Source of the DNA: Natrialba swarupiae
GTDB lineage: Archaea > Halobacteriota > Halobacteria > Halobacteriales > Natrialbaceae
DNA length: 64,000 nt
Direction of reading: 5' to 3'
Assembly: GCF_008245225.1 (NCBI RefSeq)
Contig: NZ_VTAW01000015.1
Span: 1 to 64,000, forward strand
Under the pieces are notes generated by a model. It did no database searches. It was not told where the DNA came from and saw only the letters and a program-made list of their open reading frames with translations. Positions within the stretch are counted from its first letter, which is position 1, and every line of letters starts with the position of its first letter. The translations under genes and the position numbers were made by a program. This document shows positions 1 to 64,000 of this stretch, in pieces.

Positions 1-1013
1 GCCTCCTGGGCGGTGTCGGTGGTGTCGTCGGTGAGTTCCTCGGCGCGTTCGCTGGTGGCGCTTACCTCCTCGGCGTTGGAAGCGATCTCCTCGACGGTCG
101 CCGAGAGGCCGGAGATCTCGCCTGCGATCTCGTTTATCGACCCCTCCTGTTCGTCTGCCAGATCGTCGATCCTCTCCGTCCGCCGTGTGACGTCGTCCGA
201 CACCGATCGAACCTCGTCGACCGACGATTTGACGCGCTCCGTCGCGGTTTCGAGGGCTTCTCGGCTGTCTTCGGTTCGTTCGAGTTTCGCTTCGTACTCC
301 TCGATCTGGCGCTCGTAGTCGTCCAGTTTCGATTGCTGGCGCTCGAGTTTTGCCTCGTACGCCTCAACTTCATCGTCGCGTGCACTCGCGTACGCCCGCA
401 TCGCGAGTTGTTCGTCGACGTTCGCGACTCGGACGAACGCGAGCGCTCGATCGACGACGGCGTCGACTGCGTCCGAAACCCCGTTCGGTGAGTCGGCGTT
501 GGTCGTGACGGCGCCACCGTCGGTTCGCTCGTCCTCGACCGGTTCGAGGTCGGTCTCGGGAGCGTATTCGGCTTTGACGTCGTCGGCGATCGCCCGGAGA
601 ATCCCCTCATAGTAGACTTCCCGAGATCCGAGGTAGGCGTCCGGACCGGCCGCGAGGAGTGTGGCGGTTTCGTCCCCCGAGATCCGACGGTCGAAAAACG
701 CCGCGTCGCACTCGCCGTGGGGGAGCTCCTCGAGTAATTCGCGTTGTTCTCGCTCGAGCGATCCGTCCAGCTCGTCTCGATCGAGGGCGTCGGCCGCTGG
801 GTGTTCGCGAACGGCTTCGACGAATCCCGTGGCGAGGTCGTCGCGTTCCGCCGCGAACACGTGGGCGATCGACTCGAGCGTTCGTTCGTCGTCCGGACGA
901 AGTGACGCAAGTTCTCTCGCCCGGTTCACGTCGGCGGATCCCACGTCGAACGTTTGAATGCGTCGGCCGGTATCGACGTCGGTATCGGTCGCTCCACCGT
1001 CGGATCTAGACAT
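1..1013 (-). CDS. Soluble methyl-accepting chemotaxis transducer, globin-coupled type (partial)
   Basis: This gene runs off the window edge, so only the first 337 codons are visible. No transmembrane segment is seen. Residues about 20-150 resemble the globin-coupled sensor domain of HemAT-type transducers (FFDRR, then GPDAYLG and YYEGIL). A charged coiled coil follows (about 200-260), then the start of an MCP signalling helix (EISGLSATVEEIASNAEEV). The position where HemAT proteins carry the proximal haem histidine appears to hold alanine, so haem binding is doubtful. ATG at 1013 lies 27 nt behind a TATA-like box, which fits a leaderless transcript. Transducers of this kind signal through CheW to CheA, whose genes lie nearby. 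The sensor assignment rests on pattern recall; the MCP part is firm. Confidence 0.8.
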   Translation of the reverse strand, partial: MSRSDGGATDTDVDTGRRIQTFDVGSADVNRARELASLRPDDERTLESIAHVFAAERDDLATGFVEAVREHPAADALDRDELDGSLEREQRELLEELPHGECDAAFFDRRISGDETATLLAAGPDAYLGSREVYYEGILRAIADDVKAEYAPETDLEPVEDERTDGGAVTTNADSPNGVSDAVDAVVDRALAFVRVANVDEQLAMRAYASARDDEVEAYEAKLERQQSKLDDYERQIEEYEAKLERTEDSREALETATERVKSSVDEVRSVSDDVTRRTERIDDLADEQEGSINEIAGEISGLSATVEEIASNAEEVSATSERAEELTDDTTDTAQE

Positions 1014-1033
1014 AGTCGAGAAAGTGGGAGACA

Positions 1034-1045
1034 GCTAAATAAGTG
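1034..1045 (-). promoter_or_regulatory. TATA-like box of the transducer gene
   Basis: On the minus strand this reads CACTTATTTAGC. It is centred about 27 nt before the ATG at 1013, the usual haloarchaeal spacing for a leaderless mRNA. Confidence 0.5.
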
Positions 1046-1058
1046 TTTTTGCACCTTG

Positions 1059-1106
1059 GACAGTGGTCGATGGTGCAGTCATGACAGTGTTCGATAGTAG
1101 AGTCAT
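1059..1106. repeat. 24-bp imperfect tandem repeat upstream of the transducer promoter
   Basis: Two adjacent 24-bp copies (1059-1082 and 1083-1106) match at 20 of 24 positions; both begin GACAGTG and end AGTCAT. They lie directly upstream of the TATA-like box of the transducer gene, where an archaeal regulator or BRE-region operator would sit. Function is inferred from position only. Confidence 0.55.
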
Positions 1107-1209
1107 GATCGTGGCCGGTGGTTCGGCCAGTGGTAATTCACTCGAGGGGTACGTAACCCACCGCTGGATACGGTGTCCAATAAGAACGATACCGTACAGC
1201 TGACCGTCC

Positions 1210-1292
1210 GATACGGTCTCTCGTCGCTCGGTAGCGGTGATCGATGCTCCCGTTCGAGCGATCTCCGGTAACACGTGACAACAATTCGTATG
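1210..1292 (+). repeat. Dispersed GATACGG-type element, copy 1
   Basis: About 83 bp, starting GATACGGTCTC and ending ACAACAATTCGTATGG, with GGTAACACG shared with the copy at 51791. It lies between the ends of cheW and the transducer promoter. The remaining DNA from 1107 to 1329 holds no gene; a further GATACGG sits at 1153. Confidence 0.6.
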
Positions 1293-1329
1293 GACCACGG
1301 GATCTCCCGTCCCCGTCGCGGACGGGGAG

Positions 1330-2343
1330 TTACCCCGTATTTTCGATAATCGCGTCGACGTCGAGCCAGGTGACGAGGCTGGTTTGGTCGTCGGTGTTTT
1401 TCTTGATGATCCCTTCGATGAACTCGTGTTGGTGGTCGGTCGTGGTGTCCATGACCGTTCCGGTCTCGTCGATCTGGGATTCCCGGTAGGTCACCGCCTG
1501 GGAGACGTCCGTGACGCGAATTCCGAGCTTCTGTTTGTCGTCGTCGCGTTTGAGGACGACGATGTACTGGTCGTCCGAACACTCGTTTCGTTCCACGTCG
1601 AGCATGGTCGTTGGATCGAGCACGCCGGTGATCTCTCCGCGGAGATCGGTGACGCCGTCGATCGCGTCCGGTCCGCGAGGGAATCTGGTAATATCTTTCA
1701 TCTCGACGATGGCGCTGATCCGTTCGATCTCGATGGCGTATCGGTTCTCGTTCAGGTAGAACTCGAGCATCTGAACGGTGTTTTTGGCGTCGTGGGCGGA
1801 GTGGATCAGGGTCTCGTCGCGATCGAAGACCCCCTCGTTTTCCCCGATCGAAGCCCTGCTCGCTTCGTCGACGTCGGCCTCGAGGGCGGACGCGTCGACG
1901 GTTGGTTCGCCCCCCATCGTCTCGCTCGCCGCCATCATGCTCGAGGTGTCGGGGATCGCCCCTTGGAGGGCGGCGTCGACGCCGCCCTGTGCGTCCGCCC
2001 CGGATGGGTCGGTCGACTCCGCTCTCGATTCCGTCTCGGATGGGGCTGACACATTCGCCGTTGACGGAGCGGTCGCCTCCGTATCGGGCGCACCACCAGT
2101 CTCCGTGTCGGGCGCACCGCTCGCTGACGAAGCTGGCTCCGATCCGACGTGTTCGGATTCGTCGTACGAGACGGATTCTCCGCTCCCGTCGTCGCTGTTC
2201 GAGGCGTCGTCACCCTCGATCGACTGTTCGTCCGCCTCGTCGGTCCGTTCGGATTCGGCGTCGGCGTTTTCGGCTGTGTCGTCTCGGCCGTTTCCGGTTC
2301 GGTTCCTGAGGTTACGAAGGCGTTCCGCTCTGTCGTCGGTCAT
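1330..2343 (-). CDS. CheW-domain protein with long acidic N-terminal extension
   Basis: 337 residues. Residues about 190-337 form a CheW/SH3-like coupling domain (VQMLEFYLNENRYAIEIE, then ITRFPRGPDAIDG and the G-[ED]-I-x-G-V-L core). The first 185 residues are a low-complexity Asp/Glu/Ser/Thr-rich stretch that is probably disordered; ordinary CheW is about 150 residues and lacks it. CheW couples transducers to the kinase CheA. The gene overlaps the upstream parA by 4 bp (ATGA), so the two are co-transcribed and probably translationally coupled. The extension may be the contact for ParA, by analogy with bacterial ParC/ParP systems; that is inference. Confidence 0.88.
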   Translation of the reverse strand: MTDDRAERLRNLRNRTGNGRDDTAENADAESERTDEADEQSIEGDDASNSDDGSGESVSYDESEHVGSEPASSASGAPDTETGGAPDTEATAPSTANVSAPSETESRAESTDPSGADAQGGVDAALQGAIPDTSSMMAASETMGGEPTVDASALEADVDEASRASIGENEGVFDRDETLIHSAHDAKNTVQMLEFYLNENRYAIEIERISAIVEMKDITRFPRGPDAIDGVTDLRGEITGVLDPTTMLDVERNECSDDQYIVVLKRDDDKQKLGIRVTDVSQAVTYRESQIDETGTVMDTTTDHQHEFIEGIIKKNTDDQTSLVTWLDVDAIIENTG

Positions 2344-3128
2344 GCGAGTACCTCCGTGTCGGTCATCGATTCCTCGACCTGTTCGGCGACGTCTATGAAT
2401 ACCTCGGCCATATCGATCTCCTCGTCTGCTTCGAACACCGACGTTCCGGCGGTAAACGCCCGCTGGAGTGCGACGCGTTTTCGCACCCGGAAGATCGGGA
2501 CGTCCGGAAGCGCCTCCTCAAACCACGCGAGCATCGCTTCGTCTTCGCCCGTCGTTTCGATCCGGTTCGCGACGAGTGCGATCGGCTCGATCTCGAGGTC
2601 GTGTTCCATCTCGAGTGAGCCGACGTAATCGAACAGCAACTCGAGTGATCGCTTGCTCGTGGGTTCGGTCAGTGCGGGAATTACGATGTTCTCGGTCGCG
2701 TATAGGGCGTTGTCGGTGAGTACGCCGAGGTGGGGCGGACAGTCGACGACGACGTAGTCGTAGTCGCCGTCGATCCCGTCCAACAGCGTCGCCAGACGCG
2801 TCTCGGGTCCGGACTCCTGTGCGAGCGCCGACGCGGCGGCGTTCATGTCGATGTTGCTGACGACGACGTCCATCTCCGCGTGCGAGTAGACGATATCCTC
2901 GGGGGAGACGCCCGTCGGATCGATCAACGCATCGAGCAGCGACGGCGGTTCGGCGTCGTAGGCCTCGAGGAGGCCGAGTCCTTCCGTCGCGTTCCCCTGT
3001 GGATCGAGGTCGACGAACAGGACGTCGTGTCCGAGTTCGTTCAACGCACCGGCCAGGTTGACGGCTACGGTCGTCTTCCCGACGCCACCTTTCTGGTTTG
3101 TTACACACAGCCGAGCGGGTCCCGCCAT
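2340..3128 (-). CDS. ParA/Soj-type P-loop ATPase in the chemotaxis locus
   Basis: 262 residues from ATG 3128. The deviant Walker A motif NQKGGVGKTT is near the N-terminus, followed by the switch-I/Walker A' region VDLDPQGNAT and the Walker B-like VVVDCPPHLG. These are the marks of ParA/MinD ATPases that form gradients on DNA or membrane. The ATG at 3146 is in frame too, but 3128 lies at leaderless distance from a TATA-like box and begins just before the conserved beta strand. No parB is beside it; the partner is a CheW-domain gene overlapping its end. A role in placing chemoreceptor arrays or archaellar poles is likely by context, not shown. Confidence 0.87.
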   Translation of the reverse strand: MAGPARLCVTNQKGGVGKTTVAVNLAGALNELGHDVLFVDLDPQGNATEGLGLLEAYDAEPPSLLDALIDPTGVSPEDIVYSHAEMDVVVSNIDMNAAASALAQESGPETRLATLLDGIDGDYDYVVVDCPPHLGVLTDNALYATENIVIPALTEPTSKRSLELLFDYVGSLEMEHDLEIEPIALVANRIETTGEDEAMLAWFEEALPDVPIFRVRKRVALQRAFTAGTSVFEADEEIDMAEVFIDVAEQVEESMTDTEVLA

Positions 3129-3153
3129 TCGCTTGAGTCGTTTCAACTCTGCC

Positions 3154-3165
3154 TACATAACTGAC
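3154..3165 (-). promoter_or_regulatory. TATA-like box of the parA-cheW operon
   Basis: The minus strand reads about GTTATGTAGGCA here, roughly 28-30 nt before the ATG at 3128. It supports 3128 over 3146 as the start of parA. Confidence 0.35.
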
Positions 3166-3231
3166 ACGGCCAAATCAGCCAGGGTTCCAGACAGCGAGGC
3201 AACTCGATCGTCTCGATCGGCGGTATTGGCC

Positions 3232-3243
3232 GAATTCTTTATG
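3232..3243 (+). promoter_or_regulatory. TATA-like box of the cheY-cheB-cheA-cheD operon
   Basis: GAATTCTTTATG lies about 25 nt before the cheY ATG at 3268, the spacing of a leaderless or nearly leaderless haloarchaeal transcript. The divergent parA promoter is about 70 bp away. Confidence 0.5.
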
Positions 3244-3267
3244 CGCCGAACCTCACAATCCTGCCCC

Positions 3268-3627
3268 ATGGCAGTGAACGTCTTGATCGTCGACAACTCC
3301 GAAGCGGTCCGATCAGTGCTTCGGGGGGCGATCTCCGAGGAGTTTCACGTCGTCGCGGAGGCTGGAGACGGCGAGGAAGCGATCGAGATCGCCCACACGG
3401 CGGAGGTCGACGTCGTCGTCATGGATATCGTGATGCCGGGTGTCGACGGAATCGAAGCAACTGCCACGATCAAGGAACTCCATCCGGATGCGAAGATCAT
3501 CTTCTGTACGAGCGTGACCCAACAGGAACGAATGGAACCGGCAATCGAGGCCGGGGCGGACGGCTACGTGACGAAGCCGTTCGAGAACAGTACGATTCAG
3601 AACGCGATCCACGACGTCATCTCCTGA
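3268..3627 (+). CDS. cheY: Chemotaxis response regulator CheY
   Basis: 119 residues, one receiver domain. The phospho-acceptor aspartate is in MDIVMP, the signalling Ser/Thr in IIFCTS and the conserved lysine in VTKPF. One acidic-pocket position is odd: the usual DD pair after the first beta strand reads DN here (LIVDNSEAV). Phosphorylated CheY reaches the archaellar switch through CheF (encoded at 16144). The start at ATG 3268 is fixed by the family N-terminus and by the promoter; an upstream in-frame extension has no family match. Its stop TGA shares a base with the cheB ATG. Confidence 0.95.
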   Translation: MAVNVLIVDNSEAVRSVLRGAISEEFHVVAEAGDGEEAIEIAHTAEVDVVVMDIVMPGVDGIEATATIKELHPDAKIIFCTSVTQQERMEPAIEAGADGYVTKPFENSTIQNAIHDVIS

Positions 3628-4682
3628 TGGTCCGAGCCGTCATTGCGGACGACTCCGCGGTCATGCGCGAAACGCTCGGCAAGATCCTGTCGGACGGCGG
3701 AATCGAGGTCGTCGCGCGGGCGAAAGACGGGATCGAAGCGGTGGAACTCATCGCCGACTGCGAGCCGGATATCGCGACGATCGACATCCAGATGCCCGGA
3801 TTGACCGGCCACGAGGTGATCGAACGCGTGATGGCGGAGAACCCGACGCCGATGCTCGTCATCAGCTCGCAGACGACCAGAAACGCCGACGCCACCTTCG
3901 AGGCGTTAGAGGCCGGCGCGGTCGACTTCATCGCGAAACCCTCCGGGGACAACTCGGTCGACATCTGGACCCAACAGGACAAGATCGTCGACCGCGTTCG
4001 TGCGGTCGCGGGAGCGACCGTCGACACGAGAGACGACGATCGAGGGCGCACGATCCGGAGCGCGACGCCGACGGTCGACGCTACCGACGAGTTCCCGTCC
4101 GATCCGACGCTCGTCATCGGCGCATCGACCGGCGGTCCGCGAGTCGTAGAGCGCGTGCTGTCCGAACTTCCACACCGAGCAGGATTACGAATCCTGGTAG
4201 TACAACACATGGCTGATCATTACACGAAACGATTCGCGAAGCGTCTCGACGAACGAACCGACTACGAGATCCGTGAGGCAACCGACGGCGATACGGTCGG
4301 GCCCGGCGAGGGAATCCTCGCGAAAGGCGGGTACCACCTCGAGGTGACCGACGTGACCGGCGGTCGGCTCACGGTGGCGAACGACGACGGCCCCAAACGT
4401 CACAACGTCAGGCCGGCGATCGACGTGACGATGGAGACTGCAGCGACACACGTCACCGGAAATCTCGTCGGCGTCGTCATGACCGGGATGGGTGCCGACG
4501 GCGCGGCGGGCCTCGAGTCGATCGCCGACGCCGGCGGCAAGACGATCGTCCAGGACGAGGAGAGCTCGCGGGTGTACGGGATGCCGAAGGTCGCCGCCGA
4601 GCGAGTCGACGTGGATATGGTTCTCCCCGAGGATCGGATCGCCGAGGGAATCACCAACGCGTTCAGGGGGTGGTCCTCGTGA
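3627..4682 (+). CDS. cheB: Protein-glutamate methylesterase / deamidase CheB
   Basis: 351 residues. An N-terminal receiver domain (IADDSAVMR; phospho-acceptor in IDIQMPG) is joined to a methylesterase domain. The catalytic triad is visible: Ser in GASTGG (about residue 165), His in VVQHMADHYT (about 190) and Asp in MTGMGADG (about 290). CheB removes methyl groups from transducer glutamates during adaptation. The start overlaps the cheY stop by 1 bp and the end overlaps cheA by 4 bp. Confidence 0.96.
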   Translation: MVRAVIADDSAVMRETLGKILSDGGIEVVARAKDGIEAVELIADCEPDIATIDIQMPGLTGHEVIERVMAENPTPMLVISSQTTRNADATFEALEAGAVDFIAKPSGDNSVDIWTQQDKIVDRVRAVAGATVDTRDDDRGRTIRSATPTVDATDEFPSDPTLVIGASTGGPRVVERVLSELPHRAGLRILVVQHMADHYTKRFAKRLDERTDYEIREATDGDTVGPGEGILAKGGYHLEVTDVTGGRLTVANDDGPKRHNVRPAIDVTMETAATHVTGNLVGVVMTGMGADGAAGLESIADAGGKTIVQDEESSRVYGMPKVAAERVDVDMVLPEDRIAEGITNAFRGWSS

Positions 4683-6700
4683 GCGATCCGACGAGTACGT
4701 TCGTCCAGGAGAGCCAGGAGGACATCCAGCAACTCAACAACGCGCTGTTGGATCTCGAGAACGCCGACGACCCGGAGAACTCCGATTCGATCGAGACGGT
4801 GTTCCGGGTCGCACACAATCTCAAGGGTAACTTCGGCGTCATGGGGTACACCGACGCAAGCGAGATCGCCCACGCGGTCGAGGACTTACTCGACTGTATT
4901 CGAAGCGGCGAACTCGCGGTGACGGGCGAGCGAATGGACCTCATCTTCAGCGGCGTCGACCTGCTCGATCGGATGGTCCAGGAGATCTCCGAGGACGGAG
5001 AAACCGAGACCGACCCGGAGGCGACGATCGAGGAGATCCGGGCGTCGATCGACGACGAACGAACCGACGGCGAGGACGACGCTGGGGCCGACGAATCCGC
5101 CGGCAACGCCGAGAGCTCGGGCGACGTCTCGTCGGGACGGGACGTTCCACTCGCGGCGCTCTCCGAGGAGATCGACGCCGAGTTGCCGGCGGATGCCGAC
5201 GTCTACCGTGCGGTCGTCGAGTTCGAGGAGACCGGCTCGGAACACGTCGACGCCATGTTCGTCATCGATGCGATCAAAGACGAATACGCCCTCGTCGGCC
5301 TCGAGCCGGACAGCGAAACGATCGAGGACGGCGACTTCGACGCCTCGTTCGACGCCTACGTGCTGACCGATCCGGACGTCTCGAGCGACGAGGTGGCGGC
5401 GTTTTACGAGAACAACCGATACGTCGATGCAGTTGCCGTCTCCCAGGTGACCGACGAGATCGTCGCCGAGCGGACGGAGGCGGATGAGGACGCCGACTCG
5501 GACGGCGAGGACGACGCCTCGACAACCGACTCGGGTTCCGGGTTCGCCCACGCGAGCCAGGAGGTCGAGTCGATCAGGGTCGACGTCGAACAGATCGATC
5601 AGCTGTACAACCAGGTCGAGGAGATGGTGACGAGCCGGATCAAACTCCGGAAGATCGTCGAGGAAAACGAACTGGTCGAAGCGGAGGACGAACTCGAGGA
5701 ACACGGCAAGATTACCGCGAGCCTCCAGGATACGGTCCTCGAAATCCGACTCGTTCCGCTGAAGAAGATCGTCGGTAACTTCCCGCGAGTCGTTCGCGAC
5801 CTCGCTCGCAAGCAAGAAAAGGAGATCGACTTCCAGATGGACGGCGTCGACATCGAGATGGATCGGTCGATCCTGAACGAACTGGGGGATCCGCTGATGC
5901 ATCTCATCCGTAACGCCGTCGATCACGGGATCGAGCCGCCGGAGGAACGCGAACGGAAGGGCAAACCGAGAGAAGGGACGATCAAGCTGATCGGCGAACG
6001 CGACCGCGACCGCGTCTCCGTTACGGTCCAGGACGACGGTCGCGGACTCGAGGTCGAGGAGATCCGCGAGAAGGCGATCAATCAGGGTGTCCTCACCGAG
6101 GAAGAAGCCCGTGTCCTCGAAGACTCGGAGGTGTACGACCTGATCTTCCACCCTGGATTCTCGACGACGGATGAGGTCACGGAGGTCAGCGGGCGCGGTG
6201 TCGGCATGGACGTGGTCAACCAGGTTGTCCGCGGCGTCGACGGTTCGATCAGCGTCGAAAGCGAACCCGGAGCGGGAACGAGCGTGACGCTAATGTTGCC
6301 GGTGAGCGTCGCCATCGTCCGCGTCCTCTTCGTTACCGTCGGGGACGAAACGTACGGGGTACCGATCAAGAACATCGACGAGATCTCCGAACTCGAGGAC
6401 GTCACGATCGAATCGGTCGAGGGTCGCCAGACGGTGACACACGACGAACAGATCTATCCGTTGCTCTCTCTTGGCGAGCGACTCGACGTTCCGACCGACG
6501 AACCCTCGCCGGACGATATGGTCATTCGGATCACCGAGTCAGTTCGCCAGGTCTGTCTCCGGTGTTCGGACGTCGTCGGCCAGGAGGAGGTCGTTATCAA
6601 ACCGTTCGAAGGGGTTCTGAGCGGTTCTCCGGGAATCAGCGGCGCATCGGTGCTCGGAGAAGGGGAGGTCGTGATGATCCTGGACGTGGACACGCTGTGA
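4679..6700 (+). CDS. cheA: Chemotaxis histidine kinase CheA
   Basis: 673 residues from GTG 4679, which overlaps the cheB stop (GTGA). Domains in order: HPt with the phosphorylated His in VAHNLKGN (about residue 45), an acidic linker, a CheY/CheB-binding P2 region, a P3 dimerisation helix pair (about 300-360), a HATPase domain with the N box HLIRNAVDHG and the G boxes DDGRG and GRGVGMD, and a C-terminal CheW-like domain (from about 545). It autophosphorylates under transducer control and passes phosphate to CheY and CheB. A GTG nine bases upstream is possible but less likely. Confidence 0.97.
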   Translation: MSDPTSTFVQESQEDIQQLNNALLDLENADDPENSDSIETVFRVAHNLKGNFGVMGYTDASEIAHAVEDLLDCIRSGELAVTGERMDLIFSGVDLLDRMVQEISEDGETETDPEATIEEIRASIDDERTDGEDDAGADESAGNAESSGDVSSGRDVPLAALSEEIDAELPADADVYRAVVEFEETGSEHVDAMFVIDAIKDEYALVGLEPDSETIEDGDFDASFDAYVLTDPDVSSDEVAAFYENNRYVDAVAVSQVTDEIVAERTEADEDADSDGEDDASTTDSGSGFAHASQEVESIRVDVEQIDQLYNQVEEMVTSRIKLRKIVEENELVEAEDELEEHGKITASLQDTVLEIRLVPLKKIVGNFPRVVRDLARKQEKEIDFQMDGVDIEMDRSILNELGDPLMHLIRNAVDHGIEPPEERERKGKPREGTIKLIGERDRDRVSVTVQDDGRGLEVEEIREKAINQGVLTEEEARVLEDSEVYDLIFHPGFSTTDEVTEVSGRGVGMDVVNQVVRGVDGSISVESEPGAGTSVTLMLPVSVAIVRVLFVTVGDETYGVPIKNIDEISELEDVTIESVEGRQTVTHDEQIYPLLSLGERLDVPTDEPSPDDMVIRITESVRQVCLRCSDVVGQEEVVIKPFEGVLSGSPGISGASVLGEGEVVMILDVDTL

Positions 6701-6748
6701 CGGTGAACGTGTCCCGGTCTGACTCGAGCGCTGCTGGTCTCTCCGTCG

Positions 6749-6833
6749 TCGGGGATGTGGACCCGAGTGGGTGTCGGCCGGAGTCGCTGTTCGGGGATGG
6801 TGGGCCCGAGTGGGTGTCGGCTCGAGTCGGTGG
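6749..6833. repeat. 42-bp imperfect tandem duplication in the cheA-cheD gap
   Basis: Units 6749-6790 and 6791-6833 both start TCGGGGATG and share CCCGAGTGGGTGTCGG. The 141-bp gap between cheA and cheD consists mostly of this duplication. It could be read in frame with cheD, but the CheD family begins nearer the ATG at 6842. Confidence 0.7.
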
Positions 6834-6841
6834 TGGCGACG

Positions 6842-7363
6842 ATGACTGATCCGGCAGATGGGCCACATCGCCACGACCCGACGGAGGGGGCCATCCTCGT
6901 CGGCATTGCCGACTTCGCGGTGACCGACGAGACGGTGTCGCTCAAGACGAGCGGGCTCGGCTCGTGTATCGGCGTTGCGATACACGACGAGTTCGCCGGC
7001 GTCAGCGGACTGTTACACTTCATGCTCCCATCGGCGACGGCCGCGAACAGTCGTCACCACCCGATGGCGAAGTTTGCCGATTCAGGGTTGTCGTCGATGC
7101 TGTCGGCGTTTCGTAACCTCGGTGGGGAGCCGAGCCGGGCGTGGGCGAAAAGCGCCGGCGCGGCGACGATGGTCGACTTCGACGGTGGCGATCGAACGAT
7201 CGGCGAACGGAACGTCGACGCGCTCTGTCGTGAACTCGAGGACAACGGCGTAACGTTGGCCGCGACGGACTTTGGCGGACAGTACGGGCGGTCGATCGAG
7301 TTCGATCCGGAGACGGCGTCGCTCATCGTCAAGCGGGCGGATGGCGTCGAACGAGTCCTGTGA
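6842..7363 (+). CDS. cheD: Chemoreceptor glutamine deamidase CheD
   Basis: 173 residues. The CheD fold is recognisable from LKTSGLGSCIGVAIHDE (catalytic Cys in GSC, Thr a few residues before it) and the His in GLLHFMLP, followed by the typical second half ending SLIVKRADG. CheD deamidates transducer glutamines and in archaea interacts with CheC and CheF. ATG 6842 was chosen because upstream in-frame codons come from a DNA duplication. The stop codon TGA is also the first three bases of a dispersed repeat element. Many haloarchaea have cheR and cheC beside cheD; neither is here. Confidence 0.93.
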   Translation: MTDPADGPHRHDPTEGAILVGIADFAVTDETVSLKTSGLGSCIGVAIHDEFAGVSGLLHFMLPSATAANSRHHPMAKFADSGLSSMLSAFRNLGGEPSRAWAKSAGAATMVDFDGGDRTIGERNVDALCRELEDNGVTLAATDFGGQYGRSIEFDPETASLIVKRADGVERVL

Positions 7364-7462
7364 TACGCTCTGCTGTACTGTGAGACTGCTGTGCGTCAGT
7401 ACCGCCGCACCCGGAAAACGGGGCCCGTGTGCGACAGACAGCGACAGCGATCCGTATCGGTC
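7361..7462 (+). repeat. Dispersed GATACGG-type element, copy 2 (contains the cheD stop codon)
   Basis: The element begins TGATACG at the cheD stop and ends CGACAGCGATCCGTATCGG. The ends are inverted repeats of each other (GATACG..TGCTGT against ACAGCGATCCGTATC). The core CTGCTGTGCGTCAGTACCGCC matches the reverse complement of the copy at 53613 (CTGCTGTCCGTCAGTACCGCC). Confidence 0.75.
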
Positions 7463-7508
7463 ACGGAGGCGTCTCGAGAGGATTGCTCAGTACTCCGCCA
7501 CGCGTCGA

Positions 7509-7552
7509 CTGCAGGGTCGACTCGGACCACACCACCGCATTCGACCCTGCAG
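7509..7552. repeat. Perfect 12-bp inverted repeat upstream of the IS element
   Basis: CTGCAGGGTCGA (7509-7520) is repeated in reverse complement as TCGACCCTGCAG (7541-7552), with a 20-nt loop. It lies between copy 2 of the dispersed element and the IS left end and has no poly-T tail. It may be a terminator for the che operon or a scar of an earlier insertion. Confidence 0.6.
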
Positions 7553-7569
7553 TGCAGGCGTGTCAAGGC

Positions 7570-7602
7570 ACTCAGTGGACCATCCAGGAAGTTCGTACCC
7601 AG
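7570..7602 (+). repeat. Left terminal inverted repeat of the IS630 element
   Basis: About 29 of 33 bases match the reverse complement of 9192-9224; both share AGTGGACC and TTCGTACCCAG. Confidence 0.8.
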
Positions 7603-7669
7603 ATAGAACTGGAACTGTTATTCCTCTTCACCCCTTCTAAATGAGCATTCTCCGCCGAGAGTGCATCTC

Positions 7670-8791
7670 ATGTCGCCAGGACCTCAGCCAGTTACAGTTA
7701 CATTGACCGCTCAAGATCGAGCCGATCTTGAGGCGGTCACTCGCAAAGCAACCAGTTCACAACGGGATGGATTCCGCGCACGTATTATCCTCCTCGCCGC
7801 TAACGGATACAACAATACCGAAATCGCCGTAGAGCTCTCTTGTACACGTAAAACCGTCCGTAAATGGCGCGGTCGCTTTGCCGACGCTGGCCGGGCCGGG
7901 CTCGCGGATGCGTCCCGGCCCGGCCGACCACCGATCTACGATGATGCTGTTCGAGCCCATATCACTGCCCTCGCGTGTGAACTCCCCACTACACATGAGC
8001 TGCCACTGTCCCGGTTGAGCAGCACCGATATTCACATGATTGCTGTCTGTGAGCTTGATCCTTGTCCCTCGCCATCAACGATCGCCGCCTGGCTCAGGCA
8101 GGCGGCGATCAAACCCTGGACCACTACCTCCTGGAAGACACCACGTGATCCAGAATTCGCACAGAAGGCCGCACCAGTCCTTGACCTGTATAACGGTACG
8201 TGGAAGGATGAGCAACTCACGGATCGAGATGTGATCATCTGTGCTGACGAAAAGACGGCACTTACCGCCCGGTCCCGGCAGCGCCAGCCGCCGGGACCGG
8301 GACGGCCCGTCCGTGTTGAACACGAGTACGAACGCAATGGTGCCTGTACCTATCAGGCAGCACTCTTCGCCACAACGGGTGAAGTCCATGGTCACTGTGT
8401 CACTCGGAACACCCGTGCGAACTTTGAGCGGCTTGTTGAGGAGGTCATGGATCACCCGATCTGCACATCGGCAGATCGGGTGTTTTGGGTACTCGACAAC
8501 GGTAGTGCTCACCATCCAAACACGTTCACGTGGTGGCTGAAGAAACACTACGACAACGTGGAGGTACTGCATCTGCCTACGGGCGCGTCGTGGTTGAATC
8601 AGATCGAGCTGTACTTTTCGATAGTGACGCGCAAAGCGTTGACCGGGAGCAGCTTCGAGTCGATTGCTGATCTGATGCGCCAGATGTCTGGGTTTGAAGT
8701 GCTCTGGAACGCGGTTCCAGAGCCCTTCGAGTGGACATACACAACAGAGCAGCTGAACAGACGGCTTGAGAACCTCCCTGCGGTAGGGTAA
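7670..8791 (+). CDS. IS630 family transposase
   Basis: 373 residues from ATG 7670; GTG 7661 is an alternative. A helix-turn-helix of the winged type occupies about residues 15-90 (NNTEIAVELSCTRKTVRKW, then GLADASRPGRPP). The DDE domain follows with D in CADEKT (about 193), D in VLDNGSAHH (about 275) and E in LNQIELYFS (about 312). The full length and intact catalytic residues suggest it may still be active. Several perfect hairpins are built into the codons, including one over the conserved GLADASRPGRP motif, so they come from codon choice rather than inserted DNA. Confidence 0.93.
   Translation: MSPGPQPVTVTLTAQDRADLEAVTRKATSSQRDGFRARIILLAANGYNNTEIAVELSCTRKTVRKWRGRFADAGRAGLADASRPGRPPIYDDAVRAHITALACELPTTHELPLSRLSSTDIHMIAVCELDPCPSPSTIAAWLRQAAIKPWTTTSWKTPRDPEFAQKAAPVLDLYNGTWKDEQLTDRDVIICADEKTALTARSRQRQPPGPGRPVRVEHEYERNGACTYQAALFATTGEVHGHCVTRNTRANFERLVEEVMDHPICTSADRVFWVLDNGSAHHPNTFTWWLKKHYDNVEVLHLPTGASWLNQIELYFSIVTRKALTGSSFESIADLMRQMSGFEVLWNAVPEPFEWTYTTEQLNRRLENLPAVG
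7705..8723 (+). repeat. Six long hairpins within the transposase gene
   Basis: Inverted repeats: 7705-7738 (about 15 bp, one bulge), 7889-7900/7914-7925 (12 bp), 8080-8091/8099-8110 (12 bp), 8268-8279/8290-8301 (12 bp), 8453-8464/8471-8482 (12 bp) and 8701-8710/8714-8723 (10 bp, 3-nt loop). All arms except the first are perfect. Such a density is far above what chance gives in about 1 kb. Confidence 0.9.
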
Positions 8792-8816
8792 AGCTCGTTG
8801 GACGCCATTAGGTAGT

Positions 8817-9182
8817 ATGGCTTCAATTCCTACGATAGAACGTCAGAAACTTGGAGATCGGCTTGAGACCCACGCGCGCACCGCGTGGGACGAGCGGTGC
8901 GCGCGTGTAGATGTTCGCTTCCGTGGCGAATATGCATACATTGACGCGCTGGAGAGCGATCCATGGATTGCTCCCTCCGTACCTGAAGAAGAGAAAGAAC
9001 GGATTCGTCAGATGCCAACGAAACTGTGCCGACTGACGTGGACAGGTGATCCCGACTCGTGGGGCTTTGCCTTCTACAAGTACAGCGATGACCGGTACGA
9101 GCCGTCGATTTCTCTCGACGGCTCGTTCGCTGGCTCACCAGAATCGTGCTTTGACACCGCTGCGCAGCTCTACCTCCAATAG
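8817..9182 (+). CDS. Small IS630-associated protein of unknown function
   Basis: 121 residues, encoded inside the IS630 ends, 25 bp after the transposase. No catalytic motif is recognised. The N-terminal half (QKLGDRLETHARTAWDERC, then VDVRFRGEYAYIDAL) resembles small proteins found beside haloarchaeal insertion sequences, as far as recalled. A second half carries PTKLCRLTWTGDPDSWGFAFYK. Two perfect hairpins (8871-8907, 13-bp arms; 9097-9126, 12-bp arms) lie in the coding sequence. It is probably a passenger or accessory of the element, not a chemotaxis gene. Confidence 0.75.
   Translation: MASIPTIERQKLGDRLETHARTAWDERCARVDVRFRGEYAYIDALESDPWIAPSVPEEEKERIRQMPTKLCRLTWTGDPDSWGFAFYKYSDDRYEPSISLDGSFAGSPESCFDTAAQLYLQ
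8871..9126 (+). repeat. Two perfect hairpins within the IS passenger gene
   Basis: CACGCGCGCACCG (8871-8883) pairs with 8895-8907; ACGAGCCGTCGA (9097-9108) pairs with 9115-9126 over a 6-nt loop. Confidence 0.9.
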
Positions 9183-9191
9183 GGAGCGCTA

Positions 9192-9224
9192 CTGGGTACG
9201 AATTTACTGGACGGTCCACTCAGT
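9192..9224 (-). repeat. Right terminal inverted repeat of the IS630 element
   Basis: Reverse complement of the left terminal repeat at 7570-7602 with about four mismatches. Confidence 0.8.
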
Positions 9225-9226
9225 AC

Positions 9227-9300
9227 CGTCCCAAGCGTCGACTGATGAGTAAAATCAGTCACCCACACACGGTTTCACCCATCAGTGCAGGCTTGGGACG
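9227..9300. repeat. Inverted repeat just outside the IS right end
   Basis: Arms 9227-9247 (CGTCCCAAG-5 nt-ACTGATG) and 9280-9300 (CATCAGT-5 nt-CTTGGGACG) pair except for the internal 5 nt. ACTCAGT(A) flanks both sides (9219 and 9303), echoing the IS terminal repeat. This may be a miniature element or a scar of a related insertion. Confidence 0.65.
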
Positions 9301-9315
9301 CCACTCAGTATCGAG

Positions 9316-10026
9316 TCAGCGGTCGTCGGTTCGGTTCTCGTCGGATCCTCGGTTCGACGAATCGGTCCCGTCCGAGTCGTCTGTCGGCTCTTTCCGTGGT
9401 GTCGTCCCGTCACCTTCGTCGCCGCTCGCTCCGGTGGTGTCCCGTTCGTTTGCGGTTCGATCGCCGCCTTCGGCCTCGTTCTCTGGCTCGTCGGTCGACT
9501 CCTCGCGGTCGGTGCGCTGGTGACTATCCCCGAGAGACCGACCGAACACCGATTGGTCCTCGTCCGACCCGCTCTGCGGTCTGGCTCCACCGCCCCTCTC
9601 GAGAAACGAGGGTTGTCCGACCCGATCGGTGCTGTCGTCCGGTCGGGAATCGACCGCCATACGGCGAAGTGCAGCGGGGACGGTCGTCTCCTCGAAGATA
9701 TCCGCGTCAGGGTCGATGTCGTCGAATTCGTCGTCCTCACCCCGGTCGGGCGCTTCGACGACTGTTTTTTTCTCGACGAGCATCTCCCAGACCTCGTCGT
9801 CGTCGGCCGATTCATGCACTTCTCTCGCCTCGTTTCGCCCCTTCTGGTAGGCCAGATCGACGAAGCTCTGAGCGTAACTCGTCTCCGTCTGGGACTCGAG
9901 GCGCTCGAGTTCGCCCGGATGCGTTTCGCCAAGCCGTGCCGCCACGCCGAGTGCGAACGCACGTCGGACGACCTCTTCGCGGTCGTCGATGCGCTCCCAG
10001 TCGGTGCCGAAGGCTCGTTCGTACAT
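9316..10026 (-). CDS. Acidic protein partner of the KaiC-like ATPase, unknown function
   Basis: 236 residues from ATG 10026, one base after the stop of the KaiC-like gene, so translation is probably coupled. Residues 1-80 look folded and helical (MYERAFGTDWERIDDREEVV, FALGVAARLGETHPGELERL, SYAQSFVDLAYQKGRNEA). A middle segment (WEMLVEKKTVVEAP, VPAALRRMAVDSRPDD) precedes a 100-residue low-complexity acidic, Gly/Thr/Ser-rich tail. No family is recognised. Its place between chemotaxis modules suggests a signalling or motility role, but that is inference from context. Confidence 0.8.
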   Translation of the reverse strand: MYERAFGTDWERIDDREEVVRRAFALGVAARLGETHPGELERLESQTETSYAQSFVDLAYQKGRNEAREVHESADDDEVWEMLVEKKTVVEAPDRGEDDEFDDIDPDADIFEETTVPAALRRMAVDSRPDDSTDRVGQPSFLERGGGARPQSGSDEDQSVFGRSLGDSHQRTDREESTDEPENEAEGGDRTANERDTTGASGDEGDGTTPRKEPTDDSDGTDSSNRGSDENRTDDR

Positions 10027-10027
10027 C

Positions 10028-10738
10028 TCAGCTCTGGATCTTCTCGCTGGGGTCGACGCGCAGTCCGTGATCCGTGAACTCGACCTTGCGGATATCACAG
10101 TCGATTTTCGTCCCCCGCATCTTGATGATCTGGATGCCCCGTGTCATCCCGCCGGACTCGAGGTAGTTGTGCATGAAGATGACGCCGTGAGCGAGATAGT
10201 GGCCGTCGGTGTAGGAGGTCGGGTCCGTCATCTCGGAGATCAAAAGCACCGTCGCGTCGGCTCGTTTCAGTTTCGTGAGGAACTTGATTAGCGCGTCGAG
10301 GTCGTCGGAGAAGTAGTACTCGAGCAACATCGCGGAGTCGATGACGAGTCGGTCCACGCCTTTCGATTCGACGAACGCGACGAGCTGGTTCGCCAGGTTG
10401 TCGACGCTTTTGGGAAACTCGCTCGAGTTCCGTGACGACGACGAGAGGAGACGTTTGGCCTCGCTCTCGAAGGCGTTTATCACCTTCACGTGGCCCGAGT
10501 TGACCGCCTGGTCGAATCCGAACGAGTAGTTACCGAGATCCGAGACCAGCTCCGCTTCGGTTTCGTGAAGCGTCAGAAACAGCGTCGTCTCGCCGTCGAT
10601 CGCCCCTTTCGTCACGAACTGTGCACAGAACGTCGTCTTCCCGCTTCCTGGGGGGCCGCTGATCACGTACAACCGGTCTTTCGGGATGCCGCCGTCGACC
10701 AGCGCGTCGAAGCCGGGTACGCCCGTTGTGATTCGCAT
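10028..10738 (-). CDS. KaiC-like RecA-superfamily ATPase (haloarchaeal 'HTR-like' type)
   Basis: 236 residues from ATG 10738. Single KaiC/RadA-like domain: TGVPGFDALVDGGIP at the start, Walker A GPPGSGKTTF, a catalytic-glutamate region FLTLHETEAEL, and Walker B RLVIDSAMLL. Proteins of this type in haloarchaea are often named HTR-like and are thought to act in signal transduction; ArlH is a distant relative. ATG 10738 sits 29 nt after an AT-rich TATA-like box (leaderless), and the family begins exactly here. It forms a tight pair with the acidic protein downstream. Confidence 0.88.
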   Translation of the reverse strand: MRITTGVPGFDALVDGGIPKDRLYVISGPPGSGKTTFCAQFVTKGAIDGETTLFLTLHETEAELVSDLGNYSFGFDQAVNSGHVKVINAFESEAKRLLSSSSRNSSEFPKSVDNLANQLVAFVESKGVDRLVIDSAMLLEYYFSDDLDALIKFLTKLKRADATVLLISEMTDPTSYTDGHYLAHGVIFMHNYLESGGMTRGIQIIKMRGTKIDCDIRKVEFTDHGLRVDPSEKIQS

Positions 10739-10760
10739 TATCAACGAACAGGTTTGTCTC

Positions 10761-10774
10761 GAATAAATAAATTC
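10761..10774 (-). promoter_or_regulatory. TATA-like box of the KaiC-like operon
   Basis: The minus strand reads GAATTTATTTATTC about 29 nt before ATG 10738, in an AT-rich patch within GC-rich DNA. Confidence 0.55.
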
Positions 10775-10801
10775 TGTATTTATATTGAGTTTCACAGCTG
10801 G

Positions 10802-10886
10802 GAAATAACGTCGGACGATACCGTTCCGGCGGAACCGCCGCCCGGGTCGGGGGTGCGCCGGAATTGACCGACAGGAAACCGTATGA
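10802..10886 (-). repeat. Dispersed GATACGG-type element, copy 3
   Basis: Read on the minus strand it starts TCATACGGTTTCCTGTCGGTC and continues TTCCGGCGCACCC and GGCGGTTCCGCCGG, matching the copy at 38594 nearly throughout. It lies 19 bp behind the stop of the large surface protein gene and ahead of the KaiC-like promoter. Confidence 0.7.
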
Positions 10887-10904
10887 CTCGCGTGCAACCG
10901 CCGG

Positions 10905-13781
10905 TTACGTGTGGTTCGCGATGAGGATCCCGTCGGTCCGGAGAACGACGCCGATATCGCCGGAAACTCCCTGAAAGACCTCCTCGTGAGCGGTGATGTC
11001 GTCGACGCCAGCACCGACTTTGAACTGGCTGACGTTCGGCAACGATCCGAGATCGCGGCGTTCGTCCGGACCCAGTTCCATGTCCTCGAGAACGACCGTG
11101 TCGTCGGCGGTCTGACAGCGGACGCGGACGGTCGCCGCTCGAGGCAGTTCGTTCTGGACGACGAGCGTTCCCGGGCCGAGCCCGAGAATCGACTTGAGCG
11201 TCCCGACGTCGCCGTTTTTCGCGGCGGTGACGACGGCAGCAAGTGTGGTCTTCGCACGCGATGCGGCGGCCTCTGCGTGTGCCCGAATGGTGTCGCCGTC
11301 CGGCGGGAAGTTCTCCGGATCGTTTCGATACAGGAGTGTCGCGGCGGTGACGAGCAAGACCATCACCACGAGTACGAAAAAGACGACGGCTCCCACGGCG
11401 ACGCGAAGCCAAGAGATCCCACTTTCCGGGTCTTCGACCGCTTCGCTCGGTTCGGATGGTTCGGCCGTTCCTGCAGGTTCGTCGTCGTCGGCGGGCTCGT
11501 CGTCGGATTCCGTCTCGTCAGGGTCGGCCGACGCCTCGGTTGGCTCCTGGGTACTGCCAGTGATCGAGAGTGACTCCGTCGCCGTATGGTTCTCGGTCGA
11601 TACCGAGTACTCGACCGTCTCCTCGCCCTCCGGTACCGTATCGGTGAACGTCACCGTCGTGTTCTCCACCGGGGGAAGGGTGGATCGATCGATGTGGACG
11701 AGTTCGTCGGCCGACTCGATTTCGATGTACTGCGTTCCCCCAGCGGCACCCTCGTTCGTAATCTCCGCGGTGATCGGAACCTCTTCTCCCGCTTCGGCGG
11801 ATTCCGGAAGCTCGATCTCCGTGACCTCGAAGCGTGGTGCGTCCGGTCGGACGGTCGCGGTCACTCGATCCTCGTCGTTCTCGCTTCTCGCGATCAGATC
11901 GACGACTGGTGGTTCGTTGCTTCCCGTCCGATAGCTAAACTGCTCGGTCGTCGTCTCGCCGACGCCGAGATTGATACTGGCGTTGTCCTGTCGTCGCTCG
12001 AGTCTGTTGTCCGGGTCGTCTCCCGCCCGGTCGACGATCAGCCGCACGTCCTGGGCGTCGGCGATGTCACCGATGTTCTGTATCGCGACGGTGGCCTGCA
12101 TCCGTTCTGACTCGTTTACCGGCGCGTTCGTCTCGAGGATCTCGACCTGGAAGCCGCTGCCGAACACCCGGACCGATTCGGACTGGCGATCGCCCGGCGT
12201 CCGAACGCCGGCAGTCACGTCCGGCGCATCGCCCTGGGTAGTCTCGTAGGTGAACGACTCCGAGACCGAATCGGAGCCCGGACCGGAAAGCGCCACGCTT
12301 CGCTCTTCGATCGTCTCGCCGTTCGCGTAGAAGACGACCGGGACGGTGTGAGAGCCGTCCGGCAGGTCGTCGTGTTCGATATCCGCCGTCAGCTCGAGGT
12401 CGTCGCCTTCCTCCGGTGCGTTCCAGCTGGTCAGATTCACCGTGGCCTCTTGTTTGTAGGCGTCCTCCGAGACGACCGGGACGGTTCGGTGGTCGACTCT
12501 GTTGTGCCACTCCGGATCGTCCGAAATGTCTCCGTCGAACACCGTGAGCCCGACGTCGACGTCCGGCCCGTCACCCTCACTCGTCGAGTAGGTGAACGTC
12601 TCCGTCGTCGACGAACTTCCGCCAACCGGATCGACCGCCCTGCTGCTGACACGGCTCCAGTCACCGTCCCGATCCTCGTCGACGAAAAACTCCATCAAAA
12701 ACTGATCGTCGTAGTCGTCACGCGGAACGTCTCCGATGCGCTCGAGTTCCGCCGTCACCTCGAGATCGTCGCCTTCGGCGGGCCGGTTGTGATCGGCGAC
12801 GTCGAGAACGATCTTCGCTTCCTCGACGTCGACGCTCGCGTGGTCGGGCGGTGCTGCGACACCGACGGTTCCCGGCGCTCCCCCGATACTGGAACTGATA
12901 TCGATCACCGGGGCGTCGCCGTTTTTCGTCTCGTAGCTCTCCGTCGTGGTCGTCGACTCCCTGTGTTGCAAGCTGACGCCCGACTCGAACTCCTCGACTG
13001 GGCCCGACTCGTTCGCCATAGTCACGGTAACCGTCCCGTCGAACTCGTGGTAGCCGAGGTACTCGACCTCGGTCGTCACATCGAGGGACTCACCCTCGGC
13101 GACTTCCGAGGTCGCTTCGAGGATCTCGAGTGACAGCCGGGGATCACCGTCGAAGCGGACGCGGTCGTCGTCCACCCGAAGGTGTTGATCCCCGTCGTCC
13201 TCGAGGACGACGAACCCATCGTCGTCGACGACGAGCGACGAGTTGACGAACTCGCCGTCCGAGACGAGGAGATCGGGTTCCTGGCCGTCGAACTGGTGGA
13301 TCTCCTTCCCGTCGACCGTGGCTTTCTCGCCGCTTTCGGTCCGGACGACGCCGTCGTCGATAGTCAACGTCTCACTCGAGTCCTCGACGTGGACGTACGG
13401 ATCGGCGGGACAGTCGCCCGCGAGCGAGCCGCTGACGACGTTGTCGTCACCGAATCGGACGACGACGCCGTCCGCCGCGGGATCACACTGCTCGTCGACC
13501 TGTAGCGGGACCTCAGGGCCGGCACCCACCGGATCGGCGTGACTCGTACCGGCCGACGCCGCGGCGACGCCGATCGATCCGACTGCCGCGAGAAAACCGA
13601 CGAGACAGACGATAACTGCGACGCGAACGAGCCGCCGGGACCACCGAGTCGGTCGGCGTGGCGGGACGGCCACCTCGGTCGATCGTCCGATCCGCGACCG
13701 GCTCGGCGATGGCTCTTCTTCATCCGGGTGCAGCGGTCCGACACACCCCTGTCCGGTATCGACTCGCCTCGGAGGGATCAC
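10905..13781 (-). CDS. Large membrane-anchored surface protein with repeated beta domains
   Basis: 958 residues from GTG 13781. A basic segment and hydrophobic stretch (about residues 50-76) form a signal or anchor. The long outer part contains several repeats of about 100-110 residues of the CARDB/adhesion beta-sandwich type, each with a phrase like 'EGDDLELTADIEH' and an ending like 'ESFTYETTQGDAPDV'. A Thr/Glu/Asp-rich stalk (about 745-790) leads to one transmembrane helix (about 795-820) and a cytoplasmic tail of some 140 residues that ends in a compact domain (GTLVVQNELPRAATVRVRC). A folded inner domain suggests signalling or scaffolding rather than plain adhesion. A TATA-like box about 29 nt upstream supports a leaderless GTG start. 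The function is unknown. Confidence 0.82.
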   Translation of the reverse strand: MIPPRRVDTGQGCVGPLHPDEEEPSPSRSRIGRSTEVAVPPRRPTRWSRRLVRVAVIVCLVGFLAAVGSIGVAAASAGTSHADPVGAGPEVPLQVDEQCDPAADGVVVRFGDDNVVSGSLAGDCPADPYVHVEDSSETLTIDDGVVRTESGEKATVDGKEIHQFDGQEPDLLVSDGEFVNSSLVVDDDGFVVLEDDGDQHLRVDDDRVRFDGDPRLSLEILEATSEVAEGESLDVTTEVEYLGYHEFDGTVTVTMANESGPVEEFESGVSLQHRESTTTTESYETKNGDAPVIDISSSIGGAPGTVGVAAPPDHASVDVEEAKIVLDVADHNRPAEGDDLEVTAELERIGDVPRDDYDDQFLMEFFVDEDRDGDWSRVSSRAVDPVGGSSSTTETFTYSTSEGDGPDVDVGLTVFDGDISDDPEWHNRVDHRTVPVVSEDAYKQEATVNLTSWNAPEEGDDLELTADIEHDDLPDGSHTVPVVFYANGETIEERSVALSGPGSDSVSESFTYETTQGDAPDVTAGVRTPGDRQSESVRVFGSGFQVEILETNAPVNESERMQATVAIQNIGDIADAQDVRLIVDRAGDDPDNRLERRQDNASINLGVGETTTEQFSYRTGSNEPPVVDLIARSENDEDRVTATVRPDAPRFEVTEIELPESAEAGEEVPITAEITNEGAAGGTQYIEIESADELVHIDRSTLPPVENTTVTFTDTVPEGEETVEYSVSTENHTATESLSITGSTQEPTEASADPDETESDDEPADDDEPAGTAEPSEPSEAVEDPESGISWLRVAVGAVVFFVLVVMVLLVTAATLLYRNDPENFPPDGDTIRAHAEAAASRAKTTLAAVVTAAKNGDVGTLKSILGLGPGTLVVQNELPRAATVRVRCQTADDTVVLEDMELGPDERRDLGSLPNVSQFKVGAGVDDITAHEEVFQGVSGDIGVVLRTDGILIANHT

Positions 13782-13805
13782 GATAGCGGCGATAGGGAAC
13801 CGACG

Positions 13806-13818
13806 TTTATTGTATTAT
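13806..13818 (-). promoter_or_regulatory. TATA-like box of the surface protein gene
   Basis: The minus strand reads ATAATACAATAAA about 29 nt before the GTG at 13781. Confidence 0.5.
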
Positions 13819-13912
13819 CGGCCACGCCCGCGACTCGAGGCGACCGGGTCGACGCATCCCGTGGGAATGGCCGACGCGTTTTTGACCTCCTGGCGTAATT
13901 CTCACACAACGT

Positions 13913-14572
13913 ATGCGAAAACCTCCTGTGGACACGGCTGACGCACCCGACGAGTCGGGACGACGCCACGACTCCGAGGAATCCGTGGCGAAATCGCGAC
14001 TCTCCCGCCGGCAGACGCTCGGTGCGGTCGGTTCGCTCACGCTTTCGCTCACCGCCGGCTGTCTGGGCGTACTTCCGGACGACACACGCGTCGCCGCCGA
14101 ACCCGAAGCGCCCGGCGACGACCCACAGGCGACCGCCGGGGAGTTTCACCACCTACTCGAGGACAACGGCATCACCGTCGACGAACTGTATCACGACACC
14201 GAGGACGACGATCTCGTCCTCTTCTACGAGTCCGACGCGACGAACCGAGAGGAGTCCGACGAGGAGATCGGGCTCATCTACGTCGTGTACCGGGATGGCA
14301 TCGTCGCCGAAGGGGGATCGTTCGATCACCTCTACACCGAAGTCGGCGATCGGTTCGAGGGACAGGTCGAAGGCTGGGGGGCGAACTCCCGGTGGGCACA
14401 GCGCGATCTCGACGGCGAGATCGGCGAAATGGCCGTCTGGAACGCGATCGTCGATACGATGGTCTATCCGGACGGAACGGGCCGCCACGGGGAGGAGTTA
14501 AGCGCTACCGGTGTCCACGACCACGAGTACGTCATCGGATCGAACACCAACGCCGACCGTCAGACGCTCTAA
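13913..14572 (+). CDS. Predicted Tat-exported lipoprotein, unknown function
   Basis: 219 residues. A twin-arginine motif (LSRRQTLGAVG, about residues 37-47) and a lipobox ending LTAGC (Cys near residue 55) mark a Tat-exported lipoprotein of haloarchaeal type. The start at 13913 gives a rather long n-region of about 36 residues, and an internal start cannot be excluded. The mature part is about 165 residues with no recognised motif; it is acidic and includes HHLLEDNGITVDELYHD and IGLIYVVYRDGIVAEGG. It is transcribed divergently from the surface protein gene, so the two may share regulation. Confidence 0.82.
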   Translation: MRKPPVDTADAPDESGRRHDSEESVAKSRLSRRQTLGAVGSLTLSLTAGCLGVLPDDTRVAAEPEAPGDDPQATAGEFHHLLEDNGITVDELYHDTEDDDLVLFYESDATNREESDEEIGLIYVVYRDGIVAEGGSFDHLYTEVGDRFEGQVEGWGANSRWAQRDLDGEIGEMAVWNAIVDTMVYPDGTGRHGEELSATGVHDHEYVIGSNTNADRQTL

Positions 14573-14887
14573 CATGATCGGGTCTACCCTGCCAGTACCA
14601 CCCTCCCGGGCGTGGTCTGCCGTGCGAACGCGAGACGGTCCGTCCGATTTCGGCCGGCAGTTCGGACTCGAGACGCCGCCACCGGTTCACCCCTCGACCG
14701 TCGGGGAAGATCGGTCCACGCGACGGCGCTCGATCCAGCAGCGACGGCGGGGGCCGGCGTCGTCGAGCAGGGGACCCACCCGTTCGAACTGCCCGCACAG
14801 CCGACATGAACAGAACTTTGAATACTCCTGGAGGTCGTATCTCCGCCCAACGTCGACGGTGGGGTCGGGACTGGCGTATACGCACAC
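14573..14887. other. Gap without a supported gene
   Basis: Between the lipoprotein and the HEAT-repeat gene. No family-like protein was recognised in any frame. CAGAACTTTGAATACT near 14812 could be the promoter of the HEAT-cheF pair. Confidence 0.5.
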
Positions 14888-16147
14888 ATGACGCTGTTTG
14901 AACTCGAACGAAACGCGGATTTCGAACAACTCACGACGTATCTCGAGCGAAGCTCGAACGCCGACATTCGCCGTCGTGCAGCCGAGATCCTCGGCAGTCT
15001 GGCACCGAAGGCCGACGAGACGATCGAGCCCAACAACGACCCCGTCGACGCCCTCATTACGGCGGCCCAGGAAGACGACGAGCAGAAGGTGAAAGCGGCG
15101 TCGATCGACGCCCTCGATCAGTACGGCCAGGACGCACTCGAGCAGTTCATCGGCGAGATCTCCGGGCAGGATCTCGACTCCGTCGCGCAGTGGAAGAAAG
15201 CGGAACTGCTCGCGAAGGGGTTAGACGCCGACCAGCCGGAGCTTCGGATGGCGGCCGCGACCGGCCTCGGCCGGATCGGCGAGGACAACGTCCTCGAGGC
15301 GCTGGTCGACCGCCTCGACGACCCGAACGCTCGCGTGCGAATGCGCGTCTCGCGCGCCCTCGCGCGAATCGAGGATCCACGGGCCATCCCGGCGCTCGCT
15401 CGCAAACTCCACGAGGATCAGTACGACGTCCGGGTCGAGATCGCGTACGCGCTCGCGGATATCGGGACCCAAAACGCGCTTCGCGAACTGGTCGACATCG
15501 CCGATGACGACGACGAGACGCTCCGTCGGATCGCGGTGGACGCGCTCGGGCGACTCGGGAGCGTCGAGGCGGTCGAGATCCTTGCCGAGGCGTTGAGCGA
15601 CGACGCGGAGGTCGTCCGCCGGACGGCGATGTTCTCGCTCGTCCAGTTGCTCTCTGAGGCTCCCGCGGATGCGAGTCACACGGTTCGGGAGAAGATCGTC
15701 GACGAACTCGAGGAGGCCAACGAACGCGAGGCGGTCCAGCCGCTGATCGAGATTCTCGATCGGAGTTCGGAGACCGCCCAGCGTCGAAACGCGGCGTGGC
15801 TGCTGGGGCGGATCGCCGACGAGGAGTACGTCCGCGAGGCCCAGGATGCGCTGATCGAGACGCTGGCAGACGACGACGAGATGACCTCGAAGTTCGCCGC
15901 GATGAGCCTCGCGTTGCTCGACGGCGAGGGCCTCGAGAAGCGGTTGCTCGAACTGGTCGAGAGCGACCGGGACGACGGGATGTGCGTGAAGGCGTTGTTC
16001 GTCCTCGGGAAGATCGGCGGCGATCGGTCCCGGGAGCGACTGTCGAAGTTCGTCGAGCAAACCGAGAACGATCGGCTGCGAAAGCGTGGGTTCTCCGCGC
16101 TGTCGAAGCTGGGTGGATTCGAGATGGCGGGTAGTGATCTCTCATGA
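14888..16147 (+). CDS. HEAT-repeat protein of the archaeal chemotaxis-archaellum interface
   Basis: 419 residues built of about ten PBS/HEAT-type helical repeats (recurring patterns such as 'MAAATGLGRIGEDNVLEAL', 'RIAVDALGRLGSVEAVEIL' and 'NAAWLLGRIADEEYV'). Halobacterium salinarum has a HEAT-repeat gene beside cheF whose product belongs to the group of archaeal-specific proteins linking Che proteins with the archaellum. The stop overlaps the cheF ATG by 4 bp (ATGA), so the two are translationally coupled. The repeats make it a likely protein-binding scaffold with no enzyme motif. Confidence 0.88.
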   Translation: MTLFELERNADFEQLTTYLERSSNADIRRRAAEILGSLAPKADETIEPNNDPVDALITAAQEDDEQKVKAASIDALDQYGQDALEQFIGEISGQDLDSVAQWKKAELLAKGLDADQPELRMAAATGLGRIGEDNVLEALVDRLDDPNARVRMRVSRALARIEDPRAIPALARKLHEDQYDVRVEIAYALADIGTQNALRELVDIADDDDETLRRIAVDALGRLGSVEAVEILAEALSDDAEVVRRTAMFSLVQLLSEAPADASHTVREKIVDELEEANEREAVQPLIEILDRSSETAQRRNAAWLLGRIADEEYVREAQDALIETLADDDEMTSKFAAMSLALLDGEGLEKRLLELVESDRDDGMCVKALFVLGKIGGDRSRERLSKFVEQTENDRLRKRGFSALSKLGGFEMAGSDLS

Positions 16148-25153: not shown

Positions 25154-25414
25154 TCGCTGCCCCTACGGAGAGTTCTATCCGAACCGAAAAGAATCATTTG
25201 TTGGATATACTGACAGTATACGGTCGAAACGCGTTCCGTCGCCGCTCGTCTGACCTTCGTCGGACAGTCGTCACATCGGCCGAAATCACTTAATACGTAG
25301 GTTCGTATAGTGTTCACAGATGAGGTTTCGAGACCGTACTGAACGGGACGATACGGGTCTGGTCGGCCGTCGGTCCGGTCTCGAGTGCGGCGCCGTCAAC
25401 GTGATGGGTTCACC
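25154..25414. promoter_or_regulatory. Divergent promoter region between the unknown gene and the second arl block
   Basis: About 260 bp. CACTTAATACG at 25288 is a good TATA-like match for transcription into the second FlaC/D-E gene, giving a leader of about 100 nt before ATG 25415. This would make the arlCE-arlH-arlI block an independent transcription unit. Confidence 0.45.
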
Positions 25415-27691
25415 ATGTTACTGTCCATAATCGGTAATATACTCGGAAACGAGGACGACGACGGGAGTACTGACTCCGGGAACGGTGATGACCCCCTCGC
25501 GGACGGCAATCTCGCGGGAGGGATGAGCGAGGAGGCGCTCATGCCCGGAACGTCGACGGGCGGCGGCGAGAGCGCCACCGACGGCGGCAGCGGGAGTATG
25601 GGTGGCGGGATGGATGACGCCGATCTCTTCGACGACGGCTCCGGCTCCGACGATACTCTCCTCGGTGACGACGGTTCCGGCTCCGACGACGACCTCCTCG
25701 GCGAGGGCGACGAAATGGGCGGTGAGGCCGAATTCGAGATGGGCGACGGCGGTGACGCGACGTTCGACGGCATGGACGAGGATACCGGCGGCGTCTCGAG
25801 TGAGATCGAAGCTCGCGTCGAGGAGATGGAAAACGAGGTCGGTTCGCTCTCGTCGACGGTCAACACGGTCCAAAGCGAGAACGAACAGATCGGCGAATCC
25901 TTAGAGGAGATCGAAGAGAACATCCGGAAACTCCTCGAGGTGTACGAGATGGTTACACAGGGTGTCAACCCGTTCGTCGAGGGCGATTCGTTGAGCGACA
26001 CGTTCGACGGCGGTGCCCAAGGATCGGGCAACTTCGGCGGCCAGAGTTTGTTCGACGGCCAAGACGACGGCGACGACCAGGAGGACGTCGACGAGGACAT
26101 CGCGAACGCCGAAGCGGAGGCGTTCCTCGACGAGAGTTTGATCGACGACGAGGACGACGAGGAGTTTGCCGACCCCGAGGAGGGCGACGAATTTAGCGAC
26201 CTCGACGAAGACGACGAGTTTGCCGACCCCGAGGAGGGCGACGAATTTAGCGACCTCGATGAAGACGACGAGTTTGCCGATCTCGAAGCGGACGACGAAA
26301 CCGACGACGATGGCGGCGACCTCTCGTTTGACGAGTTAAAGTCACAGTACGACTCCGGCGATGCCGACTGGGAGGACGAGGAAGACGTCGGTGCGGATTC
26401 AGCCGACTCTGGTTCCGAACTAGACGCCGAGTCCGACTCCGAACTGGACGAGCCGGACGACCCATTCGACGACGTGCAGGCGGACGACGAGTCGGACGAC
26501 CCACTGGCTGCGGACGATTCCCTGGCGGAACCCGATGCCGACGGTGACGACCTCGAGACCGACGACGCCGGCTTCGAGGCGGACGATCCCCTGCCAGCGG
26601 ACGCTGGCGGAGCGGCCGTCGACGACGCCGACGCATCCGAGGAACCGTCACTTCCGGACCCGCCGTGGGACGATGGCGGCCGGCCGTATCTCGGGTCGAT
26701 CCCGTCGGCGTACGACACCGAGTTCGTCGTGATGGACTGGCTCGACTACCTCGTCGACGAGGTCGGGTTGAACGGGGCGGCGCGGACGATTCGATTTTAC
26801 GGCTCGATTCGATGGATCGATCCATCCGTCGAGTCCTACCTGCTAACGACCTTAAACGGGTTCGAGGACGGCCCTGACGTCGACGATCCCGAGCCGAGTT
26901 CCGCACTCGGCGTCGACCACAAACGAAGTCTCTGGTGGATCAACCGGATCGCGACGCCCGAGAAAAAACGTGTCCCATTCGATCAGTGGCTGGTCGAAGA
27001 GGGCGTTACGGACGACCGGCCTGACGATCTCGAACCGTCCACGACCGGGGATACCGTCGAGGATGCCAACTCGAACGTGACCGAGGAGTCCGACTCGTTC
27101 GCACCGACCGACTCTCCCGCGGAGATGGAGGTTTCGTTCACCGAAGAAGCGATCGACCCGCCGTCGCCCGACGCCGACGGACACTCGCGCGAGACGACTG
27201 TCGATGCAAAGACGGATCGGGATGCCACCTCGCTCGAGCTGTCAACGGACGATTCGGTCGACGACGAAGACCGGGAGGCGAGTGCTGGATCCGCCTGCAA
27301 GATCCACATCGACGAATCCGAGTCGACCGGCCGGAGCGATTCGGTCGACGACGCTGACCGGTCGGTGGTCGAGGCGGACGAGCCCGACCGTCCGGTTGTC
27401 GCCGACCGGGACGCGCCGGAGCGCGACCAGCGGATGATCTGGGTCGACTCGGACGTTATCCTCTCGGAGTCGGGGATCGAACTCCGAGAACCACGTCCCG
27501 ACCACGACGAGGCCACCGCTCGATCGGTCCTTGAACCGGGTGCACAGTCGGAGGTCCGTGAGGTCGAGCGGGGCGACCGTGAATCCGTCAAACCGGTCGT
27601 CGAACGCGGCGGGGATTCAGAACTCGAGCGGTGGCAAGTCGAACTAATCACGTCGCTGTTCTCTGGGGCTGACGAGGGGCCACGACGATAG
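25415..27691 (+). CDS. Archaellar cytosolic-ring protein, FlaC-FlaD/E fusion (second, larger copy)
   Basis: 758 residues from ATG 25415 (upstream in-frame codons add only a basic leader). An acidic Gly/Ser-rich N-terminus (1-135) precedes the FlaC coiled coil (about 140-190, ending [11 protein letters not shown]), an Asp/Glu linker holding an 18-residue tandem repeat ([18 protein letters not shown]), the FlaD/E domain (about 425-505: [39 protein letters not shown]) and a 250-residue acidic tail. It directly precedes arlH (2 bp), the gene order of arlCE in many haloarchaea. It is much longer than usual fusions because of the linker and tail. Confidence 0.9.
26162..26287 (+). repeat. 54-bp tandem repeat inside the archaellar ring gene
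   Basis: Two nearly identical 54-bp units begin at 26162 and 26216 (GAGTTTGCCGACCCCGAGG..), followed by a partial third at 26270. The unit codes for 18 residues in frame. Only one synonymous change was noticed between the full units, so the duplication is recent. Confidence 0.85.
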
Positions 27692-27693
27692 GT

Positions 27694-28452
27694 ATGAGTC
27701 ACCAAAATAATATCTTCTCTATCGGTCTCGACGATCGCGATCGCCTCAACAAGGAACTCGGTGGCGGCATTCCGACCGGAAGTATCGTCCTGATGGAGGG
27801 CGATTACGGGGCGGGAAAGAGTGCGATCTCACAGCGGTTCACCTACGGGCTGTGCGAGACGGGCAAGTCAGTGACGTTTCTCTCGACGGAACTCGAGGTC
27901 AAGGGGTTCGTCGATCAGATGAACTCGCTGAACTACAACGTCGAGGAACACCTGCTGTTCGAGAACCTGTTGTTCCTCCACGGCGATTTAGACAGCGGTG
28001 GCGTGCTCTCTTCCGATCCCGACGAGCAAAACCGGCAGGATCTCCTTACCGACCTCATGGACGAGGAGACGATCTGGTCGGCGGACGTGATCATTATCGA
28101 TACGTTCGACGCGATACTGCGCAACGATCCGAAGTTCGAGGCGCTGGTCCGGGAAAACGAGGAACGTCAGGCCGCTCTCGAGATCATTTCCTTTTTCAGG
28201 AACGTGATCTCCCAGGGGAAAGTCGTCATCCTCACGGTCGACCCTTCCACCGTCGGCGAGGAGGCGATCGGTCCGTTCCGGTCGATCGCGGACGTCTTTA
28301 TCGAACTCGAGATGATCGAGGTCGGCAACGATATCCGGCGACAGCTGTTTATCAAGCGCTTTGCCGGGATGGGCGAACAGGTCGGTGACCGCGTCGGTTA
28401 CTCGGTTCGGTCCGGTGTCGGAATCGTCATCGAGAACAGGAGCGTCGCCTGA
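27694..28452 (+). CDS. arlH: Archaellum KaiC-like protein ArlH (FlaH)
   Basis: 252 residues. Start matches the family ([19 protein letters not shown]), Walker A is [10 protein letters not shown], and the Walker B-like motif is [11 protein letters not shown]. ArlH binds but barely hydrolyses ATP and sits in the ring under ArlI, regulating its activity. It starts 2 bp after the FlaC/D-E gene and ends 10 bp before arlI, so all three are one operon. Confidence 0.96.
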
Positions 28453-28462
28453 TTTCCAGTCA

Positions 28463-30136
28463 ATGACTGAAATGGGAACGCCGAAGCCGTCGGACGAACT
28501 CCAGGAGCTGGCGGCTCGTCGGCCGCATCTTCGCGAGCACCTGAAGAAGTTTCGCCAGATCACCGGCGAGTTTCCGATACTGATCAACGAGCCGACTTCG
28601 GAGTACGAGGCTGAACATCCGAACGTGTTGTATCCCGTCGGTGGTCCGATCTACAGTCACGTCTACGGCGACGTCGGAACGAAGATGCAGTACTTCGCCG
28701 TCGAACCGACGCTCTCCGAGGACGAACAGGTCGTTTTCTCTCACGTCAAAGACTCGTTGCTTCGCCGAAGCGCGAGCAAGCAGGCTCCGGAGAAGGAAGC
28801 GGAGTACGACGATCGGATCGAGGAACTGCTCGAGGAGTCGACCCACATCAAAGGCGAGGAGGTCGACAACATCATCGAGCAGCTCAAAGTCAGGTTCCAC
28901 CCGGGGATTCAGGAGGTCTCTCGGGAGACCTACGAGAACATCCGCTATCGGTTGAATCGCGACATCGTCGGACTTGGTCCACTCGAGCCGGTCATGCGGG
29001 ATCCGGCGAACGAGGACATCCACGTGATCGGACCCAGCGAGTGTTACGTCGACCACGGCGTCTACGGCATGGTCGAGACGACCGTCGACTTCGGCACCAG
29101 GGAGGAGTTCGACCGCTGGCTGTCGAACATGGGTGAGCGCATCGGGAATCCGATGACGGATGCGGAGCCGATCATCGACTCGACGTTGCCGGACGGATCG
29201 CGTCTGAACGTCATTTACAGCGACGACGTAAGCGTCAAAGGACCGAGCCTCACGATCCGCCAGGGCGACGAGGTTCCGCTTACCGTCACCCAGATTACGA
29301 ACTGGGGGACGCTTTCGCCGGAACTGGCTGCGTATCTGTGGCTCTGTCTCGAAAACGAGCGGACGGTGTTCGTCGTCGGCGAGACGGCCTCCGGCAAGAC
29401 GACGACGCTGAACTCCATTATGTCCTTTATCCCGCGGGATTCGAAGATCTACACCGCGGAGGACACGGCTGAGGTGTTGCCACCCCACGACACCTGGCAG
29501 CAACTGTTGACTCGAGAGAGCCAAAGCGAGGACAGCGTCGACGTCGACATGTTCAATCTCGTCGAGGCCGCACTCCGTTCTCGCCCCGAGTACATCGTCG
29601 TGGGCGAGGTTCGTGGTGAGGAGGGCCGAATGGCGTTCCAGGCGGCCCAGACCGGCCACCCGGTCATGCTGACGTTCCACGCCAGCGACATCGTCTCGAT
29701 GATCCAGCGTTTTACCGGGGACCCGATCAATGTCCCCGAGACGTTCATGGACAACGCCGACGTCGCGCTGTTCCAGAACCGCGTCAAGCAAGGAGACGAC
29801 GTGCTCCGCCGGGTGACGAGCGTCCAGGAGATCGAGGGCTACTCCGAGCAGATGGATGGCGTCGTCACTCGACAGGTCTTCTACTGGGACCCTGTCGAGG
29901 ACGAAATCGTCTTCCAGGGGATGAACAACTCCTACGTGCTCGAAGAACAGATCGCGACCCTCCTCGGCTACGCGGACACCCGGGACATCTACGACGACCT
30001 GCAGTTCCGCGCCGACATCATCGAACGCATGATCCAGGAGAACATCCTCGAGTACCACGAGGTCAACTCGACCATCGACGCCTTCCAGCGTGACGGCGTC
30101 GAAGGGCTGCCGTTCCACGCGACGCGACCGGACTAG
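28463..30136 (+). CDS. arlI: Archaellum motor ATPase ArlI (FlaI)
   Basis: 557 residues from ATG 28463 (ATG 28472 also possible). An N-terminal domain with HVYGDVGTKMQYFAVEP and the region LGPLEPVMRDPANEDIHVIG leads into the GspE/PilT-type ATPase: Walker A VGETASGKTTT (about 310-320), the Asp box with TAEDTAEV, and Walker B/His-box region YIVVGEVRGEEGR then TGHPVMLTFHASD. ArlI powers both assembly and rotation of the archaellum, working on ArlJ. It closes the second arl block; arlJ, its usual follower, is upstream instead. Confidence 0.97.
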   Translation: MTEMGTPKPSDELQELAARRPHLREHLKKFRQITGEFPILINEPTSEYEAEHPNVLYPVGGPIYSHVYGDVGTKMQYFAVEPTLSEDEQVVFSHVKDSLLRRSASKQAPEKEAEYDDRIEELLEESTHIKGEEVDNIIEQLKVRFHPGIQEVSRETYENIRYRLNRDIVGLGPLEPVMRDPANEDIHVIGPSECYVDHGVYGMVETTVDFGTREEFDRWLSNMGERIGNPMTDAEPIIDSTLPDGSRLNVIYSDDVSVKGPSLTIRQGDEVPLTVTQITNWGTLSPELAAYLWLCLENERTVFVVGETASGKTTTLNSIMSFIPRDSKIYTAEDTAEVLPPHDTWQQLLTRESQSEDSVDVDMFNLVEAALRSRPEYIVVGEVRGEEGRMAFQAAQTGHPVMLTFHASDIVSMIQRFTGDPINVPETFMDNADVALFQNRVKQGDDVLRRVTSVQEIEGYSEQMDGVVTRQVFYWDPVEDEIVFQGMNNSYVLEEQIATLLGYADTRDIYDDLQFRADIIERMIQENILEYHEVNSTIDAFQRDGVEGLPFHATRPD

Positions 30137-30706
30137 TACCGCCCGCTCGTCGTTCGATCCTGCGCGTTCGCTCTCTCCGAGTGTTCCCTTCCGTGCGTTC
30201 GTCTGCCCTGATTGCTGTCCCGATGGTCTCTCGATTTCGAGGGTTCGATCGTGACGGTGTACGGCTATCTCGCTTTCTGTCGGCTGTTTTCGGGTCGCGT
30301 TTCGCGTGCTGGGGTGTGAATTTCTCCACCTCACGAATGGGATAGCTACCTCAGTCACCTATTCTAAATAGTTGGCTATTGCAACTATTGTGGACGCGGA
30401 ACAACTGAATCGATCTACCACCGCTCGTAGCTGTCTCTCGGCGTCCGGCCCGTCCGCTCTCCGGGTCGATACTCTAGTGATCGTTTCAACGATTACTATA
30501 GCGAACGGGTGTGCAACGACGTTCAGTGGCTACTACGGCTTACACGACGAGCGGCCGTTCCGTTTACGGATCCGCAATAGCTGAATCCTCGAGTTCGACC
30601 ACGGGGAAACCAGCGGCGAACCCGAAGCTACTATTGAACGTACTTCGTTTTTTACCTAACTCGGAGCCGTGCGGACGGATCCACGACCAACTCGAGACTC
30701 GCAACT
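30137..30706. other. 570-bp gap without a recognised gene
   Basis: No protein resembling a known family is seen. The right half is AT-richer; CTATTGCAACTATTG (near 30375) and TTCGTTTTTTACC (near 30643) are promoter-like words before the AAA ATPase gene. The left part may hold the 3' end signals of the arl operon. Confidence 0.4.
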
Positions 30707-32482
30707 ATGTCTGAGACAGATGCGGATACGGATCAACAACGGAGCTATCAGTCGTTCCCCAACGCGACGGTAACGTGTCGGATCGTCCGGGTGGAATCGA
30801 ACTATCTTCACGCAGTTGTCCTCGATTCGGATACGAAACTCGTCGAACTCCCCGACGGCGTGTCCGAGGACGGCGTTCGAACACACCCGTCCGTTCAGCT
30901 TCTCTCCCAGTACGGTGACTCGGAGTTCACGCAGTCGATGCAATCGCTCCGTCCGGGGAACGTTATCCAGGCGGAACTCCTGGGTGATTTCGTCGTCAAC
31001 GATCCCGTCGCTCACGTCCGACGATTCCAGAAGGAAACGGACGATCGGTTGTCGTTCGTCGCCGGAGCCGCCGATACCGATAGTTTCGTCCTCGATATCG
31101 TCGGTAAAACAGGGGTCGACCCTGGGCAGTATTTCGACGGCGAGATCACGAACGTTGGGTTGGACAACGCTGTTGGGCTAACGGTTTACACGTGCGATGA
31201 AGAACGGTTCGCGGAAGCGTACAACGGTTCGGCTCACCTGGTCGTAAATTCGTTCGACGAGTCGGTCGACGGGAACGAAGTAACCGACGTGATCTTCGTC
31301 AACCCGACGAACACACCGTTCGCTCTCGTCTTCAAACTGTTCAGCAAAACAGACGGACGCGCGTTAGTTCAAAAGATTCTCGACGAGATCGAGCCGAAAT
31401 CCCTTCACCATTACGCGAGGGAACTGGAGAAGGAGTCGTTCGAACTGTCGGAACGACCGAACTTCCGGGTCACTCACGTTCCACAACTGACCGAGGGGAC
31501 GATCACTCCGATGAAGACGGCTCGAGTGAGGGATCCGTCAGAATCGACGGAGTCGCCGTCTGAATCACCACAGCCGCCGGAACCGCCGTCTGAAACAACA
31601 CAGCCGCCGAAACCCGCCCCCACGGGGAACGGACAGAATCGGCCAGCACAGAGTGAGGGGATGGACTCCGTCCAGGAACTGATCGATGCCTGTACGTACG
31701 ACTGGTCGACGTCGACGAGTACGACGCTGGACGAATACGGCGGGCGCAGGGAACTCTGTCGGTCAGTTCGACGCCGGATCATCATCCCGTACCGGGATCG
31801 ACGTGAGCAGGCCGAAGAGCTCGGCATTCCGATCCCGAGTCTGTTGCTCTATGGACCACCCGGAACGGGAAAGACGTACCTCGCGGAGGCTATCGCGGGC
31901 GAACTCCCGTATCCGAGTGCGTTCCTGAGCGGGGGAAACATCCTCTCGGAGATCGTAAACGAGACACCGAGTCAGATATCCACACTGTTCGAAGAAGCGG
32001 ATGCCCTGGCGGCTGACGCAGGTGGCGTGGTCCTCTTCATCGACGAGATCGATTCCGTTCTCAGGGCGCGAAGCAGCGTGAATCAGCACAACGAAGATCG
32101 AAAGGCCGTCAACGAATTTCTCAACCACCTGGAGGGTGCCGGAGAGCGGGGGATCTTGTTTATCGGTGCCACGAACGAGTACGATCAGATCGATCCCGCT
32201 GCGCTCAGTCGATTCGACGAGACGATCCGAATCGGCAAGCCGGATGCCCAGACGCGAAAGGAGATGTTCGCGGTCCAACTTCGAGAACGACCACACACGA
32301 TCTCCGAATCCGAAATCGAAACGCTGGCATCTGGGACGAAGGGGTTCACCGCCCGGGACATCAAGAAAGTCGTCACCAACGCCGCTCGAGACACGCTCAT
32401 CGATGACGAATCGTCGACGATTTCCTACGAGTTCCTGCGCCGATCGGTAATCGAGTACGGGGCGTCGTCGGAGGATGGGTGA
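30707..32482 (+). CDS. AAA+ ATPase with an unfamiliar N-terminal domain
   Basis: 591 residues. Residues about 1-270 form beta-rich domains with no match recognised (SFPNATVTCRIVRVESNYLHAV; VQAELLGDF-like segment; GQYFDGEITNVG). A Pro/Ser/Glu-rich linker (about 275-320) leads to a Cdc48/Vps4-like AAA+ domain (about 330-580): Walker A YGPPGTGKT (about 382-390), Walker B VVLFIDEIDSV (about 443-453), sensor-1 FIGATNEYDQ and the arginine-finger region ALSRFDETIRIG. Such proteins unfold or remodel partners. It is a lone gene with the same strand as arl but separated by 570 bp; the target is unknown. Confidence 0.87.
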   Translation: MSETDADTDQQRSYQSFPNATVTCRIVRVESNYLHAVVLDSDTKLVELPDGVSEDGVRTHPSVQLLSQYGDSEFTQSMQSLRPGNVIQAELLGDFVVNDPVAHVRRFQKETDDRLSFVAGAADTDSFVLDIVGKTGVDPGQYFDGEITNVGLDNAVGLTVYTCDEERFAEAYNGSAHLVVNSFDESVDGNEVTDVIFVNPTNTPFALVFKLFSKTDGRALVQKILDEIEPKSLHHYARELEKESFELSERPNFRVTHVPQLTEGTITPMKTARVRDPSESTESPSESPQPPEPPSETTQPPKPAPTGNGQNRPAQSEGMDSVQELIDACTYDWSTSTSTTLDEYGGRRELCRSVRRRIIIPYRDRREQAEELGIPIPSLLLYGPPGTGKTYLAEAIAGELPYPSAFLSGGNILSEIVNETPSQISTLFEEADALAADAGGVVLFIDEIDSVLRARSSVNQHNEDRKAVNEFLNHLEGAGERGILFIGATNEYDQIDPAALSRFDETIRIGKPDAQTRKEMFAVQLRERPHTISESEIETLASGTKGFTARDIKKVVTNAARDTLIDDESSTISYEFLRRSVIEYGASSEDG

Positions 32483-33067
32483 CCGTACTACAAAGCGGTC
32501 GTATATTGGGAGTGGTGTGTTGGCGTTCGGTCTGGCGCGGGTGATCTCCCGGACAGTGAGGTATGTGCGCTAACCTGGCTGCCCTCCATACAGAAAAGAT
32601 ATGGGAACGAGGTAGTCGCCCTTTCTACCATATAGAATATGTGTCCTGTAGCGTTCATATCGCTCGAGACTGAGACTCGAGTCGCTGGAGTGGCGTCTGG
32701 GGAGAGGGTGTGCTAACCGAGACCGACGGTATCAGGGACGTCGTAATTCTCGATCAGTCCTTCACCCTGCTCGGGCAGTTTTCGGAGCCGGAAATAACCG
32801 CGTGTGGTGTTGATCTGTTCGATTCGAGGGAAAGCTACCCCGAACCGCCAGTCCCGTCGATCGTCCGACCGACGGTCCGTCTCGTCGCGTACAACGCGTT
32901 TCGAAACACTACCGTCAGCAGGCTACGGATCGAGTTCGTTCACCACACGTAAACAGCTCTTTGCGATCGTTGGTGCCAACCTCTATCCACTCATAATTGT
33001 CCCTGAATCCGAGGGATCAGCGAGAACGACGAGCGACCAGCGCCAAAGCGTCGGACGACAGACTCAG
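32483..33067. other. 585-bp gap, possibly holding gene remnants
   Basis: A plus-strand frame (GTG 32710 to 32952, 80 codons) is open but has no recognisable family pattern. The minus strand near 32760-32830 reads FRLRKLPEQGEGLIENYD without a start. Either may be a decayed gene. Nothing else is supported. Confidence 0.3.
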
Positions 33068-34537
33068 TTACCGGTTCAGTGTGTGGATCGCTTCCCCGAG
33101 TGCGTTCTCGGCCGCTTCCATCACCGACTCCGACAGCGTCGGGTGAGCATGAACCGTCGAGGCGACGTCCTCGAGTGTCGCGCCGAGTTCGATCGCGAGG
33201 CCGAGTTCGGCGATCAGTTCGGAGGCCTCGGGCCCGACGATGCTCGCGCCGAGTACGTAGCCCGCCTCGGCGTCGGCGACGACCGTGACGAACCCGTCCG
33301 ACTCGCCGGTCGTCAGCGCGCGACCGCTGGCCTGGAACGGGAACTGCCCGGTAACCGTCTCGAAGCCGGAGTCGATGGCCTCCGCCTCGCTCAGCCCGAT
33401 CGTCGCGATCTCTGGATCGGTAAAGACGACGGCGGGTATCGCCTGGTGGTCGATCGCCGCGGGCTCGCCTGCGATAACTGCGGCGGCGACTGCACCCTCC
33501 GCACTGCTTTTGTGGGCGAGCATCGGTTCTCCGGCGACGTCGCCGACGGCGAAGATGTGCTCAGTGGATGTGCGTGCTTGCGAATCGGTCTCGACGAAGC
33601 CGCGCTCGTCGGTTTCTACACCGGCGGCCGCGAGGTCGGGCGTGTCCGAGACGGGTTCGCGACCGACGGCGACCAGGACACTGTCGGCCTCGAGACTGAG
33701 AGCGTCGCCGGTGTCTGTCGTTTCGCCGGCTGCGACACCGCCGTCGGTCGCGGCCCGTTCGGCGAGGACCCGAATCCCGCCGTCGTCGCCGTGCTCGTGC
33801 CACTCCGAGGCCGTGTAACCGAACTCGAACTCGATGCCGAGATCGTCTGCTCGCTGTCTCACTGGCCGTGTCAGATCGTCGTCGTACCCAGGCAGGATCG
33901 AGTCACGCATCTCGATCACCGTCACGTCGGTTCCGAGTTTGGCGAAAACGCTCGCCAGTTCCATTCCGATGTACCCGGCTCCGACGATGACGAGCGAGTC
34001 GGGAACGGACTCGAGGGCGAGTGCCTGCCGTGAGTTCAGAACGGGTTCGTCCGCGTAGGAGAAGTTCGGGATTTCGATCGGGCGCGAGCCAGTGGCGACG
34101 ATGGCGTGTTCGAACGACACCGTTTCCGAGCCCTGCCCGTCACCGTCGTGTGAGACGCGAACGGTGTTCTCGTCGACGAACGTCGCGGTTCCTTCGAGCA
34201 GGTCGACGCCGTTGGCTTTACAGAGCTTCTCGACGCCACCGGTCAGTTGCTCGACGATGTCGTCTTTCCAGTCGACCATCTCGCCGAAGTCGACGTCGGG
34301 GTCGGCGTGGATCCCCATCTCCTCGGCGTAGCGTGCCTCGTGAGCGACGTCCGTTGCGCTAATCAACGCCTTCGACGGGATACAGCCGTGATTGAGACAG
34401 GTGCCGCCGTAGGCGTCCTTTTCGACGAGCGTCACGTCTAGCTCGAGCTGGCCGGCACGAATCGCGGCTACGTAGCCGGCCGGCCCAGCACCGATAACCA
34501 GAACGTCCGTTCCGGTCGTGACGTCACCGACGACCAT
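33068..34537 (-). CDS. lpdA: Dihydrolipoamide dehydrogenase (E3)
   Basis: 489 residues. FAD-binding IGAGPAGYVAAIRA, the redox disulfide GGTCLNHGCIPSKA, the NAD-binding IVGAGYIGMELASVFAKLG and the C-terminal dimer domain ending in a His-Pro-Thr active-site triad (STVHAHPTLSE) are all present. It re-oxidises lipoamide of the E2 subunit encoded upstream and passes electrons to NAD+. Last gene of the pdhA-pdhB-pdhC-lpd operon, 75 bp after pdhC. Confidence 0.97.
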   Translation of the reverse strand: MVVGDVTTGTDVLVIGAGPAGYVAAIRAGQLELDVTLVEKDAYGGTCLNHGCIPSKALISATDVAHEARYAEEMGIHADPDVDFGEMVDWKDDIVEQLTGGVEKLCKANGVDLLEGTATFVDENTVRVSHDGDGQGSETVSFEHAIVATGSRPIEIPNFSYADEPVLNSRQALALESVPDSLVIVGAGYIGMELASVFAKLGTDVTVIEMRDSILPGYDDDLTRPVRQRADDLGIEFEFGYTASEWHEHGDDGGIRVLAERAATDGGVAAGETTDTGDALSLEADSVLVAVGREPVSDTPDLAAAGVETDERGFVETDSQARTSTEHIFAVGDVAGEPMLAHKSSAEGAVAAAVIAGEPAAIDHQAIPAVVFTDPEIATIGLSEAEAIDSGFETVTGQFPFQASGRALTTGESDGFVTVVADAEAGYVLGASIVGPEASELIAELGLAIELGATLEDVASTVHAHPTLSESVMEAAENALGEAIHTLNR

Positions 34538-34612
34538 CGGTTTCGACCTCGTTCGTGGGAATGTGTCGTAATATCATGGAATCTCTCTCGTCTGAATGGA
34601 AGTTCGGATCGA

Positions 34613-36232
34613 TCATTCGAGCAACAGCAACTCGGGGTTTTCTAGATGCTCTATGACCGTGTTGGTAAACCTCGCACCGACTGCGCCGTCGATCAGTCGG
34701 TGATCGAACGACAGCGAGAGCGTCAGTACCGAGCGCGGCTCGATCGACTCCTCGCCGTTTTCGTCGGTGACGACGCGTGGTTTCCGTTTGATCTCGCCGA
34801 CCCCGAGGATACCCGATTCCGGGTAGTTTAGGATCGGTGTCGCGTACTCGCCACCGATCCCGCCGACGTTCGTGATCGTAAACGTCGACCCGCGGAGTTC
34901 GCTCGGACTGATCGAGCGTTCACGTGCCTTTTTGGCCAACTCGTTCGTCTCCGAGGACAGCGACAGCAGCCCCTTCCGATCGGCGTTCTCGACGACCGGG
35001 ACCATCAACCCGTTGTCGGTTGCTGCCGCGATTCCGATGTTGTAGTAGTCGCGATAGACGATCTCCTCGTTTTCCTCGTCGAGGACGGCGTTCATCTCGG
35101 GATACTCTTTGAGGGCAGCGATGACCGCTTTCGTGATAAACGGCATGTACGTGAGGTTTATCCCCCGCTCCTCGGCACGTGGTTTGAGTCGCTCGCGTGT
35201 CTCGACGAGCGCCGTCACGTCGACTTCGTCGTGGTGAGTGACGTGAGGGGCACTGTACTTGGATTCGACCATCGCCTCGGCGATTCGCTTTCGAACGCCC
35301 TGGAACGGCTCGCGGCGTTCGGACTCGCCGGGGGCGAACGCATCCGTCCCGGCTCCGCCGACTGGTTTGCCGGCTTCGACCGCCGCTCGATCGGCGTCCT
35401 GCGCTCGTTTCTGGGCCGCCGCGTAGTTCTCGACGGCTTCGCTGGTGACGAACGCCTCTCCCTCGCGCTCCTCGACCGCCGGAACCGAATCGAGGTCGAT
35501 CCCCTTCTCACGGGCGATCCGTCTGGTCGCGGGGGCGGCGAGTGTCCGATCCCTGTCCGCCGACTCGAGCGACGATGGTGGGGGGCTCGTCGCTCTCGAG
35601 TCGGTCTCGGGGCCTGTCCTCGTGTCGGCGGTTGTCTCCGCGTCGGAAGCCGCTGTGACGTCTGAACCCGTCTTCGCGTCGGAATCGGCAGGTGCGTCTG
35701 CGCTCGTAACCCCGCTGCCAGTGCTCGCCTGCGAGTCGCCGGCAACGGCACTACGAACGTCGGCGGCGGTGATCCGGCCGCCGGGGCCACTTCCCTGGAT
35801 CGACGTCAGATCGATCCCCTCCTCGCGAGCCAGCCGCCGAACTCGCGGTGGCGCGAAGACGCGGTCCTGGGGCGTGGCAACCTCGTCGGCCTCCGCGCCG
35901 GTTGCGTCGGGGCTCCCGGCACCGTGCTCTGCTGATTCGGGGTCGTCCCCGGCCGTGTCGGCGGCGTCATCGGTCGATTCGACTGGCTCCTCGCCATCGA
36001 CGTCGAAGGTTACGAAGACGTCTCCGACGGGAATCACGTCGCCTTCCTCGTACCGAAGCTCCCGAATCGTCCCGTCGACGGGGGAGGGAACGTCAACCAG
36101 CGCCTTGTCCGTCTCGACCTCGGCGATCGGCTGGTCTTCCGAAACCGCGTCGCCCTCTTCGACCAACCAGCTAACCAGTTCGCCCTCTGCAACACCCTCG
36201 CCGACGTCCGGTAGTTCGAATTCCCTGACCAT
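34613..36232 (-). CDS. pdhC: 2-oxoacid dehydrogenase E2, dihydrolipoamide acyltransferase
   Basis: 539 residues. The lipoyl domain (1-80) carries the modified lysine in ETDKALVDV (K43). Two peripheral subunit-binding domains follow (about 128-165, PRVRRLAREEGIDL, and about 235-275, PATRRIAREKGIDL), separated by a low-complexity Ala/Ser/Thr/Asp linker. The catalytic domain ends with SFDHRLIDGA, which holds the catalytic His and Asp. Two binding domains instead of one is less common. ATG 36232 sits one base past the pdhB stop. The substrate could be pyruvate or a branched-chain oxoacid. Confidence 0.95.
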   Translation of the reverse strand: MVREFELPDVGEGVAEGELVSWLVEEGDAVSEDQPIAEVETDKALVDVPSPVDGTIRELRYEEGDVIPVGDVFVTFDVDGEEPVESTDDAADTAGDDPESAEHGAGSPDATGAEADEVATPQDRVFAPPRVRRLAREEGIDLTSIQGSGPGGRITAADVRSAVAGDSQASTGSGVTSADAPADSDAKTGSDVTAASDAETTADTRTGPETDSRATSPPPSSLESADRDRTLAAPATRRIAREKGIDLDSVPAVEEREGEAFVTSEAVENYAAAQKRAQDADRAAVEAGKPVGGAGTDAFAPGESERREPFQGVRKRIAEAMVESKYSAPHVTHHDEVDVTALVETRERLKPRAEERGINLTYMPFITKAVIAALKEYPEMNAVLDEENEEIVYRDYYNIGIAAATDNGLMVPVVENADRKGLLSLSSETNELAKKARERSISPSELRGSTFTITNVGGIGGEYATPILNYPESGILGVGEIKRKPRVVTDENGEESIEPRSVLTLSLSFDHRLIDGAVGARFTNTVIEHLENPELLLLE

Positions 36233-36233
36233 G

Positions 36234-37235
36234 TCAGAACTCCGTGACTGTTCGGATGCCGTCCTCGATGCGCGTCGCCTCGGGGAGATAGAACTCCTCG
36301 AGTGAGTACAGCGGGAACGGAACGTCGAACCCGGTAACTCGTTCGATCGGTGCCTCGAGGTAGAGCAACGCTTCCTCCTGAATCCGTGCGGTGACCTCGG
36401 CCCCGAGTCCGACCGACTTCGGGGCTTCGTGAACGACGGCGCTCCGTCCGGTCTTTTTGACCGACTCGACGATCGTCTCCGTATCGAGCGGGGACAGCGA
36501 TCGAAGTTCGACGACCTCGACCGATATCTCGTCCTCGACGTTCTCGGCGGCCTCGAGCGTCGGCGGGGTCATCGAGCCCCAGGTAAACACCGAGACGTCC
36601 GATCCCTCGCGACGGACTGCTGCGTCGCCGATCGGGACGGTGTAGGACTCCTCTGGAACCTCGTCTTTGAAGCCGCGATACAGCCGCGCGGGCTCGAGGA
36701 AGACGACTGGGTCCGGATCGCGAATTGCGCTGGTCAACAGCCCCTTCGTGTCGTAGGGTGTACTCGGGACGACGACCTTCAGACCTGGGTAGTGTGCGAA
36801 GAAGGTCTCGGTGGACTCCGAGTGGTGTTCGGGTGCGCTAATCCCTCCGCCGTAGGGCGTTCGGATGACCATCTGACAGCTGTACTGGCCACAGCTTCTC
36901 GCCCGCAGCCGCGCGGCGTGGTTGATGATCTGCTCGAACGCCGGGTAACTAAAGCCGAGGAACTGCATCTCGGGGACGGGTTTCATCCCGTGGGCTGCGA
37001 GGCCGACGGCGGCACCGGCGATACAGCTCTCCGCGAGCGGGGTATCGACGACGCGATCCTCACCGTACTCCTCGTAGAGACCGTCGGTTGCCCGGAAGAC
37101 GCCACCGTTCTGTCCGACGTCCTCGCCGAGAACGATGACGTCGTCGTCTCGAGCCATTTCGGATCGGAGTCCGTCTTGAACCGATTCAACGATCGTAAGC
37201 GACTGCGTGTCTTGGTCTGAGTCTGTCGTAGCCAT
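36234..37235 (-). CDS. pdhB: 2-oxoacid dehydrogenase E1 component, beta subunit
   Basis: 333 residues. Typical E1-beta features: LGEDVGQNGGVFRATDGL near the start, PLAESCIAGAAVGLA and MKPVPEMQF, RTPYGGGI and a C-terminal transketolase domain (SLSPLDTETI, VVHEAPKSVGLGAEV). It pairs with the alpha subunit to decarboxylate a 2-oxoacid using thiamine diphosphate. It lies 1 bp from the neighbouring genes on either side, so the operon is translated as a block. Confidence 0.96.
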   Translation of the reverse strand: MATTDSDQDTQSLTIVESVQDGLRSEMARDDDVIVLGEDVGQNGGVFRATDGLYEEYGEDRVVDTPLAESCIAGAAVGLAAHGMKPVPEMQFLGFSYPAFEQIINHAARLRARSCGQYSCQMVIRTPYGGGISAPEHHSESTETFFAHYPGLKVVVPSTPYDTKGLLTSAIRDPDPVVFLEPARLYRGFKDEVPEESYTVPIGDAAVRREGSDVSVFTWGSMTPPTLEAAENVEDEISVEVVELRSLSPLDTETIVESVKKTGRSAVVHEAPKSVGLGAEVTARIQEEALLYLEAPIERVTGFDVPFPLYSLEEFYLPEATRIEDGIRTVTEF

Positions 37236-37236
37236 G

Positions 37237-38349
37237 TTACTCGTGGTCGGTAAGTTCGTCGTCGCCGTACGTTTCGCGGAGGTACTCGAGCTGTTCGCGC
37301 TGGTCTTCGAGCAGCGGGGTCGCCTCTTCGTAGACGTGGTCGAACATCTGTTCGGGATCCGGCGGTTCGGTCGATTTGACCGTCTCGATTACGTCCGCGA
37401 GTTCGTCTTCGACGCTCGAGCGGATCGCATCGTCTTCCTCTTCGTCGAGACGTCCGGTCTCGATGAGATACGTTCGGAATCGGGGGATCGGATCCTTCTC
37501 CTGCCACTCTTCGGGTGGTTCGTCCCCGCGGTACTTGGTGGGGTCGTCGGCGGTGCTGTGGGCTCCCAGTCGGTACAGCATCGCCTCGATGAACGTCGGT
37601 CTGAGTTCGTCGTCGGCTGGGGATTTGGCCTTTTCGACGGCGGTCCGCATCACGTCGTAGACGGCCAGTGGATCCATCCCGTCGACCTGGATGCCCTCGA
37701 ACCCGTACCCCTGAGCACGGCTCGCGAGGGAATCGGCCGCCGTCTGCTTTTCGAACGGGACCGAAATCGCCCACTGGTTGTTCTGACAGAAGAAGACGTT
37801 CGGCGTGTCGAACACGCCGGCGAAGTTCATCGCTTCGTGAACGTCTCCCTGACTGGTCGCGCCGTCTCCGAAGTAACACGCGTACACACTTTCGCTGTCG
37901 TTTACCAGTGAATCAGCCCACGCGAGGCCGACAGCGTGTGGTGGTTGTGAGCCGACCGAGCCGTTGATCGGGAACACGTTGACGTCGTCGGGAATGGCGT
38001 TTCCTTGCTCGATTCCCTTGTAGTAGAGCAAGATGTTCCCCAAGTCGAGCCCGTGTACGTGCAAGGCAGCGTGATCCCGATAGCTCGGAATCACCCAGTC
38101 TTCCGGCTCGAGGGCGTGAGCGCTTGCAACTTGCGCGGCCTCGTGGCCGTACAGCGGCGGAAAGGAACCAATCTCGCCGGTTCGGTTGAGCTTGACCGTT
38201 CGTCGGTCGAACCGACGAGCGAGGTACATGTCACGATACAACTCGAGCATCGTGTCATCCGTCATCGATGGATGGTCGACGTCCTCTAATGGCATTCCGT
38301 CCGTGTCGATGAACTGAACTCGATCGGAAGGTTGCCGAAGTGTACTCAT
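37237..38349 (-). CDS. pdhA: 2-oxoacid dehydrogenase E1 component, alpha subunit
   Basis: 370 residues. The thiamine diphosphate motif GDGATSQGDVHEAMNFAGV...NN is present (GDGA about 170, NNQWAIS about 200), with phosphorylation-loop-like HSTADDPTKYR. First gene of the operon. H. volcanii and other haloarchaea have several such complexes of unclear substrate, since pyruvate is mainly oxidised by a ferredoxin oxidoreductase; hence the exact substrate is left open. The start ATG 38349 has an AT-rich promoter upstream. Confidence 0.95.
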   Translation of the reverse strand: MSTLRQPSDRVQFIDTDGMPLEDVDHPSMTDDTMLELYRDMYLARRFDRRTVKLNRTGEIGSFPPLYGHEAAQVASAHALEPEDWVIPSYRDHAALHVHGLDLGNILLYYKGIEQGNAIPDDVNVFPINGSVGSQPPHAVGLAWADSLVNDSESVYACYFGDGATSQGDVHEAMNFAGVFDTPNVFFCQNNQWAISVPFEKQTAADSLASRAQGYGFEGIQVDGMDPLAVYDVMRTAVEKAKSPADDELRPTFIEAMLYRLGAHSTADDPTKYRGDEPPEEWQEKDPIPRFRTYLIETGRLDEEEDDAIRSSVEDELADVIETVKSTEPPDPEQMFDHVYEEATPLLEDQREQLEYLRETYGDDELTDHE

Positions 38350-38378
38350 GATACGAAACTATATTACGGCAAGATTCA

Positions 38379-38392
38379 TGAAATATATTTTT
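38379..38392 (-). promoter_or_regulatory. TATA-like box of the pdh operon
   Basis: AAAAATATATTTCA on the minus strand, about 36 nt before ATG 38349, would start the mRNA a few bases before the start codon. Confidence 0.5.
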
Positions 38393-38441
38393 GCTCCCTT
38401 CTGTATCCCATTGGGCAATAACTGACATTGACGCTCAGTCT

Positions 38442-38526
38442 TTGGTACGATCTGTGATGACTGATTGCCGGTCGATCGCCCGTCGGTCTGCACTCGACCG
38501 GTACTGACTCGTAATCGTCCGCATGA
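38442..38526 (+). repeat. Dispersed GATACGG-type element, copy 5 (subfamily with CTGATTGCCGGTCG)
   Basis: Shares GATG(A/G)CTGATTGCCGGTCG at 38456-38475 with the copy at 39450, followed by ATCGC, and ends GTCCGCATGA. The 5' end TACGATCTGTG is degenerate. Confidence 0.6.
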
Positions 38527-38593
38527 AACAGTTCGATGTTCGAACGGTTATCGCTACTCTCGAGTTTCGGTTACTCTGATCGAGAACTGATTC

Positions 38594-38679
38594 TCATACG
38601 GTTTCACGTCAGGTAGTTCCGGTGCACCCGCCGCACTGGCTGCGGTTTCGCCGGTCGATCGGCACCGCAATCCGCATCA
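38594..38679 (+). repeat. Dispersed GATACGG-type element, copy 6
   Basis: Starts CATACGGTTTCACGTCAGG and ends CACCGCAATCCGCATCA. CTGCGGTTTCGCCGGT inside matches the copy at 51791 (CTGCGGTTTCAGCGGT), and GGTGCACCC matches the minus-strand copy at 10802. Confidence 0.7.
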
Positions 38680-38929
38680 CATGAACTGTGCTTCGAAGCC
38701 GGTCTTATCCTGTGACGATACTAATAATATAATTGTCTCGTTTCCATCTTCGATTGCGTTTGCCTGTTGAGTGATTGATGTGGTCACTGCGCGTTATATA
38801 GTTGTATAAAACAAACAACACTCCCCTGCCGACCGTCCGATTTCTCAGCCACGAGTTGTGGGGACAGCCAACTCACATCTATAGCGTATCAAACCTATTT
38901 ACGATCGGGTTTCGCTCGACGTAATCAAG

Positions 38930-39098
38930 TTAATAGCTCGACGAAAGCCGAGTGACGATAGTCTGGTGGCCGTAGCAATCGAGAAAAAACGCTGGCTCTG
39001 AGACCCCATCTATCTCGGCTAACCGATACAGGACTGTCGCGGCCAGCTCGGTTCCTTGTCGTCCGATCGCTGCGACGCCAAACACGATCTCGGATCGA
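38930..39098 (-). pseudogene. Possible remnant of a protein-coding gene (54 open codons, no start)
   Basis: The minus strand is open for about 54 codons with normal-looking protein sequence (IVFGVAAIGRQGTELAATVL, then YRLAEIDGVSEPAFFLDCYG) ending at TAA 38932. A stop lies just upstream in the same frame, so it cannot be a whole gene. It may be the end of a decayed transposase or regulator in a gap rich in repeats. Low confidence. Confidence 0.25.
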
Positions 39099-39341
39099 AG
39101 TTACTTGTAGTATGTGTACAAGACTAATCGCTGGTGATCGTGATCGCAGTCTCAGCAACCGCGACCTGCGACGGATTCGCCGTCGACCGAATCGATACGT
39201 TGCAGAAAATGAACAAATTTGCTGTCTGATTATCGTCTGAGAACGACTCACGCTGATCAACGAAGAGTCGTTTGGCTCCCGAAGCGACGTCCTGTCGTGT
39301 GGTTTCGGACGACGAACATCCTGACGGGCGTCGCCGTCCTC

Positions 39342-39427
39342 TCGTACCGAATGTTGTACCGATCTACCGGCACGATCGCAGGACTGCTTGTGGTCGCACT
39401 GGAACTGACTGACAGTAGACCGTATCA
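39342..39427 (-). repeat. Dispersed GATACGG-type element, copy 7
   Basis: On the minus strand it starts TTGATACGGTCTACTGTCAG and ends GGTACAACATTCGGTACGA, close to the copy at 51791 (GATACGGTTTACTGTCCGTC .. GGTACAGCAATCCGTCTGA). Confidence 0.7.
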
Positions 39428-39449
39428 AGGCGCTCGAGACTACGGTACT

Positions 39450-39533
39450 GATACGGTCTTCGATGGCTGATTGCCGGTCGATCGCAGACCGACGGGTGAT
39501 CGACCGGGACGGACTCATGACGGTCCGTATGAT
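39450..39533 (+). repeat. Dispersed GATACGG-type element, copy 8
   Basis: Starts GATACGGTCTTCGATGGCTG and ends GACGGTCCGTATGA. It is 23 bp from the oppositely oriented copy 7. The long gap 38350-39622 contains four copies and no intact gene. Confidence 0.65.
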
Positions 39534-39622
39534 GCGTTTGGCGGGAACGGCCGGACACGTCAGTCAAATCTACATTTTGCACAACGTATTAGTCGGCCCG
39601 CGCCGATTCTCGGAACGACACG

Positions 39623-40867
39623 ATGTGTACAAAGGTTATCGAGTGCCATACACTAGTAGATGGCATCAGTGACACGCCGGTCGACGATGCACGTCTCGTC
39701 GTCGACGACGGTCGGATTCAAGCCGCAGGACCGAAGGAGTCGGTTGCTGTCCCCGATGGCGCTGAGATCGTCGATCATTCGGAGCAAACGATCACTCCGG
39801 GGTTCATCGATGCGCACGTTCACCTGAACGGAACGCGATCGTTCTCCCCGTACGAACGCATTTCTCAGGACGTTCCGTACAAAACAGCGGTCGCCACGAC
39901 CGATGCAAAGCGGCTCCTCGAGGCGGGATTCACTACGGTTCGGGACGTCGGCAGTGTGGCCGCCCTCGGACTCAGAGATGCAATCGACGCTGGCGAAATT
40001 CCTGGCCCACGGATACACGCGGCTGGGCGTGCATTCTCACAGACCGCTGGCCACGTCGACATGCACTCGCTGCCCCACGAGTGGGTCGACGAGGATCGAA
40101 CGCTGGGCGTCCTGGCGGATGGCGTCCCCGAGTGTCGAAAGAAAGTCAGGCAAGAGCTTCGACGCGGGGTCGACGTCGTCAAGATCATGACGACCGGGGG
40201 GATGGCGTCGGAGAAAGATACGCCGGATCACGTTCACTACACGGACGAAGAGATTCGGACGTTCACCGAAGAGGCACACCGACTCGACGTTCCGGTTGCG
40301 ACACACGCACAGGGTGCAGCAGGTATCAACGCCGCAATCCGGAACGGAGTCGACACCATCGAACACGCGATCGGGTTCGACGACGAGGGAGTCGAGCTTG
40401 CCACCGAACACGGCGCGACGCTCGTCCCGACTCTCAGTGCAATCTACCGTCTCGCACACGACGGACCGGAGCACGATCTCCCCGACTACCACGTTCGAAA
40501 GGGGAAAGAGTACGTCGACATCCACGCCGAGTCGATCGTTCGAGCGTACGAGGCGGACGTTCCCATCGCACTTGGGACCGACTGCAACGGTTCGTACCTT
40601 CACCCCCACGGCGAGAACGGGATCGAATTCGAACTGCTGGTCTCACAGGTCGAGATGAGCGAAATGGACGCGCTCAAAGCGGGAACGAGCGTCGCCGCCC
40701 AGGCGCTCGAAGACGATTCGATTGGCTCACTCGAGCCAGGGAAGTACGCCGACATGGTCGTTCTGGACCGGAACCCCCTCGAGGATATCGAAGCGGTTCG
40801 GGACGACGTCGCCGCCGTCTACAAGGGCGGGGATCGGGTCGACTCGCGTGGCCCCGTGGACGCGTGA
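39623..40867 (+). CDS. Metal-dependent amidohydrolase (imidazolonepropionase/prolidase-like)
   Basis: 414 residues. Metal ligands of subtype-I amidohydrolases are visible: HVH in GFIDAHVHLNG (about residue 63), the lysine in VVKIMTTGG (about 188), His in VATHAQGAAG and TIEHAIGFD, and Asp in ALGTDCNG (about 316). The C-terminal small domain ends LEPGKYADMVVLDRNPLEDI. Close relatives hydrolyse dipeptides, lactams or carbamates; the substrate is not evident. ATG 39623 lies about 40 nt after a TATA-like CGTATTAG. It is a single gene between a repeat cluster and a tnpB element. Confidence 0.88.
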   Translation: MCTKVIECHTLVDGISDTPVDDARLVVDDGRIQAAGPKESVAVPDGAEIVDHSEQTITPGFIDAHVHLNGTRSFSPYERISQDVPYKTAVATTDAKRLLEAGFTTVRDVGSVAALGLRDAIDAGEIPGPRIHAAGRAFSQTAGHVDMHSLPHEWVDEDRTLGVLADGVPECRKKVRQELRRGVDVVKIMTTGGMASEKDTPDHVHYTDEEIRTFTEEAHRLDVPVATHAQGAAGINAAIRNGVDTIEHAIGFDDEGVELATEHGATLVPTLSAIYRLAHDGPEHDLPDYHVRKGKEYVDIHAESIVRAYEADVPIALGTDCNGSYLHPHGENGIEFELLVSQVEMSEMDALKAGTSVAAQALEDDSIGSLEPGKYADMVVLDRNPLEDIEAVRDDVAAVYKGGDRVDSRGPVDA

Positions 40868-41171
40868 CCAGTTGACCTCCTGATCTTTCCTCCGAGTTTC
40901 CGAAGAACGGGCGTTTCGTAAGGATCGTTGCAACGACAGGCCCGGGATCTACCTGTAACAGCGCGAGAGTCCCGCCCTTCCCGTGAGGGACGAGTGTTCC
41001 GACATCCGGTCGGAACCGAGGACCGAACAGGGCGGGCGTGAAGCGCGTAACCTTTAGTGAGATTCTGCCGAAAGCTCGCTGGCCCTGAGTCACCAACAAG
41101 ACGGACGAGTTTCACTTCCACTGCGGATGGCTGACATTCAAACCAGAAGCGGACGTATACAGGAGTGGCTG
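40868..41171. other. Gap containing the probable left part of the tnpB element
   Basis: About 300 bp without a gene. It includes small inverted repeats (for example TTCCGAC-ATCCG-GTCGGAA near 41000). IS1341-type elements have no terminal inverted repeats, so the left boundary cannot be placed. Confidence 0.35.
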
Positions 41172-41300
41172 ATGAAGCGTACCAACACGTTCGCCGTGCG
41201 ACCGCTCTCCGACGACGATGAGCAGGTGCTACGGGACCTGTTGGACGCTTCCGCCGCTCTCTGGAACGAAGTCAACTTTCAGCGTCTCATGCGGTACTGA

Positions 41301-41341
41301 GCGGAGCAAAGCTCCGCGATGTCCGCAAATCTACGATTTGC
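41301..41341 (+). repeat. Double-hairpin insertion 1 in tnpB (frame-breaking)
   Basis: GCGGAGC-AAA-GCTCCGC (41301-41317), a 7-nt spacer GATGTCC, then GCAAAT-CTACG-ATTTGC (41325-41341). The TnpB frame shifts across it. Confidence 0.85.
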
Positions 41342-41990
41342 TTGACAACGACGAAAACGGCTTCGAGGGCGACGTGTTCGAGGCTGATACAGGCCGACTC
41401 GAAGGGAAGTACAAAGGCGTTCTCGGTGCGTCCACTGCCCAACAAGTAATTGGAAAAAACACCGAAGCGTGGAAGTCGTTTTTCACGCTCAAAGACCAGT
41501 ATCACGACGAGTCAAACACGTCGGTCACGGAACACCCGGGGCCGCCGGGATTCCGTGGGAACGAAGACGACGGACGTGTTCTCAAAGGCGTCATTCGCAA
41601 AGATGCGTACACTGTCGAATGGGGCGCTCGCTCCCGACTTGAGATCGTTGTCGGAGAACAACTCCGAGACAGGCACAACAGCCCAAAAAGCCGTCTCCGG
41701 TTGGAAGTCGTCGGCGACCCGAACTGGCCCGACTACGAGGACCAGAGCCGGTTAGACCTGTGGTACGGCGAGACTGATAGCACCTTCCGAGCTTCGCAAC
41801 CCGTGACTGTTTCTGACGATGCACGGGGCACTCCACTGGCCGACCACAAGGCCGCTCTGGACATTGGTGCAAACAATCTCGTCGCCTGTACCACGACGAC
41901 CGGCGACCAATATCTGTACGAAGGCCGCGAGTTGTTCCAGCGGTTCCGTGACACGACACGAGAAATCGCCCGGTTACAGTCGAAATTGCC

Positions 41991-42033
41991 CGAGAGACGA
42001 AGTCTCTCGGAATCACGGAAGACTTCGTCTTCC
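41991..42033 (+). repeat. Double-hairpin insertion 2 in tnpB (in frame)
   Basis: CGAGAGAC-GAA-GTCTCTCG (41991-42009), a 7-nt spacer GAATCAC, then GGAAGAC-TTC-GTCTTCC (42017-42033). It encodes a Ser/Arg-rich segment between QSKL and EGRYSS, which are expected to be adjacent in related TnpB proteins. Confidence 0.85.
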
Positions 42034-42574
42034 GAACGACTCGAAGAAGGCCGATACAGTAGCGAGCGTATCCGGCGGCTGTACCGGAAACGGACCCGCC
42101 GCCGCGACCACGCTCAAGAAGCACTGTGTCGTGACCTGCTCGAACGACTGTACGCCGAGGGTGTGGACACGGTGTATATCGGTGGCCTGACCGACGTGTT
42201 GGATACACACTGGTCAGTCGAAACGAACGCCAAGACGCACAACTTCTGGTCGTTCAAGAAGTTTACCGAGCGTCTAGCCTGTACCGCCGAGGAATACGGT
42301 ATCTCCGTAGAGGTCCGGTCGGAAGCGTGGACCAGCCAAGAGTGCCCGCAATGCGGTTCGACAGACCGAACGACACGGCATCAGGACACGCTCACCTGCC
42401 CGTGTGGGTTCGAGGGGCACGCCGACCTTACGGCTTCAGAAACGTTTCTGAGACGGCACACAGAGAAGGCAGTCAGGCCGATGGCACGGCCCGTGCGGTT
42501 CGAGTGGGACGACCACAACTGGTCGGAGTCACCACGCTCTCACGAAAGTCCCAAAGAACAGCGCACAGACCCGA

Positions 42575-42672
42575 GTACCGTCCACCGTGACGGGAATGTT
42601 GCCTCCGGGGAATCGGCATAGCCGAGACTCCCACGAAGGAAACCGCGCCGTTTACGACGCGGAGGATGTCAT
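42575..42672 (+). ncRNA. Right-end RNA of the tnpB element (omega-RNA/sotRNA type)
   Basis: The end of tnpB and the DNA just after it read ACCGCGCCGTTTACGACGCGG, a strong hairpin (42650-42664 region), followed by AGGATGTCA. This matches the usual right end of haloarchaeal IS1341 elements as recalled. In H. salinarum such loci produce sense-overlapping transcripts (sotRNA), and in TnpB systems this RNA serves as guide scaffold. The guide would be the sequence after about 42672. The boundaries are approximate. Confidence 0.55.
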
Positions 42673-42715
42673 GGATCGATCGGGTTGTTTCGCCGCTGCG
42701 TTCCCACTGTCCGTC

Positions 42716-43060
42716 TCAATCCGTGGTCTCGAGGTCTTCTCCCGAGACGTCGTCGTGGTTGAACTCGCGCGTTCCGATTCGGGTTATCTCGAACACGCCG
42801 CCGACGTTCGGGTCCGGTCCTGCCACTCTGGTATCCGTCGTCATCCAGTCTTTCTCCCCGGTTTCGCGCTGCTTGGCAGGAAGGAGTGGGAGCAGGGACG
42901 AAAGCGCATAGAGCGAAAACGTCTGGCCCTCGGGCAGAACGATCTCTTCGCCGTGTACCTCGAAGTAGTCCCCGACTTCGTAGCTTGAAACGGCGTCGCC
43001 AGTTATTTCTACGCACTCGACTCGCAGGTCGTATAGAGTGAACGTATCGTCCTCTGTCAT
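42716..43060 (-). CDS. TIGR04076-family protein
   Basis: 114 residues. It fits the pattern of TIGR04076: LYDLRVECVEITG, VGDYFEVHGEEIVLPEG, FSLYALSSLLPLLPAKQRE, DWMTTDTRVAGPDPNVGGVFEITR. The family is widespread, small and of unknown biochemical function; some members carry a Cys where this one has Ala-Gly before PDPN. It has no obvious operon partner, lying between the tnpB element and the divergent peptide transporter. Confidence 0.85.
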   Translation of the reverse strand: MTEDDTFTLYDLRVECVEITGDAVSSYEVGDYFEVHGEEIVLPEGQTFSLYALSSLLPLLPAKQRETGEKDWMTTDTRVAGPDPNVGGVFEITRIGTREFNHDDVSGEDLETTD

Positions 43061-43234
43061 CAGCTATCGTTTGCCATATCGACTATGGAGAATTAAACCT
43101 TTCCACCTCGAAGACCTGATAATCGAGACTGGCTGTCGGTGTCTCCCCCTCAATCCGAGATTTCAGAGCTACATTCACGGATCTCCACTGTTCGGTCCCC
43201 TGACTGAAACTCACTCACCAGGACTGCCCAATCG

Positions 43235-43250
43235 GTAATACTATTACTGT
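43235..43250 (+). promoter_or_regulatory. TATA-like box of the peptide transporter operon
   Basis: GTAATACTATTACTGT lies about 30-40 nt before the permease ATG at 43278. Confidence 0.5.
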
Positions 43251-43277
43251 AGAATATCTCCTATGTGATGTCGACTC

Positions 43278-44219
43278 ATGCTAAAGTACGTCATCCGACG
43301 GTTACTGGTAATGATACCAGTCCTCCTTGGAGTCACTGTTCTTATTACACTACTCATCAATCTCTCACCGGGAGATCCCGCTCGAGCGGCACTCGGTGCA
43401 CAGGCGGATGCACAGGCGGTCGCGAACCTTCGCCAGGAAATCGGGTTGGACCAACCGGTGTACATTCGGTACATCGAGTGGGTCGCCGGTGTTCTTCAGG
43501 GTGATCTCGGGACGTCGATCGTGACTGGTGAGCCGGTAAACCAGATGATCATGGAACGGTTGCCCGCCACGCTGGAACTGTCGATCGTTGCAATCGCCAT
43601 CACGTTCGTTATCGCACTGCCGTTGGGCGTGATCAGCGCCGTCCGTCAGTACACGTGGATGGATACCGGATCGATGGTCTTTGCGATTTTCTGGCTCTCG
43701 ATGCCCTCGTTCTGGCTCGGGCTGATCCTCATCTTACTGTTTTCCGTCGAACTGGGAATCACGCCGATATCCGGCCGCAGTGGGACAATTTTCACGGTAG
43801 AGTGGCTGAGTTATCTCGCGTTACCGGCGTTTGCGATCGGGGCTCGTCGGGCGGGCTTGTTGACGCGGTTGACGCGTTCTTCTATGCTCGAGATCATCAA
43901 CGAAGAATACATTCGCACAGCTAAGGGGAAAGGAATCGGTGGTCGTGCGGTCATCTACACGCATGCGATGAAAAACGCGATGATACCGATCGCGACGCTC
44001 GTCGGATTGCAGATACCGATGGTTCTCTCGGGGTCGGTGATCATCGAATACGTGTTCTCCTGGCCGGGAATCGGTCGGCTACTGGTCGATTCGGTCAGCC
44101 GCCGTGATTATCCGGTGGTTCAGGGGATCGTTCTGGTGTACGCCGTTATCGTGTTGTTTGCGAACCTGATCGTCGATATCGCGTACACGCAGTTCGACCC
44201 ACGAGTGACCTACGACTAA
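43278..44219 (+). CDS. ABC transporter permease, DppB/OppB type
   Basis: 313 residues, six predicted membrane spans. The N-terminal region MLKYVIRRLLVMIPVLLGVT and SPGDPARAALG are hallmarks of DppB-type permeases, and the EAA loop sequence (YIRTAKGKGI) contacts the ATPases. With the next three genes it forms a peptide/nickel/oligosaccharide-type (PepT family) importer. First gene of the operon, 9 bp before the second permease. Confidence 0.95.
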   Translation: MLKYVIRRLLVMIPVLLGVTVLITLLINLSPGDPARAALGAQADAQAVANLRQEIGLDQPVYIRYIEWVAGVLQGDLGTSIVTGEPVNQMIMERLPATLELSIVAIAITFVIALPLGVISAVRQYTWMDTGSMVFAIFWLSMPSFWLGLILILLFSVELGITPISGRSGTIFTVEWLSYLALPAFAIGARRAGLLTRLTRSSMLEIINEEYIRTAKGKGIGGRAVIYTHAMKNAMIPIATLVGLQIPMVLSGSVIIEYVFSWPGIGRLLVDSVSRRDYPVVQGIVLVYAVIVLFANLIVDIAYTQFDPRVTYD

Positions 44220-44228
44220 CTTACCACA

Positions 44229-45128
44229 ATGAGCTCTAAAACGAACCAATCGATACTCGGTCGACTCCGTACTTCAGCAACGGCTCTCAGAGAGAACAAG
44301 GTGTTGCGCCGCATTTTCCGGACGAAAACCGGGTTGATCGGCGCGTCGATAACGATCGGACTCGTAATGGTTGCCATCTTTGCACCGGAGATTGCCCCGT
44401 ACGATCCGATCGAACAGAACTACGGCAGCGTAAACCAGGCCCCCAGCCTGTCCCATCCGTTCGGAACGGACCGATTCGGTCGGGATATCTTCTCGAGGGT
44501 GATATACGGATCCCGGTACGCCCTCGGTCTCGGCGTCGGCATTGTTGCGATCCAGGTGCTGATCGGCGTTCCGCTCGGACTGATCGCGGGCTACTACGGG
44601 GGCCACATCGAGGCAGCGATCATGCGTCTCGTCGATATTACGTTGGCGATTCCCGGAATCGTGCTGGCGCTCGCTATCGCCGGGATGCTCGGCGGTGGAC
44701 TCGTCCCGCTGATCGTTGCCCTTGCAGGCGTCGGGTGGCGTGGCTTCGCTCGCCTCGTTCGCGGTGACGTAAAGAGTGTCATGGAAGAAGAGTACATCGA
44801 AGCTGCAAACGCGGCCGCGGTGAGCGACGTCAGAATCATGCTTCGTCACATTCTGCCAAACGCCAGCGCAAGCATCATCGTCTACGCGACGCTAACGTTG
44901 CCGTCAGTGATCCTTCAGACGGCTGCGCTGTCGTTTCTCGGTCTCGGTATCCAGGCACCTGCCCCCGAGTGGGGGGCGATCATCGAAGCCGGACGTGGTC
45001 AGCTCGCGACCGAATGGTGGATTTCGACCTTCCCCGGGTTTGCGATTATGATCGTCGTCATTGGGTTCAACGCGCTCGGTGATAGCCTGCGCGATGCGCT
45101 CGATCCCAAACAATCCAGACCGTTCTAA
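44229..45128 (+). CDS. ABC transporter permease, DppC/OppC type
   Basis: 299 residues. The N-terminal cytoplasmic segment and first helix (GASITIGLVMVAIFAPEIAPYDP) are followed by HPFGTDRFGRDIFSRV, the signature of DppC-type permeases, and by the EAA loop YIEAANAAAVSDVRIMLRHILPN. It heterodimerises with the DppB-type subunit. Its stop is 2 bp before the next ATG. Confidence 0.95.
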   Translation: MSSKTNQSILGRLRTSATALRENKVLRRIFRTKTGLIGASITIGLVMVAIFAPEIAPYDPIEQNYGSVNQAPSLSHPFGTDRFGRDIFSRVIYGSRYALGLGVGIVAIQVLIGVPLGLIAGYYGGHIEAAIMRLVDITLAIPGIVLALAIAGMLGGGLVPLIVALAGVGWRGFARLVRGDVKSVMEEEYIEAANAAAVSDVRIMLRHILPNASASIIVYATLTLPSVILQTAALSFLGLGIQAPAPEWGAIIEAGRGQLATEWWISTFPGFAIMIVVIGFNALGDSLRDALDPKQSRPF

Positions 45129-45130
45129 CC

Positions 45131-46180
45131 ATGACAGAACCACTCCTCGCAATAGACGACCTCAACGTTCGATTCCGGACCGAAGACGAACCAGTATACG
45201 CGTTAAACGGTGTCGACATAACAATCGAACATAACGAAGTGATGGGGATTATCGGTGAAAGTGGCTGCGGGAAAAGTGTGACCGCTCTCTCGGTGTTACA
45301 GTTGCTGCAGTCACCACCAGCAGAGATCATCGGCGGCGAGATCAGGTACAAAGGGGAGAATCTCCTCGAGCGGTCCGATTCGGAGATGGACGAGATCAGA
45401 GGGAACGAGATCAGTATGATCTATCAGGATCCGATGAAGGCCCTCAACCCGGTGCTTACGATCGGCCAACAGGTGACCGAACCGCTGTTGGCTCACCGGG
45501 ACGTCACCAAAGACGAGGCCATCGACGAGGCGATCGAGATGCTACGGGCCTGCGGGTTAGCGGATGCAGAGCGACTCGTCGACGAGTATCCACATTCGCT
45601 CAGCGGGGGAATGCGCCAGCGTGTCATGATCGCGATGGGGTTGATAACGAAACCAGACCTGCTGATCGCCGACGAACCGACGACGGCCCTCGACGTTACG
45701 ACGCAGGCAAAAATCCTCGACCTCCTGGAAGACATCAGCGACGAGTTCGACATGTCGATCATGTATATCAGTCACAACCTCGCGACGGTAAGTGAGGTGG
45801 CAGATCGCATCACGGTGATGTACGCCGGAACTGTCGCAGAGCGATGCACGATGAACGAACTCTTCGAACTACCGTTGCATCCGTACACGCGAAAACTGAT
45901 CGAGAGTATCCCGAAACTCGATACTGTCCACGAGCGTCTCCCGGCAATCGAGGGATCGGTCCCAACGTTCAACGAACCACCGTCAGGTTGCCCGTTTGCG
46001 TCTCGCTGTCCACAGTACATTGGCTCGGCCTGTGACGAGGTCGTTCCACAGGCGCAACCGCCAGGCGAAGCGTACGACGTCGAGGCAGAGCACACCGTTG
46101 CCTGTCACCTCTACACTGACGCGAGCAGCGAGAAACCACCATGGACCACCGAGGAACAAACTCATGACTCAGCGTACTGA
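45131..46180 (+). CDS. ABC transporter ATPase, DppD/OppD type
   Basis: 349 residues. Walker [10 protein letters not shown], signature [14 protein letters not shown], Walker [14 protein letters not shown] and the switch histidine in YISHNL. The C-terminal oligopeptide domain includes the Cys cluster ([14 protein letters not shown]) that binds an iron-sulfur cluster in related proteins. It overlaps the next ATPase gene by 17 bp. Confidence 0.95.
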
Positions 46181-47168
46181 ACGAGATCGAACGGACGCGA
46201 CGGATTCGATACTAGCAGCGAACGACGTGTGTAAGTACTTCCCGGTCAACGGCGGGATACTCAACCGACAAGTCGGCTCCGTCAAAGCGGTCGACGGCGT
46301 TTCGCTCGAGATCGCCGACGGAGAGACGCTCGGTCTCGTCGGTGAGTCGGGCTGTGGCAAGTCGACGCTCGCCAGAACGTTGCTCCGGTTGCACGAACCG
46401 ACCGACGGTTCGATCCACTACCGCGGTGAGGATATTACGGCTGCGTCGTCTTCGCGCATGCAGGAACTGCGCGCAGACATGCAAATAATATTTCAGGATC
46501 CTGGCTCGAGTCTCAACCCGAGAATGACGGTCGAAGAATGCATCGAAGAGCCGATGCAGTCACTGACTGACTGGTCGAAACACGAACGGAAAGACCGGAT
46601 CGCCGAACTGATCACGGAAGTCGGCCTTACTGAAGACCATCTCTCACGGCCCCCTCATAAGCTCAGCGGCGGCCAACAACAGCGCGTTGGTATCGCTCGA
46701 GCACTCAGTATCGAACCGAAACTCGTGGTCGCCGACGAACCAACGAGCGCCCTCGACGTAAGCGTTCAGGCGAACATTCTGAACCTCCTGGACGATCTCC
46801 AGTCGGAATACGATCTCACCTATCTGTTCATCAGTCACGACCTCAGCGTCGTTCGCCACATTGCAGATCGGATCGCGGTCATGTATCTCGGGGAGATCGC
46901 GGAAATCGCTCCCACGGAAACACTCTTCGAGGACCCAAAACACCCCTACACCAGGGCGCTCCTCTCGTCGGTTCCCCGGGCGACACCCGAATCCATGGAG
47001 GACAGAATACTGCTCGAGGGATCCGTTCCGAGCCCGGAGAACCCACCGGCCGGCTGTAAGTTCCATACGCGATGTCAGGAGTATATCGGCGACATCTGCG
47101 AAACGGAGTGTCCGTCCCTCGAATCCGTTGGACCTTCCCACGAGTGTGCCTGCCACCACCACGACTAA
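46164..47168 (+). CDS. ABC transporter ATPase, DppF/OppF type
   Basis: 334 residues from ATG 46164, inside the end of the previous gene. Walker [11 protein letters not shown], signature [15 protein letters not shown], Walker [14 protein letters not shown], switch His in FISHDL; the C-terminal Cys cluster [16 protein letters not shown] is present. It completes the transporter with the DppD-type ATPase. The operon ends 62 bp from the convergent substrate-binding protein gene. Confidence 0.95.
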
Positions 47169-47230
47169 CAGTTCACTCGACCGTCCAGCGTTCGACGCTC
47201 GAAAACGACATTCAAAACGGAAATCCGGTT

Positions 47231-48904
47231 CTAGAATTCGACTTCGCGCCAGTGGAGATGGTACTGTCCCCACCAGAGCGGGTTCTCGGTCCAGGTATCG
47301 ATCCCTTGTAACTGGGTGTCGTACCCGTAGTTTCTGTTGAGGAGGTTGAGGTTCACAGCGACGGCATCGTCGTGGAGTATCCGCTGGGCCTCCATTGCGG
47401 CGTCGTCGCGGGCGTCCGGGTCCGGGTCCGTCTGAATCTCGCCGATCAGATCGTTCACTTCGGGGTTGTCGTAATTCGAGTAGTTACGCCCTCCCTCGGA
47501 GACCCGCTCACTCCCGTGGTAGTATCGGGAGAGAACCGACGACGCAAACGGCGTGAAGCTCCCGCCACTGGTCGCAATGTGGTGTTCGTCGTTTTCGAGG
47601 TCGGTGTAGAACGTCGAGGCTTCGGGTGCGCGATAATCGGTCGCGATCCCGACGTCTGTAAGCATACTCTGGATCGCCTCGGCCATATTCTCGAGCAAAC
47701 CCAGTGGGAACGACAGCAGATCCAGCTCGAGTTCTTCGCCGTCTCTCGACCGCACCGCTCCTTGTTCGTCGTTGGTCCAGCCCGCCTCCTCGAGCAGTTC
47801 GCGGGCTCGATCGGGATCGTATTCGTACGCCAGCTCTTGGTTTTCGGACTCGGAGAGTCCGCCGCCCCAGAATGGGGGGACGTACCCGTACAGGAGCTCA
47901 CCTTCGCCGTCGAGACCGACCTGTAACAACGGTTCGCGATCGATCGCGTGTGAAATTGCACGGCGAACCTCGACCTCGTCGGTTGGTGAACGGTCGACGT
48001 TGATTGGAAGGAACGTCCACGTTCCCTGATTCCGCTCGACGTCGGTCCCATCGTTGGACTCGACCTCCCCGGTCTGAGCTAACGAGAGTTCGTATGCTGC
48101 GTCGACGTCGCCCACCATGAGTTCGTTCGTCAGTGTCGATGCCTCCGGAATGATTCGGATCTCGACCTCTTCGACGCTCGATTGCTGTTGTGTGGCGAAA
48201 TCGGGCCCCCAATCGTAGTCGTCGTATCGCTCGAGACGGATGCGGTCTGCGGCTTCCCACTCGACGAATTCGTAGGGTCCAGTTCCGACGATCACCTCGC
48301 GGCCGAAATCGTCCCCTGCTTCTTCGACGGCTTCCCGCGAGACCATTCCGTGGAAATTACTGAACTCCGCGAGTTCCTGGAGCAACAGTGGAAACGGCGA
48401 CTCCGTTTCGATCGTCAGTTCGTGTTCGCCAGTTACGTCGAAAGACGTAACGGGATCTAAATCACCCGAGTTGATTCCGATATCGATGATCCGATCGAAG
48501 TTCCACTCGACGACTTCGGCATCGAGTGGTTCGCCGTTGTGAAACGTTACGCCTTCTTGGAGCTGGAAGACGAACTCGGTCGCGTCCTCGTTAATTTCGT
48601 AGTCGGAAACGAGATGCGGTACCGGCTCGGCGTCCGGGTTGAGATAGAACAACGGCTCGTGAATCGCCGAGAGCGTCAATCGCTCCGGAATACGCGTCGA
48701 TTCGTGGGCATCGAGCGTCGTCGGCTCGCTGTTTATCCCAACCGTCAGCTGGTCGGTATCGATCCCGCCGTTACCATTACCATTTCCGTTACCGTTCCCA
48801 TTGTCGTCGGTCTCACCGAGACAGCCAGCCAGTGCACCCGCGCTTACACCAAACACGGTGAGGAGCCCCCGTCTATTGAGCTCACTGTGGTTGTTTTTCA
48901 CCAT
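47231..48904 (-). CDS. ABC transporter substrate-binding lipoprotein (SBP_bac_5 family)
   Basis: 557 residues from ATG 48904; a GTG at 48916 is less likely. A Tat signal (LNRRGLLTVFGVSAGALAGC) with lipobox Cys at about residue 28 is followed by a Gly-Asn repeat linker. The mature part has SBP family 5 features: EPTTLDAHESTRIPERLTLS, GVTFHNGEPLDAEVVEWNFDR, VGTGPYEF and VRRAISHAIDREPLL. It should deliver peptides or similar solutes to the four-gene transporter, which is transcribed toward it. Separate transcription may allow higher amounts of this subunit. Confidence 0.94.
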   Translation of the reverse strand: MVKNNHSELNRRGLLTVFGVSAGALAGCLGETDDNGNGNGNGNGNGGIDTDQLTVGINSEPTTLDAHESTRIPERLTLSAIHEPLFYLNPDAEPVPHLVSDYEINEDATEFVFQLQEGVTFHNGEPLDAEVVEWNFDRIIDIGINSGDLDPVTSFDVTGEHELTIETESPFPLLLQELAEFSNFHGMVSREAVEEAGDDFGREVIVGTGPYEFVEWEAADRIRLERYDDYDWGPDFATQQQSSVEEVEIRIIPEASTLTNELMVGDVDAAYELSLAQTGEVESNDGTDVERNQGTWTFLPINVDRSPTDEVEVRRAISHAIDREPLLQVGLDGEGELLYGYVPPFWGGGLSESENQELAYEYDPDRARELLEEAGWTNDEQGAVRSRDGEELELDLLSFPLGLLENMAEAIQSMLTDVGIATDYRAPEASTFYTDLENDEHHIATSGGSFTPFASSVLSRYYHGSERVSEGGRNYSNYDNPEVNDLIGEIQTDPDPDARDDAAMEAQRILHDDAVAVNLNLLNRNYGYDTQLQGIDTWTENPLWWGQYHLHWREVEF

Positions 48905-48929
48905 TCCGTACCACACTTAGAGAGGAACA

Positions 48930-48946
48930 TACATATAGTTAACTAA
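48930..48946 (-). promoter_or_regulatory. TATA-like box of the substrate-binding protein gene
   Basis: GTTAACTATATGTATG-like AT-rich stretch on the minus strand, about 30 nt before ATG 48904. The 230-bp gap up to the aldo/keto reductase stop holds nothing else recognised. Confidence 0.45.
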
Positions 48947-49137
48947 TGGCATGAGAGTTGTTCTCTCTTGGGTGGAACCGGGGGTACGCGTATCGCTTCG
49001 GGGATACTTACGTTGGTAAGTACCGTAATCGTGTCATCGAGAACCAACCCTGGTCGGAGGCAGGTTGCGGTCGTTCACGAACACGACTCATACATTATAT
49101 TCGCTCTTCCTCGTCACGGTAGTTCCTCTCGTTCAGT

Positions 49138-50169
49138 CTACGTGTTCGAATTGTACTTCATAATGTTCGCGTGTTTTGGGTCCTCACGCTCGGCGATATA
49201 CACACCGCCGGGCACCCCGTCGAACTCGTCTAACGCTCGCTCGATTCGCTGCGTATCCTGACTGTCGAGTTTGAATTCGGTCGTTCGAAGGTTATCGTCG
49301 ATGTGGTTGGTATTGCGAGCACCGACGATTGCAGAACAGACGCGTGGGCGTTGTAAGATGTATCGACTCGCAACATTGGCGATCGATACCTCGTGTTTGT
49401 CCGCAATGGTGGAGAGTTCCTCGAGTAGCATCTGGAAATCGGACCAGCTGCCGTTTTCTTCGATGATGAGTTTGTACTTGGTCAGTGACCGATTCTCCAT
49501 CGGGTGCTCCGGTTCGGGTTCGCCGAGGTAGCGCTCCGTGAGAAAGCCGCCCGCGAGCGTTCCGTAACACAGCAACTTGATATCGTGTTCTTCACAGAAA
49601 TCTACGAGTTCTCTCTCGGGTCGGTCGTCGAGGAGGGAGTACTGAACCTGATTGCTGATAACCGGAATACCTGCATCGATGAGTTCCTCGAGATGTCGGA
49701 CGTCGAAGTTCGTTACGCCCAGGTGGTCGATTTTCCCATCTTTTTTCAAGTCGTGCAGTATCTCCATCGTTTTGACGTAGTTGTCGATCTCGTAGTCCCA
49801 CCAGTGGAACTGAACGAGATCGAGAGAGTCAACGTTGAGCCGACGCCGGGAGCGGTCGATGATCCGCTCTACGTACTCGGGGGTAATACTGTCGAGTTTG
49901 CTTTTATCCGGGACGAACTTCGTATGAACGTTGATGCCTGGATAGCTGCCCGTTTCATCCCTGTACTGTTCGCGGAACGTTCCGAGTAGTTCTTCGACCC
50001 CGGTGTAGTGGTCAGCACAGTCGAACGTCGAGAAGCCGGCGTCGACGAACGTAAATAAGTCTTCGACCGGCGTGTTGGTCCGGTTATCGCTATGATCTTC
50101 GGCTAGTTGCCACGCACCGGTGATTATCGGCTCGATAGTGTAGCCGTCGGTAAGTCTCCGAGACTCCAT
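49138..50169 (-). CDS. Aldo/keto reductase
   Basis: 343 residues, TIM-barrel AKR. The tetrad is visible: Asp and Tyr in FSTFDCADHYTGVEELLG, Lys in VHTKFVPDK, His in LVQFHWWDY. The NADP-binding end has LCYGTLAGGFL and RPRVCSAIVGARN. The substrate is unknown; sequences with this layout act on sugars or sugar-derived aldehydes. It is divergent from an IclR regulator gene (214 bp between ATGs), a common sign of regulation by that protein. Confidence 0.9.
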   Translation of the reverse strand: MESRRLTDGYTIEPIITGAWQLAEDHSDNRTNTPVEDLFTFVDAGFSTFDCADHYTGVEELLGTFREQYRDETGSYPGINVHTKFVPDKSKLDSITPEYVERIIDRSRRRLNVDSLDLVQFHWWDYEIDNYVKTMEILHDLKKDGKIDHLGVTNFDVRHLEELIDAGIPVISNQVQYSLLDDRPERELVDFCEEHDIKLLCYGTLAGGFLTERYLGEPEPEHPMENRSLTKYKLIIEENGSWSDFQMLLEELSTIADKHEVSIANVASRYILQRPRVCSAIVGARNTNHIDDNLRTTEFKLDSQDTQRIERALDEFDGVPGGVYIAEREDPKHANIMKYNSNT

Positions 50170-50383
50170 AGCCCCATATTTTCCGGCCCACCTATTTATT
50201 AGTATTGAATTTATACATACTGCTTAAAACAGCCGGGAATATAGGGTGAATAATTCAGAAAATAACGACCAACGCTTTCGTATCGTTTGCAAACGGGTAG
50301 GTTGTCGGTCCAACCAACAGATCGATCACGTCGTTCGAATATGCGGAAGGTTGAAGTCTCTCTAACTCGTGTGGTTTCATAAC

Positions 50384-51178
50384 ATGGTGGATGGAACCGA
50401 TCGACGAAACGAGGTACAGACCGCACACACGGCCTTCGATATTTTAGAATTGCTCAAGGAGACCGATGGTGCCGATCTCTCGACCGTCGCTTCACGACTG
50501 GATATCGCGAAGAGTACCGCCCATAGACACCTTTCGACGCTTCTCTCTCGGAACTACGTCGTAAAAGAAGGCGGTGAGTTCGTCGTGAGCCTCAAGTTCC
50601 TCGAGTTCGGCTCGTACGCGTCGAAACGGAAACCTGGATACGACCTTGCGACGGAACTGGTCGACCAACTTGCAGCGGAGACCGGGGAACACGTTCAGCT
50701 CTTCGTTGAAGAACACGGACAGGCGGTGTATTTGTACGGACAGGCTGGTGAACAGGCAGTCGAGAGCAGTCCGTTACTGGGTAAAAAGCTCCCACTCCAT
50801 GCAACCGCGGGGGGAAAAGCGATCCTTGCCCGTCTCTCGGACGCACGCGTAGAGGAGATCATCGAACAACACGGTCTCCCCGCTCTCACGGAGAATACGA
50901 TCACCGACGAAGAACGGTTGTGGGAGGAAATTCGGACCGTTCGTACCCAAAACTACAGCCTGAATCGAGAGGAAGACCACGAGAACTTGTGTGCGGTCGG
51001 TGTGCCGATTCGGAAGGGGAAAGATGGGATTTTCGCTGCGGTGAGTATTTCTGGTCCAACGCGTCGAATGCAGGGCAATCGTCTCGAAAACGAGCTTCCC
51101 ACGTACTTACTCGGCCGGGCTAACGAACTCGAATTGAACATCCAGTTTTCGAAGACGTCGTCGAACGATTCGCTCTGA
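50384..51178 (+). CDS. IclR-family transcriptional regulator 1
   Basis: 264 residues from ATG 50384. A winged helix-turn-helix (about 8-65: TAHTAFDILELL, STVASRLDIAKSTAHRHLSTL) precedes the IclR effector domain (LATELVDQLAAETGEHVQLF, LPLHATAGGKAILARL, GVPIRKGKDGIFAAVSISGP). IclR proteins commonly control catabolic and transport genes in response to a small acid or sugar derivative. It is divergent from the aldo/keto reductase and near the transporter, which are its probable targets. Confidence 0.92.
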   Translation: MVDGTDRRNEVQTAHTAFDILELLKETDGADLSTVASRLDIAKSTAHRHLSTLLSRNYVVKEGGEFVVSLKFLEFGSYASKRKPGYDLATELVDQLAAETGEHVQLFVEEHGQAVYLYGQAGEQAVESSPLLGKKLPLHATAGGKAILARLSDARVEEIIEQHGLPALTENTITDEERLWEEIRTVRTQNYSLNREEDHENLCAVGVPIRKGKDGIFAAVSISGPTRRMQGNRLENELPTYLLGRANELELNIQFSKTSSNDSL

Positions 51179-52122
51179 TCCGTGTCATTCTACTCTCACA
51201 TTCCGCATAGTGGAATCGATATCTGGCCGAGCACATTCGGTTGATTTCGCCGATGGAGCGTGTCTAGAGGATCTCTGAAAAGGAGTTACTCCGCCCTTCG
51301 GTCCAACGTCACGCTGTGGCCCCGTCTTCTCCCACCGTCCGACACTCGGTCAAAATGCGATGATTGGACTCCCAAAGAGATCGGAGGAATACTGCTCATT
51401 TGACAATAGTACTATTGTAATATTTGCGCCCGCTGCGCTCGAGCAATTGGGTCGAATGAGTGGGGAGGTCCGTCGGTCATCACTAATATCGAGCTCGCGG
51501 TCGCAGTGATGATCGGTACGACTTGGTCAAATTACAAATCAATTCATGTATCTTAATATATTCTGTCTATACCACTATATGTACATAGCACTAATAGTAT
51601 TGGTGTAACATATACCTTCTCGAAATATACAAAAAACCACAATAAATACTACGAAATCACTATCTAAAACCCTAACCGACTAATTTGATCGGAAACAGTA
51701 TATTGTGTGGCTATCACCTCATTAAATAGTATATAACTAGTGATTACTGTATATCCGATGGGACGTCCCATTCCAAACGCCGGTCAATGAGTGATACGGT
51801 TTACTGTCCGTCGGTACCGCCGGACCCGCGACCAGTCTGCGGTTTCAGCGGTAACACGGTACAGCAATCCGTCTGAAACCGGGCGACGCCATCGGTTTCA
51901 CTACCTGGAAACTGTGGCGTGGCCGTACTCGCTTTAGCAACTTGTTTAACCCGTTGTGAATTATCCTGAGAAGGGAGCCCGGAAGGGGATCTCGAGGAGC
52001 CACATGCATGTTACGCTATCTCATACCAGTGGTGGAGCGTTTCGTCGTTCCACCCGATCACGGAGGCGAGTCGAACGCAGACGCACGCACCACGACGAAC
52101 CGACCGTCGGAGGTGACGGTGC
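51179..52122. other. 944-bp gap with a strongly AT-rich island
   Basis: From about 51530 to 51760 the DNA is very AT-rich (TTAATATATTCTG, CTATATGTACATAG, AAATAGTATATAAC and several A/T runs), standing out in a GC-rich genome. No protein-like frame was recognised. Copy 9 of the dispersed element lies at 51791. The region could be a regulatory zone, a remnant of integrated DNA or a replication/segregation site. Confidence 0.55.
51791..51876 (+). repeat. Dispersed GATACGG-type element, copy 9
   Basis: Starts GTGATACGGTTTACTGTCCG and ends GGTACAGCAATCCGTCTGA; core CGGTACCGCCGGACCC. Near-consensus copy used for comparison. Confidence 0.75.
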
Positions 52123-53256
52123 GTGAGTAACGTCCGAATCGGGGGTGTCGGAATGACGCCGTTCGAGAACGCCTCCGACCGGTCCGTCGTCGATCTCGCT
52201 GGGGTTGCGGCCGAACGTGCCCTTGAAGACGGTGACTACTCGAGAGCGGAAATCACGTCAGTCCACGTCGGCAACGCGCTCTCGGAGGGACTCGGCACCC
52301 AGGCTGGTCTCGCGAACGCCCTGTCGTCGGCACTCGGCGTCGAAGGAGTCCGTTCCGACCGGATCGAGAACACGAGCGCGACCGGGGCGAGCGCCGTCCA
52401 CCGCGGCGTCGAAGCCGTCGCGAGCGGCCAATCGGACGTCGCGCTCGTCGTCGGCGTCGAGAAGATGTCCGTCGGCGAGACCGCAGACGTCACCGATTCG
52501 ATTCGCCAACTCGTCCATCCCCGGGAGTACGAACAGGGGCTAACCCTCCCGTCGTTCGCCGGACTGGCTGCGAACGTCTATCTCGACCGGTACGACGCAC
52601 CCCACGACGCGCTGGCTGCGGTCGCCGAGAAGAACCACCGGAACGCGGTCGACAACCCGGTGGCGCAGTTCCAGAAACGGATCTCCGTCGACGACGTTCT
52701 CGAGTCGCCGGTGATCGCCGATCCGCTTCGACTCTACGATTGCTGTCCGATGACCGACGGGGCCGCCGCGCTCGTCCTCTCGCGCGAGGAGGGAGTTCAG
52801 GTGACGAGTATCGCCAGCGCGACGGGGACACACGCTGTCGCGGCCCGACCGGATCCGCTGGCGATCGAGAGCGTCCGGCTCGCGGGCGAGCGGACGTTCG
52901 ACGGGGTGGATCTCGAACGCGACGACGTCGACGTCGCCTGCATCCATGACGCGTTCACCGTCCTTGAGTTACTGGAACTCGAGGAACTCGGGTTCTACGA
53001 TGCCGGAACCGCGTGGGAAGCGACGCTGGACGGTAAAACCCGGCTGGACGGCGAGCTCCCGGTCAACCCTGGTGGGGGGTTGAAAGCTCGTGGCCATCCG
53101 CTCGGAGCGACGGGGATCTCCCAACTGATCGAACTAGTGTGGCAGTTGCGAGGTGATCTTCCCGACCAGCGGCGCGTCCCCGACGCGGAGGTCGGATTCG
53201 CTATCAACGTCGCGGGATTTGGAAACAACAGCGTCTGTACTCTCCTGGAATCATGA
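52123..53256 (+). CDS. Thiolase-superfamily protein (SCPx/lipid-transfer type) lacking the nucleophilic Cys
   Basis: 377 residues from GTG 52123. The thiolase fold is clear: VHVGNALSEGLGTQAGL, GVEKMSVGETAD, CPMTDGAAALVLS, CIHDAFT and the C-terminal NPGGGLKARGHPLGATG plus VAGFGNN. At the position of the acyl-binding cysteine (usually A-C-A-S-G) the sequence reads TSATG, so Ser replaces Cys. The normal thiolytic or Claisen reaction is therefore doubtful. The ATGA-type overlap with the following DUF35 gene is typical of archaeal thiolase pairs. It could work in acyl-CoA breakdown with the acyl-CoA dehydrogenase at 56679. Confidence 0.88.
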   Translation: MSNVRIGGVGMTPFENASDRSVVDLAGVAAERALEDGDYSRAEITSVHVGNALSEGLGTQAGLANALSSALGVEGVRSDRIENTSATGASAVHRGVEAVASGQSDVALVVGVEKMSVGETADVTDSIRQLVHPREYEQGLTLPSFAGLAANVYLDRYDAPHDALAAVAEKNHRNAVDNPVAQFQKRISVDDVLESPVIADPLRLYDCCPMTDGAAALVLSREEGVQVTSIASATGTHAVAARPDPLAIESVRLAGERTFDGVDLERDDVDVACIHDAFTVLELLELEELGFYDAGTAWEATLDGKTRLDGELPVNPGGGLKARGHPLGATGISQLIELVWQLRGDLPDQRRVPDAEVGFAINVAGFGNNSVCTLLES

Positions 53257-53615
53257 CTGACTCGAACGATACAGCCGAATTCGACTCGATTCCGGTCGAC
53301 CATGCGTTCGTCTGTGCGGACTGCGGGCACCGGTGGTACTACACGCGCCGTCGGTGTCCCGACTGTGGCGGGACGGACGTCTCGACGTACGAACTTGCCG
53401 TCGGCGAACTCATCGCCTGGACCGAAAACAGGGTTACGCCGGCGGACATCCGGTCACCGAATCGGCTCGGTCTCGCCCGGTTCGGCGAGGTCCAGTTGAT
53501 CGCACAGCTTTCGGACGACGAGGTGTCGGTCGGCGACCAGGTCGCCTTCGAGGGTGCGTACCATCTCCGACACGGAAGCGAGACGCCGAAGCCTCGATTG
53601 ACTCCTCTCGAGTGA
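53253..53615 (+). CDS. DUF35 zinc-ribbon/OB-fold protein, thiolase partner
   Basis: 120 residues. A rubredoxin-like zinc ribbon with two Cys pairs (FVCADCGHRWYY, RCPDCGG) is followed by an OB-fold (VGELIAWTENRVTP, NRLGLARFGEVQLIAQL). In archaea DUF35 proteins bind acetoacetyl-CoA thiolase and HMG-CoA synthase into a complex that channels intermediates. It overlaps the thiolase gene by 4 bp. Its stop TGA is the beginning of a dispersed repeat element. Confidence 0.92.
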   Translation: MTDSNDTAEFDSIPVDHAFVCADCGHRWYYTRRRCPDCGGTDVSTYELAVGELIAWTENRVTPADIRSPNRLGLARFGEVQLIAQLSDDEVSVGDQVAFEGAYHLRHGSETPKPRLTPLE

Positions 53616-53698
53616 TACGGATTGCTGTCCCTGTGTCCCGCCACACCCGGAGAACGGGTCCCGGGCTCGGCGGTACTGACGGACAGCAGACCGTATGA
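53613..53698 (+). repeat. Dispersed GATACGG-type element, copy 10 (contains the DUF35 stop codon)
   Basis: Starts TGATACGGATTGCTGTCC and ends GGACAGCAGACCGTATGA. The 18-bp ends are inverted repeats with few mismatches. In reverse complement the core matches copy 2. The remaining DNA up to 53976 has no recognised gene. Confidence 0.8.
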
Positions 53699-53976
53699 GC
53701 CGTTCGGCTTCACGTGGTTCCCGGTGGCCAGAGGACTCGTTCGTCAGTTCTCGGGAGACGCCTCACCCGTCTCATATATTCGGAGCTATTTCCCACTCGC
53801 TCTCGATTTGTGGTCGTCTCGTCGTGTGAATTTCGTTCTATCCCACTATGTGGGATTTTCTCTCTCGTGCCGGACGGATCGATCGGACAGATAGGGACAT
53901 TGTCGGAAGATCTCGTCCGCGTCCGGATACTATAGCGTCCGGTTTCGAGTATTCGGATCGCGTGCGACGTTCGATC

Positions 53977-54750
53977 TTAGCCGCGAACTGCGTGTGCGAT
54001 CTCGAGTTCGAGTTCGTTGATCGCGCCAAGTACGTACGCCGGGAACTCCTCGGTCAACCGATCGCCTTTCAGCCGATTTGCCGGCCCCGAGACACTCAAC
54101 GCGCCGAGAACGCGTTGATCGGCGTCCGTCACGACGGCACCGACCGCGTTGACCCCTCGAGTCGTCTCCTCCACGTTGAACGCGTATCCCCGTTCCCGAA
54201 TGGTTTCCAGTTCGTCGGACAACTCCTCGACCGATCCGATACTGGCGCTCGTTTCCGTCTCGAACGCGAGGTCGTCGACGATCTCGGTCCGTCGGTCGTC
54301 GGGGAGGTGTGCGAGGATGGCCTTTCCGCCCGCGCTCGTATACAGTTCGCCGCGTTTTCCGACGTGTGCTCCCGTCTGTACGGCGCTCTGTCCGACCTCG
54401 GTATAGAGATAGATTCGCTCGCCGTGTTCCTCGACGATGAACTGGGCTCGCTCTCCCGTTTTCTTCGCCAGTTCGTCGACTTTCTCCTTGATCGTGGGAA
54501 ACGCGGTAACCCGTCGCTGGGCGACGCCGCCGACGGTCAGAAACTGCAGTCCGAGCCGATACTGGTTGTCGGTCTGCGTGACGAACTTGTGTTTCCGCAG
54601 CGTCGCCAGATGCCGGTGGGTGGTACTCGGCGAGAGATCCAGCTGGTCGGCGAGCTCCTCGAGCGTCGCCTCGCCGAGTTTCTCGAGTGCATTCACTACC
54701 TCGATCGACGTTTCGGTCGTTTTTGCCACCGATTTGACCCCGTCTTCCAT
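53977..54750 (-). CDS. IclR-family transcriptional regulator 2
   Basis: 257 residues from ATG 54750; longer in-frame readings upstream are not part of the family. Winged HTH at about 10-65 (TSIEVVNALEKLG, ELADQLDLSPSTTHRHLATL), then the IclR ligand domain (FPTIKEKVDELAKKTGERAQ, SAGGKAILAHLPDD, VGAVVTDADQRVLGALSVSGP). It lies between the thiolase pair and the SelA-like gene, which are likely targets. Confidence 0.92.
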   Translation of the reverse strand: MEDGVKSVAKTTETSIEVVNALEKLGEATLEELADQLDLSPSTTHRHLATLRKHKFVTQTDNQYRLGLQFLTVGGVAQRRVTAFPTIKEKVDELAKKTGERAQFIVEEHGERIYLYTEVGQSAVQTGAHVGKRGELYTSAGGKAILAHLPDDRRTEIVDDLAFETETSASIGSVEELSDELETIRERGYAFNVEETTRGVNAVGAVVTDADQRVLGALSVSGPANRLKGDRLTEEFPAYVLGAINELELEIAHAVRG

Positions 54751-54839
54751 ACGCCCACGACGCGTTCCTCGCACATAAAATCCCGCATATTCGGACGCGG
54801 CCCGACCGCGGACGCACCGGGACTGGCGTGGACGGATCG

Positions 54840-55055
54840 TCAGCCGTTCCGATTCTCCGCCCCGTCCGATTCGTCTTCGTCGCGCTGGACGACTCTCGGA
54901 CGGATGCTGAACCTGAAGTAGCCGGTCCAGAACAGCGCGAGCACGAGACCGACGCCGAGCAACGGCACCCGGTCGTCGACGTCGAGCTGGATGACCGTGT
55001 ATCCCGCCGAGAGGATCACGGCGTAGTTGTAGAACAGAACAACCAGATCGTCCAT
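54840..55055 (-). CDS. Small two-span membrane protein
   Basis: 71 residues from ATG 55055 (55067 also possible). Two hydrophobic helices (VLFYNYAVILSAGYTVIQL and LLGVGLVLALFWTGYFRF) and a charged C-terminal tail. No family is recognised. It is 89 bp upstream of the IclR gene on the same strand, so the two may share a transcript. Confidence 0.65.
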   Translation of the reverse strand: MDDLVVLFYNYAVILSAGYTVIQLDVDDRVPLLGVGLVLALFWTGYFRFSIRPRVVQRDEDESDGAENRNG

Positions 55056-55161
55056 GGTCGGTCGCATACGTCAGCATCTCCCGGGTAGGTGTTAAGTCAT
55101 TATCTCTCGAGTGACGTCGAGGGCTCGTTTGCACACGTTCGAGCCGGTGTTGGGGAACCGA

Positions 55162-55173
55162 ACGCTTATATTC
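55162..55173 (+). promoter_or_regulatory. TATA-like box of the SelA-like gene
   Basis: ACGCTTATATTC is centred about 26 nt before ATG 55194, fitting a leaderless mRNA and fixing the start. Confidence 0.6.
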
Positions 55174-55193
55174 GCGATCCGACGAGCGCATGT

Positions 55194-56423
55194 ATGAACG
55201 ACGCTGGCGAGGACGAGGCGATCTACGACGAACTGGGAGTCCCCTCCGTGATCAACGCGGCGGGAACCAAAACGCGGATCGGGGGGAGCCGAATCCGGAG
55301 CGAAGCGGTTGCGGCGATGCAACGAGCGTCTCGTTCGTTCGTCCGCCTCTCCGACCTGCAAGCCGAAGCGAGTTCGCGGATCGCCGACGCTACCGGGGCC
55401 GACGCAGGGTACGTGACCAGCGGTGCGTCCGCCGGGCTCGCACTCGCGTGCGCTGCAGCGCTCGCAGGGCGGGACGTCGAACGGATGGCACAGCTCCCCG
55501 ACACGACCGGCATTCCTGACGAGGTCGTCATGGCCCGGACCCACCGGATCGGTTACGATCACGCCTTTCGCGCCGTCGGTGCGACGATCGTCGACGTCGG
55601 AACGAACGACAGGCACCTCGGAACCGGCGCGACGAACGTCGAACCCTGGGAGATCGAGGCTGCGATCTCCGAGGAGACGGCCGCGATCGGTTACGTTCAG
55701 AAACCGTACACCCAGCCCCCGCTCGAGGTCGTCACCGACGTCGCCGCCGACTACGACGTCCCGGTGATCGTCGACGCGGCGGCCGAACTCCCTCCGGCCG
55801 AGAATCTCTCACGGTTCGTCGACGAGGGAGCGGATCTCGTCGTTTTCAGCGGCGGCAAGGCGATTCGCGGCCCGCAGACGACCGGAGTCGTGGCCGGGCG
55901 GGCGGAGTTGATCGAATCGATCGCCCTCCAACATCTCGACATGCACGCGGCGGCCGACGTCTGGACTCCTCCGTCGGGACTCGTCGACGTCGACCAACTC
56001 GACGGCGTCCCCCGTCAGGGCATCGGTCGATCGATGAAAGTCGGGAAGGAAGAACTCGTCGGCCTCATCGTCGCCCTCGAGTCGTTCCTCGAGGAAGACC
56101 ACGACGAGCGCCGGCGTGTGTGGCGAGAACGCGCCGACCGTATCGCGGCCGATCTCTCCGACGTCGCCGGACTCGAGACGGCCGTGACCACAGGCGACGG
56201 CGTCTCGGTCGCGCCGGAGGTCGTCGTTCGCGTGGATTCGGACGCCGCGCGGTCGTCGGCGACGAACCTCGTCCGTGCCCTCAGAGCGGAAACGCCACGC
56301 ATTTTCGTCGGGTCGGACAGACTCGAGGAGGGTATTGTGACGATCTCCCCGCTCTGTCTCGAGGCGGGCGAGATCGACTACGTGCTCGAGCGAATTCGAG
56401 CGCACGCCGCGTGCGATTGTTGA
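55194..56423 (+). CDS. SelA-like PLP-dependent enzyme (DgaE-type lyase/aldolase family)
   Basis: 409 residues from ATG 55194, chosen from the promoter. The fold is that of SelA-like aminotransferases: VINAAGTKTRIGGSRIRSE, YVTSGASAGLALACAAAL, PVIVDAAAELPP with the PLP-contacting Asp, and VVFSGGKAIRGPQ with the Schiff-base Lys. Related enzymes remove ammonia from glucosaminate-6-phosphate or act on other amino-sugar acids; archaea using true SelA for selenocysteine is not expected here. The neighbouring RidA, KdaD-like and isomerase genes fit sugar-acid or amino-sugar-acid breakdown. Confidence 0.85.
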   Translation: MNDAGEDEAIYDELGVPSVINAAGTKTRIGGSRIRSEAVAAMQRASRSFVRLSDLQAEASSRIADATGADAGYVTSGASAGLALACAAALAGRDVERMAQLPDTTGIPDEVVMARTHRIGYDHAFRAVGATIVDVGTNDRHLGTGATNVEPWEIEAAISEETAAIGYVQKPYTQPPLEVVTDVAADYDVPVIVDAAAELPPAENLSRFVDEGADLVVFSGGKAIRGPQTTGVVAGRAELIESIALQHLDMHAAADVWTPPSGLVDVDQLDGVPRQGIGRSMKVGKEELVGLIVALESFLEEDHDERRRVWRERADRIAADLSDVAGLETAVTTGDGVSVAPEVVVRVDSDAARSSATNLVRALRAETPRIFVGSDRLEEGIVTISPLCLEAGEIDYVLERIRAHAACDC

Positions 56424-56678
56424 TCCAGGAAGTATCGATCAATCGAAACGACTCCGTGATCTCTCTCGAACGTAATCGTCGCTCACGTGCTTTTGCCGAC
56501 TGCGATCACTGATCACGATACTAAACTTTCGATTACAGTGGTATGGCTGTAAATACTGCACGCGATAGGCGTCGGATCGCGCGTCGGCTGGAACTCGTCT
56601 GGAGGGAGTCGATCCATCGGCTTCGTTCGAGTTCGTTCGAAGAAAGATTCTTGTCCCGGCGCTTCGTGGTCGAACGTG

Positions 56679-57842
56679 ATGCTCGATTACGTCGATCTCG
56701 AGGCCGACCTCGGGCCGGAAGAGCGATTGATTCGCGACACGACCCGTGAGTTCGTCGACGAGCGGATTCGCCCGGAGATCGCGGCCCACTACGAAGCCGG
56801 AACGTTTCCGACGGAGCTGATCCCCGAGATGGGTGAGATGGGATTTTACGCGCCGAATCTCGAGGGGTACGGGTTGCCGAACGTCTCGGAGACGGCCTAC
56901 GGCGTGTTGATGCAGGAACTCGAGGCCTGTGACTCGGGGCTGCGGTCGATGGCGTCGGTCCAGGGGGCGCTCGTGATGTATCCGATCCACGCCTTCGGCA
57001 GCGAAGCACAGAAAGAGCGGTGGCTTCCGGCTCTCGGCGACGGCGACGCCGTGGGGTGTTTCGGCCTGACCGAACCCGAACACGGCTCGAATCCAGCGGG
57101 AATGGAGACCGCAGCCGAGCGGGACGGCGACGGCTACGTCCTCGACGGGTCGAAGACGTGGATCACGAACGCACCGATCGCCGACGTCGCGGTCGTCTGG
57201 GCGCGCGACCGCTCGCACGAGGACGATCCAGTTCGGGGCTTTCTCGTCGAAACCGACCGCGACGGCGTCTCGACGAACGAGATCACCGAGAAGCTCTCGT
57301 TGCGGGCGTCGATCACAGGTGAAATCGGACTGAACGACGTCTACGTCCCCGAGGGGAACGTGCTTCCCGACGTCTCCGGGATGAAGGGGCCGCTGTCGTG
57401 TCTCACCCAGGCCCGCTACGGCATCGCGTGGGGTGCGGTCGGCGCGGCCAGAGACTGCTTCGAGACGGCGCGTGCGTACGCGACCGACCGCGAACAGTTC
57501 GGCGGACCGATCGCCCGCTACCAGCTTCAACAGGAAAAACTGGCCGAGATGGCGACGGCGATTACGCTCGCCCAACTGCTCGCATACCGCCTCGCAGACC
57601 TCAAGGAACGTGGCGACCTCCGGCCCCAACACGTCTCGATGGCCAAACGAAACAACGTCCGAACGGCTCGAGACCAGGCTCGAGTGGCCCGCGAGATACT
57701 GGGCGGAAACGGGATCACGACCGACTACTCCCCGATGCGCCACATGGCGAACATGGAGACGGTCTACACGTACGAGGGTACCCACGATATCCACACGCTG
57801 ATCCTCGGCGAGGATCTGACCGGCATTCCGGCGTACAGCTGA
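56679..57842 (+). CDS. Acyl-CoA dehydrogenase (glutaryl-CoA dehydrogenase-like)
   Basis: 387 residues from ATG 56679 (GTG 56676 directly before it). FAD-binding patterns CFGLTEPEHGSNPAGMET and WITNAPIADV, the catalytic Glu in YEGTHDIHTLILG, and AREILGGNGI are present. Glutaryl-CoA dehydrogenase-like members often have this DLRSMASVQ-type stretch (CDSGLRSMASVQGALVMYPI). It makes an enoyl-CoA and passes electrons to ETF. It is a single gene beside the SelA-like gene. Confidence 0.93.
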   Translation: MLDYVDLEADLGPEERLIRDTTREFVDERIRPEIAAHYEAGTFPTELIPEMGEMGFYAPNLEGYGLPNVSETAYGVLMQELEACDSGLRSMASVQGALVMYPIHAFGSEAQKERWLPALGDGDAVGCFGLTEPEHGSNPAGMETAAERDGDGYVLDGSKTWITNAPIADVAVVWARDRSHEDDPVRGFLVETDRDGVSTNEITEKLSLRASITGEIGLNDVYVPEGNVLPDVSGMKGPLSCLTQARYGIAWGAVGAARDCFETARAYATDREQFGGPIARYQLQQEKLAEMATAITLAQLLAYRLADLKERGDLRPQHVSMAKRNNVRTARDQARVAREILGGNGITTDYSPMRHMANMETVYTYEGTHDIHTLILGEDLTGIPAYS

Positions 57843-57930
57843 TCGAGACGATCGTTCCACACCTCCTGTGGGACGATCTCGCAGATCCAGTGTGTTTCGA
57901 TCGTATCGAACCGGCCGTCGTCGCCGGCTG

Positions 57931-58797
57931 TTACTCGTCTCGGTCTAACTCTGAGAGCGACTCGTCGACGCCGCGGTAGGCGAAAAAGCCCTGTTGGCGA
58001 AGCGTCTCGAGTAGCTCCCCTTCGCGGTTGTTCATCGAGCCGTCGGGTGACGGCGTCCAGTAGTGGGCGAGTGCGCCCTCCCAGACGCGATCCGTGCCGG
58101 CGTAGAGTTCGTTCATCTCCTCGTAACAGGCCTCGAGCAGTTCGGGCGAGGGATCCTCGTAGCTGTCTTCGTGTACCACCGCGTCCAGGGGGATCCGCGG
58201 CGTCGGCTCGTCGTGTGTCTCGCCGACGGGGACGCCGATACAGAGCCCGAACGCCGGGAGGACTTCAGCAGGGAGATCGACGATCTCGGAGATCGTCGAC
58301 AGTCCCTCGCTGATCGCACCGATCGGACAGACGCCGTAGCCATAGCTCTCCGCCGCGGTGATCGTTCCCTGGGCGGCGAGGGCGGCGTCGACCGCCCCCT
58401 TGAGGACCGCGGTCATCGGCGCCATCTCGAACTCGAGGTCGCGGTGGTCGTGGAGCAGTCGGACCCGACGGAGGTCGATACAGACGAGGAAGAAGTGACT
58501 GGCCTCCTCGATGCGTGGCTGGCCGCCGCCTGCGGCCTCGTGGATTCGCGCCCGCATCTCCGGATCTCGGACCGACACGAAACTGTACATCTGGATGGTG
58601 CCGCTCGTGGGCGCTTTCCGGCCGGCGTCGAGGATTGCGCGAATCTCCTCGTCGGGGATCGTCGCGTCCGCGTCGTACTCTCGGACCGTTCGTCGTCGAC
58701 TCAGCCACCCGGTCAGTTTCGGAACCGCTGGCATCTCGTCGGCGAGTGCCGGGCGGGCCGCCGTATCTCGAGTCGACTTCGGTGGGTTTTCGCTCAT
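57931..58797 (-). CDS. Nitroreductase-family protein
   Basis: 288 residues. The FMN-binding N-terminus SRRTVREYDADATIPDEEI and RKAPTSGTIQMYSFVSVRD, a central SHFFLVCIDLRRV, and GYGVCPIGAISEGLSTISE then PAFGLCIGVP mark the nitroreductase fold. NAD(P)H-dependent reduction of nitro, quinone or enoyl compounds is usual. The acidic C-terminal extension (about 40 residues) is typical of haloarchaeal adaptation. Confidence 0.88.
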   Translation of the reverse strand: MSENPPKSTRDTAARPALADEMPAVPKLTGWLSRRRTVREYDADATIPDEEIRAILDAGRKAPTSGTIQMYSFVSVRDPEMRARIHEAAGGGQPRIEEASHFFLVCIDLRRVRLLHDHRDLEFEMAPMTAVLKGAVDAALAAQGTITAAESYGYGVCPIGAISEGLSTISEIVDLPAEVLPAFGLCIGVPVGETHDEPTPRIPLDAVVHEDSYEDPSPELLEACYEEMNELYAGTDRVWEGALAHYWTPSPDGSMNNREGELLETLRQQGFFAYRGVDESLSELDRDE

Positions 58798-59221
58798 CGT
58801 AGAGCTTTCAGAGCCGTTCCGCCTTGAGCGTACTGATCGACGACTGCGCCGACGAAGCGACGTTCTCCGGCAACGATGGTACGTTCTCGGTGTGTATCGA
58901 TTTATACACTATCGCTGAAATGGTCTATCGCTAGGACAGTTCTACGTTTCTGTCAGTATACCGAAGGTGGATCGGTGTTGTGCCGGTAGATCGCACGGTC
59001 ATTCCTCTCAGTTGTCGACGGTTCCGATCGTTTCTCCCTGTGCTCACGGTCGGCCGGTGTTCTCGTCTGGCGGACGTCCGTGTCGTCTGCCGACAGGGAC
59101 GAGACCCGAGTTGTCCCGGTCTCGACCCGGTGTCGTTCGTCTCCATCGGTCGATCTGTCGGCTTCGTTTCGAACATACGTCAGTACCAACTATTATGACA
59201 GTTCTCTGCGAATCCGAGCGT
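58798..59221. other. 424-bp gap, divergent promoter region
   Basis: No gene is recognised. ACTATTATGACAG at about 59187-59200 is TATA-like and 25-30 nt before the ATG at 59222. A TATACACTAT box near 58905 may serve the nitroreductase gene on the minus strand, leaving a leader of about 80 nt. Confidence 0.4.
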
Positions 59222-60328
59222 ATGTCACATCGAGTAGCAGTCATCGGCACTGGGGCGGAACCGGACGAGCCAGGCGACGACGGGTACGCGATGGCCTATC
59301 ACCACGCCGCAGGGTACGACGCCTTAGAGGAGTGTACACTGGTCGCCTGTGCCGACATCGTCCGTGAGAACGCCGAGGCGTTCGCCGCGGAGTTTGGAAT
59401 CGACGACGATGGCGTCTTCGAGGAGTACGACGTGATGCTCGAGACGGCCGAGCCTGATATCGTCTCGGTGTGCGTTCCGCCGGCGATCCACGACACGATC
59501 GCGATCGACTGTATCCGCTCGGGCGTCGTCGACGCGGTTCACTGTGAGAAGCCGATGGCCGACAGCTACGGCGGCGCTCGCACGATGGCCCAGGAGGCGA
59601 ACAGACACGACGTCCAGTTGACGTTCAACCACCAGCGCCGGTTCAGCGACGCGGTTCGGACGGCAAAGCGGTTGCTCGACGAGGGCGAGATCGGCGACCT
59701 CGAGCGGATCGAGTTCGCCGCGCCGGTCGGTATCTTCGATTACGGGAGTCACTCGTTCGACCTCTGTAACTACTTCAACGACGAACTGCCGGCGAGTTGG
59801 GCGCTCGGCCAGATCGAGTACTCCGAGCGGAACGTCCTGTTCGGAACGCACAACGAAAACCAGGCGCTCGTGCTCTGGGAGTACGAAAACGGCGTCCACG
59901 GGCTCGGAACCAGCGACAGCCTCGGGGAGAACAGCCCGACGAGTGCGATCGACTGTCACAACCGACTCGTCGGTACCGACGGGACGATCGAGCTCGGCCC
60001 TGCAGGCGACGGGAATCTCCCGACCTTGCGCATCCGAGGGGACGGACGCGAGGGCTGGGAGACAGTCGAGACCGACGACGGCCTCCACGACTGGGAACTC
60101 GTCTACCGCGCGATCGCCGACGTCGTTCGCTGTCTGGAGACCGGGGAGAAACCGGAACTCGGCGCGCGGAACGCGCTCAACGCGACCGAACTCATCTTCG
60201 CGACCTGGGAGTCTGCTCGCCGCCGCGGGCGGGTCGACCTCCCGCTCGAGATCGAGGACAACCCACTCGAGTCGATGATCGACGACGGCGACGTTCGGCC
60301 GGAGCCGACCGAGGCGGAAGGCGAGTAG
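59222..60328 (+). CDS. Gfo/Idh/MocA-family oxidoreductase
   Basis: 368 residues. Rossmann start RVAVIGTGAEPDEPG, the EKP motif (VHCEKPMADSYGG) and the substrate-side YGSHSFDLCNYF, whose His and Asp stand at the catalytic positions. These enzymes oxidise or reduce sugars, inositols or sugar acids with NAD(P). Its stop abuts the next ATG (TAGATG), so the two work together. Confidence 0.92.
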   Translation: MSHRVAVIGTGAEPDEPGDDGYAMAYHHAAGYDALEECTLVACADIVRENAEAFAAEFGIDDDGVFEEYDVMLETAEPDIVSVCVPPAIHDTIAIDCIRSGVVDAVHCEKPMADSYGGARTMAQEANRHDVQLTFNHQRRFSDAVRTAKRLLDEGEIGDLERIEFAAPVGIFDYGSHSFDLCNYFNDELPASWALGQIEYSERNVLFGTHNENQALVLWEYENGVHGLGTSDSLGENSPTSAIDCHNRLVGTDGTIELGPAGDGNLPTLRIRGDGREGWETVETDDGLHDWELVYRAIADVVRCLETGEKPELGARNALNATELIFATWESARRRGRVDLPLEIEDNPLESMIDDGDVRPEPTEAEGE

Positions 60329-61081
60329 ATGCCGCGAATCTCCGTCTGCCTCGAGATGGTCTACGAGGACGAATCGTTCGCGCAGCGCGTGCGCCGGGCC
60401 GGTGCCGTCGGTGCCGACGCCGTCGAGTTCTGGGGCTGGCGCGAGAAGGACCTCGACGCCCTCGAGTCGGCTGCCGCCGATGCAGGCGTTCCGATCATCG
60501 GCTGTCTGGCGGGGGGAACGCTCACCGACCCTGACGAGATCGACGGGGCCGTCGAGACGATCCGGGAGTCGATCGAGACGGCGGCGGCGCTCGGAGTCTC
60601 GACGCTCATCGCGACGACCGGCCCGGAGCAGGACGACCTCGGCCGGGACGTCCAGCGCGAGGCAGTCGTCGACGCACTCTCTCGAGTCGCTCCCGAGGCC
60701 GAACGGGCGGGCGTTACGATCGCTCTCGAGCCGTTGAACACGGCGGTCGACCATCCGGGACACTATCTCTCCCGTTCCGCGGAGGGGTTCGCGATCGTCG
60801 ACGACGTCGGTTCGCCGAACGTGAAGCTGCTGTACGAATTCTATCACCAGCAGATCACCGAGGGGAACGTGATCCAGACGATCACGGAACACGTCGATCG
60901 AATCGGTCACTTCCACGTCGCCGACGTTCCGGGTCGACACGAACCCGGAACGGGGGAACTCGACTACGAGACCATCTTCGAGGCCATCGACGACACCGGG
61001 TACGATGGCTACGTCGGCTGTGAGTTCTCGCCGACCGGCGACCCGGACGAGGCGATGGAGGCCGTTCTCGCGATGCGGTGA
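60329..61081 (+). CDS. Hydroxypyruvate-isomerase-like TIM-barrel protein
   Basis: 250 residues of the xylose-isomerase-like/AP-endonuclease-2 superfamily. ISVCLEMVYEDESFAQRV, GADAVEFWGW, ITIALEPLN-type Glu (VTIALEPLNT), KLLYEFYHQQITEGN, IGHFHVADVPGRHEPGTGELD and YVGCEFSPTGD are typical of hydroxypyruvate isomerase (Hyi) and its kin; the two glutamates and the His/Asp cluster bind metal. It starts directly at the stop of the dehydrogenase. The substrate is probably a keto-sugar acid or ketose made by that enzyme. Confidence 0.9.
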   Translation: MPRISVCLEMVYEDESFAQRVRRAGAVGADAVEFWGWREKDLDALESAAADAGVPIIGCLAGGTLTDPDEIDGAVETIRESIETAAALGVSTLIATTGPEQDDLGRDVQREAVVDALSRVAPEAERAGVTIALEPLNTAVDHPGHYLSRSAEGFAIVDDVGSPNVKLLYEFYHQQITEGNVIQTITEHVDRIGHFHVADVPGRHEPGTGELDYETIFEAIDDTGYDGYVGCEFSPTGDPDEAMEAVLAMR

Positions 61082-61102
61082 TGTGGTCTCCTGTCCGCCG
61101 GA

Positions 61103-61975
61103 TCACACCTCGGTGACCGTATTCGAGAGCGTTCCGATTCCCTCGATGCCGATCTCGATCCGATCGGCCGGCTCGAGGGTGAACTCGTCGTCGGGGACGA
61201 GTGACGTGCCGGTCAGCAAGACGGAGACGTCGGGGACCGCGTTGTGTCTGAGATACCAGTCGACCAGCTCGTCGATCGAACGTACCATCCGACTCGTGTT
61301 CGTCGACTCGTCGTACAACACGTCGCCGTCTCGCTCGATGCGCATCCGGATCTCGAGGTCGGCGGGATCGTCGATCGACGCGGCCGACCGAACCGCCGGA
61401 CCGATAGCACAGCATCGATCGTACACTTTCGATTGCGGGAGATACAGCGGGTTCTCACCCTCGATCGCCCGGCTGCTCATGTCGTTGCCGATCGTGTAGC
61501 CGACGATCTCTCTGCCCGAGAGGACGACGCCGAGTTCGGGTTCGGGTACGTTCCAGTCCGAGTCGCCCCGGATTCCGACCCGGTCGTTCGGTCCGACGAC
61601 CCGTTCGGGCGTGGCCTTGAAGAACAGCTCCGGGCGATCGCTGTCGTACACCTCGAGATAGAACTCCGGCTTCGAACTCTCGGCCTCTCGAGCCTCCTCG
61701 CTGATCCGATAGGTGACGCCTGCAGCCCACACTTCCTGGGGGGTTACGGGCTCGATCAACGACTCGCCGCCGACGTCCTCGGACGGAATCGGCTCCGCCT
61801 CGTCGATCAGTCGACGGGCGATCGTATCGATCTCCGTCTCCGCGACGTTCGACGCGTACAGGAGATCGTCGAACGTCTGCAGGCGCGGGTTCGCCGTCGA
61901 GAGGTCGGAATACGCCCCGTCTCGCTCTCCGACGAGGTGCGTATTCCCGTCGACGGATCGTTGATAATACCGCAT
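61103..61975 (-). CDS. FAH-family protein, probable 2-dehydro-3-deoxy-sugar-acid dehydratase (KdaD/XacE-like)
   Basis: 290 residues from ATG 61975. FAH fold with metal ligands in VPEPELGVVL and the loop GYTIGNDMSSRAIEGENPLY then LPQSKVYDRCCAIGPA. The phrase GVTYRISEEAREAE...YDSDRPELFFKAT resembles KdaD, the archaeal 2-keto-3-deoxy-pentonate dehydratase that yields 2-oxoglutarate semialdehyde. It runs convergent with the Gfo/Idh-Hyi pair, 21 bp between stops. The KdaD assignment is by motif recall; other FAH hydrolases remain possible. Confidence 0.85.
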   Translation of the reverse strand: MRYYQRSVDGNTHLVGERDGAYSDLSTANPRLQTFDDLLYASNVAETEIDTIARRLIDEAEPIPSEDVGGESLIEPVTPQEVWAAGVTYRISEEAREAESSKPEFYLEVYDSDRPELFFKATPERVVGPNDRVGIRGDSDWNVPEPELGVVLSGREIVGYTIGNDMSSRAIEGENPLYLPQSKVYDRCCAIGPAVRSAASIDDPADLEIRMRIERDGDVLYDESTNTSRMVRSIDELVDWYLRHNAVPDVSVLLTGTSLVPDDEFTLEPADRIEIGIEGIGTLSNTVTEV

Positions 61976-62439
61976 ACCTCTGGTTCTCTCCCCGATACAC
62001 ATCAACGTTTCTGTAAGATTGGTATCTGTTTTCACCTGTTATCGGCGTCGTTCGGCGACGTGATTCACTCACCGCTCGCACTCGAGCGACCAGCAGGGCT
62101 GCCGTCGGCTGTTGGTTCGCGATCGGGACTGCGATGACTGCCGACGATTACGCTCGGATGTGCCGACTTTCGAAGCTCGAGTTCGTTGTCTTCGGAGTCG
62201 AGTCAGAATCGAATGATGATACAGTATCGGTTAGTTACGAATCAATTACACTACGTGTTCGTCACTCTCATCCAGCGCCGATCCACAGTCGGGGTTCGAC
62301 GATCCCCATCCCGAGTCGCGGTCCCAGAACTCGTGAGCTGATTCGATTACGAGGGAAGATTCGGGGCGTCACTGTAACGGCGCGTACGGAAGTTGGATCG
62401 TGTCGGCGTCGACGCCTCTCTTTGCGTGTGTTGTGCCAG
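61976..62439. other. 464-bp gap without a recognised gene
   Basis: Open frames here look like chance. The minus-strand AT patch around 62020-62040 may be the promoter of the FAH gene. Nothing else is supported. Confidence 0.4.
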
Positions 62440-62814
62440 TCACTCCGTCGCGATTACTTCTATTTCAACTCCGATATCGATCGGTAACTCGACGACCTGT
62501 ACGGCACTACGAGCGGGATACGGATCGCTGAAATACTCCTGGTAGACCTCGTTTATCGCGTCGTAGTCGTCGATGTCCGTGACGAACACGGTGGCTTTTA
62601 CCGTGTTCTCGAGGGAGCTTCCCGCCGCCTCGAGGATTGCTTCGACGTTTTTCAGCGTCCGATGGGTCTGTTCTCGGATGTCCGTCGAAACGATCTCGCC
62701 GGTTTCCGGATCGACGGGCCCCTGTCCTGACACGAAAATTCGTCCGTCGTCGACGATCGCCTGTGAGAAGGGGCCGATACTCGCTGGTGCGTGCTCTGTT
62801 TCGATTTCGTTCAT
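62440..62814 (-). CDS. RidA-family enamine/imine deaminase
   Basis: 124 residues, full length. Family marks: APASIGPFSQAIVDDGRIFVSGQ, the Arg in YPARSAVQV and the Glu in VEIEVIA that bind the substrate carboxylate and water. RidA hydrolyses reactive enamines or imines released by PLP-dependent dehydratases and lyases. The SelA-like PLP enzyme at 55194 is a plausible source of such an intermediate. Confidence 0.95.
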   Translation of the reverse strand: MNEIETEHAPASIGPFSQAIVDDGRIFVSGQGPVDPETGEIVSTDIREQTHRTLKNVEAILEAAGSSLENTVKATVFVTDIDDYDAINEVYQEYFSDPYPARSAVQVVELPIDIGVEIEVIATE

Positions 62815-63188
62815 TCGACGGTACGAGATCGATCACCGCGGGGTAATAATGGCTTCGATCTCGTGGATTCGTCACGCGCAGATCGGAACTGACTGTCCAT
62901 CGACCGCTCCGTTCAGAATCGGTCGTAGCGGTGGTCGTGTCGACTCACTCCTCGAGACGGGGCCGTTCGACGGAAACCGATTCTCGATCGAACGCCGGGG
63001 AGTTACCCATGTTCGAACGTCGGTTCGGCGGAGCGGTCGCTTGCGCTTCTCTCACCGGGCCTATTACGAATGTATGACTGTAAATCCACGACGACGGTTT
63101 CAGCCATGCTGAAATCAGTGTCCCTCGAACGGGTTGTTCCATGAGAACAGTTATTACAATTCAGGATAAAGTAGCGATAATCAGAATC
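62815..63188. promoter_or_regulatory. Divergent promoter region between ridA and the third IclR gene
   Basis: 374 bp without a gene. TTATTACAATTC at about 63152-63163 is TATA-like and 25-35 nt before ATG 63189 of the IclR gene. The rest has no feature recognised. Confidence 0.4.
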
Positions 63189-63944
63189 ATGCCCCAAAAC
63201 GACGAAAACGCCGTCAAAACGACGGCTCGGTCGCTGGACATCATCGAAATGCTCCGGGAACTGAACGGGGCTAGACTTACCGAGATCGCCGATGCCGTCG
63301 GATTGCCCAACAGTACGGTTCACAATCACCTTTCGACGCTTCTGGAACGCGGTTACGTCGTCAAGCAGGGACACCAGTACCACGTCGGACTGCGGTTTCT
63401 CGACTTCGGCGAATACGCTCGTCGAACTCGGGAAGCGTACCTGCCGGCCCAAGACGAGTTGGATCAACTCGCCGCCGAAACCGGCCAGACCGCCTTCCTC
63501 CTTACCGAGGAAAACGGCGTCGGCGTCGTACTCTACGTCTCTCGAGCCGATGGGGCGGTTCCGGTCGACCTCCGCCCCGGAAACCGACTGCCGTTGCACA
63601 GTTCCGGGGTCGGCCAGGCGTACATGGCGTATCTGTCCGACGAGAAGATCGACGAGATCGTCGACCGATTCGGGCTACCCGAACGAACCGAGTCGACGAT
63701 ATCCGAACCGGCTGAACTCCACGACACCCTCGCTGAGGTCCGAGAACGCGGTATCGCGGTCGAGGTTGGTGGTCGCCTTCCCGGCGTGACGAGTATCGGC
63801 ACGGCGATCAAAGACGAGAGCGGAACGATCGTGGCGGCGATCGGAATCGCTGGCGCTGGTGGCAGTTTCGACGACGTCGACGGCGCAATCGATCACGTCA
63901 AACACACCGCGAACGTCATCGATCTCCGTATTGCTCACTCGTAA
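63189..63944 (+). CDS. IclR-family transcriptional regulator 3
   Basis: 251 residues from ATG 63189. Winged HTH (about 8-65: TARSLDIIEMLRELNG, EIADAVGLPNSTVHNHLSTL) and IclR ligand domain (DELDQLAAETGQTAFLL, LPLHSSGVGQAYMAYLSDEK, GTAIKDESGTIVAAIGIAGA). It is similar in layout to regulator 1 but clearly a separate protein. It is divergent from ridA, a probable target, and may control the sugar-acid genes as well. A few bases up to the window end hold nothing. Confidence 0.93.
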   Translation: MPQNDENAVKTTARSLDIIEMLRELNGARLTEIADAVGLPNSTVHNHLSTLLERGYVVKQGHQYHVGLRFLDFGEYARRTREAYLPAQDELDQLAAETGQTAFLLTEENGVGVVLYVSRADGAVPVDLRPGNRLPLHSSGVGQAYMAYLSDEKIDEIVDRFGLPERTESTISEPAELHDTLAEVRERGIAVEVGGRLPGVTSIGTAIKDESGTIVAAIGIAGAGGSFDDVDGAIDHVKHTANVIDLRIAHS

Positions 63945-64000
63945 CATCGCTCCAGAACTGTTGGGAACTCGGTTTCGACACTGCTGAAACGAGTTTGCTC

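Follow-up and report, generated by a model that had tools for sequence, protein, structure and literature searches.

Perfect hairpins written into the codons of an IS630-family element are a maintained feature of most haloarchaeal insertion sequence families

An IS630-family insertion sequence of Natrialba swarupiae carries eight perfect hairpins inside its two genes, and such hairpins, brought about by codon choice, are maintained throughout this element and in most haloarchaeal insertion sequence (IS) families. We studied the element in a 64,000-nucleotide stretch of contig NZ_VTAW01000015.1 (positions 1 to 64,000; hereafter the window), which is part of a 4.2-Mb haloarchaeal assembly and contains one copy of the element. 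The best overall explanation, to which we would give an even chance, is that pairing within a DNA strand is selected and that the hairpins act in a single-stranded recombination state.

An initial annotation of the window had placed eight inverted repeats within the two genes of the element, and all of them are present at those positions (Table 1). It had described seven of the eight as having perfect arms; the hairpins are real, but all eight are perfect, with arms of 10–14 bp, and three of them extend to 15-bp arms if one mismatch is allowed. Hairpins with arms of at least 9 bp number 8 in the 1.645-kb element as compared to 15 in the window's other 62 kb, and those of at least 12 bp number 6 as compared to 0 (Poisson P ~1e-8). 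When the synonymous codons of both genes were shuffled 1000 times, a procedure that preserves protein and codon usage but lets dinucleotides that span codons change, hairpins of at least 10 bp had a mean of 0.10 and a maximum of 3, as compared to the 8 observed. Relative to synonymous shuffles, the energy of local folding in the transposase gene is lower by 4.7 standard deviations on the sense strand and by 7.5 on the antisense strand. One hairpin does cover the conserved protein motif GRAGLADASRPGR, and the view that the stems come from codon choice, not from inserted DNA, is supported both by the synonymous shuffles, which fail to produce the stems, and by relatives of the element, which keep them. 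Comparison of the eight hairpins revealed no sequence common to all.

Table 1. Coordinates of the IS630-family element and its hairpins in the window.
Feature	Position	Strand	Hairpin centre	Remarks
IS630-family insertion sequence, 1645 bp	7575..9219	+		ends defined by the inverted repeats at the termini and by comparing relatives
Target-site duplication TCA, left copy	7572..7574			
Target-site duplication TCA, right copy	9220..9222			
Left terminal inverted repeat	7575..7600	+		GTGGACCATCCAGGAAGTTCGTACCC
Right terminal inverted repeat	9194..9219	-		
IS630-family transposase, 376 aa	7661..8791	+		Pfam DDE_3 1.6e-18
121-aa accessory protein	8817..9182	+		same strand as transposase
Hairpin 1, arms 10 bp, loop 3	7710..7732		7721	
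Hairpin 2, arms 12 bp, loop 13	7889..7925		7907	covers GRAGLADASRPGR; 97.5% of alignment cells paired
Hairpin 3, arms 12 bp, loop 7	8080..8110		8095	
Hairpin 4, arms 12 bp, loop 10	8268..8301		8285	
Hairpin 5, arms 12 bp, loop 6	8453..8482		8468	
Hairpin 6, arms 10 bp, loop 3	8701..8723		8712	
Hairpin 7, arms 14 bp, loop 9	8871..8907		8889	in accessory gene
Hairpin 8, arms 12 bp, loop 6	9097..9126		9112	in accessory gene

Nine haloarchaeal IS630 relatives with 64–80% protein identity, including members from Halococcus, Salinibaculum, Saliphagus and Halobellus, keep most hairpins at the same places. In an alignment of ten sequences (alignment A1), whose members are not independent, 90.3% of stem cells are paired as compared to 31–40% with slid partners, and 12 cells have changed on both sides as compared to 4.9 in shuffles. 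The outer pair of hairpin 5 is C-G here and in some relatives and G-C in others, and third codon positions are identical at 88% in stems versus 67% elsewhere. Hairpin 6 is missing in the branch of Saliphagus, G105, G268, Hdom2 and Hbel, where a substitute hairpin lies ~35 nt upstream; in most members of this branch, which comprises the more distant relatives, hairpin 1 is replaced by a hairpin ~20–25 nt downstream. It is thus the local presence of a hairpin that is conserved, not its particular sequence. In pairwise comparisons, ISH8 and ISH8A (5.7% divergence) show no changes in 53 stem pairs, ISH11 and L061 (10.9% divergence) show none in 58, and ISH3B and ISH27-2 differ by 11 uncompensated stem changes.

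The trait is far more general than the initial annotation saw, being common to haloarchaeal insertion sequences. IS4/ISH8, ISH3, IS5/ISH11, ISH6, IS66, IS701, IS1634 and IS110 are also tiled, with 2.3–4.9 hairpins per kb, roughly 20–50 times the codon-shuffle expectation. In plasmids of Halococcus dombrowskii and Halobellus ramosii, sampled as three stretches of 50 kb, we counted 102 hairpins with arms of 9 bp or longer across 28 transposase or IS genes, where synonymous shuffles predict 3.5. The 63 other genes hold 5 (3.2 expected), i.e. chance level; at 11 bp or longer, the same stretches have 54 in transposase or IS genes and none in other genes. On H. salinarum pNRC100, ISH3B, ISH27-2, ISH8, ISH8A, ISH28 and ISH11 total 33 hairpins (1.7 expected), and three sets of elements drawn by Pfam family from haloarchaeal genomes gave 85, 11 and 87 hairpins where 3.3, 0.3 and 3.6 were expected, the last of these sets being chosen from the listed PF01609 and PF13358 places. 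Haloarchaeal IS110 elements, which are of the DEDD class, carry 23 hairpins (0.4 expected), and a restriction of the trait to DDE elements was therefore rejected. One hundred genes, a set that omits some genes known to be without hairpins, fell into 16 protein clusters, every one of which has 2.3–4.9 hairpins per kb. Elements with only 48–54% GC also carry hairpins. Some open reading frames in this survey were defined as the longest frame over a match, and the strand of an IS was taken from its profile match; PL47 and the pNG700 stretch are without an annotated transposase.

The hairpins are also placed at near-regular distances. They occur roughly every 185–190 bp in the IS630 element, more evenly than under random placement (p = 0.001–0.002), as they do in several unrelated families, and across families their spacing is centred on 130–250 bp. 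Taking one representative from each of 14 unrelated protein clusters, we obtained a combined evenness p of 5e-4, a signal carried mostly by about three to five of the 14.

Two roles had been offered for the stems in the initial annotation: folding of the mRNA, which would limit translation or hide the message from nucleases, or a need for stems in single-stranded DNA. Stems selected in mRNA would accept G-U at places that refuse A-C. Among 79 hairpins that have one mismatch and 11 or more Watson-Crick pairs, however, we counted 14 G-T and 15 A-C mismatches, G-U being tolerated no better than A-C or other mismatches, and the first pair outside 307 unique stems is G-T in 35 cases and A-C in 46; in haloarchaeal 23S rRNA stems, a small control, G-U accounts for 25 and A-C for 16 of 83. 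Folding of ten genes, computed with a base-pair span of 150, gave z-scores against shuffles of -7.1 for the sense and -6.7 for the antisense strand (paired p = 0.54), and 35 four-base loops showed no excess of RNA tetraloops (GNRA 1, UNCG 0). Sense-mRNA folding is thus unsupported by wobble counts, tetraloops and strand symmetry, all of which argue for Watson-Crick DNA pairing, and of the two roles the need for stems in single-stranded DNA fits best. Folding of both sense and antisense RNA was likewise disfavoured, because G-U and A-C are jointly no commoner than in shuffles (29 of 79 mismatches, or 37%, versus 34%). Loops of 3–7 nt make up 68% of real hairpins as compared to 47% of chance hairpins, and stem GC is 71.5% as compared to a gene GC of 56.4%, both as expected of a folding single strand. 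From these data we consider it likely that selection targets the pairing of a DNA strand rather than of mRNA.

Tiling has exceptions within haloarchaea and is sporadic outside them. Haloarchaeal TnpB genes hold 16 hairpins (1.7 expected), mostly a single 3'-terminal one at the place where omega-RNA would lie, with no tiling; one of them (L208, ORF positions 1126-1230) terminates in four tandem 9–10 bp hairpins ~29 nt apart. The large ISH7/IS1182-like transposase genes of haloarchaea, although of the DDE class, have 0–1 hairpins each (untiled examples are L049:43331-48204, L052:1905-3719, L133 and L149), and several haloarchaeal IS5-type genes of ~280 aa that we examined have none. In other classes of the same phylum, DDE_3 genes hold 0 hairpins in 15.4 kb (0.9 expected); DDE_Tnp_1 genes outside haloarchaea hold 6 in 20.5 kb (0.6 expected), four of which come from one gene, and bacterial transposases hold 8 in 20.7 kb (2.0 expected). 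The trait is thus strong in haloarchaea and sporadic elsewhere. The gene with four is the L188 DDE_Tnp_1 transposase from the same phylum, whose 9–10 bp hairpins (0.1 expected) set it apart from 20 others sampled. Four 9–10 bp hairpins (0.1 expected) also lie in istA/istB of IS1326, an IS21-family element on plasmid R100 (L161:9093-11388), and a weaker version of the trait may thus occur in bacteria.

The main rival to selected DNA pairing is that hairpins in transposase mRNA slow or stop ribosomes and so keep transposase scarce, with SmAP1 relieving the block. Mobilome mRNAs of H. salinarum exceed the average, yet just 4 of the 33 proteins were seen, of which three are TnpB, the product of untiled genes, and deletion of SmAP1, to which hairpin melting has been ascribed, lowers IS4 and ISH3 transposition (PMC10134880). 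A role in RNA also fits this combination of abundant transposase mRNA and missing protein, and the predicted mRNA is far stabler than synonymous shuffles. We nevertheless judge a brake on translation unlikely, given the lack of a G-U preference over A-C, the equal stability of the antisense strand, the lack of an RNA tetraloop excess, and the extension of hairpins over the whole gene and the accessory gene, where a single start-proximal one would be enough.

Hairpins could also be retained without use if template switching or intrastrand correction copied one arm onto the other, and perfect arms, abrupt ends and double changes are the traces to be expected of this. A purely mutational origin predicts neither the spacing, which in several families is too even, nor the chance level of hairpins in neighbouring non-transposase genes; stems moreover change more slowly than the remaining sequence, and uncompensated changes exist, as between ISH3B and ISH27-2, so that we find such an origin improbable. 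Inverted symmetry, strict Watson-Crick pairing and regular spacing would equally suit sites in double-stranded DNA that bind a dimeric protein or extrude cruciforms under supercoiling. A binding site common to the hairpins was rejected, since their sequences differ. GC-rich stems and loops of up to 13 nt, both found here, form cruciforms poorly, and the preference for 3–7 nt loops suggests folded single strands; double-stranded sites thus appear very improbable to us. Chance or the composition of GC-rich genes has practically no standing as an explanation, being refuted by synonymous shuffles, which at the same protein and codon usage yield 20–50 times fewer hairpins, and by the other haloarchaeal genes, neighbouring ones included, which stay at chance level; the tiling of elements of 48–54% GC speaks against it too.

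If the pairing of a DNA strand is what is selected, a recombination intermediate is the state in which we would prefer to see it act. Haloarchaea are polyploid and equalise their many chromosome copies via very efficient gene conversion, and a new insertion on one copy, opposite empty sites on the others, would then be exposed as a long unpaired single-stranded loop. Folding of this strand into a hairpin each 150–250 nt would let it evade loop removal and nucleases or, alternatively, hinder strand exchange between IS copies, and with either outcome the insertion would survive. In yeast, heteroduplex repair fails to remove hairpin-forming insertions. Gene conversion between the chromosome copies of polyploid Haloferax is extremely efficient (PMC8223754). 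It also takes place in polyploid methanogens (PMC8223754), yet methanogen transposases, like other archaeal ISs from outside the haloarchaea, have few hairpins, which argues against the recombination proposal. The untiled TnpB, ISH7/IS1182-like and some IS5-type genes argue against it as well, because protection would benefit all. That the hairpins act while the element is single-stranded during recombination is accordingly a suggestion we advance only tentatively, and we hold as similarly doubtful the wider proposal that codons in most haloarchaeal DDE/DEDD insertion sequences have convergently been rewritten to form Watson-Crick DNA hairpins at even intervals, by means of which the elements survive as single-stranded DNA when chromosome copies recombine.

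A search of the open-access literature found no earlier description of hairpin tiling, and it is on this search that we base novelty, which concerns the hairpin feature and not the IS630 element. The element resembles other IS630 members in its DDE transposase and terminal inverted repeats, and perhaps in a TA-type target (CTAG; here TCA is duplicated), but differs in having perfect hairpins tiled over its coding DNA and a co-directional 121-aa accessory gene; the bacterial IS630 relatives examined have few hairpins or none. The subterminal hairpins and omega-RNA of IS200/IS605 are also transposable-element hairpins working in single-stranded DNA or RNA, yet those are terminal and read by TnpA/TnpB, whereas haloarchaeal IS hairpins run through genes and differ in sequence. 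RNA viruses have genome-scale ordered RNA structure embedded in codons along whole genes; there, unlike in haloarchaeal IS stems, G-U pairs are used. REP/BIME palindromes are likewise short DNA hairpins kept in genomes, but REPs are intergenic with a common sequence, whereas the present hairpins are coding and have none.

Unrelated transposon families in one archaeal class therefore have a common hidden layer written in their codons. If the DNA strand must fold, the fate of haloarchaeal mobile DNA would be decided in a single-stranded state through which it passes, and hairpins would be a marker for active elements; transposon protection by DNA hairpins would, if true, be of a form previously undescribed. 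The hairpins would then also offer a handle on the low protein yield of H. salinarum transposase mRNAs. How polyploidy and gene conversion are linked to the persistence of transposons becomes testable in Haloferax and Halobacterium.

The terminal inverted repeats of the element are 26 bp long and imperfect, and its NCBIfam NF033545 match scores 178 bits against a cut-off of 100. Relatives lie in CTAG, which fits TA duplication; like the TCA of the present copy, TGA is found on both sides of a Hcc. dombrowskii copy (L035). The accessory gene, a partner of IS630 transposases, is covered by neither a Pfam nor an NCBIfam model, its 121-aa product having no match in either. Relatives of this protein (36–40% identity) adjoin IS630 transposases in Streptomyces, Rhodococcus and other Actinobacteria plasmids, where the gene is divergent from the transposase rather than co-directional as here. 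Viral contigs searched for transposase relatives yielded none. Two 82-bp miniature elements with internal hairpins (MITE1 at 7490-7571 and MITE2 at 9223-9304) flank the IS630 element and abut it directly, with only single TCA triplets between; their family has roughly 50 genome matches and occupies CTAG sites. On both Halococcus dombrowskii plasmids (L035, L036) an IS630 relative adjoins rdfA and an archaeal SMC-related gene, and in L036 an IS4 element sits inside the accessory gene of that relative.

Follow-up and report, generated by a model that had tools for sequence, protein, structure and literature searches.

Two hairpins packed into about 50 nt, mobile and with variable stems, characterize the double-hairpin elements (DHE) of fungal mitochondria. 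CGTC-tagged REPs have loops of 4–5 nt, stems of 8–9 bp whose first positions are A/T, and a tail of CCA-like sequence; both these REPs and the RPE-4 and RPE-6 repeats of Rickettsia carry CGTC-like tags, occur mostly as head-head dimers and have no known transposase, according to the portion of the account by Di Nocera et al. that is drawn on here (2013, PMC3733652). SMR-A and SMR-B of Haloquadratum walsbyi form homogeneous families, with lengths near 110 or 80 bp and terminal inverted repeats that are both prominent and conserved; they create no target duplication, prefer the near-terminal palindromes of IS605-type elements, and their mobilisation has been called enigmatic (Dyall-Smith et al. 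2011, PMC3119063). PATEs, including 52-bp forms that consist of the termini only, bear a likeness to the palindromes found near the ends of IS605-type elements (PMC3119063).

The element examined here, S1, lies within a tnpB gene of Natrialba swarupiae, in the 64,000-nt stretch of DNA that we analyzed (the window; Table 1). S1 very likely belongs to a haloarchaeal superfamily of non-autonomous mobile double-hairpin elements of ~48–57 nt. We read this family, which would spread site-specifically, as a haloarchaeal variant of small palindromic mobile repeats already described, namely the CGTC-tagged REP dimers/RPEs and the SMRs, and the open-access papers on haloarchaeal double hairpins and palindromic elements yielded no description of it. 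In having two hairpins in about 50 nt, mobility and variable stems it resembles the DHE, but the latter reside in mitochondrial hosts and there is no evidence of common descent. The palindromes and single-strand hairpin logic of the RAYT/REPtron systems (GTAG REPs) are likewise similar, except that the GTAG tag and the adjacent RAYT gene are absent here.

Table 1. Coordinates of the host element and its two double-hairpin inserts in the window.
Feature	Position	Strand	Basis
IS1341/IS605-type host element (left end, tnpB, right end)	40949..42675	+	bounds are where homology of relatives begins and ends
tnpB 5' part, from ATG at 41172 (MKRTNTF..), severed by S1	41172..41295	+	frame and alignment
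S1 double-hairpin element, 49 nt	41296..41344, or +1/+2; 41297-41345 favoured	+	59 relatives with the empty site, 5 filled rows; ends of L177 unit
TGA ending the tnpB frame, supplied by S1	41298..41300	+	sequence and frame
S1 hairpin 1, GCGGAGC AAA GCTCCGC	41301..41317	+	double-hairpin scan
S1 spacer GATGTCC	41318..41324	+	sequence, double-hairpin scan
S1 hairpin 2, GCAAATC TAC GATTTGC	41325..41341	+	double-hairpin scan
tnpB 3' part, open to stop codon, +1 relative to 5' part	41345..42621	+	Pfam OrfB_IS605 and Cas12f1-like_TNB; 424 open codons after S1
Site C element, a 54-nt in-frame insert lacking a stop; unit of the GTCGTT..TGATT.. type	41985..42038	-	80 empty and 2 filled copies
Site C hairpin CCGAGAGAC GAA GTCTCTCGG	41990..42010	+	double-hairpin scan
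Site C hairpin CGGAAGAC TTC GTCTTCCG	42016..42034	+	double-hairpin scan

The window contains exactly two double hairpins, both inside tnpB, as compared with 0–1 in each of ten shuffled windows (3 in total). The original prediction had placed two stems and a GATGTCC spacer at the point where the TnpB frame stops and shifts, which is borne out by the hairpin coordinates, the in-frame TGA and the change of phase. The interval proposed, 41301–41341, captures the hairpins correctly, while comparison with empty sites shows the inserted unit to be larger, at 49 nt. Placement of its ends is ambiguous by 1 or 2 nt because of an AC repeat at the boundary, and the favoured ends are those displayed by L177, an S1-type copy that lies nested in the same genome. 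Both S1 hairpins are perfect 7-bp stems with a 3-nt loop, and the minus strand reads TCAAGC..GGACATC..GCTCAG. When folded as DNA, the S1 stretch reaches z = -5.4, a value matched by 0 of 200 shuffles, and the site C element scores similarly (z about -5.4). In a covariance model built on the double hairpin, the site C element is found in its own genome with E = 1.6e-12 and the hairpins of S1 score weakly (E about 0.05). Judging from the reading frames, S1 would disable the tnpB of the window through its stop and +1 shift, and the site C element is presumably tolerated as an 18-codon in-frame addition.

Insertion of S1 is both precise and recurrent. In a first alignment of about 80 relatives, the site is cleanly empty in 59 of the 64 that cover it and filled in five rows, the window included; for site C, the same alignment shows 80 empty copies and 2 with the insert. 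This supports the earlier claim that an insertion breaks tnpB, and rather than being shared with intact tnpB relatives, the sequence recurs in other broken copies. S1 occupies the same nucleotide in six divergent haloarchaeal tnpB copies with only 0–3 differences in 49: the window, L013, L032 and L080 carry it without any difference, L119 with one and L017 with three. The tnpB genes of the carriers are themselves 13–16% apart, a rate that predicts 6.5–8 differences in S1, and their frames on either side of the insert are open in 6 of 7 carriers. Broken tnpB genes from several genera carry the identical S1 at this one site, so the insert is site-specific. The most closely matched pair, L013 and L019, has 5 differences in 1283 nt of tnpB (99.6% alike), yet S1 is present in one only, with exact boundaries; 2 of the 5 differences lie 5–6 nt beside the insert. 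On sequence, this pair is compatible with either gain or loss of S1, which cannot be told apart in this or any other single pair. A pattern search detected the S1 core in 3 of 391 Halobacteria genomes, namely the window copy, the copy in G229, which alignment places as L119, and a newly found copy, L320, flanked by sequence that matches the tnpB site. Plasmid and phage collections gave no match to the insert. A target-site duplication was rejected, as the flanking repeats vary from 0 to 5 nt; such repeats arise because the ends of the element resemble the target.

S1 and site C are only two of ~12–14 sites at which double hairpins occur in a whole-element alignment of the host, including the left-end hairpin loops, several positions in tnpB and the right-end hairpin loop. 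At most sites the spacer and ends are constant and the stems differ, each site having its own element type. A tree of 131 tnpB copies was computed with the inserts left out; on it, the fewest changes required equal the number of carriers at 9 of 10 sites (S1, A, B, C, D, E, F, RE and the single-carrier LEa; S1 6/6, D 7/7, RE 9/9), with LEb as the exception (14/17), the event count being limited by a quick tree with many open forks and by the choice of loci through tnpB similarity. Copies within a single genome also often share sites, as seen for L032 and L080 (S1), L039 and L041 (A), and L075 and L076 (D and E). Given the scatter of carriers and this sharing within genomes, ordinary descent with the IS does not explain the distribution, whereas site-specific re-invasion does, and a homing-like mode is probably how these elements spread. 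Like SMR-A, the family lacks a consistent flanking repeat and uses the left-end and right-end hairpin loops of an IS605-type host as sites, while a length of 48–57 nt, the double hairpin and hypervariable stems set it apart from the descriptions of SMR-A and SMR-B (PMC3119063). It resembles PATEs in size, in having hairpins near both ends and in the absence of target duplication, but differs from them in its freely varying stems and in showing no resemblance to IS605-type near-terminal palindromes in an unsystematic look (PMC3119063).

Several further arrangements were encountered among these host elements. In L119, the left end of the IS (about 4000–4280, reverse strand) contains at least four double hairpins chained in tandem or nested. 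Just upstream of tnpB, L082 (own genome, G000:C16) and L012 have an extra ~226 nt, absent from the window copy, whose apparent product is a small zinc-ribbon-like protein of divergent sequence. Many GTCGTA-type elements (at about position 1500 in L200, L211, L214 and similar loci) lie between CCTCGGGGTC and GACCCCGAGG arms, apparently within a terminal hairpin that belongs to a further IS1341-like family.

The structural rules of the family are strict. Among 80 sampled elements, 157 of 160 hairpins have a 3-nt loop and 156 have C-G closing. After removal of duplicates, GNA or TNC accounts for 88 of 107 such loops, against about 1 in 8 expected under equal base use; C(GNA)G triloops are exceptionally stable in DNA. 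Stems are mostly 7–10 bp and elements ~48–57 nt in length (49–57 nt at the tnpB sites). The original prediction also proposed searching for a 7-nt spacer starting with GA, a rule that does not extend to the family, as spacers differ by subfamily (GATGTCC, TGATCA, TGCC, TGGCGA, TGTGCGA) and are mostly 3–9 nt. Its suggestion that stems vary while the layout is kept is confirmed by the compensatory nature of stem changes: in 17 elements picked for clean hairpins, 57 cells are double-changed and 0 pairs broken, with 0 of 500 shuffles as high, and the right-end site by itself, in a set picked in the same manner, also shows compensatory changes. Elements unselected for perfection have 15 G-T pairs and 37 other mismatches in 1376 cells, and this relative rarity of G-T pairs suggests that the constraint acts on DNA rather than RNA. 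Many elements have GTCGTY or CGTC before hairpin 1, and on the right CAACG or TCCG is a frequent tag; the ends of S1 are TCAA and TCAG. An enclosing outer stem of at least 7 bp is present in 10 of 54 elements, as compared with 2.8 expected, an excess too modest for a general outer stem, which was rejected. Also rejected, by inspection, was a hammerhead ribozyme core (GTH..TGATGA..GAA), since TGATCA is commoner and the core bases fail.

As judged against the portion of the CGTC-tagged REP account used here, the likeness extends to short hairpins, in many elements possibly tagged by CGTC-like bases, to compensated stem variation and to in-frame units within genes, features shared by these REPs and RPE-4/RPE-6 (PMC3733652). 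The head-head dimer is also present in the largest subfamily, GTCGTT[hp]TGATCA[hp]AACGAC, whose unpaired parts are self-reverse-complementary, though our model selects dimers. However, the 3-nt loops and mostly 7–10-bp stems depart from the REP values of 4–5 nt and 8–9 bp, the stem rules are otherwise distinct and the spacers are of TGA/TGCC type; that same portion describes neither an archaeal case nor site-specific recurrence in IS copies (PMC3733652).

The distribution of the family spans the Halobacteria. With a covariance model that favours the GTCGTT subfamily and selects dimers, 92 of 116 Halobacteria genomes were positive, representing 41 of 46 genera and reaching 38 matches per genome; the own genome of the window was surveyed by the same type of search. 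When 148 genomes were sampled across the phylum, the only positives from other orders than that of the window were four genomes of one family. Many copies of AT-rich double hairpins, CAAAAATC NNN GATTTTTG, were observed in L318 and L319 (G273 and G282, of the non-Halobacteria family f21). Within the own genome, the S1-type unit of L177 is nested in the spacer of another double hairpin. Elements also reside in frame within chromosomal genes. In the own genome, purD is present once, as an open frame of 447 codons that contains an in-frame double hairpin of 48 nt; if translated in frame, its predicted product would include the peptide EEWSSSGNQNSSSSDD. Among its orthologues, 23 of 24 are free of any insert at that place and the remaining one, from a different family (L312 in G217), has a tandem-duplicated related insert at the same position. 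Further in-frame double hairpins occur in methyltransferase, S9 peptidase and DUF790 ORFs with Pfam domains, so that purD and these three ORFs parallel the in-frame insertion of RPEs into open protein genes. Pfam assigned a family to 4 of 20 long ORFs spanning double hairpins, one being another tnpB, and most of the 20 are probably spurious frames of GC-rich DNA.

Based upon these features, a mode of spread can be proposed. Each element would mainly re-invade, in further copies of its host sequence, the allelic site that it already occupies, being copied with little flank, and would occasionally jump to new sites. Movement would proceed via single-stranded hairpin DNA, probably tied to the single-strand (IS200/IS605-type) life of the hosts. 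HUH/Y1 single-strand chemistry is a tentative candidate for the activity that moves the elements, somewhat short of an even chance in our estimation. Counts of Y1 transposases and elements are correlated (rho 0.40), which may reflect general IS load. Strict dependence upon a Y1 transposase was rejected because the correlation is loose and 27 of 35 genomes lacking a Y1 transposase match still carry elements. Elsewhere in the own genome, a double hairpin lies ~2.4 kb from a Y1 transposase gene (G000:C65, about 6095 and 8546). It is conceivable, if doubtful, that a class-wide set of archaeal ~50-nt elements homes, subtype by subtype, to its own nucleotide via hairpin single-stranded DNA, with the stems renewed arm from arm, such that the identity of an element would reside in its layout and unpaired tags rather than in its sequence.

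The same patterns could be approached from the opposite direction, if the ancestor of the IS already had double hairpins and most copies have lost them precisely, for example by hairpin slippage. Hairpins are deletion-prone, the carriers are scattered with a separate element type at each site, and changes on the tree do not separate gain from loss. Against this, long residence would not keep S1 nearly identical across tnpB copies so far apart unless it were selected, and although S1 breaks tnpB, the frames around it are open in nearly all carriers, which argues for recent insertion; the nesting in L177 further indicates that insertion occurs. We therefore regard ancestral loss as improbable. 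A different possibility is that the elements are inert palindromes, moved between IS copies as passengers of short gene conversion and devoid of element-specific mobility today. Indeed, short-tract recombination between IS copies could have transferred inserts without any element-specific machinery, and this would accord with the detection of the S1 core solely at its tnpB site, with the sites shared by copies within one genome and with the two L013/L019 differences close to the insert. However, the flanks of S1 carriers share no longer tracts in the alignment, and the related elements that are nested, in purD and in other genes show that ectopic insertion takes place, leaving the passenger scenario rather unlikely.

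It could also be argued that the hairpins act in RNA, either as bypassed or spliced inserts that allow TnpB to be made or as parts of guide RNAs. The right end of such elements encodes guide RNA scaffolds, several insertion sites lie towards that end, the stems covary, and the open frames on both sides of S1 would suit a bypass. In contrast, the left end and genes of unrelated function also contain elements, which may lie on either strand, and G-T wobbles are outnumbered by other mismatches, unlike what RNA constraint would produce. Programmed bypass at S1 was rejected, as TAC precedes the insert and the landing codon is GAC, so take-off and landing codons do not match. A role in RNA thus appears very improbable, and mobile double-hairpin DNA with a homing-like spread continues to be our preferred interpretation.

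How REPs, RPEs and SMRs spread is a long-standing question, and both the CGTC-type repeats and the haloarchaeal SMRs are without a known mobiliser. The family described here offers sites known exactly in both empty and filled form, two nearly identical copies that differ by one insert, nesting and a strict structural rule, and its host group includes genetically tractable archaea in which mobility, target choice and the responsible enzyme are directly testable. For the organisms themselves, a house-keeping gene such as purD can carry such double-hairpin DNA in frame, and insertion of a double hairpin is a simple route for switching off tnpB genes.
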